In this document: positions 1-52,625 of the stretch, in pieces | Numbering within the stretch: the first letter of the stretch is position 1 | Layout of the letters: each line of letters starts with the position of its first letter | Assembly (NCBI GenBank): GCA_021735645.1 | Contig: JAIPGP010000016.1 | Coordinates: forward strand, 1 to 52,625 | Direction: 5' to 3' | DNA: 52,625 bases | DNA from: Candidatus Cloacimonadota bacterium | Lineage (GTDB): Bacteria; Cloacimonadota; Cloacimonadia; Cloacimonadales; TCS61 | Notes under the pieces: generated by a model | Databases searched by the model: none | What the model saw: only the letters and a program-made list of their open reading frames with translations | Told to the model about the DNA's origin: nothing | Made by a program: the position numbers and the translations under genes

Positions 1-1071
1 AGTTTTAATAACATAGGGCATTACAGCTTTGACGTATTGCAGTATATATTTGATGCTGAAGGAGAACTGCTTGATATTTCCACAGCAGGAAGTGAGCACA
101 TAAATACCTGGGTAAATACTCCCTATCTTTATCTGGAGGCAGAACCGGGCTGGCAGGGTACTGAGACAATAACGGTGTATGCTTTAGATGGCTGGCAAAG
201 AATAGTGGCATCGGATACTATGCTGGTGGAAGTGTATTGTGAGCCGGTAGCGTATTGCGGAGAAGATGTATATGCCAGAGATGGAGAGGGAGCTGTACTG
301 GATGGGAGTTTATGTATTGATCCCCTCCTGAATGGTTTGAGTTATCAGTGGAGCACAGAAGCCGGAATGCAGATTGATAATGCTGATAGTGTTTTGGCAA
401 TAATGCATTTACCGGAAACAGAGGAAATGGGGGAAGTCGTAGTATATCTGGAGGTTAATGATGGCTATAATAGCTCTATCGATAGTCTGTATCTATTATA
501 TTGGGATGATGAACCCTTAGAGGTGGAATTAGATGTGTTCCCGGCAGCAAACCTGATCAGGATATACTGGGAAGCTCCTTTAGCAGCAGCGTGTGAGCAA
601 ATAGAGCTTACAGGTTACCAGATGTATTTTGAAGGATGTGAATATGACACATTGCAGAATACAAATGATCGGTTATATTCATTTACTTTACCGGAAGGTG
701 AGTATAATTTTGGGGTTCAGGCAGTATATAGTGATGGAGAGTCTGATATGGTAGAAGTAAGCAGCGTGGATACTGATGAGAATGAATTGATATTAGTTAC
801 CGGATTAAAGAGAATATTCCCCAATCCTTTTAATCCGGAAGTGAATATTGAATTTGCACTGATTAAAGAAGATAGAGTATTGCTGGAAATCTATAACATA
901 AGAGGTCAAAAAGTGAAAACACTGGTTGACGAAACATTTAGACCAGATGATTACAATATTGTCTGGCGGGGTAATGATGATAAGGGGCATAAGGTTGGTT
1001 CAGGCATCTATTTTGTTAAGCTGAAAGTTGATAATGAGTTGTTTACCAACAAGGTAGTGCTGATCAAATAG
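1..1071 (+). CDS. C-terminal part of a secreted protein with FlgD-like/T9SS-like C-terminal domain (5' truncated by window)
   Basis: Reading frame is open from base 1 (SFNNIGHYSFDVLQYIF...) and the listed start at 37 is an internal TTG. C-term FPNPFNPEVNIEFAL...LEIYNIRGQKVKTL...SGIYFVKLKVDN is typical of FlgD-like sorting domains. Confidence 0.85.
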   Translation, partial: SFNNIGHYSFDVLQYIFDAEGELLDISTAGSEHINTWVNTPYLYLEAEPGWQGTETITVYALDGWQRIVASDTMLVEVYCEPVAYCGEDVYARDGEGAVLDGSLCIDPLLNGLSYQWSTEAGMQIDNADSVLAIMHLPETEEMGEVVVYLEVNDGYNSSIDSLYLLYWDDEPLEVELDVFPAANLIRIYWEAPLAAACEQIELTGYQMYFEGCEYDTLQNTNDRLYSFTLPEGEYNFGVQAVYSDGESDMVEVSSVDTDENELILVTGLKRIFPNPFNPEVNIEFALIKEDRVLLEIYNIRGQKVKTLVDETFRPDDYNIVWRGNDDKGHKVGSGIYFVKLKVDNELFTNKVVLIK

Positions 1072-1108
1072 TGATTCGTATCTCGAGACTCGAAACTCGA
1101 AATTAAGC

Positions 1109-1141
1109 AATCCTGACGTCCCGCAAGGGGGCGTCAGGATT
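1109..1141. terminator. Hairpin aatcctgacgtcccgcaagggggcgtcaggatt downstream of first CDS
   Basis: Near-perfect inverted repeat AATCCTGACG/CGTCAGGATT with a short loop, no U-tract. Confidence 0.5.
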
Positions 1142-1158
1142 CAAAATGGAAGGTTAAT

Positions 1159-1591
1159 ATGAAAAATATTGTCGTTTTATTATTATTAACAGTATCTGCC
1201 TTAAACCTGTATAGTGTGTTGATTAATGTTCCGGACTGGGATAATGAAATCTACTCAATTCAGGCAGGTATTGATATTTCTGCTGATGGAGATACTGTGT
1301 TAGTGGCACTTGGAACTTATCATGAAAACATCAACTTTCTGGGAAAGAAGATAACTGTAGCATCTGAGTTTATTATGTCTGGTAATGAAAATGATATAAA
1401 CAATACTGTTATAGATGGTGGAGGATTAGATTCTGTAGTGCGCATGGAGAGTGGAGAAGATACTGCCCCGAAGAGCAGTTTGGGATTTGCGTGATGAGGC
1501 TGGGGAAGTTGTGAGTAGTGGAGTGTATTTTGTGCGGGTGAAATCCGGTGATGAGTATTGGGGGCAGCAGAAGGTGACGGTGGTTAAATAG
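1159..1591 (+). pseudogene. Secreted beta-helix-type protein remnant: N-terminus joined out of frame to a C-terminal sorting domain
   Basis: ORF 1159-1494 has a signal peptide and NVPDWDNEIYSIQAGIDISADGDTVLVALGTYHENINFLGKKI. From 1481 a different frame encodes WDLRDEAGEVVSSGVYFVRVKSGDEYWGQQKVTVVK*, a typical C-term sorting domain end. Confidence 0.75.
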
Positions 1592-1862
1592 AGATTAGTG
1601 AAAAAGAAAACAAGTGAAAAAATGAAGAAGAATTATAGAATACGGATTGGACAGATTAGACGGATTTAACACAGATAATGTGTGTTTTTCATCGTAGATG
1701 ATACTTATTTGTAGAAATGATGGGACTTTCTCCTGCGTTTCCCGTGGTATTTAGAAAATTTTGAATTTAGTATATACCAAATCAGGGATTTGGCTTTATT
1801 GTGTGTATCTCTTTCTGGGAAGGAATGTTGTTATTACTCATCACCTTATATTCTTCTCAGGT

Positions 1863-1899
1863 CAACCATTGCGAAGGACTAAAGCCCATTCGCAAGGTT
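1863..1899. repeat. Palindromic intergenic repeat AACC(A/C)TTGCGAA...ATTCGCAAGGTT, copy 1
   Basis: Same element at 18467-18501, near-identical stems, different loop. Confidence 0.6.
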
Positions 1900-1934
1900 T
1901 CAGATAGTGGAAGTTGAACAGTATCCTCTGTTTT

Positions 1935-2095
1935 AAGCATCACCTCATAAATATCTGTAACTTTTAACTAGCCCTTTTAAATTCTATCTGCGTTGTTCAT
2001 CCCTTCAATATCAAAGGATATTGAAACTCTTCACGCCTTGATATAATTCAAAATTACTGCGTTAAAATGTGACACATATTTATGAGGCAATGCTT
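1935..2095. repeat. ~160 bp element bounded by ~24 bp imperfect inverted repeats (MITE-like)
   Basis: aagcatcacctcataaatatctgt (1935-1958) is nearly the reverse complement of acacatatttatgaggcaatgctt (2072-2095). Confidence 0.45.
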
Positions 2096-2286
2096 ATTAT
2101 CTAAAAGGCACTTAATTTTATTGACTTCCCAAATGATGAATCTTTAGTGGAAACCATGAAGAACAGCAGGAAATATGTTGCCGAAACCTTTGTGGGCGAG
2201 GTAAAAGCTGCCGGCAATCCGGCAAAGAATTGAGGGCTAAAATGAATGAAGTAAGCGTCTGGAATAAGGATGTATAGGAGAAATTT

Positions 2287-3504
2287 ATGAATTATCGGGA
2301 AAATCCTGCCAATGGCAACAAGGTTTCTATCTTAGGCTTTGGCTGCATGAGATTACCGCAAAAGGGAATGCGGATAGATTATGAAGAAACCAGAAAACAG
2401 ATACTGTATGCCATAGAACAAGGAGTGAACTATTTTGATACTGCCTGGCCCTATCACAATGGCGAGAGCGAAGTGGTTTTAGGCAGGATCATCAAAGATG
2501 CAGGGATCAGGGATAAGGTCTTTATTGCTGATAAACTGCCACCCTGGGTAGTGCAGAAAGCGGAAGATATAGAAAGAATATTCCAAAAACAGCTGGAGCG
2601 ATTGCAAACTGATTATATAGATTATTATCTAATTCATGCTTTAGACGGGAAGAGCTGGGACAGGATCAGGACTTTTGGGGTAGAGGAATTTCTCAAGAAG
2701 GTCAAAGCGGCAGGTAAAATTAAGAATATGGGCTTTTCGTTTCATGGATCCAGAGAAGATTTTAAGCGGATTGTTGACGAATATGACTGGGATTTTTGCC
2801 AGATACAGTATAATATCTTAGACGAGCAGAATCAGGCAGGGAAAGAGGGCTTGGAGTATGCCAGTTCAAAAGGTCTGGCAGTAGTGGTCATGGAGCCGCT
2901 CAGAGGCGGAAATCTGGCTAGGGAAATGCCTTCCCAGGCCGCAAAAATCTATGATTCTGCTCCCCGGAAACGCAGTAATGTGGAATGGGCTTTGCGCTGG
3001 GTGTGGAACCATCCGCAGGTGATGTGCATATTATCAGGAATGAACAATATGGAGCACATCAAAGAAAATATTAGAATTGCAGAAGATGCCTTACCAGATT
3101 CGCTTACAACGGAAGAGCTGGATATTATAAAACGTGTGGCAGACAGCTATCGGTCAGCAATGAAAGTGCCCTGCACCGGGTGCCAGTACTGCATGCCATG
3201 TCCGGCAGGTGTGAATATTCCCTCCTGCTTTGAGCATTATAATAATTACCACATGTTTGGCAAAAAAATCATGTCAAAAGCAATGTACCATGCACAGCTT
3301 GGCGGGTTAATGAGCGTGAAAAAACAGCTTGCCAGCCAGTGTATTAGTTGCGGGAAATGCGTACAACATTGTCCACAGAGCATTGATATTCCGGGGGAAA
3401 TGAAAAAAGTAAGCAAAGAATTGGAAGGCTTTTTCATTAATAATCTGATGAAGATAGTGGGTGTTTTTTTCAAAAGAATGGGACGTGGTGAGCTGAAATC
3501 TTAG
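2287..3504 (+). CDS. Aldo/keto reductase with C-terminal 4Fe-4S ferredoxin domain
   Basis: GFGCMRLPQ..., FDTAWPYHNGESEVVLG, C-term CTGCQYCMPCPAGVNIP and CISCGKCVQHCPQSIDIP; RBS aggag upstream. Confidence 0.92.
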   Translation: MNYRENPANGNKVSILGFGCMRLPQKGMRIDYEETRKQILYAIEQGVNYFDTAWPYHNGESEVVLGRIIKDAGIRDKVFIADKLPPWVVQKAEDIERIFQKQLERLQTDYIDYYLIHALDGKSWDRIRTFGVEEFLKKVKAAGKIKNMGFSFHGSREDFKRIVDEYDWDFCQIQYNILDEQNQAGKEGLEYASSKGLAVVVMEPLRGGNLAREMPSQAAKIYDSAPRKRSNVEWALRWVWNHPQVMCILSGMNNMEHIKENIRIAEDALPDSLTTEELDIIKRVADSYRSAMKVPCTGCQYCMPCPAGVNIPSCFEHYNNYHMFGKKIMSKAMYHAQLGGLMSVKKQLASQCISCGKCVQHCPQSIDIPGEMKKVSKELEGFFINNLMKIVGVFFKRMGRGELKS

Positions 3505-3522
3505 TTTTTAAACTTTTATTTT

Positions 3523-3585
3523 CGTAGATCAAACTTTCCAGTTTGATTAAAATATAAATCTTAATCTGGAAAGATTAAGCTACAT
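3523..3585. repeat. Two-hairpin intergenic repeat (outer GTAG/CTAC stem, ATCAAACT/AGTTTGAT and CTTAATC/GATTAAG hairpins)
   Basis: cgtagatcaaactttccagtttgattaaaatataaatcttaatctggaaagattaagctacat; same family at 5633-5690 and 51719-52058. Confidence 0.6.
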
Positions 3586-3660
3586 AAATGTTCTACTGTT
3601 GAGGGAAATTTGCTTGACTGCTGCGGGAGTATTTTGTGATTATAGAAATTGAGGTGAAAG

Positions 3661-4391
3661 GTGGATTTATTTACAACTGAGATCAAATTTCTGAAGGGTG
3701 TGGGTGAGCATCGAGCCAAGCTTTTGCAGAAGCTGGGAATAAACACGTTTAATGATCTGCTGGAATTTTTCCCGCGGGATTATATAATGCGTGATGCAAA
3801 AAGCTCTATCGGTGAACTGGAAATTGGCAGTCGCTCTTCATTGACGGCAGAGATCGTGAGCATTCGTGAATCTCAGCGCGGCAGGCAGAAACAGCTTAAT
3901 GTGGTGCTGTCTGACGGCGAATACAATCTGCTGTGCACCTGGTTTCAATATGGGAGCTGGCTCACAGATATGATAGTGCGGGGACAGAAGGTGTGGGTAT
4001 CCGGCATGATCACTACTTTCAGAGACCAGTTTCAGATCATTCATCCCGAACTGGAAGTGCTTGATAAAGGGGGAGATACTGCCAGTTTCTGGCATTCACG
4101 CACGGTTTTGCCGGTATATCCGCTGACTGATAAGCTGAAAATCTGGCAGGTACGTCAGATGATCTATAATATTTTCCGGCTTTACGCAAATGATATTGAA
4201 GAGACACTTTCGGATGATATTCTGCAAAAATTTAGCTGGCTGCCGCGTCGCATAAGTTTGCAGAAAATCCATTTTTCTACGCAGCCGGAGCAGGTTGCTG
4301 CCTATAAAACCCGTTATGCCTTTGAAGAGCTTTTTTATAACCAGTTGATGCTGGCAAAAGTGCGGTGTGGCCATGAAGATCAGCAACAAGG
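3661..4391 (+). pseudogene. recG': Truncated duplicate of recG (N-terminal ~245 residues only)
   Basis: Protein nearly identical to the N-terminus of the RecG encoded at 5765-7840. Similarity stops near 4391, before the helicase motifs. Confidence 0.88.
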
Positions 4392-4398
4392 GATAGCA

Positions 4399-4458
4399 TT
4401 TAACTTCATAAGATTTGTAACTCCCGGATTTCACTCTTCCAATAACGGTTGCTGACAT
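4399..4458 (-). pseudogene. Duplicated 5' end of the small ORF at 4921-5097, fused to the antisense of the recG fragment
   Basis: MSATVIGRVKSGSYKSYEVK vs MSATIIGRVKSESYKSYEVK at 5097; homology ends at the recG' junction. Confidence 0.7.
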
Positions 4459-4467
4459 AATTTCAAA

Positions 4468-4911
4468 CTATTTCCTATGAACAGTTGTATGAATATTAAC
4501 ATTATTATATTTATCAATTTCAAAATGTAATGTGCCAACCATGTATTGTGCACTCATCTCAGGATTCATTTTATTGCATTCATCTGCAGAAATAGAAAAT
4601 AAATATCCCTCTGCAGAACTATTGCCAAGGGGGTAGTGATATATTAAAGTATGAATTAATAAGTATTTCGGTTTATTTTTAAAATTCGCTGAAATTGAAT
4701 GGCGTAATGAGATATGACTGAAAAACTGCTTTTCAATCTTAGAATCAATACTGGAATAAAAATCTATGTCAAGATTTTGTAATCTAAAATCCATTTTTTC
4801 ATTATTGCTTTCTTTTGGTTCTATTTTTTGGGTTTTCTTTTGGGCTTTCTTTTTATTGAGAATGATAAAAATAATAACAAACAATATAACAATTACAATT
4901 AGATATATCAT
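4468..4911 (-). CDS. Small single-TM-anchored hypothetical protein (147 aa)
   Basis: N-terminal hydrophobic segment MIYLIVIVILFVIIFIILNKKK; RBS aggagg overlapping the stop of the upstream small ORF. Confidence 0.65.
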   Translation of the reverse strand: MIYLIVIVILFVIIFIILNKKKAQKKTQKIEPKESNNEKMDFRLQNLDIDFYSSIDSKIEKQFFSHISLRHSISANFKNKPKYLLIHTLIYHYPLGNSSAEGYLFSISADECNKMNPEMSAQYMVGTLHFEIDKYNNVNIHTTVHRK

Positions 4912-4920
4912 CGTATCCTC

Positions 4921-5097
4921 CTATTTATTATACAAAAATGCTTCCGCTTTAATCATCGCTTCTCCTGCAGAGTATGCTTTGCCAAGGCTTGTCCATCCCG
5001 CATAAGATACATAAGCATCTTTACTGGCAGAATCCCATTTAACTTCATAAGATTTGTAACTCTCGGATTTCACTCTTCCAATAATTGTTGCTGACAT
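4921..5097 (-). CDS. 58-aa hypothetical protein MSATIIGRVKSESYKSYEVKWDSASKDAYVSYAGWTSLGKAYSAGEAMIKAEAFLYNK
   Basis: Not in supplied ORF list; good RBS (ggaggtaattATG), translationally coupled to the 4468-4911 ORF, and duplicated N-terminus nearby. Confidence 0.65.
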   Translation of the reverse strand: MSATIIGRVKSESYKSYEVKWDSASKDAYVSYAGWTSLGKAYSAGEAMIKAEAFLYNK

Positions 5098-5335
5098 AAT
5101 TACCTCCTTTTTTATTTCCCCTTACCAGGGAATAGTGCTTGCAAAAATCTCCTTTCTAAATTAGGAATATACCTCCATAGACGTCAAGTTAAATTAATTT
5201 TATCCATATTAAAAAATTAAAGAAGGCTTCCTGTTGCCACTCTATAATACAACTTATGGGACCTTAAATGAATGCTCAGGTTGAAGATCCAGGCTCATGT
5301 CCGATACCGGGAGAGTGCAGAACATTGTAAATTAT

Positions 5336-5628
5336 CGATAGGGGTAGGGGAGCTACTATTGCTAACTCCCCTCCCTCCGAACCGTACGTGCGGTTCTCCC
5401 AGATACGGCTCTCCAGAAAACAGTTAACCTCCGTAGAGGACTATCCACTGCGAGCTTTGACAACGGCTATCTTTCGATTTTCTACCGTTGTCATCCTACG
5501 GACTGGACGTTCGCTTCCAGTTGCTCCCCAGCCCACCTCTCAGTGACGCAGTTACTTTCAGCTACATGATTTTCCGTTGACATGAAGGGGACTCTCACCC
5601 ATCTGACTCCGAATGCCCATCAGCGCAC
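5336..5628 (-). mobile_element. ORF-less/truncated group II intron remnant (5' GTGCGC end, D5- and D6-like 3' end)
   Basis: Minus strand starts GTGCGCTGATGGGC...GGGTGAGAGTCCCC and ends GAGCCGTATCTGGGAGAACCGCACGTACGGTTC (D5-like) ...GTTAGCAATAGTAGCTCCCCTACCCCTAT (D6-like). No RT ORF. Confidence 0.7.
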
Positions 5629-5632
5629 TATA

Positions 5633-5690
5633 TCAAACTTTCCAGTTTGATTAAAAATATAAATCTTAATCTGGAAAGATTAAGCTACAT
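5633..5690. repeat. Two-hairpin intergenic repeat, second recG-linked copy
   Basis: tatcaaactttccagtttgattaaaaatataaatcttaatctggaaagattaagctacat; nearly identical to 3523-3585. Confidence 0.6.
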
Positions 5691-5764
5691 AAATGTTCTA
5701 CTGCTGAGGGAAATTTGCTTGACTGCTAGGGGAGTATTATGTGAAAATAGGATAGAGGTGAAAA

Positions 5765-7840
5765 GTGGATTTGTTCACAACTGATATTAAATTTCTGAAG
5801 GGCGTGGGCGAGCATCGAGCCAAGCTTTTGCAAAAGCTGGGAGTTTACACGTTCAATGATCTGCTGGAATTATTTCCGCGGGATTATATTCTGCGTGATG
5901 CTAAGAGCTCTATAGGCGAACTGGAAATTGGCTGCCGGTCATCGTTGACTGCCGAGATCGTGAGCATTCGTGAAACTCAGCACGGCAGGCAGAGGCAACT
6001 TAATGTGGTGCTGTCTGACGGGGAATACAATTTGCTGTGCACCTGGTTTCAATATGGCACCTGGCTCACTGATATGATAGCGCGGGGACAGAAGGTGTGG
6101 GTTTCCGGGATGATCACAACATTCAGAGACCAGTTTCAGATCGTGCATCCTGAACTGGAGGTGCTTGATAAAGGTGAAGATACCGCCAGTTTCTGGCATT
6201 CACGCACCGTTTTGCCGGTTTATCCGCTGACTGATAAATTAAAGATCTGGCAGGTACGTCAGATGATCTATAATATTTTCCGGCTTTACGCAAATGATAT
6301 TGAAGAGACACTTTCGGATGATATTCTGCAAAAATTTGGCTGGCTGCCGCGTCGCATAAGTTTGCAGAAAATCCATTTTTCTACGCAGCCGGAGCAGGTT
6401 GCTGCCTATAAAACCCGTTATGCCTTTGAAGAGCTTTTTTATAACCAGTTGATGCTGGCAAAAGTACGGCGTGGACATGAAGATGAGCAGAAAGGCAGGG
6501 TTTTTGAGCTGAAAAAGACCTATACTACCCAGTTGAAGAATTCCTTGAAATTCCAGCTTACTTCTGCCCAGAAACGGGTTATCAGGGAAATTGTGGAAGA
6601 TATGACTTCCGGCTACCAGATGAACCGACTGCTGCAGGGCGATGTGGGTTCCGGCAAGACAATTGTTACCCTTTTTGCTATGCTGATTGCAGTGGAAAAT
6701 GGCTGTCAGGCTGTTATTATGGCACCTACTGAGATATTGGCGGAGCAGCATTTTTTGAGTTTCACGGCTTTTCTGGCTGAGATGGATATCCGTATTGCCA
6801 TGCTCAAAGGTGGAAATTACAAGGGCAAGAAGAAAACTAAAGAAGAGATCAAAAGCGGTGATATTCAGATCATAGTAGGCACGCATGCTCTTTTGCAGAA
6901 GGATGTGGAATTTCATAAGATAGGCTTTGTGGCAGTGGATGAGCAGCACCGTTTTGGAGTAGTGCAAAGGTCTTTGATACCAGCAAAAGGTGATAATCCT
7001 GATCTTTTATACATGTCTGCTACGCCTATTCCGCGTTCGCTGGCTCTCACGGTTTATGGTGATCTCACCGTGAGTGTGATCGATGAAATGCCCCCGGGAC
7101 GCAAGCAGATAAAAACGGTCTGGAAAGGTGAAGGCAGAAGAATAGATGCCTATAGTCATGCCACCGCTGAAGTGCGTGACGGCAGGCAGATTTACATAGT
7201 CTGTCCTCTAATCGAGGAATCAGAAAAATCTGATCTGCTGGCAGCGGAAACGCTGTATGAAGATATTAAGACTACTATAATGCCGGGCTGCAGAGCAGAA
7301 TTATTACACGGCAGAATGAAAAATAAAGAAAAAGATGAGATCATGAACCGCTTTAAGAACCATGAATTTGATGTGCTGGTTTCCACTACCGTGATTGAGG
7401 TGGGGATTGATGTGCCAAATGCAACAGTAATGATCATCGAGCATGCCGAACGCTTTGGACTGGCTCAACTGCACCAGTTACGCGGCAGGGTGGGCAGGGG
7501 CAGTGCTGCTTCTTTCTGCTATCTGGTCGCCTATTATCCGCTTACTAAAGTCGGGAAAGAAAGACTGGGCACTATGGTGGAGACGAATGACGGCTTTGTG
7601 ATCGCGGAAAAGGACCTGGAACTGAGAGGACCCGGGGAATTCTTCGGCACAGCTCAAAGCGGCATGGATTTATTTAAGCATGCCAATATTGTACGGGACA
7701 GACAACTCCTCATCCACGCCAGAGCCGTAGCTGGCTGGGTGCTGGATAACGATCCCGAATTAGATAGCGACGATAATCAGGTAATCAAAAAGACTTATGA
7801 AAGATTATATTCTGAGCGGGAGAAGCTGTTTAGTTTTTAG
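5765..7840 (+). CDS. recG: ATP-dependent DNA helicase RecG
   Basis: GDVGSGKT, DEQHRFGV, SATPIPRSLALT, QLRGRVGRG motifs and RecG wedge-type N-terminus. Confidence 0.96.
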   Translation: MDLFTTDIKFLKGVGEHRAKLLQKLGVYTFNDLLELFPRDYILRDAKSSIGELEIGCRSSLTAEIVSIRETQHGRQRQLNVVLSDGEYNLLCTWFQYGTWLTDMIARGQKVWVSGMITTFRDQFQIVHPELEVLDKGEDTASFWHSRTVLPVYPLTDKLKIWQVRQMIYNIFRLYANDIEETLSDDILQKFGWLPRRISLQKIHFSTQPEQVAAYKTRYAFEELFYNQLMLAKVRRGHEDEQKGRVFELKKTYTTQLKNSLKFQLTSAQKRVIREIVEDMTSGYQMNRLLQGDVGSGKTIVTLFAMLIAVENGCQAVIMAPTEILAEQHFLSFTAFLAEMDIRIAMLKGGNYKGKKKTKEEIKSGDIQIIVGTHALLQKDVEFHKIGFVAVDEQHRFGVVQRSLIPAKGDNPDLLYMSATPIPRSLALTVYGDLTVSVIDEMPPGRKQIKTVWKGEGRRIDAYSHATAEVRDGRQIYIVCPLIEESEKSDLLAAETLYEDIKTTIMPGCRAELLHGRMKNKEKDEIMNRFKNHEFDVLVSTTVIEVGIDVPNATVMIIEHAERFGLAQLHQLRGRVGRGSAASFCYLVAYYPLTKVGKERLGTMVETNDGFVIAEKDLELRGPGEFFGTAQSGMDLFKHANIVRDRQLLIHARAVAGWVLDNDPELDSDDNQVIKKTYERLYSEREKLFSF

Positions 7841-7924
7841 AATTTGTTCTGATTGGTAAGTATAAAATAAATCTCCTGCTTAACCTTATTTAATAGTTAA
7901 CTCGTTAGCTTAATTGTGGGAATA

Positions 7925-7958
7925 TTGAGTTAGGACGGTATTTCCGGACTGACTTAAG
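7925..7958. repeat. GAGTTA-hairpin-TGACTTAAG repeat (inverted-orientation partner)
   Basis: ttgagttaggacggtatttccggactgacttaag; shares flanks with the family at 7980, 9649, 38423, 51679. Confidence 0.4.
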
Positions 7959-7979
7959 GTTGGGTTGGCAGGTGTCGTC

Positions 7980-8019
7980 CTCAAGTCAATTCGATGGTTA
8001 CATCGCCTTAACTCGATAA
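7980..8019. repeat. CTCAAGTCAAT-[hairpin]-CTTAACTCGAT intergenic repeat
   Basis: ctcaagtcaattcgatggttacatcgccttaactcgataa; hairpin CGATG-gtta-CATCG. Confidence 0.55.
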
Positions 8020-8100
8020 CTTATTTTGGATTTGCTTTGGGGAAAAAATATCTTGACTATCTCCAGTAAGTATCAGAAATAGTACTTGGTGGAGGTAATA

Positions 8101-8700
8101 ATGATAAAGCCACATGTTTTACTGGTTGATGAATTAAGGAAATATGCTTCGCCTAAAGCGAAGATCACGCGTCTGCTGCAAAAGCGTGAGCTGATTCAGG
8201 TGAAGCGGGGATTGTTTTTGGCAGCAGATGATAGTGATTATTCACTGATGAGTATATCTTCAATTGTTTATGGACCTTCTTATGTATCCTTTGCAAGTGC
8301 TTTGTCCTATTATGGTTTTATACCGGAGCGGGTAGCTGGGATAACCTGTGCTACTTATGGCAAAAATAAGAACCGTGAATTTCATACTCCGGTTGCTGAT
8401 TTTTATTATTACTATCTTCCGGGGGCAGTTTATCCTTATGAAGTGGTTATCCGGGAAGAGAATGGTCAGAATTTTCTGATAGCAACACCGGAAAAGGCAA
8501 TATGTGATTCTTTGTACAAAATAAAAGGCATCAATAATTTAGAGGAAATCGCGGAACTCATTTTATCCGACTGGCGCATTGATCAGGAAGCACTTGATTC
8601 CTTGAACAAAGATGTTTTAGATTTTTTAGTTCCGCTTTACCGGAGACGGATTTGCGGTTTATTTCTTAAATGGCTGACTAAGAGGAGGAAAAATGGATAG
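8101..8700 (+). CDS. abiEi: AbiEi-like antitoxin / transcriptional regulator (type IV TA)
   Basis: RBS ggagg favours ATG at 8101 over 8086. Winged-helix-type N-term (ITRLLQKRELIQVKRGLFL) and ATPEKAICDSLY motif; overlaps an AbiEii gene. Confidence 0.8.
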   Translation: MIKPHVLLVDELRKYASPKAKITRLLQKRELIQVKRGLFLAADDSDYSLMSISSIVYGPSYVSFASALSYYGFIPERVAGITCATYGKNKNREFHTPVADFYYYYLPGAVYPYEVVIREENGQNFLIATPEKAICDSLYKIKGINNLEEIAELILSDWRIDQEALDSLNKDVLDFLVPLYRRRICGLFLKWLTKRRKNG

Positions 8701-9565
8701 TGCTATCGCTTCAATGCTCAGTACATATAAAGCAGTTACCCTTTCGCAGCAGAAAAATGCGTTACAGGAAATCATCCAGGAAATTGCACTTTTGGGTTTA
8801 TTCCGTTCGGATTTTTTCAGTAAAGCAGCTTTTTATGGAGGTTCTGCCCTGCGGATATTTCATGGTTTAGACCGGTTTTCCGAAGACCTTGATTTCAGTC
8901 TTTTAGAGCCGGATAAAGCTTTTGATCTGCTGGAATACAGTCAATATATTAAGAATGAATTGGAAGCTTATGGTTTTGATATTAATCTGGAGGTTAAAGC
9001 TAAAACAAAAGAAACTTCTATTAAATCTGCTTTTATCAAGGCAGGTACGGCAGTTAATCTTTTGCAGATCAGACCGGCAGTGCCGGAAGTAGCCGGGGTT
9101 CATCGGGATGAACTGCTGAAGATTAAGCTGGAAGTGGATACTGATCCGCCGCAAGATGCTGAGAGTGAAGTGAAATATCAGCTTAATCCGGTGCCATATT
9201 CGGTGAGATTATATACTTTACCGGCAATATTTGCCGGCAAAATTCATGCTTTGCTGTTTAGAAACTGGAAGAATCGCGTGAAAGGCAGGGATTTTTATGA
9301 TTATGTCTGGTTTCTGGCGCGGAATATTAAGCCAGACCTGCTGCATCTTACCCGGTGTATGCAGCAAACTGGGCATTGGCAGAGGAATGAGATCATAACG
9401 CGGGAAAAGTTACTGGCTTTATTGAGAGAGAAATTTTCTATTACTGATTTTGAACAGGCGAAAAGGGATGTGAAACCATTTCTTGCTAATCCGGCAGTGC
9501 TTGATATCTGGTCGGAGGAGTTTTTTGTTAAAATAAGTGAGCGGGATTATCAGGAAATTGTCTGA
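8693..9565 (+). CDS. abiEii: AbiEii/AbiGii-family nucleotidyltransferase toxin
   Basis: FYGGSALRIFHGLDRFSEDLDFSLL (GG-S, DxD-type NTase motif), KLEVDTDPP, KGRDFYDYVWFLAR. Confidence 0.88.
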   Translation: MDSAIASMLSTYKAVTLSQQKNALQEIIQEIALLGLFRSDFFSKAAFYGGSALRIFHGLDRFSEDLDFSLLEPDKAFDLLEYSQYIKNELEAYGFDINLEVKAKTKETSIKSAFIKAGTAVNLLQIRPAVPEVAGVHRDELLKIKLEVDTDPPQDAESEVKYQLNPVPYSVRLYTLPAIFAGKIHALLFRNWKNRVKGRDFYDYVWFLARNIKPDLLHLTRCMQQTGHWQRNEIITREKLLALLREKFSITDFEQAKRDVKPFLANPAVLDIWSEEFFVKISERDYQEIV

Positions 9566-9648
9566 ATCAGGATTTGGGATATTTTCAGGATTAATATGTG
9601 GGGGAAGGGGGGATTTTCGACGTGGCTGGTGATTTTTGAGGTCGAATT

Positions 9649-9688
9649 CTCAAGTCGATCCGATGAGTACATCGTCTCAACTCGAAAT
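9649..9688. repeat. CTCAAGTC...AACTCGA hairpin repeat
   Basis: ctcaagtcgatccgatgagtacatcgtctcaactcgaaat; hairpin CGATG-agta-CATCG. Confidence 0.55.
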
Positions 9689-9717
9689 CCTTAACCGGGT
9701 GGATTGTACTTTTTTTA

Positions 9718-11250
9718 TCAGTTACCCAGAATCTGGTTTACTTCGTTAGTTGCGGCTTCTATTTGAGATGCGTTCAGTTGTTCTGCTGCCAGATTCAGGT
9801 TAGTTTCTGCTGACTGGTATAATTCTCCTGTAGCAAAATTGCAGGTTAATAAGTAGTATTTGTATGCTTCCTGAAAATCCTGAGTTACACCATTTCCCAG
9901 GGCATAACAGCTTGCCAGACTGTAAAGAGCATCGGGATGTGCCTGATCGGCAGCAAGAGTGAAACATTTAACAGCTTCGGAAAAATTCTGCTCAACACCC
10001 AGGCCATTGGCATATAATAAACCCAGATTGTAGCAGGCTGGGGCATAACCTTCCGTAGCAGCAGCATAATACCATGTTACTGCCAGCTCATAATTCTGCT
10101 CTATACCGCTGCCGGTTTCATAGCAGATACCCAGACTGTGCTTTGCTGGAATATAACCATTATCAGCAGAATAACTATACCATTCCACCGCAGTTTCATA
10201 ATTTAAATCTACTCCAATACCATTGGCATAACATCCGGCAATATAATATTGGGCGATCTCATTGCCCTTCTCAGCAGAAAGCTCAAACCATCTGGCTGCT
10301 AACTCCAGATCCTGCTCCACTCCCCAGCCGTTATAATAACAAAATGCTAATCCAAGCTGCCCCGCGGCATTATCTTGATCTGCTGCCAGATCATACCACC
10401 TGAATGCTTCCTGAAAATCCTGAGCTACACCTGCTCCATTTTGATAAAATTCCCCCATTTTTGCCTGGGCATAAGCTTCTCCCCGTTCAGCTTCCAGGAG
10501 ATAATATTTCGCTGCGTTTTCATAGCTTTGCGCGATACCGGTTCCATTTTCATACCGTTCAGCAATATCTTTCTGTGCCAGAGCATTGCCCTGCTCTGCC
10601 GCCTGCAGAAACCATCTGGAAGCTTCTGCTTCATTTTGTTCCACTCCAGTACCGGAGGCATAACATACCCCAAGATTATATTGAGATTTTATTTGTCCCT
10701 GCTCCGCTGCCCGTGAATACCACTTAAATGCTTCAGCAGCATTCTGTGCAACTCCTGTACCAAAATCGTAATATACTCCCACTTTATATTGAGCGTCGGC
10801 ATTTCCCTGTTCTGCTGCCTTTAAGTACCATTTAAACGCTGCTTCGTAATCCCGATCTACCCCTTTTTCTTGTTCATAGCAGAGTGCCAGGTTGAATTGT
10901 GCTTCCCATTTACCCTGCTGGGCTGCTGCGGTGTACCACTTTACTGCTTCCACATAATTATGAAGCACTCCTTCTTTAAAATCGTAAAGACAGGCTAAAC
11001 GAAACTGTGATTCCATGTGACCCTGCTGGGCTGCTGTCAGATACCAGCTCATTGCTTCAAAACCATTCTTTTCGATTCCATATCCTTCTTCATAGCAGAT
11101 TCCCAGGTAATACTGTGATTCAATATCACCCAATAAAGCATGTTTTTCTGTCCTTCTGAAGACTTCCTCTTTTGACAATTCTTCTGATACCAGGGGTGTT
11201 ATTATTAAAATAAATAAAATTAGAGATAATATTAGCTTTATTTTCATCAA
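9718..11250 (-). CDS. Sel1-repeat (SEL1/TPR-like) protein with signal peptide
   Basis: About a dozen ~36-aa repeats such as AQYKVGVYYDFGTGVAQNAAEAFKWYSRAAEQG. Confidence 0.93.
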   Translation of the reverse strand: MMKIKLILSLILFILIITPLVSEELSKEEVFRRTEKHALLGDIESQYYLGICYEEGYGIEKNGFEAMSWYLTAAQQGHMESQFRLACLYDFKEGVLHNYVEAVKWYTAAAQQGKWEAQFNLALCYEQEKGVDRDYEAAFKWYLKAAEQGNADAQYKVGVYYDFGTGVAQNAAEAFKWYSRAAEQGQIKSQYNLGVCYASGTGVEQNEAEASRWFLQAAEQGNALAQKDIAERYENGTGIAQSYENAAKYYLLEAERGEAYAQAKMGEFYQNGAGVAQDFQEAFRWYDLAADQDNAAGQLGLAFCYYNGWGVEQDLELAARWFELSAEKGNEIAQYYIAGCYANGIGVDLNYETAVEWYSYSADNGYIPAKHSLGICYETGSGIEQNYELAVTWYYAAATEGYAPACYNLGLLYANGLGVEQNFSEAVKCFTLAADQAHPDALYSLASCYALGNGVTQDFQEAYKYYLLTCNFATGELYQSAETNLNLAAEQLNASQIEAATNEVNQILGN

Positions 11251-11763
11251 TCAAACCTCCTTAAGGTCTAAATTAAAATAAATAATGAATCATATTCAGG
11301 TCAAGATAATTATTGATGACCTGGACTGACTGGGCGAAAAAAAATATGCAGAACACGGATTAGACGGATTAAGCGGATTTACACTGATAATGTAATGTAA
11401 GATTTTCTAACCACTGACCACACTGACCACACGGAAAATGTAATGCGAAAAAAGATGGATCATTTTATATGGCTGGAGATAACGTTGTATCCAGTGCATC
11501 CTTGCTCTGGGTGGGTGAGATCGTGATTAATTGATAATAGATTGTGATATAATGTAAGAGATTTTTTACCACAGAGAACAGATAACGAAGAGAGCGCAGA
11601 GGAACGTTAGAGATTTTTTAGGTGATATAAACTGATTAGAGATTTTCAGTGGGGGTGTTCGTCCAGTCATGTCCTGAGTACCGTTCATAACTTTTGACTT
11701 ATGTAAGATATTATTTAGCCGCGAACAAAATATGAAATACCTGTCAAGTTAGGTTCTAACCTT

Positions 11764-12074
11764 CTAACTTTCTAACTTTCTAACTTTCACTTACATTCAG
11801 CAATGAATATAGTTGACTCATGCTTTATTGTGCTAAAAATCCGCTCTCCCTGAGCATTATCATAACATTTACCATTCACCAGTTAATGTATTTAACCACT
11901 AATGCACAGGGAAAAGAGCAGAAATGTAAGGAATGTAAGGAAAATGTAAGGTCGTAAATATTTGCTATTATGTTAATTACGACTAATTATTACATTTTTG
12001 CCCCTTTTTGAAGATATATACCTCCTATATTTAACTTTTTAGAAAAAACCTCTCTCCACTAAATGTAAAATGAG
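11764..12074. repeat. ~300 bp structured intergenic element, copy A
   Basis: Aligns along its length to 12369-12670. Contains triple word AATGTAAGG and complementary arm TTACATTTTT. Confidence 0.75.
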
Positions 12075-12368
12075 GTGCACCGCCGGGTATTTCCAGGTGG
12101 GGCGCAGATAACGACCGCTATCAGTCATTCCCTGAAAACAAACTTGCTGCAGTGAAAAACATAGATAGCTGCTGATAACTGCGCGTAGTTCTCGCCCCTC
12201 GTAGACCGTGCGTAGACTTCTGAAAGTGCTCCCTAACTTTAGTGACGGAGTAGGCGAAGGATAGACTTCTCGCCACCGCCCGTTGTGCAAGTTCTACTTC
12301 TCTAGTCAATTATCATCAAGATTTCCGATATGAAAACAAAAAATACAGGGGGATGCCTGATGGTCTAA

Positions 12369-12670
12369 ACTTTCTAACTTTCTAACTTTCAATATTCAGC
12401 AATGAATATAGTTGACTCATGCTTTATAGTGCTAAAAATCCGCTCTCCTGAGCATTATCATAACACTTACTATTTACCAGTTAATGTATTTAACCAGGAG
12501 GGCACAGGGAAAAGAGCAAAAAAGTAAGAAGAGTAAGGAAAGAGTAAGTTCATAACTCCCTGCAATAATATTAATTACAACAAAATCTTACTCTTTTAGC
12601 GATTTTTGAAAATACATACCCTTATATTTAATTTTTTTAAATAAAATTTCTCCACTAAATGTAAAATGAG
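12369..12670. repeat. ~300 bp structured intergenic element, copy B
   Basis: Same framework as copy A but words are AAGTAAG/GAGTAAGG/AGAGTAAG and the arm is CTTACTCTTTT. Confidence 0.75.
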
Positions 12671-12729
12671 TTCTAATCTAATAATAAGTTAAAATTATGA
12701 AAACTTAACTAAGTTTGCAAAAATATAAC

Positions 12730-12762
12730 TTGACATTATATTATCTTGAAATATATTATCTT
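12730..12762 (+). promoter_or_regulatory. Putative higBA promoter/operator
   Basis: TTGACA (12730-12735), 18 bp spacer, TATTAT (12754-12759), overlapped by two direct ATATTATCTT repeats (12738-12747, 12753-12762). Confidence 0.5.
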
Positions 12763-12855
12763 TATATGTGAGATAACTGATTTAAGATCAGATATTATTA
12801 AAAGAGGATGTATTGAAATTAATCTCATACCATTATACATCCGAAAGTTGGTAAA

Positions 12856-13167
12856 ATGCACATTGTTGGCAACAAGATAACTAAGGAATTTGTTAATAAA
12901 TATCCTGAAGCAGATGGTGCAGTAAACGCATTGATGCTTGAGATTAAAAATGCAACCTGGGAAAATCCTCATCAAATGAAGGAACAATATAGATCAGCAA
13001 GTGTAATTGGCAAGGGATGTATTGTATTTAATATTTGTGGCTATAAGTATCGATTAGTTGTAAAGATTGATTTCATTAGTCAAATTGCCAAAATACGCTG
13101 GGCAGGGACGCACAAGGAGTATGATAAACTCAAGATTAAGGAGTCGAAATGTTTAAGCTCAAAATAA
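12856..13167 (+). CDS. higB: HigB-type toxin (RelE superfamily mRNA interferase)
   Basis: ASVIGKGCIVFNICGYKYRLVVKIDF...IRWAGTHKEYDKL matches the HigB_toxin signature; overlaps a higA-like gene. Confidence 0.88.
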   Translation: MHIVGNKITKEFVNKYPEADGAVNALMLEIKNATWENPHQMKEQYRSASVIGKGCIVFNICGYKYRLVVKIDFISQIAKIRWAGTHKEYDKLKIKESKCLSSK

Positions 13168-14369
13168 TCAAATCTGAATCAGATTATGATCTGGCATCTG
13201 AACGCTTAGATGAACTTATGGATAAGGATGAACTAGCTCTTAATAATAGAGAAGAAATGGAATTGATTGCGCATTTAATTGAGGAATATGAAGAAAAAGC
13301 ATATCCAGTTGAGTTACCCTCTCCGATCGAAGCGATCAAATTCCGCATGGAGCAGATGAATTTAAAGCAGAATGATCTGGTCCCTTACATTGGCAGTAAA
13401 GGGGTTGTGTCAAATATATTGAATGGAAAACGCCCCTTGACCTTAAAAATGATAAGAGCTCTCCATAAAGGGCTTCAGATCCCATTAGAAGCATTAGTAA
13501 AGGAAGAGGAATTAGAATATGTTGACCAACCTCTTGAAATCGACTGGGATAAATTTCCCATCAAGGAGATGTATAATACAGCTAAAAATGTTTTCTTTAG
13601 GAATTTTGAAGCTTCCTGCAATCAAATTAAAGAAAATGCGGAATATTATCTACGCGAATTGTTGACGCCATATTCAAATGTGGCAATGGGTAATACCTTT
13701 TGCAGACAGAATGCCAGAATGAGTGACCGGGTGGATAATTATGCCTTGGCTGCCTGGATTGCCGGATGTCGCCTTATTGCCGATGAAACCACATTGGATA
13801 GGAAATTTGATAAAAATAATGAGCAAACTATCATCCAACAATTAAAAGCTCTAACAATATTTGATGAAGGACCAAAGCTGGCAGGAAAATACTTGCAAAA
13901 AGAAGGTATCCATTTAGTTATTCTACCTAATTTACCAAAAACGTATCTGGATGGTGCAGTATTTCGGGCAAAAGACGATAATCCTGTGATAGCACTTACT
14001 TTGAGATATGACAGAATTGATCACTTCTGGTTTACTCTTTTTCACGAACTGGGACATGTTTTTAGACATTTAGGTGAAAGTGAAGCAGAATGTTATCTGG
14101 ATGAGCTTGAAATATCACCAAATGACCAGGAAGAACGAGATGCCGACCTGTTTGCCTCTGAAAACCTCATCAGAGATGAAGATATGGATGAAGCAGCACT
14201 TTTTGATGAGTATTCTAAGGTCAAGGTGATAGAATTTGCCAGAGAACACAATATTCATCCGTCCATAGTCGCAGGAAGAATCCGCTACAAAAATAATAAT
14301 TACAGGATACTATGGAGTCTGGTTGGCAAAGGGGAAGTTAGAAAGCTGTTTAATCCTCATATAAGCTAA
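13149..14369 (+). CDS. higA: HigA-like antitoxin HTH fused to an ImmA/IrrE metallopeptidase domain
   Basis: N-term HigA HTH (MEQMNLKQNDLVPYIGSKGVVSNILNGKRPLTLKMIRAL); C-term zinc protease FTLFHELGHVFRH. Confidence 0.88.
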   Translation: MFKLKIIKSESDYDLASERLDELMDKDELALNNREEMELIAHLIEEYEEKAYPVELPSPIEAIKFRMEQMNLKQNDLVPYIGSKGVVSNILNGKRPLTLKMIRALHKGLQIPLEALVKEEELEYVDQPLEIDWDKFPIKEMYNTAKNVFFRNFEASCNQIKENAEYYLRELLTPYSNVAMGNTFCRQNARMSDRVDNYALAAWIAGCRLIADETTLDRKFDKNNEQTIIQQLKALTIFDEGPKLAGKYLQKEGIHLVILPNLPKTYLDGAVFRAKDDNPVIALTLRYDRIDHFWFTLFHELGHVFRHLGESEAECYLDELEISPNDQEERDADLFASENLIRDEDMDEAALFDEYSKVKVIEFAREHNIHPSIVAGRIRYKNNNYRILWSLVGKGEVRKLFNPHIS

Positions 14370-14404
14370 TGGAAAAGTTGATGTAGTAGCTTGGAGTGTG
14401 AGTT

Positions 14405-16009
14405 ATGGACATAAAATATCATTCAGATCCCCAAAAAAATGAATTGAAGAAATTACAAATGATTGCTTCATCCTTAAACAAGTATAGTTTAAATTACCTA
14501 TTGCAATTGTCATCATTTTTGTCCTTTATTTCCTCTTACGAAGAAGAAATCGGTAATTTTTCTCAATATAGATTTTTTGATTATTCCTTCATAGAAATGT
14601 TCTGCAAAGCAATTCTGCTATCTAAATCGAGAAATTATAAGGAAAAAATATTAGACTCGAAAATATTTTGCAAGATACATGATAAATTGAGAGAAGTAAA
14701 TATTCACTATATTGCAGATTGTGATGAAGAAGTAAATATAAATAAATTGCTGTCAATTGTCTCAAATACCCAATGTCATCATCAGCAAAAAAACTTCTTT
14801 ATTGAATTTGGAAGACAATTAATGGTATATAAAATAATTCCAGAGAAATATAAACTTAATAAGAAAGAAGATTGGATTGATTTTATAAGTATATTTGAAG
14901 AAAAGATACAGGTTAATTTTGAATTGTATTTTTTATATAATGCTTACTTATTTGTATTTTGCTTAGATCGTGGAAAGAAACTCATTCAACAGTTAAATAA
15001 ATTCAAAGTTGATGCAGCAAAAATTGTAGATTTTTTTAACCAAGTAATTTACATAAACAGTACAAACTTCTCAATAGACACATCAAAAGCATTTGAAGAT
15101 ATTAAGAGAAAAACAGGATTTAATGGGGATTATTTAACGACATTTTTTTCAATTGATATTTCTGAAATAAAAAATTTAGTGAGAATAAAAGATTATGATA
15201 GATTAATATCTGATTGGCAGCCATTTAGAAATAAATCATTGATAAAAATAGAAAACGGTAATTTCATTATTCCCTCTCTATATGATTACAAATTGAGAAT
15301 GTTAGATGTAATCCCTACTTATATAAATAGCCAAGAAAAACCAATATTAAAGGGAATTTTTACAGAGTTAGGCTACTGCTATGAGAAATATGTACTCAAT
15401 TATTTTGCTGAAAAAATCCCTAATATTATTATTATACCTGAACGGAATTTCAATTCCAGCAATCTAGGTCCTGATATTGTTATTGTCGATAGATCGAAGA
15501 ACATCCTAATCGCAATAGAAATCAAATCAAAACATATTAAATTAAATTCAAGGCATAATCCAAGTAATGAAGAAAAAAATGGTCTAATAGATATATCATT
15601 AACTGAAATGCGTAATCTCAATGAGAAAATTAAAAAAATATTCAGATACGAAGGCGACTACAAAGAATACCAGAGTGCTATTTCATCTTGTAAGATTGAA
15701 AACAGCTTTTCATTAGTAATATGTGCTGACTATGGATTCTTTATTGATAAGGAAATCTGGGAAAGATATTCTGAAAATAATGATCACATTAATTACAATT
15801 ATATTTTTATGGATATTCCTAGAATTGAGAATGTTATAGAATATACAGCACATCACAACAAGTTAATCAGTGATTCGTTACAGACCTACATGGACATTTT
15901 AGTGAAAAATGAACCAAAAACCAGTGTTGAAGAATACTTTAGGAATTTTGATATCAAAAATAGTCTTATATATCAAATTTTTAATAATTTCATGAAGTCT
16001 TTTGATTGA
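14405..16009 (+). CDS. Uncharacterised 534-aa protein with PD-(D/E)XK nuclease-like motif in the C-terminal half
   Basis: ERNFNSSNLGPDIVIVDRSKNILIAIEIKSKHIK = PD...ExK arrangement; 35 bp downstream of higA-like gene, same strand. Confidence 0.7.
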   Translation: MDIKYHSDPQKNELKKLQMIASSLNKYSLNYLLQLSSFLSFISSYEEEIGNFSQYRFFDYSFIEMFCKAILLSKSRNYKEKILDSKIFCKIHDKLREVNIHYIADCDEEVNINKLLSIVSNTQCHHQQKNFFIEFGRQLMVYKIIPEKYKLNKKEDWIDFISIFEEKIQVNFELYFLYNAYLFVFCLDRGKKLIQQLNKFKVDAAKIVDFFNQVIYINSTNFSIDTSKAFEDIKRKTGFNGDYLTTFFSIDISEIKNLVRIKDYDRLISDWQPFRNKSLIKIENGNFIIPSLYDYKLRMLDVIPTYINSQEKPILKGIFTELGYCYEKYVLNYFAEKIPNIIIIPERNFNSSNLGPDIVIVDRSKNILIAIEIKSKHIKLNSRHNPSNEEKNGLIDISLTEMRNLNEKIKKIFRYEGDYKEYQSAISSCKIENSFSLVICADYGFFIDKEIWERYSENNDHINYNYIFMDIPRIENVIEYTAHHNKLISDSLQTYMDILVKNEPKTSVEEYFRNFDIKNSLIYQIFNNFMKSFD

Positions 16010-16060
16010 TTTATTGATATATCTCGTTCATATATTTAAGATTATCGGGATATAAATGCC

Positions 16061-18310
16061 TTAGCATTTAGACCAGCCGCAACTGGGGCATTTGAGGCAG
16101 CCTTCTTCGTGCTGGATGCTGCTGCCACATTCGGGGCAGGTGCTGTTTATTTTATGGCGTTTACCAGAAGATGGTGCTGAGCCGGTTTCTTTGCTGATGA
16201 AGTCTCCCATCTCGATCAGGTCAAATTTCTCCAGAGATTTGGCAACGGCATCTGCACAGGAGGTTACCACATCACCTTTATTCCACATTGGAGAGGGGCA
16301 GCGGATAGCTTTCAATTGCCGGGCGATCACGTCACTATCTATATTAGAACGCAGGCAGAGCGATACTAATCGGGCTATAGCTTCCAATTGAGCTGAAGCA
16401 CAGCCACCGACTTTGCCCATAGTGGTAAATAATTCAAAAGGTCCTTCGCTGTCGTAATTGATAGTTACATAGAGATGTCCACAGCCGGTTTCTATCTTCC
16501 TGGTCATACCTTGCGTGAATTCCGGTCTTTGACGTGGTTTCAGCTGAGTACATGGAGCTTCCTTTTCTTCTTTGATCGATGAGCCTACGTTAAGTACCTG
16601 GTTCTGCCGGCTGCCGTCTCGATAGACTGTTACACCTTTGCAGCCCAACTCATAAGCCAGTTCATAAGTAATGCGGATGTCTTCTACAGAGGCATTATTA
16701 GTGAAATTAATTGTTTTAGAAACGGCATTATCCACAAAATCCTGGAAAGCTGCCTGCATCCTGATATGCCATTCGGGAGTGATATCATGCGAGGTGACAA
16801 AAACTTCTCTGATCTCGGCAGGAATATCTTCCATATGCTGGATAGAGCCTGTTTCAGCTACCCTTTCCATTAATTCTGCGGAATATAGTCCGGCATCTCG
16901 CACAGCTTTCTCAAAATGAGGATTCACATAGAGTAATTTTTCACCGTCCATTACATTTTTTACATAAACCAGTGAGAATTGCGGTTCCACGCCACTGGAG
17001 GTATTGGCTATCATACTGATAGTGCCTGTGGGAGCTATTGTAGTGGTAGTGGCATTCCTGATGCCTTTTTTGGCAATATCTTCACGCAGCTTGTCCCAGT
17101 TCAGTTCACCTTCTCGTATCAGGTTGCCATTTTCATAGATACTTCCTTTATAATTAGGGAATGAGCCTTTTTGTTCTGCCAGTTCCATGGAACGGACTTT
17201 GGTGTGATAATCAATGAATTCCATGATCTTACTGCCCAGCAGAGTTCCCTCATCCGAGTTATAAGGTATTTTCATCTGATAAAGCAGATCAGACCAACCC
17301 ATTACGCCCAAACCAATTTTTCTATTCTGCTTCACGGTATGATCTATCGCTTTCAAGGGGAATTGTGAACGGTCTATCACATCATCCAGAAAATCAACAC
17401 AGTCATAAACAACCTGCTGCAATTTATCCCAGTTATATTCTCCATCTTCCCAGAAATTTGCCAGATTTATCGAACCCAGATTACAGGCTTCATTAGCCAG
17501 TAGAGGCTGTTCTCCGCAGGGATTGGTAGATTCTATAGTTCCCGCCAGGGGAGTGGGATTATAATTATTTATGCGGTCTAAAAACACAATACCGGGTTCA
17601 CCATTCTTATGTGCCATTTCCACGATCAGATTAAAGACTTCTACTGCCTTCATTTTTTTGGTAACTTTGCCGGAATGGGGCGAAATAAGCGGGTATTCTT
17701 CGTCATTATGAACTGCCTGCATAAATTCTTCGGTGATGCCTACGGAAATATTAAAGTTTGTCAGATTATTGATGTCTTCTTTGCAGGTGATAAATTCCAG
17801 AATATCCGGATGATTTATGCTGAGGATTGCCATATTGGCACCACGCCTGGTTCCACCCTGTTTCACGGCATCAGTAGCAGCATTAAAAACTTTCAGAAAA
17901 CTTATAGGTCCGGAAGAAATGCCATTAGTGGAACGCACCCGGGCATTCTGTTCACGCAGATTGCTGAAACTGAATCCGGTGCCTCCACCTGATTTATGGA
18001 TCAGAGCGGCATTTTTAATGCTTTCAAAAATGCCTTCAATACTGTCTTCCACAGGTAATACAAAACAGGCAGAGAGCTGTTGCAGATCATTGCCTGCATT
18101 CATTAATGTAGGTGAATTAGGCAGAAAACTGCCGGAATCTAATAGGTTTATATAACGCTCTGTTTTGGCTTTATCACCGTCGGCAATATTGGAAGCTACA
18201 CGTTTGATCAGGTCTGCCCAAGTCTCAACACAATTTCCCTCTGAATCTTTACGTAAATATCTTCTTTCTAATACTTTAAGAGCATTTTCACTAATATACA
18301 TAAGTGCCAT
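16061..18310 (-). CDS. nrdJ: Adenosylcobalamin-dependent (class II) ribonucleotide reductase
   Basis: LPNSPTLMNAG, GGGTGFSFSNLR, NPCGEQPLLANEACNLGSINL, APTGTISMIANTSSGVEP, C-terminal Zn ribbon CPECGSS...CPSCGWSKC. Confidence 0.95.
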   Translation of the reverse strand: MALMYISENALKVLERRYLRKDSEGNCVETWADLIKRVASNIADGDKAKTERYINLLDSGSFLPNSPTLMNAGNDLQQLSACFVLPVEDSIEGIFESIKNAALIHKSGGGTGFSFSNLREQNARVRSTNGISSGPISFLKVFNAATDAVKQGGTRRGANMAILSINHPDILEFITCKEDINNLTNFNISVGITEEFMQAVHNDEEYPLISPHSGKVTKKMKAVEVFNLIVEMAHKNGEPGIVFLDRINNYNPTPLAGTIESTNPCGEQPLLANEACNLGSINLANFWEDGEYNWDKLQQVVYDCVDFLDDVIDRSQFPLKAIDHTVKQNRKIGLGVMGWSDLLYQMKIPYNSDEGTLLGSKIMEFIDYHTKVRSMELAEQKGSFPNYKGSIYENGNLIREGELNWDKLREDIAKKGIRNATTTTIAPTGTISMIANTSSGVEPQFSLVYVKNVMDGEKLLYVNPHFEKAVRDAGLYSAELMERVAETGSIQHMEDIPAEIREVFVTSHDITPEWHIRMQAAFQDFVDNAVSKTINFTNNASVEDIRITYELAYELGCKGVTVYRDGSRQNQVLNVGSSIKEEKEAPCTQLKPRQRPEFTQGMTRKIETGCGHLYVTINYDSEGPFELFTTMGKVGGCASAQLEAIARLVSLCLRSNIDSDVIARQLKAIRCPSPMWNKGDVVTSCADAVAKSLEKFDLIEMGDFISKETGSAPSSGKRHKINSTCPECGSSIQHEEGCLKCPSCGWSKC

Positions 18311-18466
18311 CCAGCCTTTTATTTTTATTATTAAACCGCTGATAAAATGTCTATTTGATCTCTTATTATCTAAGCGATTTCAGGTTAAATTCTAACAGCC
18401 ACCTCAAGTGTCAAACCAATTTTTTCACCTATATCAATTTTTTAGAAAGAGACTCTTTACTATGAT

Positions 18467-18501
18467 CAACCCTTGCGAAGGTGCGAGCACCATTCGCAAG
18501 G
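18467..18501. repeat. Palindromic intergenic repeat AACCCTTGCGAA...ATTCGCAAGGTT, copy 2
   Basis: Stem extended by GGTGC-ga-GCACC; matches 1863-1899. Confidence 0.6.
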
Positions 18502-18618
18502 TTTTAGCTGTAGGAAAAAGAACATTCATGCGGGCAATGTTAATTTTTGAAGGAAAATTTCTTGACCGGATAAAGAAAGTGGATAGTAAAGGATTTAAAT
18601 AGATTTCAGGAGTGTTTA

Positions 18619-21069
18619 TTGGAAAAGTTAGCTCGGAAGATTTTATTTTTCATAATATTTATCCTTATAATATCAAGCTTGCAAGGTGAAGAGAAAGTTA
18701 TATTAAAAGTATTTTCACTTCCTGATCCCAAAGCTACTGATGCTTTTAACCGGGCAGATATGGAAGTGATCAAAGCATTCAAACAAAAATATCCCTGGAT
18801 AGAGCTGCGTTCTTTCTCTGGTATTCAAATTGAGAATATGGAGCTGGATGCCGGACCGCTCATGGCAATTGCCGGCGGTGTCTCGCCGGATGTGATCTAC
18901 GTAAATTTCCGCCAGTCAGATACTTATATCGAGAATGATTTTCTATATCCCCTGGATGAATTTCTGGCACGTCAAACTGAGCAGGAAATAGATTATCCCA
19001 TTGAAAAGCCGGTGATGCCTGTGATCAAGAGGAAAAAGGTTGGAGAATCTCAGGAGCATGTGTGGTGCCTTCCCTATGAAACCCTGGTGCGGGTGCTGAT
19101 GTATCGCAAAGACCTTTTTCATAAGGCAGGCATTGATCCTGAGCGACCACCGCAGAACTGGGAAGAACTGCTGGATTATGCGCGCAGGCTGACTATTCCT
19201 TCTGAGGGAGTATATGGTTTATTTCTTGCCTCGGGACCGGAAATGGCTTATGACTGGATAACCTATCTCTGGTCAGCGGGTGGCGATGCAGTATTGCAGG
19301 ATCCTTATACAGAAGAATGGTATGCGGCTTTTAATAGTGAAGCAGGTGTGGATGCCATGGAATTTTATCTGGATTTGATCACTACTCCCTGGATTGATGC
19401 GGAAGGTAATAAGCAGGAAGGCTTTGTGATCCGGGAAGGAGACTGGGGCAGGATGTGGGATGAGGGCAAGATCGGGATGCGGATGATGTATATGGATCAG
19501 CGTAATCTGGGGGGACAGATTGATCCTAATCTTTATGGAGCTGCTCCTCCGCCTTATGGACCCACAGGAGAGCGGGGTTCAGAAATAAATTCACGCATGA
19601 TGGGGATTTTTTCGCAAGCTGGAGAAACTAATAATGCCGGGCTGGGCGATCGTGATCCGCAAAAGGTGAAGGAAGCTGCCTGGAATTATATCTGGTTTTA
19701 TGATTCCGAGGAAGCGCGTCAGATCAGAATGAAAGTGATGATAGAAGCCGGTTATGGCAAGATGCAAAATCCGATCTATCTGCAGCGTTATGGTTATGAC
19801 GAATACCTGAAATATGTACCTCCAGGCTGGCTGGAAACCTTTGAAGAGGCGGTAGCCAGCGGCAATCCTGAGCCTTATGGGCATAATTGCCAGAAAATAT
19901 ATTACTTTATGACTTATCCCATTGAGACCTGTATTTCAATGGAGCGGGAAGGTAAACTGGGAGAAACCCGAGAGGAAAAACGGGGAAATATCAAGAGTAT
20001 TCTTGATAACGGTGTACAGCGGACAAATGAGAAGATGATCGGGAAAGTAAGCGAAGCTGAACGCAAGAAGCGCAACAGCATCGCCTTTCTGGTGGCAACA
20101 TTTATCTTTCTGGTTTTCGTTGTCTCGCTGATCAAGGTCTGGAAAATTTTCACTCCCAAAACCCTGGTACGAAATAAATCCAATCTGAAGAAAAAGAGTT
20201 ATTTCTGGGCGTGGATGATGATAATTCCTGCACTGGGTTCGATCATATTATGGAAATATGTGCCAATGATAATGGGCTCAGTGATGGCATTTCAGGATTA
20301 TCAGATCGTGGGTGACAGTCAGTTCATCGGTTTGCAGAATTTTGCGGATGTGCTGTTTGATCCCGTATGGTGGTCTTCCCTGGGCAAGACGCTTTATTAC
20401 ATGTTCTTATCCCTGTCGCTGGGATTCTTTCCACCGGTTATTCTGGCTATTCTGCTGCAGGAAGTATCGCATGGGAAGCTGGTTTATCGGGTCATTTATT
20501 ACCTGCCGGCTGTGATCAGTGGAGTGATCGTTATTTATTTGTGGAAGCTGCTTTATGACCCTTCCGATGCAGGAGGTTTGAACCAGATACTCATGGCACT
20601 GGGCATGGAAAAAAGCCGTTGGATCAGGGATGAGAATCTGGCAATGCTCTGCTGTATATTACCCACAGTGTGGGCAGGAGTGGGACCCGGCTGCCTGATC
20701 TATCTGGCAGCGCTGAAGGGGATTCCTGATGAAAATTATGAAGCTGCCGATATTGATGGAGCAAACTTTTTTCATAAGATAAGATATATCGTAATTCCTA
20801 ATCTGAAAGCTTTGATCATTATCCAGTTCATTGCTGCTTTCATCGCCTCCAGTCAGCAAAGCGGATTCATTCTGGTAATGACCTTTGGAGGGCCTAATGA
20901 AGCTACGCGAGTGGCGAATCTGCTGATCTTTGAGAAAGCTTATCTTTTTCTCAAATTCGGGGTGGCTACTACCATGGCATGGATGCTGGGTATGATGATG
21001 ATGGGATTCACGGTTATTCAATTACGCCGCTTAAATAAAATGGAATTTAAGACAGCTTCTGCTGAATAA
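18619..21069 (+). CDS. Sugar ABC transporter: extracellular solute-binding domain fused to MalF-type permease
   Basis: N-terminal family-1 SBP (TDAFNRADMEVIKAFKQKYPWIELR..., GLFLASGPEMAYDWITYLW), C-terminal permease with EAADIDGANFFHKIRYIVIPNL. Confidence 0.88.
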   Translation: MEKLARKILFFIIFILIISSLQGEEKVILKVFSLPDPKATDAFNRADMEVIKAFKQKYPWIELRSFSGIQIENMELDAGPLMAIAGGVSPDVIYVNFRQSDTYIENDFLYPLDEFLARQTEQEIDYPIEKPVMPVIKRKKVGESQEHVWCLPYETLVRVLMYRKDLFHKAGIDPERPPQNWEELLDYARRLTIPSEGVYGLFLASGPEMAYDWITYLWSAGGDAVLQDPYTEEWYAAFNSEAGVDAMEFYLDLITTPWIDAEGNKQEGFVIREGDWGRMWDEGKIGMRMMYMDQRNLGGQIDPNLYGAAPPPYGPTGERGSEINSRMMGIFSQAGETNNAGLGDRDPQKVKEAAWNYIWFYDSEEARQIRMKVMIEAGYGKMQNPIYLQRYGYDEYLKYVPPGWLETFEEAVASGNPEPYGHNCQKIYYFMTYPIETCISMEREGKLGETREEKRGNIKSILDNGVQRTNEKMIGKVSEAERKKRNSIAFLVATFIFLVFVVSLIKVWKIFTPKTLVRNKSNLKKKSYFWAWMMIIPALGSIILWKYVPMIMGSVMAFQDYQIVGDSQFIGLQNFADVLFDPVWWSSLGKTLYYMFLSLSLGFFPPVILAILLQEVSHGKLVYRVIYYLPAVISGVIVIYLWKLLYDPSDAGGLNQILMALGMEKSRWIRDENLAMLCCILPTVWAGVGPGCLIYLAALKGIPDENYEAADIDGANFFHKIRYIVIPNLKALIIIQFIAAFIASSQQSGFILVMTFGGPNEATRVANLLIFEKAYLFLKFGVATTMAWMLGMMMMGFTVIQLRRLNKMEFKTASAE

Positions 21070-21082
21070 AAGGATATCAGAA

Positions 21083-23374
21083 ATGCCAATTATAGGAAAA
21101 GTGGGACGTAAAACCTTAAAAGTAAGAGCTTTGAGCCTGATAATACATATCGTGCTGCTGCTCGGTGCGGTTACTATGATCTATCCTTTTATGGTGATGA
21201 TCTCTGCTTCATTCAAAAGCAACGTCGATGCACAGACCTTCTCGGTGTATCCGCAGTTCTTTTTTGATGATGAGATGCTGTATCGCAAATACATTGAAGC
21301 CAGAATGAATGAACTGGGCGACAGGATGGCTGAGCAATATAAAAACCGGGCTCTCAGTTTCACACTGCTTGATTCTCCGGCAAAACTGATACTGCAGGTG
21401 CATGATGACTGGTTTGAATTTCTGGAGGAAAATTACCGGAAGCATGATATTTTTGATTACTATATTTCTGAGCAATATGGCAGAGGGATATACCCTCGCA
21501 ATGAGCGGAAATTCCGTAATTATATGAAGAAGAAAACCGGAGGCAGTCTTGACCGCCTGAATGAGCAATATGGCACATCCACTCTTAACTGGGATGAGGT
21601 GCGACTGGAAGAAACCGGCATAACAGGCAGGAATTTTAATGGTGACTATACCGGTTTTCTGGCAGAATATAGTGATTTCCGGCATGATCTGCCGCTTTGG
21701 CAAAGGGTATATGTAAGTCTGGATGGTAATTTCATCAATTCGGAATTACGTCCGCTTTTTAAGAATGAGATACGGCTGATGAATGACAGCCTGCAGACTA
21801 ATTTTATGAACTGGGAAGAGATCAAGCTGGCAGAAACTATGCCTGATGGTGCTTTGCAGCCTTTCTGGATCAATTATGTGAAGCAGCGCCTTAATATCCA
21901 TCATATTCAATTACTACCCGAAGCATTGGCTTCCTGGCAGGGCTATATTCAGGAAAAATATGATGATATCAGTCTGCTGAATAAAACCTGGATAACAGAT
22001 TATCCTCAGTTCAGCTCTATCCAAATTCCGGTAGAATTACCGCGCAGTGGGGCATTGCCGGTTGATTACACCTTTTTCATTGAAAATATTGCCCAGCCGC
22101 AATGGCTGAAAGTTACCTCAGTTGAACTCGATTACCGCGGGTGGCTGGCAGATAAATATGGCGATGTTGACGATTTGAATATTGCCTTTGAGCGAGGATA
22201 TAGTGAATTCAAAGAAGTTGAGCTGCCCTTGACAAATCCAGAATTCAATCTGGCTAAAGAAGAGGACTGGAGCTGGTTTGTGCGTCAGGAAGTTTATCCG
22301 TGGTCTATCAGACTAAAGCCATTGAGCCAGCAGGAATTCCTTACATTTATGCGAAAACTGCATCCCGGAAAAGACGGTTCAATTGATCTGGACAGCTTTA
22401 ATCGGGAATATAATACGGATTATGAACAGGAGATATTTATCTATCCCCCGCTCGCTTTGCCTGAAAATTTTAATTACCGGATGGACTGGCTCTATTTTGT
22501 GAGAAATGTTACGTCAAACCGTTTTCTGGAAGTTACTCCTGATAAACAAGGGGAGTGGATATCATACCTTGAATCAAAATATCATAATACCAGAGATTTG
22601 AATCAGGCATGGCACTTGAGCTGGCAGGATTTTAATCAAGTGTCGATAGATCATTACCAGATAGATTATAATATCTTTAAAGAGCATAAAACGAGTATCT
22701 TCTGGGAATTCGCCAAACGTAATTACGTGATGGTGCTGGATGAAATGCTCTATAACGGCAGGGCTATGCTGAATACTATTATCTATTGCCTGCTGGCGAT
22801 CATCTCTGCGCTTATCGTTAATCCTCTGGCTGCCTATGCCATGAGCCGCTATAAACTACCTGCCACCTATAAGATCATCCTCGTTCTCATGCTCACAATG
22901 GCATTCCCCGCAATGGTGATGGGCATTCCGAATTTCCTGATCATGAAAAAATTCGGGATGCTGAACACTTTCTGGGCGCTTATTCTGCCCGGACTGGCAG
23001 ATGGATATTTTATCTTCCTGCTCAAAGGTTTCTTCGATTCGCTGCCCAAAGAATTATTTGAAAGTGCCACCTTGGATGGTGCCAGCGAGTGGACAATATT
23101 CTGGCGGATCGCCATGTCACTTTCCAAGCCTATCATGGCAGTGATTGCCCTAAGTGCTTTTAATGCTGCCTACCGCAATTTCATGTTCGCTTTCATTGTC
23201 TGCCAGGATAAATCCATGTGGACAATGATGGTGAATATCTATCAAATGATGCAGCGCACCAGTGCCGGAGTAGGATTTGCCGCCTTAGTAGTAGCATCCA
23301 TCCCCACTTTTGCCGTATTCGTCTTCTTCCAGAATATTATTATCAGAGGAATTGTAGTTCCTACTGAGAAATAG
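21083..23374 (+). CDS. MalG-type sugar ABC permease with ~500-aa extracytoplasmic repeat insertion
   Basis: TM1 near N-term, then W..YL..KY...LN..W repeats, then permease core with ESATLDGASEWTIFWRIAMSLSKP. Confidence 0.87.
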   Translation: MPIIGKVGRKTLKVRALSLIIHIVLLLGAVTMIYPFMVMISASFKSNVDAQTFSVYPQFFFDDEMLYRKYIEARMNELGDRMAEQYKNRALSFTLLDSPAKLILQVHDDWFEFLEENYRKHDIFDYYISEQYGRGIYPRNERKFRNYMKKKTGGSLDRLNEQYGTSTLNWDEVRLEETGITGRNFNGDYTGFLAEYSDFRHDLPLWQRVYVSLDGNFINSELRPLFKNEIRLMNDSLQTNFMNWEEIKLAETMPDGALQPFWINYVKQRLNIHHIQLLPEALASWQGYIQEKYDDISLLNKTWITDYPQFSSIQIPVELPRSGALPVDYTFFIENIAQPQWLKVTSVELDYRGWLADKYGDVDDLNIAFERGYSEFKEVELPLTNPEFNLAKEEDWSWFVRQEVYPWSIRLKPLSQQEFLTFMRKLHPGKDGSIDLDSFNREYNTDYEQEIFIYPPLALPENFNYRMDWLYFVRNVTSNRFLEVTPDKQGEWISYLESKYHNTRDLNQAWHLSWQDFNQVSIDHYQIDYNIFKEHKTSIFWEFAKRNYVMVLDEMLYNGRAMLNTIIYCLLAIISALIVNPLAAYAMSRYKLPATYKIILVLMLTMAFPAMVMGIPNFLIMKKFGMLNTFWALILPGLADGYFIFLLKGFFDSLPKELFESATLDGASEWTIFWRIAMSLSKPIMAVIALSAFNAAYRNFMFAFIVCQDKSMWTMMVNIYQMMQRTSAGVGFAALVVASIPTFAVFVFFQNIIIRGIVVPTEK

Positions 23375-23402
23375 GAGACTGCCATAATCACACCCTCACC
23401 GG

Positions 23403-23452
23403 CTATATGACCATAGGGCTTATAGGACTTATAGGACTTATAGGTCATATAG
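23403..23452. repeat. CTATATGACC...GGTCATATAG inverted repeat enclosing (cttatagga)x3
   Basis: Perfect 10-bp arms and three tandem 9-mers. Confidence 0.5.
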
Positions 23453-23882
23453 AGAGGAATTGGTGAAACTGGCATCCCCCTGCTTTATTTTGTTTTCATA
23501 GCAGTAGCTTTAACGATAACTAACCAGATAAGTAAGACTTGCACCGCTAATGTTACTCCAGAAGTGGGGCGAGGATTACGTGACTCGGAACTCGGGATAA
23601 GTCCCCAGTCCGCAATCCCAAGTTAGAGTTATCCACTTCCATAACTGATTGACAATGATCGTTATCTGCGCCGCATCTGTGAGTACACCGGCGCTGTACA
23701 TATAACTTTAAAGCAGAAATATAATTGACAGGTAATGCCAGGAAATCGGTGAAAATCTTGACAGGAAAATGGGGGTGGGCGACTTTGTTTTTCATAAAAG
23801 CTGGAGGTCTGTATAACCTGAGAAGTTATTAATTTGTTTTGTTTATTTACATGAGATCAGAAAGGTTAATAACGGAGGTATA

Positions 23883-23975
23883 GTGGATAAAATCCCAAAA
23901 CAGAGTTTCAGCTTAAACTATTTTAATGCAATTGTTGCAGGTATTGAAAACAAACTAAAAAACAGAGGGATATAG
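23883..23975 (+). CDS. Possible 30-aa small protein MDKIPKQSFSLNYFNAIVAGIENKLKNRGI
   Basis: GTG start preceded by acggaggta RBS; not in ORF list. Confidence 0.35.
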   Translation: MDKIPKQSFSLNYFNAIVAGIENKLKNRGI

Positions 23976-24013
23976 CTCAAAAAAATAAGATATCAGTTTT
24001 CTTTATTTCAAAG

Positions 24014-25818
24014 ATGGAGGACAAGATGAAAAAGTCTTATTTTGTAGCCCTTATCCTGTTTTGCTTGAGCGTAAATATGTTAATGTCAGAAGTACGTCAT
24101 TTGATAATTGCTCCGGAAGATTTTATGGAAGCTGGAGCAGAACTGGCAGATTATTATGCAGAGAATTATGGTATAGTACGGGAACTGCATGGAATTGAAA
24201 CGATAATCTCAGGTGCAGATGATGCCTCAGAAGCGCTGCACGAATACCTGGAAGCCTGTTTTACTGAACCTGGAATAGAAACAGAAGGCAGCAGTGTGCT
24301 GTTAATAGGCAGTGGTACCAGAAACTGGTCAAGTGGAAGTATCAGGAACCGGATACCAGTATATGAACAAAATGGGATCATGAGTGATAGCTGGTTTGTT
24401 GATTTTGATGATGATAATCGGGCAGATGTGGCAATCGGCAGAATACCAGCGAGTACAGAAAATGAAGTAGCTGGTTATCTAAACAGGTATGTTCATACCT
24501 GGATAATGACAATAGCGGTTTGTGGCAAAGAAGTCTACTGTTTAGTGCAGATGATGAGATGAAGACTGGTGAAATCGAAGGAAATTACCCCGGCAGTAGT
24601 TTGAATCACTCGGCAAGAAGTGATGATTTGATGAATAATATAAATGAATATTATCTGAAACGGCAGGTTTATGGCATTGATTATGAGGCTGATGAGGATG
24701 GTTATAAGCCCGCAGCCAGAGATGATATTGTGGAAATATTGAATGAAGGTGTTAATTTTTGGTGTTATACGGGACACAGCAGTTCTGAAATGTTAGGTGA
24801 TGAGCATTACTTTTCAGAAGAAGATGTAGCCAATTTGGATAATAATGGCAGGCGAGGTTTTATGTTTGTGGCAGGCTGCCAAACAGGAGATTTTGGTAAT
24901 GAGGAACCATGTCTTACCGAACAACTGCTGTTTGCCGGAGATGGCGGGATTATTGGCAGTTTTGCACCAACAGAATCAAGTGGACCCGCTAGTAATATAT
25001 TAATGGGCCTGGTTTTTCTGAGTTCCTTGTATAATGATAACGTAAGATGGGGCGAAGCTATGCTGGAAGCACAATTTAATTCGACAGCTTCAATATTTAA
25101 TACAGTAAAATACAATATATTAGGAGACCCATTAGCTAAGATCATGAATGGCACAGCTAATGACCTGATCACAAATGAAGTAATAGAAATAATGCTGCCT
25201 GGTGAGGAACTGGGTTTTTTCTGGCAATGTGAGGAAAGCTGCACAGAAGCATTGACAGCAATCCGAGAAGCCAGCAGTTATATAGAATACAGTCATACTC
25301 TGGATGGAATCACTTATGAATACAACCGCTGGCGTCCTGGTGAAATAATATATAGTCAGGTGAGACCAGTTACTGGAGGTTGGGGAGTAGTTCTTATAAC
25401 ATTACCAGAGGATGTAGTGGAAGGCTTTGACGGCAGGATAGTATGTCTTTCTGAGAATGAACAGGGAGAAACATTGAGCTGGTTTTCCGGTGATATTCAG
25501 ATGGGAAATAATAGTGGTGAAGAACCGGATATTGTGCCTGCAAATTGCATAAGTATCAGTAATTATCCCAACCCATTCAATCCTGAGACCACTATTAGAT
25601 ATTATTTACCTGAAAGCGGAGCTGTTAAGCTGTCAATTTATAATATCAAGGGGAAACTGGTGAATAATCTGATAAATAATAATGAAAATGAAGGTTGGCA
25701 TGAAATGGTTTGGAATGGCAAAGATCAGGCAGGCAGAGCAACTTCCAGCGGGGTATATATAATCAAACTGCGCAGCGGTGAATATTCCATCAGCAGAAAA
25801 ATCAGTCAGTTGAAATGA
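24014..25818 (+). pseudogene. Gingipain-like (peptidase family C25) secreted protease, frame-shifted around 24490-24520
   Basis: ORFs 24014-24562 and 24520-25818 join if the frame changes near RYVH|YLDNDNSGLWQRSLLFSADDEMK. WCYTGHSS (His) and FVAGCQTG (Cys); C-term YPNPFNPETTIRYYLPESG. Confidence 0.8.
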
Positions 25819-25891
25819 AAAACTGTGGACAATGAGAATGAGAGAGCAGAAATGGTATTTAGAGAAAAAAATATAGTGTAACGGGTGAAAT

Positions 25892-28800
25892 ATGAAAAAA
25901 GAAAGAGTTATAGTGCTGTTGATACTGGCGTTTTCTTTGTCAGTATTATGGTCAGCACCTCCGGCACCTGGAAGCTGGTGGCAGGACGATATGTCATTTG
26001 CAGGAGTATCTGAGAAATACAGTAATTATCAGTCAGAGCGTGATTTTGATCTGCCGGATAATATTCTGGTATTACGCTGTCAGTTCATCGATGTAAGCTT
26101 TGATCTTGATCCGAACTATCCTCCCGGGGAGCCAGACCCTTTACCGCATGATGCTGCCTATTTTGAGCGGTTCATGTTCCATCTGGGAGCTTACTGGAGC
26201 GATGCTTCTGCTGGTAATTATCAGATAAATCCTGAGAATTACACTCTATATCCTGAGGTATTTACTCTGAGCCGGGAGATGTCTTATTACGGCAATGATG
26301 AGCTTAGTCAGGAGCGTGTGAGTGAGATGATCGTGGAATTACTGGATATGGGAGATGCTGAGATAGATTATTCGCTTTATGACAGCTTTATCATTTTTCA
26401 TGCCGGAGCGGGACAGGAAGCGGATATCAGTGGAGCGAATACCGCAGACATCTGGACGACCTTTGTGAGCAGGTCAACTTTGCAGGCAGGGCTTGATCCC
26501 GAGAATGATGATTTCCCGGGACTGGAATATGATGGCGTATTATTAAAGGAGTTTGTGATAGTGCCGGAAACAGAGCGCCAGCCGGATATTCAGGAGAATG
26601 ATCCCATTTTTGGAGTTTTAGGGGTATTATGTCATGAATTCGGGCGTCAAATAGGGCTTCCCACCTTATATGACAATCAGTCATCAAACGGTAAATCTGC
26701 CGGAATAGGTAATTATGGCGTGATGGGTACGGGGCTGTGGAATGCCGCCGGCTATGTACCGCCACTGCCAGTTGCCTGGTGCAGAATATACCTGGGCTGG
26801 TCTGATTTTGTGACAATAGATAGTTTTACTGAGGCGGCAGAACTTACTTATCCAATGAATACAGATTCTGAGATGCCTAAAATTTATAAAGTTCTGATAA
26901 GTGAAGATGAATATTTTCTTCTGGAGAACCGGCAGCAGAATCCTGATGGCAGCGTTATAGTGGACACAGTAGGTAATTCAGCGGCAACTTTCAGCTTTGA
27001 GATCGTGGAAGGTCAGATTTATTATGAAGACGGGACACCATATTTTGATTTTATGACTAACACCTATGCTGGTTGTGAGTGGGATTTTTTCCTGCCCGGT
27101 TATGGAGAAGGTGATGCCCTTGATATGGATGGTTCTGGTATTTGCATCTGGCATGTGGACGAGTTCGTGATGCGGGAGAAATTTAATCTGGCAGAAGAGA
27201 TCAATGTACCCAATGGGGTAGAAGAACATAAAGGAATTGATCTGGAAGAAGCTGATCATAATCAGGGACTTGATGTGTATGGCTACTACGGATATAAAGA
27301 CGATACATATAGACAGGGTAATAATGATTATTTTGGGTATGTGGAATATAATGGATTGCCCTGGAATCCCACAGCAGAAAGCTATTATGGCGGTATTCAG
27401 CTTGAGATTTATGATATTAGTGCATCTGCTGAGGTGATGAGCTTTTCAGTTGACTTTGAATGGTCACTTGATACTGGATATACGGGGGAAAATACCTTAC
27501 CGGCAGCCTGGCTGGATTTTGGCGATGGTGAGCAGAAATTATTTTACCCGATGCCCAATGGAGATGTCTTTCTTTGGGAAAATGACACTTTAATAGCAGA
27601 AGAAAATATTCCCAGGGACTGTCTGCCTGTGTGCTGGGCCTGGCTGGAAAGCAGAAAAAAAATACTGATACCGGCAGAATTTGCCAATGTAGCCTCTTTG
27701 CATATGCTGGATGAGAATCTGTATACAACCGGACAATTGTTGTTTGTAGATTACTCCTGGGCAGCCCCGCCAATGGTGATAACAGATGAAACCGGAGAGG
27801 AAATGATCGTGCTGGCATTAAACAGCACAGTGGATGATGATAATAACCGAATCGGGCTTTATGATAGTGACTTGACCGAGATTGGCGAGTACTTTAACAT
27901 AGCAACATATCAGGTATGCGGAAATATGATGTATGATGGAGATGTGCATATACCAGTGAGAGATGGCAACCAATTTATGATTTATAAAATAGACCTTGCA
28001 AATCATTATCTAAACATGGAAGCAAGCCTGCAGACAGAGCTGGAACTTAAGAATGGAATATTAACAGAATTCCGGGAAAATGCCGGAAAGAAAATGATTT
28101 TCACCACTAATGACAGCTTGCTGGTGCAATTTAATCAGACGGGAGATACATATTCATTTGAGAAGGAAATACCATTACCCTTTATCTGCAATTCCTATCC
28201 CAGCTATGGTGATCTGGATAATAACGGAGTGCGGGAATTATTGTATGGTGGCGAAAACAGCTTTGTGGCAATTGATGAAGCAGGAAACACGATTAAATCA
28301 TCTGAGGAGCTTGCAATACCTGATTCCAGCGGGATATGTGCCGGAGTGGTGCCAATTGATCTGGATGGTGATAATAAACTGGAAGTAGTGGGTATGATGA
28401 GCCATAACCGGCTTTGTATCTGGGAAAGCCAGCATGATAATGATTACCGGCTGAAAAGATATTATCCCGTTACTTACGGGCAGGGCAGCAGGCAGTATCC
28501 GGTCATTAAAACCGGAACTGCTGAAACAGTGATCTATCTGCCGGCTGATAATGGCAGAATATTCAGAAATACAGGTCATAATTTCCTGACCAGTGAAATA
28601 CCGGTTGTCTATGTGGGTCTGGCAAGAACGGCTTATATACCGTGGCAGGCAGGAAATAATGAGTATGAAATCAGCAGTTTATTTATCGATAAAGAAACTT
28701 ATATCTATCCTAATCCCTATTCTACCATCTATAACAGCACTTTTGTAGGTGGTAAGGAAGAATTTGGAAAAGTGGGAGTGCACATTATGCTATCAGAAAG

Positions 28801-28987
28801 CACAGATGCTGAGATATGGGTTTATGATATTGCCGGCAACCTGGTGGAAAGCAGCGAAATATCGCTTTCTGCTTATAAAGCGGAAGTATATCTTATAGAC
28901 GTAGGCAGGCTTGCCAGCGGCGTGTATATTGCCAGAGTGAAATCTGGCAGTGAGCAGAAAATATTAAAATTTGGCGTAGAGAAATAA
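25892..28987 (+). CDS. M6-family (immune inhibitor A-like) secreted metalloprotease-related protein, HExxH motif altered
   Basis: LCHEFGRQIGLPTLYDNQSS...YGVMGTGLWN; signal peptide; C-terminal sorting domain. Confidence 0.85.
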   Translation: MKKERVIVLLILAFSLSVLWSAPPAPGSWWQDDMSFAGVSEKYSNYQSERDFDLPDNILVLRCQFIDVSFDLDPNYPPGEPDPLPHDAAYFERFMFHLGAYWSDASAGNYQINPENYTLYPEVFTLSREMSYYGNDELSQERVSEMIVELLDMGDAEIDYSLYDSFIIFHAGAGQEADISGANTADIWTTFVSRSTLQAGLDPENDDFPGLEYDGVLLKEFVIVPETERQPDIQENDPIFGVLGVLCHEFGRQIGLPTLYDNQSSNGKSAGIGNYGVMGTGLWNAAGYVPPLPVAWCRIYLGWSDFVTIDSFTEAAELTYPMNTDSEMPKIYKVLISEDEYFLLENRQQNPDGSVIVDTVGNSAATFSFEIVEGQIYYEDGTPYFDFMTNTYAGCEWDFFLPGYGEGDALDMDGSGICIWHVDEFVMREKFNLAEEINVPNGVEEHKGIDLEEADHNQGLDVYGYYGYKDDTYRQGNNDYFGYVEYNGLPWNPTAESYYGGIQLEIYDISASAEVMSFSVDFEWSLDTGYTGENTLPAAWLDFGDGEQKLFYPMPNGDVFLWENDTLIAEENIPRDCLPVCWAWLESRKKILIPAEFANVASLHMLDENLYTTGQLLFVDYSWAAPPMVITDETGEEMIVLALNSTVDDDNNRIGLYDSDLTEIGEYFNIATYQVCGNMMYDGDVHIPVRDGNQFMIYKIDLANHYLNMEASLQTELELKNGILTEFRENAGKKMIFTTNDSLLVQFNQTGDTYSFEKEIPLPFICNSYPSYGDLDNNGVRELLYGGENSFVAIDEAGNTIKSSEELAIPDSSGICAGVVPIDLDGDNKLEVVGMMSHNRLCIWESQHDNDYRLKRYYPVTYGQGSRQYPVIKTGTAETVIYLPADNGRIFRNTGHNFLTSEIPVVYVGLARTAYIPWQAGNNEYEISSLFIDKETYIYPNPYSTIYNSTFVGGKEEFGKVGVHIMLSESTDAEIWVYDIAGNLVESSEISLSAYKAEVYLIDVGRLASGVYIARVKSGSEQKILKFGVEK

Positions 28988-28998
28988 GCGGAGGATAA

Positions 28999-29895
28999 AT
29001 GAAGAGAATAGTACTGATAATAGCATTTATAGCAGTGATCGGGCTGTTACAGGCTGAAGTGGATGGCAGTAAAGGATTTCAAATGCTGAGGATCATTAAT
29101 GATCCGGTGACAGCAGCACAGGGCGGTAATGGCGTGATCAATTCCATTTCTGGTTATTCATATCTGGATAATGCCGCAGCTCCACTGCTGCAAAATGGGA
29201 AAGTGGTTAGTTTCTGCCAAAATTTATGGCTGTTTGATACAAAGCTGGGCAATATAGGATATCGCAACAGTATGGGAAAAACAAGTTTTGGATTTGCCAT
29301 GCGCTATCTGGATTATGGAGAAATACCTCGCACTACAGATGTGGGCGATCCTATCGGAAATTATCAGCCCATGGACCTGGCGATTACCTTTAATTTCGGT
29401 CTGCGACTGGCGGCGAGCCACTATCTGGGAGTCAATCTGACGGGGCTTTATGAGAAAATAGACAATTCGTCCAGTAACGGTATTTCGGGTGATATTGGGT
29501 ATATATACCTGACCCCGATCCGGGATTTGCGGGTATTGGCAGGCATGAAGAATTTTGGCAGTACCACAAAAATGGATCAGGAAAATATTGAGCTGCCATT
29601 TACTATGGAACTGGGATTCAGTAAGGATTTTACTGTAAATGATAATCGTCTAACTACTGAGTTTAAACTGGTCAAAGACATTGATAATGACGAATTGAAG
29701 GGTTCTTTGGGCGTGGAAGCTAATGTCTATAAGATTCTGTTTATACGTACCGGGTACAAGATTGGTTATGATCTGGAAAATATCAGTGCCGGTTTTGGCG
29801 TGAAAATGTACGGAATCAGTATTGATTATTCTTTTAATCCAATCGGGGAAGATCTGGAAGATGTTCATCTTCTTGGATTGAGCTATCACTTTTAA
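28999..29895 (+). CDS. PorV/PorQ-like outer-membrane beta-barrel protein
   Basis: Signal peptide, KGFQMLRIINDPVTAAQGGNGVI, FGFAMRYLDYGEI, amphipathic beta pattern to C-term LGLSYHF. Confidence 0.8.
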   Translation: MKRIVLIIAFIAVIGLLQAEVDGSKGFQMLRIINDPVTAAQGGNGVINSISGYSYLDNAAAPLLQNGKVVSFCQNLWLFDTKLGNIGYRNSMGKTSFGFAMRYLDYGEIPRTTDVGDPIGNYQPMDLAITFNFGLRLAASHYLGVNLTGLYEKIDNSSSNGISGDIGYIYLTPIRDLRVLAGMKNFGSTTKMDQENIELPFTMELGFSKDFTVNDNRLTTEFKLVKDIDNDELKGSLGVEANVYKILFIRTGYKIGYDLENISAGFGVKMYGISIDYSFNPIGEDLEDVHLLGLSYHF

Positions 29896-29909
29896 ACAAA
29901 TAAAGGCAA

Positions 29910-32900
29910 ATGAAAAAGATTGTTATTCTGCTGGGGTGGGCAGTTATCGCTACAGGGCTCTTTGCTCAGGATTACACCCCGGGCGAATTGATCATCAAAA
30001 CCAGCAGTCCCCGCTCCCTGGAAAGAAATTGTCTGGGACTGGCGGAGCTGGATAGTTATTTAGCTGAAAATGGACTTTTAGATATTCAGCCAATAGTCAG
30101 CGGTGCTGAAAGTGAGTATTTTATTGCCCGGGTTGCTGAACCAATAGAGATAGAAAACTTAAATTCGCTGAGACTGGCTGGGGTGGAATACATCGAACCT
30201 AATTATCTCAGTGAATTCCTGGTCTATCCGAATGATCCGCTGCTGTATGAGCAGTATATGGATATTATCAATGTGCCCTCAGCCTGGAATATAACCACCG
30301 GCAGGAAAGAAATTCTGGTGGCTATCGTGGATTCAGGCACGCATAGCGATCATCCTGATCTGCAGAAAAACCTCTATATTAACCAGTCTGAAATCCCCAC
30401 TACACTACTGAATGAAATAGATGTTAATAATGATAATGAAGCTTCTAACCCGGAACTGATTGCCTGGTTTACTGCGGAAAACCTTGATCTTGATAATGAT
30501 GGCGTGATTTCGCATCAGGACCTGCTGGCGGAGCAGTCACCCTTGATAAATGGTATTGATGATGATGGAAATGGATATATTGATGATATCTGGGGCTGGG
30601 ACTTCACAGATGCCGGGGAACTGGCGAATATAGCATCCGGTGACTATTTACATCAGGATAATGACCCCGAAGATGAATATAATCACGGTACTCACGTTGC
30701 CGGTATTATTGGAGCAACTCCTAATAATAGCCAGGGAATTTCTGGTGTTTGCTGGGATGTGAGAATACTCACAGTACGGGCAGGATTTAAAACTGCTGAT
30801 GGTTTGAGTGGTGTGCTGCAGGACGATGATGCTGCTGCCGGAATTATCTATGCTGCTGATATGGGCGCAGATGTGATAAATCTTTCCTGGGGAGATTATG
30901 TCTATGCCGCTATTATCGCTGATGCCTGCGAATATGCCTATAATTGCGGCAGTATCATAGTTGTGAGTGCCGGTAATACCGCCTCGGCAGGTTTAATGTA
31001 TCCCGCCAGACTGGCTCATACAATATCTGTGGGCGCAGTTGATGATCAGGGAGACAGGTTCTGGCAATCAAGTTATGGTGAATATCTTGATATTATGGCA
31101 CCCGGAGTGAGTGTGATGAGTTGTTTTGATATCGAAGAGCCTTATTACGAGCAGATGAGCGGTACTTCCATGAGTGCACCCTATATCAGCGGTGCTATTG
31201 CATTACTGCTGGCATATAAACCGGATAGCAGCTTTGAGGAAATCCGTGCCAGACTGGCATATTCGGCACTTGATCTGGGAGAAATCGGCAAAGATAATTA
31301 TTACGGCAATGGTCTTCTGAATGCTTACGCTTTATTACAAATTGAAGATACTCCCTTTATAGAAGTCACTTATCCGTTTGATAATGCCGGTATCAGCAGC
31401 AGTACTACTATTTGCGGAACTGTAACCGTTCCTGATTTTTCCCGCTATTCTGTGATGTTTACCCGGGAAAAAGAACCTACTTCTTTAGACTGGCTTTCAG
31501 TGGAATATCCGCATGAAAATTCCCCGGAATGGCAAAATGAAATCGTGATTGATGGAGAACTTGCCTGGTTTGAAATTCCCGCAGAAGATGGGGACTGCAT
31601 CGTGAAAATAGAAGTTGTCACTATCTCTAACCAGCACTATGAATATGTATTTAATTTAAATATTGATCAGACTCCTCCCCTGCTGAACGAAGCAGAAACC
31701 ACTATGCAAACCAGATATGAAGGCGAGAATCTGGTTAATTACCTGAAACTGAAATACAATGAACCGGTTGATCTGGAAGTGGTTATGCAAAACTCCGAAA
31801 ATGACCCCTTTACACTGTATTCCAGTGATACAGACAGCCTTCATTTTCTGAAACTGCCCGTGCTTCAGCAGCCGGGTGATTACAGTGCAGTTATTCACGC
31901 GACAAATATTTGCGGACTTATTGCCATCTCTGAGATTACTGAAATATTGCCGGTACAAAGATACTGTCTGGATTACAGTTCCTGGGAATACAGCGTTACC
32001 GGAGAAGCATTAGTGTGCCTGCCACATCCATTTGATTATGATGAAGATGGTCTTGATAATGATATTCTGGGTATGCATCTTGACGCAGAATTGAATCGCA
32101 CTATCTCTATCTGGGAAGATTCCGGCTCCAGTTTGCAGCAAAGAGAGACAATATCTGGTTTATCTGCCTGGTTCTGGCCCCACAGCATTGGCAATGTGGC
32201 ATATAACAGTTTTGAAGTAGTGGGAGTAGAAGCAAATTCCGCTACTGTATATGAAGTGAATGGGGCGTCTGCAAATCTCTCCTGGACTTTGAATAACAGT
32301 TACGGTGGATCATTTATTGATTATAATGGTGATGGTATTGATGATCTGGCATTGATCCAGAACATTACTCAGGGCAATATCACAAAACGCGTGCTGGGAC
32401 TGCATAAAAAATTCGGTAATTCTTGGCAGACCCAATATATTATCTATAATGATACTGATACCTACAGCAAAAATGAGTTTTTGAATAAGGTGGAATGCTG
32501 CGATCTTGATAATGACGGTAATCAAAATATCATTACCTGTGATAATGACGGTGATGTGATCATTTATGAACAGAGTGCTCCGGTACAGCCTTTTTTACAG
32601 GTCTGGCAGCAGAGAATGCCGGTAACTGATGCAGACTATCTGGTGAGTGGAAATTTCAGAATGGCAGACAGCACAGATTTTTGTGCAGGTGCCTGGAATT
32701 ATGACTCCAAAAGTGATGCCAAAACTTTTACCTGCTTCGTATTTTTCTCCGCTGCTGGCAATAATGATCAATATATTGCTACAGATACCCTTTACTTTGA
32801 CGAATATCGGGAAAATAATGCTATTACCTGCTCTGACCTGGATGGTGACGGTGATGAAGAACTTATCTTTGCCTTAGACCCTAATCTCTATATTATTGAT

Positions 32901-34259
32901 TATATAGACACCGATGATGACCAGATCAATGACAGCTATATGCCTGTCTGGAAGGGACTTTCTGACCAGCATTACCCACATTCTGTCACGGCTGTGCCGG
33001 CAATGAACGGAGCTTCCGGACATATCATTGCTAATTCCCTGGTTTCTGGTGACAGAAAAAGTAATTATATCATGCCGCGGGAAGAATTCTCCGGTCCACC
33101 AGCTGTGGAAGGTTTTCAGGCAAAAGTAATTGATCAGAATTCTATCAGCTTAACCTGGCTGCCTAGTCAGACCGCAGAATCATACCGCATCTATCGAAAA
33201 GCAGAAACTGAAAATGACTGGCAGGAAATCCTGCTGACTGAAACTGCTGAAAACTGCTTTACAGATAGCGGTTTAGTGCCGGGAACTGCCTGGAATTACC
33301 GGATTACAGCATTTCACAGCAATTATGAACCTCCTGAAAGCCTGCCCTCTTTCTGGCAGTCCGCCACTCCTGATTACCCTCCTGCTTTAGCACAGGAAGT
33401 TCAAATGATCTCGCCCTGGAATCTGAAACTTGTCTTTGATCAGCCCCTGGCAAACACGGCTGTAAATACAGGTCAATACCTGGTGAATAATAATCTGGGC
33501 AGACCGGCTTCCGTGAATATTATCCAGCAAAAAAAAGGCGTTTTGCTGGCATTTCACAACCAGATACCGGAAAATGATAATTACCAGATTGAAATCAGCG
33601 GTCTCACTTCCGAAACGGGTATTTCTCTCGGGCACAGTGTATATGACTTTATCTGGCAGCCGGATACTTTTGCTCCCTGCATCATCTCTTCAGAAGTTGT
33701 GGAACCCCGCAAAGTGGTAATTCGCTTTAATGAACCAATTGACGTAAATACAGCCGCCCAGCTGGCAAATTACCATCTCACAACCATTTTAGCTGATCCG
33801 GATAACTATATCACCCAGGTACTGCCGGAATCTGAACTGGTATATATCAGGCTGGCAAATGATCTCGCTGCCAGCAATCAGCCCTACTATCTTAAGATAA
33901 GCGGTATCTCTGATCTGGCAGGTAATCTTATTAACAACCTGGGTAATAAAACATATTTCACCTTGACAGATAGAACCCTGTTAAATATGGTAGCTTATCC
34001 TAATCCCTTTGAAACAGGAAAGTATGAGGAGTTCAGGTTTGCTGCACTGCCTCTTGGTGAAGCCGGGGAATTATGGATATATGATTTAGCCGGAGGCCTG
34101 GTTTTTCACGCCAGTTTTGCACCCCGTACAGTACTGGAGAATTATTATTCCTGGAAAGGGAAAAATAGTTCGGGCAAACAGGTATCTTCCGGTATGTATT
34201 TTTATATAATGCAGATAGGTGAAAACAGGCAGCGGGGAAAAATTGCAGTAATTAATTAG
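29910..34259 (+). CDS. Secreted subtilisin-like (S8) serine protease, multidomain with FlgD-like C-terminus
   Basis: Triad: VAIVDSGTHSDHPDL, YNHGTHVAGIIG, SGTSMSAPYISGAIA; C-term YPNPFETGKYEEFRFAALPLGEAGELWIYDLAG. Confidence 0.95.
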   Translation: MKKIVILLGWAVIATGLFAQDYTPGELIIKTSSPRSLERNCLGLAELDSYLAENGLLDIQPIVSGAESEYFIARVAEPIEIENLNSLRLAGVEYIEPNYLSEFLVYPNDPLLYEQYMDIINVPSAWNITTGRKEILVAIVDSGTHSDHPDLQKNLYINQSEIPTTLLNEIDVNNDNEASNPELIAWFTAENLDLDNDGVISHQDLLAEQSPLINGIDDDGNGYIDDIWGWDFTDAGELANIASGDYLHQDNDPEDEYNHGTHVAGIIGATPNNSQGISGVCWDVRILTVRAGFKTADGLSGVLQDDDAAAGIIYAADMGADVINLSWGDYVYAAIIADACEYAYNCGSIIVVSAGNTASAGLMYPARLAHTISVGAVDDQGDRFWQSSYGEYLDIMAPGVSVMSCFDIEEPYYEQMSGTSMSAPYISGAIALLLAYKPDSSFEEIRARLAYSALDLGEIGKDNYYGNGLLNAYALLQIEDTPFIEVTYPFDNAGISSSTTICGTVTVPDFSRYSVMFTREKEPTSLDWLSVEYPHENSPEWQNEIVIDGELAWFEIPAEDGDCIVKIEVVTISNQHYEYVFNLNIDQTPPLLNEAETTMQTRYEGENLVNYLKLKYNEPVDLEVVMQNSENDPFTLYSSDTDSLHFLKLPVLQQPGDYSAVIHATNICGLIAISEITEILPVQRYCLDYSSWEYSVTGEALVCLPHPFDYDEDGLDNDILGMHLDAELNRTISIWEDSGSSLQQRETISGLSAWFWPHSIGNVAYNSFEVVGVEANSATVYEVNGASANLSWTLNNSYGGSFIDYNGDGIDDLALIQNITQGNITKRVLGLHKKFGNSWQTQYIIYNDTDTYSKNEFLNKVECCDLDNDGNQNIITCDNDGDVIIYEQSAPVQPFLQVWQQRMPVTDADYLVSGNFRMADSTDFCAGAWNYDSKSDAKTFTCFVFFSAAGNNDQYIATDTLYFDEYRENNAITCSDLDGDGDEELIFALDPNLYIIDYIDTDDDQINDSYMPVWKGLSDQHYPHSVTAVPAMNGASGHIIANSLVSGDRKSNYIMPREEFSGPPAVEGFQAKVIDQNSISLTWLPSQTAESYRIYRKAETENDWQEILLTETAENCFTDSGLVPGTAWNYRITAFHSNYEPPESLPSFWQSATPDYPPALAQEVQMISPWNLKLVFDQPLANTAVNTGQYLVNNNLGRPASVNIIQQKKGVLLAFHNQIPENDNYQIEISGLTSETGISLGHSVYDFIWQPDTFAPCIISSEVVEPRKVVIRFNEPIDVNTAAQLANYHLTTILADPDNYITQVLPESELVYIRLANDLAASNQPYYLKISGISDLAGNLINNLGNKTYFTLTDRTLLNMVAYPNPFETGKYEEFRFAALPLGEAGELWIYDLAGGLVFHASFAPRTVLENYYSWKGKNSSGKQVSSGMYFYIMQIGENRQRGKIAVIN

Positions 34260-34286
34260 GCGCTTTGCCCAGGAAAGGAGAAAATT

Positions 34287-35102
34287 ATGATATCAATGGA
34301 CTGGAAAGAGCGGTTGCGCAGAGATTCGGATGATTTCTTCAAGAATAAAATCCCGGTGGGTTTTTATGATATTGAAATTGTTTATAATGCATATCCTTTA
34401 AGGATCAATAACAAAATACCTAATGAGGTCATTGCCTTTGTAGGTAAAAAAATTGCATCCAAAATCGCTGATCAACCCACAGAATACATCAAGTTTTATG
34501 ATTATTTATTTGATCATAAAGGGGAAACCGGTAAAATCCTGTTTGCCTATATTATCACCCGGGCATTACAGAAATCTCCCGATATTTTCTTTCCTTATCT
34601 GGAGAAAAAACTTTTCACTCTTAAAGATGCAAAATTAGCGGTTCTCATAGTTGATAAAGCTATCTGTCCCCTAGTTCGAAAAGAACCAACTAAATACCAG
34701 AATATCATCATTAGCTGGGCAAAAATTGATCACCCGAGCCTTACGCTCTCAATGCAGAAAATCATTACCAGTATCATGCAGACCCACCCGGAAAATATCC
34801 CGGAAATATTTCATCATCTGGAATCCGGCTGGCTGAACGCCGGAGAACCTGTGATTAAAATGAATATTGCTGTCATGAAATCTATTTATAAGATCAACCC
34901 TGATTTCTATTATAAAATTTATGGTCATTATCAAAATACCCGGGAACCTATCTTTGCCGAAATCCTTACTGGTGCCATTATGGATTATCATCCCGATATT
35001 GAAACAGCAGTTACTCACTGGTCGCAGAGCGGTAATACCCGGCTCAAGAAGTACGGAATGCATGCTCTTAAGTTAATCAATAAAAAAAGGAAAAATAAGT
35101 AA
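34287..35102 (+). CDS. HEAT-repeat-like hypothetical protein (DNA alkylation repair-like fold possible)
   Basis: All-helical repeat pattern; overlaps start of greA. Confidence 0.5.
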   Translation: MISMDWKERLRRDSDDFFKNKIPVGFYDIEIVYNAYPLRINNKIPNEVIAFVGKKIASKIADQPTEYIKFYDYLFDHKGETGKILFAYIITRALQKSPDIFFPYLEKKLFTLKDAKLAVLIVDKAICPLVRKEPTKYQNIIISWAKIDHPSLTLSMQKIITSIMQTHPENIPEIFHHLESGWLNAGEPVIKMNIAVMKSIYKINPDFYYKIYGHYQNTREPIFAEILTGAIMDYHPDIETAVTHWSQSGNTRLKKYGMHALKLINKKRKNK

Positions 35103-35572
35103 TGGCGAACTATATCACAAAAGAAGGAATGCAGAGGCTGCGACTTCGCATTCAAGAATTAATAGACCAGAGGGCAATTATTATCAAACAGGTAGTGGAA
35201 GCCCGAGAAATGGGCGATTTAAGTGAAAATGCTGAATATCATGCTGCCCGAGAAAAACAGCGGGATATCGAAAACGAATTTAATAACCTCAATAAACGGA
35301 TGAGCTGTCTGATGGTGATAGACCCTGATAACATCTCCAAAGATACTGCCCGTTTCGGAGCTAAAGTGTGTATGCAGAGCCTGGAAGATAAGCAGAATAT
35401 TTATCTGCGACTGGTCGGCGTGGATGAAGTATATAAAAGTGATGATGAGTATGAAAGAACTTCAATTCTTTCACCCCGCGGAAAAGCTGTGATTGGTAAA
35501 AAAGTGGGCGATATTATCACTGTGAGAGCTCCTAAAGGGGTTTTTGAATATAAAATCATTTCAATACAATAA
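35102..35572 (+). CDS. greA: Transcription elongation factor GreA
   Basis: AREMGDLSENAEYHAAREKQ and C-terminal ILSPRGKAVIGKKVGD. Confidence 0.96.
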   Translation: MANYITKEGMQRLRLRIQELIDQRAIIIKQVVEAREMGDLSENAEYHAAREKQRDIENEFNNLNKRMSCLMVIDPDNISKDTARFGAKVCMQSLEDKQNIYLRLVGVDEVYKSDDEYERTSILSPRGKAVIGKKVGDIITVRAPKGVFEYKIISIQ

Positions 35573-35591
35573 ACCTAGATAGAGGAATGTT

Positions 35592-37013
35592 ATGAAAAAA
35601 ACTGAAGATATCCAAAAGGATCTTATTTATTCAAGAAAGAATTTCTGGAAAGAATTCAGTCAGGAAAAGGATGAAGCTTACGAATTATGTGACGAATACA
35701 AGCAATTTCTGGATGAATGCAAAACTGAACGAGAATGTACTGATTTTTATCAGAAAAAGCTGCAGAATATGGGATATACTGAGCTAAAAGACGGGGTGAC
35801 AGGTAAAAAATACTTCCGCACTTCCCGTTGCAAAAATGTCGCTATTGCCCAAAAGGGCAAGCTGCCCGTCAGCGCTGGAGTTAATCTGATAGTCTCTCAT
35901 ATTGATGCTCCTAGAGTAGATTTCAAGCAATCACCACTCGCTCAGGATTCTGCCAGCGGCTTAGGCATCATTAAAACTCATTATTATGGTGGTATAAAAA
36001 AATACCAGTGGATGTCCACTCCCCTGGCAATACATGGGGTGATTATCCGTCAAGATGGCACTAAGGTGAATATCTGTCTTGGTGAAGATGAAAATGATCC
36101 CGTTTTCGTGATGCCGGACCTGCTGCCGCATTTAGCTAAAAAAGTGCAATACACTGAAAAACTCGCTACTGCTGTTAAGGCAGAACACATGCAGATCGTC
36201 TTTAATTCTATCCCTTATATTGATTCCGAAGATAAAGAAGTTAAAGATGCTGTTAAGCTGAATGCCCTTATTTTACTGAATGAAAAATATGGCATCTGCG
36301 AAGAAGATTTCCTGAGCGCTGAACTGGAAATTGTCCCTGCCGGAAAAGCACGTGATGCCGGACTTGACAGGTCTATGGTTATGGCTTATGGACAGGATGA
36401 CCGCATTTGTGCCTTCACTTCTGCCCGGGCTATCACAGATATCACTGCCGAAGATTTCCAAAAGACAGCTATCGTATTTCTGGCTGATAAAGAGGAAATT
36501 GGCTCAGAAGGTAATTCTGGAGCAAAATCTATCTTTATCATTGATTTTATTGCTGACCTTCTGGCTGCCAGCGGTGAAAAAAATGACAGCGTTACCCTGC
36601 GGAAAACTCTGCTTAACAGCCAGATTCTCTCAGCAGATGTGAATGCTGCTATTAATCCCAATTATCCTACTGTGCATGAAAAACAGAATGCCGTGCATCT
36701 GGGCTGCGGGGTAGGAATCGCCAAATACACCGGCTCCGGCGGAAAAGGCGGCTCTAATGACGCTAATGCCGAGTTTAATGCTCACGTCTTTAAGATATTC
36801 AATGAAGGCGGTGTCTGCTGGCAATCCGGCGCCTTAGGCAAAGTGGATGAGGGCGGCGGTGGCACGATCGCTAAATTCATGGCTGAATATGGCGCTGATG
36901 TTATTGATTGCGGTCCCGGTGTGCTGGGAATGCATTCTTTATATGAACTCACCAGTAAAGCTGATATTTATTCATCATACAAAGCCTATAAGGTTTTCTT
37001 CCTGAAAGGTTAA
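35592..37013 (+). CDS. M18-family aminopeptidase
   Basis: IVSHIDAPR, FLADKEEIGSEGNSGAKS, GPGVLGMHSLYELTSKAD. Confidence 0.93.
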   Translation: MKKTEDIQKDLIYSRKNFWKEFSQEKDEAYELCDEYKQFLDECKTERECTDFYQKKLQNMGYTELKDGVTGKKYFRTSRCKNVAIAQKGKLPVSAGVNLIVSHIDAPRVDFKQSPLAQDSASGLGIIKTHYYGGIKKYQWMSTPLAIHGVIIRQDGTKVNICLGEDENDPVFVMPDLLPHLAKKVQYTEKLATAVKAEHMQIVFNSIPYIDSEDKEVKDAVKLNALILLNEKYGICEEDFLSAELEIVPAGKARDAGLDRSMVMAYGQDDRICAFTSARAITDITAEDFQKTAIVFLADKEEIGSEGNSGAKSIFIIDFIADLLAASGEKNDSVTLRKTLLNSQILSADVNAAINPNYPTVHEKQNAVHLGCGVGIAKYTGSGGKGGSNDANAEFNAHVFKIFNEGGVCWQSGALGKVDEGGGGTIAKFMAEYGADVIDCGPGVLGMHSLYELTSKADIYSSYKAYKVFFLKG

Positions 37014-37064
37014 ATATTATTCAGGCAGGCTGAACACTCAGCCTGCCTGGGTTTTGGAGATTAT

Positions 37065-37823
37065 ATGTTAAAAAAATTCTGGCTGATCTTTCCCCTGGCA
37101 ATACTAATACTTCTCTCTGCCTGTTCGTCCAATAAGGCTTTGCAGCAAATGAGCCCCGGTGAAGCAAAAATCATCGGCGATAAGTTCTTTGCCCAGGGAA
37201 AATATAAAAAAGCAATGCCCTACTACCAGAAAATAGTTAATGAAAGCAATACAATTCTGCTGGCAGATGCCCAATTACGCCTGGCAGATTGTTTCTATTT
37301 CCGCAAAGAATACATCGACGCCCGTTTTGAATACGAAGAATTTATCCGCCAATTCTCTGATCATCCCCAGGTTGCTTATGCTTTTTTCCAGATTGGCATC
37401 TGCTTTTACAATCTCTCGCTGGATGCTCATTATGATCAGGATGAGACCTTTTCTGCCATTGATGCCTTCACAGAATACATTGATAGATTCCCCTTCCATG
37501 AAAAGAAAAACGAAGCAGTGCAATACATCAAAGACTGCCGCTATAAGCTGCTGGAAAAAAAGTATTACAATGGCTATGCTTATTATAATATGTCCGATTT
37601 CCCCGCGGCTCTGCTCTATTTTGATGAAATCATCGCCTTGAACAATTTCGATGAACTTGATAAAAAAGCGATATATTATTCCGCAAAAATGTATCTCTAT
37701 AGAAAAGACCTTGAAAATACAGATATTATGCTGGCTAAATTGACCGAAAAATATCCCGATGCCAAAGAAACTAAAAATATCCAAAGAAAAAGGGATAAAC
37801 TGGTCAAAAAACTGCAAGAATGA
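37065..37823 (+). CDS. bamD: BamD/YfiO-like outer membrane assembly lipoprotein
   Basis: Lipobox LSAC, TPR pattern FAQGKYKKAMPYYQKI, FRKEYIDARFEYEEFIRQF. Confidence 0.85.
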   Translation: MLKKFWLIFPLAILILLSACSSNKALQQMSPGEAKIIGDKFFAQGKYKKAMPYYQKIVNESNTILLADAQLRLADCFYFRKEYIDARFEYEEFIRQFSDHPQVAYAFFQIGICFYNLSLDAHYDQDETFSAIDAFTEYIDRFPFHEKKNEAVQYIKDCRYKLLEKKYYNGYAYYNMSDFPAALLYFDEIIALNNFDELDKKAIYYSAKMYLYRKDLENTDIMLAKLTEKYPDAKETKNIQRKRDKLVKKLQE

Positions 37824-38389
37824 AAATCGGACTGCTGGGCGGTTCTTTTGATCCCATTCACAACGGGCACATTGAAATTGCCCAGGCAGCTTTGCAACAG
37901 AACTTTGTCCAGCAGGTCTGGTTCATTCCCTCCTATATCCATCCGCTCAAAGACAGCAATGTTCACGCTGATTTTGAACAGCGTCTCAGCCTCATAAAAA
38001 AAGCTCTTGCCACTCTGCCCCATTGCGAAGCTCACGACTTTGAAAAACGCTCCCAGAATCCCAGCTTTACCCAAAAACTGATGCTATATCTCTACCAGAA
38101 TTTTCCCCAGCATGAATTCTATTTTATGACCGGCTATGACATTATCCCCGATTTACCTAAATGGTATAACTATCCCTGGCTCAAAGAAAATGTAAATTTC
38201 CTGATCATCACCCGCTCATCCAGCCAGAACATCGATAATGCCGACGAATTAAAACATCATCAATTCCTGCATATTCCACCTGTAGACATCTCCTCAACCC
38301 AGATCAGAAATCTGGCAGCTCAGGGAAAATCCATCCACGGACTGGTTCCCCATATCATAGAACCAGACATCATAGAAATCTATAAATAA
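37820..38389 (+). CDS. nadD: Nicotinate-nucleotide adenylyltransferase
   Basis: GLLGGSFDPIHNGHIEIAQ, FMTGYDIIPDLPKWY, ISSTQIRNLAAQGKSIHGLVP. Confidence 0.95.
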   Translation: MKIGLLGGSFDPIHNGHIEIAQAALQQNFVQQVWFIPSYIHPLKDSNVHADFEQRLSLIKKALATLPHCEAHDFEKRSQNPSFTQKLMLYLYQNFPQHEFYFMTGYDIIPDLPKWYNYPWLKENVNFLIITRSSSQNIDNADELKHHQFLHIPPVDISSTQIRNLAAQGKSIHGLVPHIIEPDIIEIYK

Positions 38390-38422
38390 CCCAGCCTGAA
38401 ACAGTAATTACCCCGCTAAAGA

Positions 38423-38462
38423 TATCGAGTTAAGACAACGTACACGTTGGATTGACTTGAGA
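38423..38462. repeat. Hairpin intergenic repeat (rc of CTCAAGTC...AACTCGAT family)
   Basis: atcgagttaagacaacgtacacgttggattgacttgag; hairpin CAACG-tgta-CGTTG. Confidence 0.55.
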
Positions 38463-38530
38463 ATCAGACCATTTATTCCCAGCCCAAATCACCTGCCCAT
38501 GTCATCCAGAACCCCTGGCTTTTCTAACAT

Positions 38531-39433
38531 TCACATTACATTCTTCCGGGTGTAGAGATTAAAGCCTGTCAGCTTCTGTTTTTTGTTCCTCGCGGCCTGT
38601 GTATTCCAGTTATCACGCTGATTTTGCGAAAGTGTTTGCCAGTTTTGACCAATTTCGATTATCTTATTATTAAAATACTGGGTCTGGGGATTGGCAGCGT
38701 GGTTATACTTTCGCCGGTGATAAAGCCAGGGATTCTGGTGTTTTTGGTCTTTATAACTGTAATCCGGAATGTCATAGACTACTTCTTCATGAAACTTCCC
38801 GGTGAGTGCCTGCAGCCAGTTGACTTTGCTGCGCATACCACGCCGATAAGTTTTCAGGCTTTCATACTGCGGTTCCGGCAAACTAAGAACGTGTTCCAGA
38901 TTGGCACTCAGCCAGGCATTATAGGCAATTTCCAGGTCCCCGCTGCTGATAATGAAGCTGCGGCTGCAGTATAATTCGCCCTGAAAATAAATCTCCAGTT
39001 CAAACTCGCCTTCGGCATGAAAGCTCAGCTCCACCTGCGTCCGCCCTGCTACTGTCCGCACAAACCCCATTGGCATGCCCTGCCACCTGAACTCATAATC
39101 ACCCCGCTCCCGCACATAAAACACCGTTTCACCCAAAAATTTCTGCTGCCCGCAAGGCAGGATATAGGGAGTATAATAGTTCAGCTTTTTGATAACTGAG
39201 GAATAATCGCTTTCTCTGGGATTACTCACCATGGCAGCAAAACGCCGGATGACTTCATTACGGATTGTCAGGGCAGTTTTCTGATAATAAGATACCGGCT
39301 GATAAGGATATTTCTCCTGCTCTCCGTTCCGCTTCTCATGGTAAACCACTCCCTCAAATTCTCCATGCACCTCAAAATTCCGCTCTACAAAATCTATCAC
39401 GCTTTTGTCTCTTCCCGTTTTCATAATTTCCAC
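38531..39433 (-). CDS. Hypothetical protein (300 aa)
   Basis: Long ORF without clear family match; C-term QNWQTLSQNQRDNWNTQAARNKKQKLTGFNLYTRKN. Confidence 0.7.
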   Translation of the reverse strand: MEIMKTGRDKSVIDFVERNFEVHGEFEGVVYHEKRNGEQEKYPYQPVSYYQKTALTIRNEVIRRFAAMVSNPRESDYSSVIKKLNYYTPYILPCGQQKFLGETVFYVRERGDYEFRWQGMPMGFVRTVAGRTQVELSFHAEGEFELEIYFQGELYCSRSFIISSGDLEIAYNAWLSANLEHVLSLPEPQYESLKTYRRGMRSKVNWLQALTGKFHEEVVYDIPDYSYKDQKHQNPWLYHRRKYNHAANPQTQYFNNKIIEIGQNWQTLSQNQRDNWNTQAARNKKQKLTGFNLYTRKNVM

Positions 39434-39504
39434 CTTATTTAAAATTTTCCCCCCTCAATATAATAAACAGATTAGCTCTTATGCCAACAAGTAATTATCA
39501 AAAT

Positions 39505-39760
39505 CCCAGACCAGAGATGGTCTGGATACGCAAAAAACCCAGACCAGAGATGGTCTGGATACGCAAAAACCCCAGACCAGGGATGGTCTGGATACGCAAA
39601 AACCCAGACCAGGGATGGTCTGGATACGCAAAAACCCCAGACCAGAGATGGTCTGGATACGCAAAAAACCCCAGACCAGGGATGGTCTGGATACGCAAAA
39701 ACCCCAGACCAGGGATGGTCTGGATACGTAAAAAACCCAGACCAGGGATGGTCTGGATAC
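39505..39760. repeat. Eight-unit ~33-bp tandem array of GNRA-loop palindromes CCAGACCA-GRGA-TGGTCTGG
   Basis: Eight near-identical units ccagaccag(a/g)gatggtctggatacgcaaaaa with no unique spacers. Confidence 0.95.
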
Positions 39761-39815
39761 AATCCGTCCACTGCGTCCACTTAGTCCACTGTCCACTCTC
39801 CCCCCTTTCCCCCAG

Positions 39816-39861
39816 CAACAAAGCACAATCCCGCATTTTTTTGTGGGATTGTGCTTTGTTG
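39816..39861. terminator. Long perfect hairpin CAACAAAGCACAATCCC...GGGATTGTGCTTTGTTG
   Basis: ~17-20 bp stem with T-rich loop; intergenic. Confidence 0.6.
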
Positions 39862-39889
39862 TTGTGGGAGAAATCTACTTGTAAAAAGG

Positions 39890-39920
39890 AAAGGCAGCTT
39901 CTGGTATGAAGCTGCCTTTT
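39890..39920. terminator. Hairpin AAAGGCAGCTTC-tggtat-GAAGCTGCCTTT, terminator-like
   Basis: 12-bp perfect stem flanked by A/T tracts, downstream of the minus-strand gene ending at 40010. Confidence 0.7.
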
Positions 39921-40009
39921 GGTTTATCTATAGTAATTGAAAGTGAAATTTCAATTACCAGGTCGAATAAAACTAATTATTTTTAAATTACCCGGTTTTG
40001 CGGGGCAAA

Positions 40010-41134
40010 TTATTCTTCGATAACTTCCACATTTGCGCGGGGGATACTGATTTTTTTGCCATTATCGAGTTCGGCTTCGAGGATACGGACGAGGGTTTCG
40101 GATTCTACTTTAGTGAGTTCTTCGGGTAGGGCAGTAATTTTGCCGATTTCGCCGAAATTCGGTTGGCGGATGATGCGGATACGGGAGCCGATCTCTAAAG
40201 TAGAAGATTTAGGTTCTTCCACCACGAGGTCTTCTTCGGAGAACTGGAGGGGGATGATAATTTCCGGTCTCATCACACCTGCTCTGATCTGGGTCATCCC
40301 GTGGCAGGAGGCATCTTTACCTTCAAACTTCTTGAGGAGAGTAAAGGTGTTTTCAGCCATTTTAATATTACCAAAACCTTCCGTGCAGATGATGGAAAGA
40401 CCGATATTTTCGTGTCCGGTAATAGCCACACCGATATTATAACCGAGTAGTTTTTTGAGGTCATTATCATCAATACCGCCGGTGATGAGGGCACTAACGC
40501 CGATTTTCCGGGCTTTAATGATAGTATCATAATCCACCATGGCACCACAGACGCAGATTTTGTCTTTGCAGCTATCATCCAGATCATTGGCATTAATAGT
40601 GTCTTGAGGATTTTTTACGAGAACTTTGATCTGACCATATGTTTCGCCGCCAATGCCAAAGATACCCTGCACGTAAGCTGAGCGGTTTTCGATGATCACA
40701 CCTTCTTCGGGAACCACATCCACGACGATACCATCGATGAAAGCTTTCACCTGAACAGGGATGCGCGGTTCACGCAGCAGCAGCTGTCCGGTAATTTTAG
40801 AGATATTTTCAATTTCGCCGGTCAAGGGGCATTTTACAGTAGTTTTAAACATCCCGAGAAAGCCGTTAGTCTTGGCAATTACGTCACCTTTAGTGATATT
40901 ATCACCGGCAGTGACTTTTATATAGTTTCTCACCTGATCAGCAGGCACACCGAGTTTATTTGCGAGGTTAAAAGGTATAACTTTGCCGGGCAGCAGAGTT
41001 TGAGCTACCAGGTCCTGTGCTTTTACCTTGTCTCCTTTTTTTACGAGAACCTTCCCTTTCAGAGGAAGAATGCGTTCTTTTCTCAGGGTAATACTTTCGG
41101 TAACAGTTAATCCAGCAGAATAAGCTTGAGCCAT
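40010..41134 (-). CDS. Conserved hypothetical partner of MutL-like protein (374 aa)
   Basis: Lipoyl/biotinyl-like segments (KGKVLVKKGDKVKAQDLVA; VTAGDNITKGDVIAKT) and KOW-like IRIIRQPNFGEIGKI; adjacent to mutL-like gene. Confidence 0.7.
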   Translation of the reverse strand: MAQAYSAGLTVTESITLRKERILPLKGKVLVKKGDKVKAQDLVAQTLLPGKVIPFNLANKLGVPADQVRNYIKVTAGDNITKGDVIAKTNGFLGMFKTTVKCPLTGEIENISKITGQLLLREPRIPVQVKAFIDGIVVDVVPEEGVIIENRSAYVQGIFGIGGETYGQIKVLVKNPQDTINANDLDDSCKDKICVCGAMVDYDTIIKARKIGVSALITGGIDDNDLKKLLGYNIGVAITGHENIGLSIICTEGFGNIKMAENTFTLLKKFEGKDASCHGMTQIRAGVMRPEIIIPLQFSEEDLVVEEPKSSTLEIGSRIRIIRQPNFGEIGKITALPEELTKVESETLVRILEAELDNGKKISIPRANVEVIEE

Positions 41135-41143
41135 TTTAACCTC

Positions 41144-43006
41144 CTATTTCAAGATAGATTCGGGATAAGCATTCAGTTCCCGCATCCATTTTTTTAGCAA
41201 GCCAACACGTTCTTCTGTATTTTCGGGAAGATCAAATGGTCTTCTGCCTCTGGTATCCAGAACGATTCCCACAACGCCGCCATGGAGTTGAGTAGTGATT
41301 TCCTGATTTTTACCTTCCCCGATATCGAGACCCTGCTGCGGTTTAAGAACAGCTTTTGCTTTTTCGCCAACCCCGCATTTGAGGAGTCTCAGTTCACCAA
41401 AGGGGATGTCTTCTTTGAAGGTAGAGCCGTCCGGGAGAGTGATTTCGGCAGAGAGTGCTGTTTTGCCAGGTTTGCCTTTACCTACCGGGGCAACACAGGT
41501 GCCCAGATAGACAATACAATCTTTTTCAAAAACTTCAGTAGCAGCTTTCTCCGAGATTTCTGCCAGAACACCCAGATGGGGCATCATAAAGATGCTATCC
41601 ACAGCCAGTCGTGTGATACCTTCCGGCAGGAAGGCATCTATCATCATCATCACACCCTGATGCCGGCGGGGAGCATGCGAGAGCACACCTCCAGAACCAA
41701 CCAGCAGATCGAGTGACATCATATCCACAATAGTTTCACCGGAAGTACTTTGTGAGAAAGCTTCATCAATACCACGTTGACGCTGAGCTCCTTTCAGAGA
41801 AACAGCGAATTCCTTATGCTGGATGAAAGCGTATCTAAGTGCTTCTTTGGCAATAGCCTGTTCCAGAACCAGTTCTTCCAGTTTTTGAGGAATAGTGGTA
41901 GGACGGATCATTTTATTTTTGATCATATTACGAAGTTCAGATTCATCAATATGGAAAGGTACCCAGCGTAGAATATCTTTCACACCGGCAGTAGCCAGTA
42001 CATTTGAGATACTGTAGCTCATACCCAGATTAGCAGAAACAGTTCTATTGAAGACATGATCATCGGTGAATACGGAGAATACATCAGTAGTAGCTCCGCC
42101 GATATCAACGCCCAGAACCTCAATTTTGTAGTTACGGGCAATAGTTTGCATAATATTTCCTACAGCAGCGGGGGTGGGCATGATGGGGATATTTTCCAGC
42201 TTGCCATCGACCGGACCTACTGTCCAGGACATCAATTTATTATATCCGGGAGCCTGCTGCATAACGTGTTCCATAAAGAGGTCATGGATTTTATCACGGG
42301 CAGGGCCCAGGTTTTCACGTTCCATAGTGGGACGCAGATTTTCGGTAATTATCAGGTCAACTTTCTCTTCCAGGGTTTCTTTTATGATGTCTCTGGCATC
42401 TGTATTACCGGCATAAATAATAGGAAGTTTATAGCTGGAGCCGAGGCGGGGTTTGGGATCAGCAGCGCCTACAAGTTCAGCCATTTCTGCCACGTGCTTG
42501 GTGGTGCCGCCATCCACACCGCCAGCCATGAGTATCATGTCTGGTCGTAATTGACGAATGCGTTCGATTTTTTCATGATTCGCGCGTTTATCGTTACTGG
42601 CAATGAGGTCCATCACAATAGCACCGGCACCCAGGGCAGCACGTTCAGCACTTTCACCGGTCATTTTGGCAACCACGCCGGTAACCATCATTTGCAGACC
42701 ACCGCCGGCAGATGAGGTGGACACATAAGCATCAGCACCATTATCGCCCTGGCGGGGCACGATCAGGGTTTCCCCATTTGTCAATAGTATATCGGGATTA
42801 TCATATTTCAGTCTGGCAAGTTCCTGCAGTTCAGTGACAGCATTGATCACTCCTCTGGTAACATCGTTAAGAGGTGCTTCCACAGTAGTGGGTGCTTCAC
42901 CGCGCACAGTTTGCCGGTATTCTCCATCAATATACTCAATCAGTATTGCTTTTGTGGTCGTACTACCGCAATCAGTAGCAATAATACGCCTTAACTCTTG
43001 AGCCAT
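41144..43006 (-). CDS. Glutamate mutase MutL-like protein
   Basis: ATDCGSTTTKAILIEY, DILLTNGETLIVP, GVDIGGATTDVFSVF, LVGSGGVLSHAPRRHQGVMMMIDAF. Confidence 0.88.
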   Translation of the reverse strand: MAQELRRIIATDCGSTTTKAILIEYIDGEYRQTVRGEAPTTVEAPLNDVTRGVINAVTELQELARLKYDNPDILLTNGETLIVPRQGDNGADAYVSTSSAGGGLQMMVTGVVAKMTGESAERAALGAGAIVMDLIASNDKRANHEKIERIRQLRPDMILMAGGVDGGTTKHVAEMAELVGAADPKPRLGSSYKLPIIYAGNTDARDIIKETLEEKVDLIITENLRPTMERENLGPARDKIHDLFMEHVMQQAPGYNKLMSWTVGPVDGKLENIPIMPTPAAVGNIMQTIARNYKIEVLGVDIGGATTDVFSVFTDDHVFNRTVSANLGMSYSISNVLATAGVKDILRWVPFHIDESELRNMIKNKMIRPTTIPQKLEELVLEQAIAKEALRYAFIQHKEFAVSLKGAQRQRGIDEAFSQSTSGETIVDMMSLDLLVGSGGVLSHAPRRHQGVMMMIDAFLPEGITRLAVDSIFMMPHLGVLAEISEKAATEVFEKDCIVYLGTCVAPVGKGKPGKTALSAEITLPDGSTFKEDIPFGELRLLKCGVGEKAKAVLKPQQGLDIGEGKNQEITTQLHGGVVGIVLDTRGRRPFDLPENTEERVGLLKKWMRELNAYPESILK

Positions 43007-43018
43007 ATATTCCTCCGT

Positions 43019-43402
43019 TTATTTCTTAAAAATTTTCTTAATAAATTTATGGAAATTTTCTTTTCTTTTTTTTCTTTTGAGCTGGGCAAGTTTTCTTTCT
43101 TCGCGCCAGATTTCGGTATCAAGTTCATCGATTCTTTCCAGCAGGATTTTGATATATTCATCATCTTCCATGAGGACGGCAAATTCCTGAAACTGCTTAG
43201 AATTAAAGAACAGTTCAGCAAAGGGCATGATCATATACATGATCTGGCTACCGATAAAATTAAGTGGACGCAAAGACTCAATGGTCATGAGAGCAGCTGG
43301 TGTGAGCTTTCGTTCCACGAAAAAGCGGGCAGCTTTATCGATGAGGATCAGGGCGCGTTCGCGGCTGATTTCGATGATGATACCTTGAGCATTATTCTTC
43401 AC
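43019..43402 (-). CDS. Hypothetical protein (127 aa)
   Basis: ORF upstream of the mutL-like gene on the same strand; charged C-terminus. Confidence 0.6.
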   Translation of the reverse strand: MKNNAQGIIIEISRERALILIDKAARFFVERKLTPAALMTIESLRPLNFIGSQIMYMIMPFAELFFNSKQFQEFAVLMEDDEYIKILLERIDELDTEIWREERKLAQLKRKKRKENFHKFIKKIFKK

Positions 43403-43443
43403 TTTAATCCACCTCAGTATTTAATTTTCAATCAGGTAAAAAT

Positions 43444-44190
43444 TTAAGAGGGTCTTGCTATTGTCAAGACAAAGACTTGCTGAGCTTTTTTGTCTATCAG
43501 CAGACGTGCTAAACTATTACAGGTAGCTCCAGTAGTAAATACGTCATCCAGGAGCAGAACAGTTTTATTTTTCAGAGAATGTTTCGGTGAGATATCGAAA
43601 GCATTTTTAACGTTTTTGTGTCTTTCCTTTCTGCCCAGACTGGTTTGAGTGCGGGTGTATCTATTGCGTAAAATGATGTCATCTCTATATTCGATGCTGC
43701 TGAATTCTGCCAGCCAGCGTCCGATTTCAGCGCTTTGATTAAAGCCTCTTTCGCGAAATTTAACTTTGTGGAGCGGGACGGGGATGATGATGTCCGGTTT
43801 CTGCCATTTCCAGTGATTTTCCAGGTAGAGGCTGGCATAGGCAGCGAGCACAGGGGCGATTTTGAGGAAGCTGTAATATTTGAGCCCATGCACCAATCTT
43901 TGGGTACGCTCATCAAAGAGGAAAACGGAACGTGCAGCAGTGAAGACGAATTTGGTTTTTGTGCAGTGCGGGCAGCCGGAAGCGAGGAGCGGGTTACCGC
44001 ATTTGGGGCAGATGTCATCAGAAAGCACAACCAGGTTTTCCAGGCAGGCAGGGCATAAATAGCGGTTGATTTCCCAGAGTTTCTGTTGTCTGAGGTTATC
44101 AAAATCTGCTGGCACTTTGTAGCTGATGCGGTTACCGCAGCCAAAGCAGATTTGAGGAAAGAAGAGATCAAAAAGCGGTTTTAGAAACAT
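43444..44190 (-). CDS. comF: ComF family / phosphoribosyltransferase-like protein
   Basis: Zn-finger CFGCG...CPACL..CPKCG, PRTase motif VLLLDDVFTTGATCNSLARLL. Confidence 0.93.
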   Translation of the reverse strand: MFLKPLFDLFFPQICFGCGNRISYKVPADFDNLRQQKLWEINRYLCPACLENLVVLSDDICPKCGNPLLASGCPHCTKTKFVFTAARSVFLFDERTQRLVHGLKYYSFLKIAPVLAAYASLYLENHWKWQKPDIIIPVPLHKVKFRERGFNQSAEIGRWLAEFSSIEYRDDIILRNRYTRTQTSLGRKERHKNVKNAFDISPKHSLKNKTVLLLDDVFTTGATCNSLARLLIDKKAQQVFVLTIARPS

Positions 44191-44204
44191 GGATACAGCA
44201 GGTT

Positions 44205-44465
44205 CTAGTCCTGAGTAATTTCTTCTTTTCCATCCCCGGTTTCTGCCGAAATCCGATCAAGCTCTTTTCTCAATTTCTTCTGGTAATAGAAGCCAATTCC
44301 CAGATAGATAAGCAGGATGGCAACAGCCAGCCATTTAATGAATTCCATGGGCAGCCAGAAGTTATAGATAACAAAGGTGATCAGAATAAGAATCACCAGG
44401 GGCATACGCATTCTCAATTTTTCTTTGCGGATTTCATACATGATCTGTTTTTGTTTTTCGGTCAT
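44205..44465 (-). CDS. Small membrane protein (86 aa), hypothetical
   Basis: Two hydrophobic segments; ends adjacent to purB start region. Confidence 0.6.
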   Translation of the reverse strand: MTEKQKQIMYEIRKEKLRMRMPLVILILITFVIYNFWLPMEFIKWLAVAILLIYLGIGFYYQKKLRKELDRISAETGDGKEEITQD

Positions 44466-45757
44466 TATTTAAACACCCTTTTGTAGATAAATTTCACATT
44501 TTTCAGGTAGCGATCATAACTGAATATTGCTCTGATCTCAGTTTCGGATAAGTATGGTTTCACGGCATCATCAGCCAGCAGGAGGTCAAGGAACTGCTCG
44601 CCGGTTTCCCAGCATTTCATAGCGTTTCTCTGGACAATAGCATAGGATTCTTCGCGTGAGATACCGGTTTTAGCTAATTCCAGGAGCAGCACTTGCGAGA
44701 AGACCAGACCATTGGTAAGTTCCAGGTTCTTTTTCATATTTTCGGGATATACCAGCAGGTTTTCGATAAGCGTGATCATTTTATTGAGCATATAATTCAT
44801 CATAATAGTGGCATCAGGCAGAATGATGCGTTCTACAGATGAGTGGCTGATATCGCGTTCGTGCCAGAGTGTGTTATTTTCCATGGCAGTGTGAGCATAG
44901 GAACGCAAAAGGCGAGACATACCGGTCATTTGCTCAGTAGTGATGGGATTTCGTTTATGAGGCATGGCAGATGATCCTTTCTGTCCGCTGGCAAAATTCT
45001 CTTCTACTTCACGCACCTCAGTACGCTGCAAATGCCTGATCTCAACAGAGATTTTTTCTATAGTAGAGCCTATTGCTGCCAGGGCATAAAGAAATTCCGC
45101 TATTCTGTCCCGCTGGATGACCTGAGTGGAAATATTAACCGGAGTGAGGTCAAGATATTCGCAGGTGATTTCTTCTATCACGGGTGATAAATGAGCATAA
45201 TTGCCCACAGCACCGGAAATCTGTCCCACCGATATACGTTCTACAGCAGTTTCCATACGGGCTATATTACGCTGCATCTCACCATACCAGAGTGCAAATT
45301 TGAGTCCGAAAGAAGTAGGCTCAGCATGAATGCCGTGTGACCTGCCGATGCAGAGCGTGTTTTGAAATTCTTCTGCCCGGAGCTTGAGTTCTTCGGAAAG
45401 CTTCACCATGTCCCGCAGTATGATGCCGCCAGCCTGCATCAATTGCAGCGAAGTAGCAGTATCCAGCACATCAGAAGAGGTCATGCCATAATGTATCCAG
45501 CGTGCGGAAGGACCCACAAATTCTGCCACACTGGTGAGAAAGGCGATCACATCATGCCTGGTAACTTTTTCAATTTCATCAATGCGTTCCAGGTTGAAAT
45601 CGGCATTTTCGAGGATATTTTCCAGGTCTTCAGCGGGGATAATGCCGGATTCGTTCATTGCCCGGCAGGCTGCCAGTTCCACATCCAGCATACATTGATA
45701 GCGGTTTTGCAGTTCCCATATCCGGCTCATTTCCGGTCTTGAATAGCGTTCTATCAT
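44465..45757 (-). CDS. purB: Adenylosuccinate lyase
   Basis: GMTSSDVLDTATSLQL, SHGIHAEPTSFGLKFALWY, GSSAMPHKRNPITTEQ. Confidence 0.97.
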   Translation of the reverse strand: MIERYSRPEMSRIWELQNRYQCMLDVELAACRAMNESGIIPAEDLENILENADFNLERIDEIEKVTRHDVIAFLTSVAEFVGPSARWIHYGMTSSDVLDTATSLQLMQAGGIILRDMVKLSEELKLRAEEFQNTLCIGRSHGIHAEPTSFGLKFALWYGEMQRNIARMETAVERISVGQISGAVGNYAHLSPVIEEITCEYLDLTPVNISTQVIQRDRIAEFLYALAAIGSTIEKISVEIRHLQRTEVREVEENFASGQKGSSAMPHKRNPITTEQMTGMSRLLRSYAHTAMENNTLWHERDISHSSVERIILPDATIMMNYMLNKMITLIENLLVYPENMKKNLELTNGLVFSQVLLLELAKTGISREESYAIVQRNAMKCWETGEQFLDLLLADDAVKPYLSETEIRAIFSYDRYLKNVKFIYKRVFK

Positions 45758-45765
45758 AATTTCTC

Positions 45766-46389
45766 CTAATTTTTCCAGGTAAATTTATCTACTTCAATAA
45801 TTACAGCAATCTTCTTATGAAAATATAACTCAATTTTCTCAGGTTCGCTCATATTTTCTCTCAGAAAGTGTAATTCCACCTGCTGCTGCGGGAGGGCAAA
45901 AGAAATCAACTGCAAATTTTTATTAAATTTGAGGATTTTATCAGCAGTTTGGTATTTTTTGGTATTCATTATTTCAGGCAGCATTTTAGCTAATTCCTGC
46001 TGCGGGAAAATACCATTTTTCAGGATGAGCAAGCCGGTAATCAGATTATTTATCTGCTCATACTGCAAGGGGTTATCTATTGAGGGGATATTAATATATA
46101 TACTGTCAGTGATCGCCAGACTGGCAAAGGGCTGTGGTGAAAAACCAAAGAAACCGGTGTCATAGAGAGTCACTTTCACCTGCTGGTCATTGCGGATGAT
46201 AGCGATGTCCTTGATGAGATTAAAACCCTGGTCAGTGATCTTAATAATACCATCAATCCTGAAATCCTGCCAGAGCAGAGTTTCTGCCTGAAGGTTCTCT
46301 TGCTGACTGGTATTATTGATTTTGAAGATAGCGCAACTGCTGAGCAGTAGAAGAGATAAAACGGTCAATATTATCAGGCTGTGACGCAT
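45766..46389 (-). CDS. Lipoprotein, hypothetical (LolB/DUF4292-like architecture)
   Basis: Lipobox LLSSC; beta-rich sequence; upstream lgt overlaps. Confidence 0.6.
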   Translation of the reverse strand: MRHSLIILTVLSLLLLSSCAIFKINNTSQQENLQAETLLWQDFRIDGIIKITDQGFNLIKDIAIIRNDQQVKVTLYDTGFFGFSPQPFASLAITDSIYINIPSIDNPLQYEQINNLITGLLILKNGIFPQQELAKMLPEIMNTKKYQTADKILKFNKNLQLISFALPQQQVELHFLRENMSEPEKIELYFHKKIAVIIEVDKFTWKN

Positions 46390-47159
46390 TTCCTGTCCGG
46401 TTTATGCCAGATGATCCCAGCCAGTCCAGCAATTATCATGAAGGTGCTCAGTATTTGTCCCATAGTAGTGAACCCCCAGATATAGCCTAACTGTTCATCG
46501 GGGATACGCAGAAATTCCACCAGAAAGCGGAAAATGCCATAACCCAGCAGCCAGCTCCAGAAAACCAGTCCACGTCTGTGGCTTTTCACTAATATAGTCT
46601 GAGTGATAATGAAGAGAATTATACCTTCAAATAATAATTCATAGAGCTGGGTAGGATGCCTTGGCAGATCGCCTCCGGCGGGGAAGATAATACCCCAGGG
46701 CAGGTCAGTAACCTTGCCATACAATTCGCCATTAATAAAGTTTCCCAGTCTGCCCAGACCCAGGCCAATAGTGCCAATGGGAGCTACGCAATCCGCTATC
46801 TGCCAGAAGCTGACAGCATGTTTGCGGCAGAAGCGGAAGCCAACATAGATAACGCCTAAGGCTCCGCCATGAAAGCTCATTCCACCTTCCCACACAGCCA
46901 GGAGCTTGAGGGGATTAGCAATGAAATATTCCAGATTATAAAACACAATATAACCCAGTCTGCCACCGATGATCACACCCAGGCAGAGATTAAAGAGAAG
47001 ACTTTCATAATCATCAGAACTGATCTTAATATCGCGATACTTGAAGTTCTTTTTCAGGAGAATATATCCTAATACAAAACTGAGCAGATAAAAGAAACCG
47101 TACCAGCGGATTTGCACTAAGCCAAAATCAACAATTACTGGATTGATATTATGAATCAT
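46374..47159 (-). CDS. lgt: Prolipoprotein diacylglyceryl transferase
   Basis: GGRLGYIVFYNL, WEGGMSFHGGALG, GLGLGRLGNFINGELYGKVTDLPWGIIFP, RHPTQLYE. Confidence 0.96.
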   Translation of the reverse strand: MIHNINPVIVDFGLVQIRWYGFFYLLSFVLGYILLKKNFKYRDIKISSDDYESLLFNLCLGVIIGGRLGYIVFYNLEYFIANPLKLLAVWEGGMSFHGGALGVIYVGFRFCRKHAVSFWQIADCVAPIGTIGLGLGRLGNFINGELYGKVTDLPWGIIFPAGGDLPRHPTQLYELLFEGIILFIITQTILVKSHRRGLVFWSWLLGYGIFRFLVEFLRIPDEQLGYIWGFTTMGQILSTFMIIAGLAGIIWHKPDRKCVTA

Positions 47160-47164
47160 AAGAT

Positions 47165-47953
47165 TTATTTGCCTAATTCTTTGAGGCGGTGATAAATCCT
47201 TTCGGCAGCTTCCTCGGAAGTGAGACCTTCCAGTTTTTCCACTTCCTTATCCAGTTTAGGAGAGAAAATCTTTACTACTTGAGTAGGTGAACCATTTAAG
47301 CCGATTTCTTTTTCATCCAGGCCCAGATCATCAGCATTCCAGACGGTAAGCTGGGTATTTTTTGCCAGCCGTTTACCTCTTAGCGAGGGCAGGCGGGGAG
47401 TATTAAGGTCTTTCACTACCGAAAGCACAGTGGGCAGAGGAGCTTGAATAACGTCAAACCCTTCTTCCATGAGCCGCTTTACAGTAACGCTATTTTCTGA
47501 GATTTCCACGATTTCTTTCACAAAGCAGACTTGCGGCAGTTCAAGAAAGGCTGAGACGCCGGGACCTACCTGTCCTGTGTCTCCATCAATTGCCTGCTGA
47601 CCAAAGAAGATCAGGTCATATTCGCCAATTTTCTTAATAGCTTCAGAAAGGGTGTGTGAAGTTGCCCAGCTATCTGCTCCGGCGAATTTACGGTCGCTGA
47701 GCAGAATGATCTCATCCACACCCAGAGCTACGGCATCCCTGAGCGCTTTTTCCACTTGCGGAGGTCCCATGCTGAGGGCAGTAACTTTACCGCCAAATTT
47801 TTCTTTGATCCGCACCGCTTCTTCGATGGCATATAGATCAAAAGGGTTGATAATGCTTTCCACTCCTTCACGGATCAAAGTATTGGTTACAGGATCAATC
47901 CTGATTTCGGTAGTATCCGGAACCTGTTTTATACAAACTATACTATTCATCAT
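47165..47953 (-). CDS. etfB: Electron transfer flavoprotein subunit beta
   Basis: IVCIKQVPDTTEIRIDP, INPFDLYAIEEAVRIKE, FFGQQAIDGDTGQVGP. Confidence 0.93.
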   Translation of the reverse strand: MMNSIVCIKQVPDTTEIRIDPVTNTLIREGVESIINPFDLYAIEEAVRIKEKFGGKVTALSMGPPQVEKALRDAVALGVDEIILLSDRKFAGADSWATSHTLSEAIKKIGEYDLIFFGQQAIDGDTGQVGPGVSAFLELPQVCFVKEIVEISENSVTVKRLMEEGFDVIQAPLPTVLSVVKDLNTPRLPSLRGKRLAKNTQLTVWNADDLGLDEKEIGLNGSPTQVVKIFSPKLDKEVEKLEGLTSEEAAERIYHRLKELGK

Positions 47954-47963
47954 AATTTCCTCA

Positions 47964-49073
47964 TCAATTATTGTGATAAAATTCTCTGACCTTGCTGATC
48001 ACATAATCCTGCTGCTCATTTGTAAGCTCGGAATAGATAGGCAGAGAGATCACCTGTTGTGTGATAGCTTCACTAATCGGGAAATCACCTTTTTTGTGAC
48101 CCAGATAGGAAAAACATTCCTGCAAATGCAAAGATTTGGGATAATAGATATTGCAGCCGACCTGATTTTTACGGAGAAATTCCAGAAGCTGGTCACGTCT
48201 TTCTGCTTTTAAAGTGAACTGATTGAAGATAGATTCTGCTTTAGGGTGGATATAGGGCAGCTCAATGCCCTTGATGTCCGCCATATTTTCGTAGTAATAT
48301 CTGGCATTAGCCTGCCGCTGCCGGGTCCATTTATCCAGATAGGGCAGTTTCACTAAGAGCACTGCAGCCTGCAGTGTATCCAGCCGGCTGTTTAAACCCA
48401 CCCATTTATGGATATATTTGGGATGCTCACCATGGGTACGCAGCAGTGTGATTATCTCTGCCAGTTCATCATCATCAGTGAGGCACATGCCGGCATCACC
48501 CATAGCCCCCAGATTCTTACTGGGAAAAAATGACAGAGTGGCAATGTCACCAAAATAACCGGCGGGTTTGTTCAGATATTTAGCGCCAATTGCCTGAGCA
48601 GTATCTTCGATGATCTTCAGGTTATATTTATCAGCTATTTCCCTGATCTTATCCATTTCGCAGGTTTGACCAAAGAGATGAACCGGAATAATTGCCCGGG
48701 TTTTCTCAGTAATAGCGGCTTCGATTTTTTCGGGATCAATATTAAAAGTTCCGGGATCAATATCCACGAATACCGGTTTACCATCTACCCGATGGATAGA
48801 GCCGGCTGTAGCAAAAAAGGTAAATGGAGTAGTGATAACCTCATCTTCGGGCTGGATATCAATAGCTTTCAGTGACAGTACCAGAGCATCTGTACCTGAC
48901 GCACAGCCAATTGCTCTGCCCACCTGACAATATTTTGCTACCGCAGCTTCGAGCTCTTGAACTTCTGGTCCCAGGATATATTGGTGACTGTCTAAAACCT
49001 TATTAATAGCAACTTTTATCTCGTCCAGGATTTCATTATACTGGGCATTCAGGTCTAAAAGTGGAACATTCAT
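47964..49073 (-). CDS. DegT/DnrJ/EryC1/StrS-family aminotransferase
   Basis: GCASGTDALVLSLKA, IPVHLFGQTCEMD, SFFPSKNLGAMGDAG. Confidence 0.94.
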   Translation of the reverse strand: MNVPLLDLNAQYNEILDEIKVAINKVLDSHQYILGPEVQELEAAVAKYCQVGRAIGCASGTDALVLSLKAIDIQPEDEVITTPFTFFATAGSIHRVDGKPVFVDIDPGTFNIDPEKIEAAITEKTRAIIPVHLFGQTCEMDKIREIADKYNLKIIEDTAQAIGAKYLNKPAGYFGDIATLSFFPSKNLGAMGDAGMCLTDDDELAEIITLLRTHGEHPKYIHKWVGLNSRLDTLQAAVLLVKLPYLDKWTRQRQANARYYYENMADIKGIELPYIHPKAESIFNQFTLKAERRDQLLEFLRKNQVGCNIYYPKSLHLQECFSYLGHKKGDFPISEAITQQVISLPIYSELTNEQQDYVISKVREFYHNN

Positions 49074-49084
49074 AATTCACCTTT

Positions 49085-50044
49085 TTATTTTTCAAAGTAA
49101 TCTATAATTCTGGTTAAAATATCTTTGAGATCATGCTTGGGCTGATAATCGATCAGGGTTTTGATCTTAGTGAGGTCAGGAACTCTTCTCCGCATATCTT
49201 CAAAGCCTTCTTCATAGGCATCTTCATAATTAATATACTCAATTTTGGACTTGCTTCTGGTCATTTCTTTGATTATGTGGGCTAATTCTTCTATGGTGAT
49301 ACTCTCATCATTACCAATATTATAAATTTCACCTTCAGCTTCTTTTTTATCCATCAAAGTGATCATACCATCGGTGACGTCATCCACATCGCAGAAGCAG
49401 CGGCTTTGCTTGCCGTCACCAAAAATCGTGATAGGATGATTTAAAAGTGCACTTTTCACGAACTTGGGAATCACCATGCCATATTGACCGGTCTGTCTGG
49501 GTCCCACAGTATTAAAGCAGCGCACGATCACGATAGGCAGTCTTTTTTCCCGATGATATGCCAGAGCCAGAAATTCATCAATAGCCTTGGAAGATGAATA
49601 GCTCCAGCGTGAAATATGCGTAGAACCCAAAAAGCGGTCGGCATTTTCTTTAAAAGGTATTTGATCACTTTTACCATATATCTCTGAGGTGGAGGCTATC
49701 AAAAGCTTCCGCTTGTAGTCATTGGCAAATTCCAGAACATTATCTGTTCCTGTGATATTCACCTTTAATGACTGCAGAGGATTATCAATGATATACTTCA
49801 CACCCACAGCTGCTGCCATGTGATAGATTTGATCATTTTGTTCTATCAGTTTCTTTAATATTTTGCGGTTTAGAATAGTGTCAATGGTATAGGAAAAGCG
49901 GGGATTTTTCAGAAATGGCTTAATATTAGAGAATTTTCCGGTAGATAGATTATCTATCACTGAAACCTCATTTCCGCTTTTCAACAGCTTTTCCACCAGG
50001 TGTGATCCGATAAATCCAGAGCCACCGGTTATTAGTATCTTCAT
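49085..50044 (-). CDS. NAD-dependent epimerase/dehydratase (sugar nucleotide)
   Basis: ITGGSGFIGSHLVEKLL, SYSSSKAIDEFLALAYH, FNTVGPRQTGQYGMVIPKFV. Confidence 0.94.
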   Translation of the reverse strand: MKILITGGSGFIGSHLVEKLLKSGNEVSVIDNLSTGKFSNIKPFLKNPRFSYTIDTILNRKILKKLIEQNDQIYHMAAAVGVKYIIDNPLQSLKVNITGTDNVLEFANDYKRKLLIASTSEIYGKSDQIPFKENADRFLGSTHISRWSYSSSKAIDEFLALAYHREKRLPIVIVRCFNTVGPRQTGQYGMVIPKFVKSALLNHPITIFGDGKQSRCFCDVDDVTDGMITLMDKKEAEGEIYNIGNDESITIEELAHIIKEMTRSKSKIEYINYEDAYEEGFEDMRRRVPDLTKIKTLIDYQPKHDLKDILTRIIDYFEK

Positions 50045-50061
50045 ATTATCTCCTGATCAGA

Positions 50062-51423
50062 TTAATTTGTATTTATATTTCTAATGGCGATTATCACTGT
50101 TGCCAGTTGTGCCATAATGCTCAATGTTTCTTTAGTTATCTCCCAGATTTCAATTTCTTCTTTTTCAGGGACAAATATTTTGTCGCCCTGGTCAATTCTA
50201 TAGTTTTTATCTTTTTTCAACCATGACCCTGATTCAGCCATGATCAAACGGATTTTGCTTTTATGGGCTTGATTTGTATATCCTCCTGCCAGTTCCACAT
50301 AATACTCAAAATTTTTGCCAGCCTGCCATTTATATGCACCCGGATACATTACTGCTCCACTCACTTCCACGCTTGTTACCTGATCTGGTATATAGATATA
50401 ATCATTATCCTGCAGAATAATATCGGCATTTCCGGAGCCTTTTTCTCCCAGGGTCTCAAAATTTACTGCTATTTTACCTGCCAGCTCACGCTCTTTAAAT
50501 TTCAAATATTCCCTTTCCATCTGAGTAAGCTCTATATAGTTCATATCTTTCAGTCTTTGATATTCGGGATCAAAGATCACAGTAGTATCCCGTTCCGAAA
50601 TTCTTTGCAGATAAGCATTTTTCAAATTGCCAAACCGGCTGGCTCCGCCACTTTTTCTGAGAATAGCTGATAGCGTTGTCTTTCCCGGCTCAATAGCATA
50701 TTCTCCCGGATAGAGAGCATTTCCGGCAATTGTAACCTTGAATTTGCTCTCATATTCTGCCAGGCTGCGGATATAAATCCGGTCTCCGCTTTGCAGTGCT
50801 CTGTTATCAGGACTTTGTCTAGCAGATAGAATAGCCGCCGGTGAAAAATAGTATTCCTGTATCTCGCCTGTATGATAATCAATACGCACCAGACTGGCAC
50901 TATCCTTGCGGGCAGATTCGCTGATGCCTAATGCCAGGTCTATCAGATCAGTGATGCGGTCTCCTGCCAGAAGTTCATATTCACCACTGGCATTTACTGC
51001 TCCCCAGATGCTCAGATTTTTCACACCTGCAGGCAGATAGATCAGATCATTATCCCTAAGCTGAGGATTACTTCTCAGATCACCCTGCAGCAGATATTTC
51101 TGCAGGTCAATATGAATAATTTCTCCATTCCGGCGTAGCTCAATATTACGTTTTGAGTATTCAGTAGCTGATAAAGCATTTTCATCTTCTTCTTCACAAA
51201 TTTGTTTATCTTCCGAAGATTTTAATTCCCGATTGGCTTGTTCTGCCAGCCAGAGTGCCTCCGAGAGCCGGCTGCCTGCTTCCAGACTATACACTCCCGG
51301 GCAGTCAATAGCTCCGGTAAGTGACACTTTGATCATTAGATTGGGTGAAATCACGGTGGGAAGCTGAGCACTTAAACTAAATATTATAGTTAGTATTAAA
51401 ATAATACTGCCTGTTTTTTTCAT
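50062..51423 (-). CDS. SLBB-domain polysaccharide export protein
   Basis: Signal peptide; repeated V.GAV..PG.Y....G......L..AGG units; DNDYIYIPDQVTSVEVSGAVMYPGAYKWQAG. Confidence 0.88.
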   Translation of the reverse strand: MKKTGSIILILTIIFSLSAQLPTVISPNLMIKVSLTGAIDCPGVYSLEAGSRLSEALWLAEQANRELKSSEDKQICEEEDENALSATEYSKRNIELRRNGEIIHIDLQKYLLQGDLRSNPQLRDNDLIYLPAGVKNLSIWGAVNASGEYELLAGDRITDLIDLALGISESARKDSASLVRIDYHTGEIQEYYFSPAAILSARQSPDNRALQSGDRIYIRSLAEYESKFKVTIAGNALYPGEYAIEPGKTTLSAILRKSGGASRFGNLKNAYLQRISERDTTVIFDPEYQRLKDMNYIELTQMEREYLKFKERELAGKIAVNFETLGEKGSGNADIILQDNDYIYIPDQVTSVEVSGAVMYPGAYKWQAGKNFEYYVELAGGYTNQAHKSKIRLIMAESGSWLKKDKNYRIDQGDKIFVPEKEEIEIWEITKETLSIMAQLATVIIAIRNINTN

Positions 51424-51678
51424 ACATTACCTGTTTCTTTATCCTTTATTTATTTTACCTTACATCTTACATCCATCTAAAGGCAAAATTACAGGGAAAA
51501 AAACTATCAACCCCTTATCTTGTCAAACACTTTAAAACAAGCTGCTCTACCTGTGTTTTGCCAGCAGAATATTTATCTATATTTCTATATTTCAGATAGT
51601 TGTTTATATCTCGGGGTACAGTAAATTTTCATCTGCCAAATATTATTGAGCTTTCCAGGCTAAAATCACACTCCAGCT

Positions 51679-51710
51679 ATCGAGTTGAGCCGATATACTC
51701 ATCGGAAATG
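51679..51710. repeat. Hairpin intergenic repeat (AACTCGAT family, rc)
   Basis: ctatcgagttgagccgatatactcatcggaaatg. Confidence 0.5.
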
Positions 51711-51718
51711 CCTGCCCC

Positions 51719-52058
51719 GATGTAGCTTAATTCTCCCGGATTAAACATTATTTTCCCTCAAACTGGAAAGTTTGAATACATGGCAAACCACTTTGAGGTA
51801 AAAGGGAAGTCATAGGCAGCTAAGGGGTTTTGGATGTAGCTTAATCCTCCCGGATTAAGCATTAATTTTCCATCAAACTGGAAAGTTTGAATACATGGCA
51901 AACCACTTTGAGGTAAAAGGGAAGTCATAGGCAGCTAAGGGGTTTTGGATGTAGCTTAAACCCCGGATTAAGCATTAATTTTCCATCAAACTGGAAAGTT
52001 TGATCTACATAGAAAATCACTTCGTGGTAAAAGGCAAAATTCCACCCAGCTAAGCAGG
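51719..52058. repeat. Three tandem ~114-115 bp units containing the two-hairpin element
   Basis: Units begin at 51719, 51833, 51948 (gatgtagcttaa...atcaaactggaaagtttgaatacatgg...); units 1 and 2 nearly identical. Confidence 0.9.
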
Positions 52059-52223
52059 AGTTATGAACGTTACTCAGGGTATGATTTCTGGCGACCACTT
52101 TCACCAAATTCTTAGTCAATTACATTCAATTCAAAATGAATAAAGTCAGTCCATGTCGCTCAATCCAGATAAATCCAATTCTTAATCCTTAATTCTTAAT
52201 CCTTAATTCTCTTCCTCCTCCTG

Positions 52224-52625
52224 TTATTTAATCATAGTTATTTTCTTAAAATCCATCGTTTTCCCATTCAAGTTTAAGGTAACAAAATATATACCGGATG
52301 CCATCCTCTTGCCGGTTTCATTGCAACCATCCCAGACAACCGAATTTACCCCTAATTCTTTACCCATAATCCTTAATTCACGAACTCTTTGTCCTTTTGC
52401 ATTATAGACATTGATAGAAGCATTTTCATTTTCTCCTGATACTGTAAATGATATAGTAACTTCCGGATTAAAAGGATTGGGATAGCAGGCAAGGCATGAT
52501 TGGTTGATTGTTATTACATTCTGGTCAATTTCCACAAGCTCGCCTTCCCATTTCATCAACTGTGCTCCATTAAAGTAAAAAATGTATTCATTTTCAGATA
52601 ACCTTTGATAGTATGGCTTCTTATT
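52224..52625 (-). CDS. C-terminus of a secreted protein with FlgD-like sorting domain (5' end outside window)
   Basis: Frame open to window edge; YPNPFNPEVTISFTVSGENENASINVYNAKGQRVREL...SGIYFVTLNLNGK. Confidence 0.85.
   Translation of the reverse strand, partial: NKKPYYQRLSENEYIFYFNGAQLMKWEGELVEIDQNVITINQSCLACYPNPFNPEVTISFTVSGENENASINVYNAKGQRVRELRIMGKELGVNSVVWDGCNETGKRMASGIYFVTLNLNGKTMDFKKITMIK

Follow-up and report, generated by a model that had tools for sequence, protein, structure and literature searches.

A PD-λ-2-type gene pair and a distantly GapS1-like gene side by side in an accessory slot of a Cloacimonadota genome

PD-λ-2, the described system closest to the locus considered here, came from a functional selection in E. 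coli as a three-gene system acting by abortive infection (Vassallo et al. 2022, PMC9519451). Its third gene is required for defence against λvir, and, unexpectedly, its B protein is toxic by itself and is neutralised by A (PMC9519451). In E. coli, HigA and HigBA are in turn known to bind palindromes in promoters (PMC11980606). A further point of comparison is GAPS1, named as a defence-system protein (PMC12774648), the original report of which is Mahata et al. 2024 as cited in PMC12259885.

The locus lies in a stretch of 52,625 nucleotides (hereafter the window) from a Candidatus Cloacimonadota bacterium, and comprises three co-directional genes, A, B and C, with their upstream signals:

12701-12716, no strand assigned: inverted repeat AAACTTA-AC-TAAGTTT, the likely operator (7-bp perfect arms, 2-nt spacer)
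12730-12757, + strand: promoter-like TTGACA-16-TATATT (11/12 consensus matches)
12737-12762, + strand: direct repeat of ~11 nt (copies at 12737 and 12752, spacing 15), overlapping the -10 region
12856-13167, + strand: gene A, HigB-fold, PD-Lambda-2_A type, 103 aa
13149-14369, + strand: gene B, HigA-type HTH and ImmA/IrrE zinc-peptidase fusion, PD-Lambda-2_B type, 406 aa
14405-16009, + strand: gene C, divergent GapS1-like with a predicted C-terminal PD-(D/E)XK nuclease domain, 534 aa

This arrangement is as the original prediction had placed it, the coordinates of the reading frames confirming an overlap of A and B (19 nt) and a gap of 35 nt before C. Neither a terminator-like site nor a strong promoter was found in the interval between B and C when both were sought, and promoter-like sites within B are weak and at chance expectation. 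The short gap, the missing terminator and a ribosome-binding site of its own suggest that C probably shares a transcript with AB. Base composition varies along the locus, GC content being 34.6% in A, 37.7% in B and 26.4% in C, against 41.6% for the whole window.

A promoter with a direct operator repeat had been proposed upstream of A. The promoter match stands and the repeat exists, but the latter is marginal, being matched by 1.4% of Markov shuffles of the region (p ~0.014), and is not conserved, being absent upstream of the AB pair in G001, a genome of the same genus. As an operator it was set aside for the inverted repeat, which keeps its position 5' of the -35 box: at loci L022-L028 a long palindrome of the AAAGTTCCCAATTTGGGAACTTT type ends a few bases 5' of TTGAC, and G001 carries a weaker inverted repeat, AACTA-AACA-TAGTT, at the corresponding place. 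The palindrome at 12701-12716 is thus the likely operator.

Assignment of the first two genes is straightforward. A is recognized by Pfam HigB_toxin (5e-25) and by the PADLOC model PD-Lambda-2_A (5e-30, model positions 1-96 of 97), and matches solved HigB structures in a phmmer search. B matches PD-Lambda-2_B along its whole length (7e-130, residues 1-402) and combines HTH_3 with Peptidase_M78/IrrE (Pfam; 5e-11); its first 117 profile positions align with solved HigA structures, and its peptidase portion aligns with CapP and a further HTH protein. The FHELGH motif occupies residues 298-303. All of 11 B homologues keep H299, E300, H303 and the distal E329, which makes an active peptidase probable. 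These matches and the invariant HExxH bear out the description of AB as a HigB and HigA-ImmA pair in which B carries a zinc-peptidase domain of its own. The view of the locus as defence-type is also supported. The roles implied by the names are another matter. In PD-λ-2, the sole tested system with such an A-B architecture, they are opposite to those of a HigB toxin and a HigA antitoxin (PMC9519451); because B is toxic there and A relieves it, the labels may, by homology, be reversed in the window as well.

Twenty-nine other AB loci were inspected, seven from Cloacimonadota, seven from plasmids and fifteen full-length from IMG/VR, the last including several near-duplicates. AB is common on plasmids as a two-gene module, and the surveyed loci mostly stand without a conserved third gene. 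Downstream DNA was readable at 27 of them: none carries a C homologue there, and two carry the PD-λ-2 third gene, of the β family. These two, L069 and L072, are true PD-λ-2 operons from IMG/VR, with third genes matching PD-Lambda-2_C at 1e-143 and 1e-135 after gaps of 18 nt and 0 nt, respectively, compared with 35 nt in the window. C itself is not of the β family, as it has no PD-Lambda-2_C match and an hhalign value of 0.1%. A few AB surroundings may be recorded in their own right. On a Pseudoalteromonas plasmid the pair directly follows a restriction-endonuclease operon (L037), and on rhizobial plasmids two pairs (L042, L043) adjoin ThiF/ubiquitin-like cassettes. At L076, L100 and L124, divergent B-like peptidase proteins, whose resemblance to B is largely confined to the C-terminal part, are encoded immediately ahead of β-family genes; these are apparently further PD-λ-2-like forms.

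Gene C required a more circuitous approach. Used as a single query it retrieved nothing from GTDB contigs, plasmids, phages, IMG/VR or PDB, and no relative was found in other genomes of the source genus or family. A phylum-wide search found a full-length homologue in G098, 35% identical, along with remoter ones in G070 and G092; a four-homologue profile added two relatives in G119, through which the family reaches plasmids of Priestia, Sporosarcina, Rhodococcus, Nostoc and others, the plasmid hosts belonging to Bacillota, Cyanobacteriota and Actinomycetota. An alignment of ten sequences from four phyla shows no variation at R137, G323, E327, E346, D357, K374 or E475; at position 372, nine of the sequences have E and the other has D. 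The PD...IEIKSK pattern on which the original prediction of a PD-(D/E)XK-type site was built is, on this alignment, not a chance occurrence, as it belongs to a full conserved set, E327/D357/E372-x-K374.

Structural modelling is consistent with this assignment. A prediction from the single sequence was unusable (pLDDT 35), while one from a six-sequence alignment (pLDDT 64, pTM 0.68) gave the α-β-β-β-α-β order of the PD-(D/E)XK core at residues 312-440. Its best PDB fold match is the Shedu nuclease domain (probability 0.77, E 0.31), with HindIII, Card1 and Hjc lower in the list; none of these is significant by E-value, and none falls below 0.001. Assignment of C to the PD-(D/E)XK nucleases is very probable on the conserved residues and the modelled element order.

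The statement that C has no recognisable family falls once its homologues are added. The NCBIfam model antiphage_GapS1 (NF047931) does not match window C, but it matches 8 of the 10 members of the family, at best with 9.7e-27; L048, the closest kin of C, gives a collinear match (5e-5, 22 bits), and the G119 proteins score 87-93 bits. The family cut-off is 320 bits, exceeded by a clear GapS1 from the same phylum (G115, 390 bits). Aligned by hhalign against this GapS1 and five intermediates, four narrow C proteins gave 98.3% (E 1.2e-14) over 358 columns, a span that takes in the helical N-terminal part of C, and window C with L048 only gave 95.8% (E 8e-9). By these alignments C is a distant collinear homologue of GapS1, scoring below curated family membership.

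Is C then linked to AB? Besides the window, 11 loci of the C family were inspected (five from Cloacimonadota and six from plasmids), and at none does AB adjoin the C-family gene. The homologues keep varied company: L048 adjoins DUF6508, DUF1848 and type I restriction genes, L060 occurs with a DUF5677 protein, L147 follows an AAA ATPase gene, L150-L152 stand alone, and L049 and L050 are part of an Hma operon with Shedu adjacent. In these last two, both from Cloacimonadota genomes, the GapS1-like gene is directly followed by Shedu SduA, with HmaC as neighbour (L049:5938-11729, L050:3025-8448), placing two PD-(D/E)XK nucleases in tandem. Conversely, the AB pair of G001, with a B 65% identical to that of the window, lies 12 nt upstream of xseA and lacks C. 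The plasmid records listed for GapS1-like proteins and those listed for B have none in common among those listed. Outside Cloacimonadota the survey covered plasmids, phages and viral contigs, chromosomes being covered by a pattern scan only, and some contigs end close to the loci. The original prediction had made recurrence of the C family with higBA in other genomes the check on its three-gene module, to be abandoned if the two did not co-occur; no such case was found at the loci inspected (0/11 for C, 0/27 for AB). A fixed three-gene module is therefore unsupported, because the linkage is unseen at the other loci inspected, C is much AT-richer, and G001 keeps AB without C.

The surroundings of the locus are those of an accessory slot, lying between recG and nrdJ. 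In G015 nrdJ adjoins recG, with neither ABC nor AbiE there, and in G001 the interval holds two unrelated large genes and a SEL1 protein, ABC and AbiE again being absent. In the window the same slot holds an AbiEi/AbiEii type IV toxin-antitoxin pair (8086-9565; 5e-55 and 1e-106) 3 kb upstream of the operon. Several repeats were also observed. A non-coding direct repeat of ~320 bp lies just upstream of the operon (11750-12074 and 12360-12670, spacing ~598, blocks 80-98% identical), for which Rfam gave no match and the RNA fold is not unusual; copies of its ~130-bp core (around 11920-12050) are present at some 30-40 sites across the genome. The beginning of recG occurs twice: a truncated copy, together with the DNA preceding it, lies at 3549-4455, ahead of the full gene at 5654-7840, and further short repeats are present between the two.

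On balance we favour, with some confidence, the reading in which AB and C are two stacked and perhaps co-transcribed defences, separately acquired in the recG-nrdJ slot. The first unit would be a two-gene PD-λ-2 core, A with its HigB fold and B with its HigA-type DNA-binding domain and ImmA/IrrE peptidase, whose complex may act on the palindrome next to the -35 box to repress the promoter from which the pair is expressed. Some cue from the phage would tip the balance between A and B, leading to growth arrest and abortion of the infection, and by analogy with the tested PD-λ-2 unopposed B would be the poison and A the antidote. The second unit would be C, which probably works by itself, cleaving phage nucleic acid with its C-terminal PD-(D/E)XK domain, while its helical N-terminal half may serve as a sensor; C would probably ride on the AB transcript yet have no need of AB. 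In favour of this reading, C homologues lacking AB are found with Hma genes, near type I restriction genes, on plasmids or as solitary genes, and against it stand the A-B-C order and short B-C gap, which mimic true PD-λ-2 operons. Because AB and C appear to have separate histories, stacked defences are more probable than a three-part machine. A single functional system of all three genes, with the GapS1-like nuclease substituting for β in a variant of PD-λ-2, is less likely, and we regard it as a minority possibility, still considered because its order and spacing resemble those of L069 and L072. AB would then be a phage-sensing gate and C an obligatory partner or effector, in keeping with the need for PD-λ-2_C in defence (PMC9519451), with the lack of a terminator or strong promoter between B and C, and with the partner swapping common around ImmA-type antitoxins (PMC10440598). 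However, no inspected locus offered a second AB-C adjacency, the GC content of C is strongly different, and its homologues belong to other operons or stand alone.

Two further explanations carry much less weight. The mechanism attached to the original prediction, in which self-cleavage of B in response to a phage signal frees both a HigB mRNA interferase and the C nuclease, might draw on the intact HExxH beside a HigA-type HTH and on the HTH cleavage suggested for Rosmer-like systems (PMC10440598); it is improbable nonetheless, as in the tested PD-λ-2 B is the toxic component and A the neutraliser, and neither a cleavage site nor an interaction was found. Moreover, with C unlinked to AB elsewhere, there is no reason for B to be holding C. 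Least probable of all, and very doubtful, is that the locus has no role in defence, AB serving selfishly as an addiction pair that keeps the region stable, with C as passenger DNA. Two-gene AB modules are indeed common on plasmids, and no other genome of the source genus or family has a relative of C, but C is an intact frame of 534 codons that keeps its catalytic and structural invariants, relatives of both units are found among defence genes, and AbiE is only 3 kb away.

The analysis places the PD-λ-2 A-B pair in Cloacimonadota and finds its β gene missing at most AB loci surveyed. It also ties an unnamed nuclease family, that of C, to the GapS1 antiphage proteins through common invariant residues. 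Should AB and C cooperate, the locus would offer a directly testable example of an effector being exchanged behind a toxin-antitoxin pair of the ImmA type.

The locus may be compared with several known systems. With HigBA type II toxin-antitoxins it has in common the HigB fold of A and the HigA-like first 117 residues of B, but B is extended by an ImmA/IrrE peptidase domain, and in the relative that has been tested the toxic partner is the opposite one. HigBAC (TAC), with its SecB-like chaperone in third place, was set aside, as C has no SecB match and is nuclease-like instead. RosmerTA (RmrTA) similarly pairs an HTH-plus-ImmA antitoxin-type protein with a small partner, but RmrA models match B weakly (5e-6, against 7e-130 for PD-Lambda-2_B), and A is of the HigB/PD-Lambda-2_A type. 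Shedu (SduA) is also a PD-(D/E)XK defence nuclease, and it neighbours the C homologues in G070 and G092. Considered on account of the fold match, it was rejected by profile comparison: C lacks profile-level homology to it (no SduA_C (DUF4263) match, hhalign 0.9%), and a distant kin, L049, scores 19 bits where the cut-off is 27. HEC-02B was likewise rejected, its match (E 0.001) spanning 50 residues and being too short. GapS1 has the nuclease motif and a collinear homology of ~360 columns in common with C, although NF047931 leaves window C unmatched and its closest kin lies far under 320 bits, and the relative in the window sits behind a toxin-antitoxin pair. PD-λ-2 has in common with the window the A and B genes, their order and the HigA-plus-peptidase layout of B, but where its third gene is of the β family, the window has in that place the unrelated, probable nuclease gene C.
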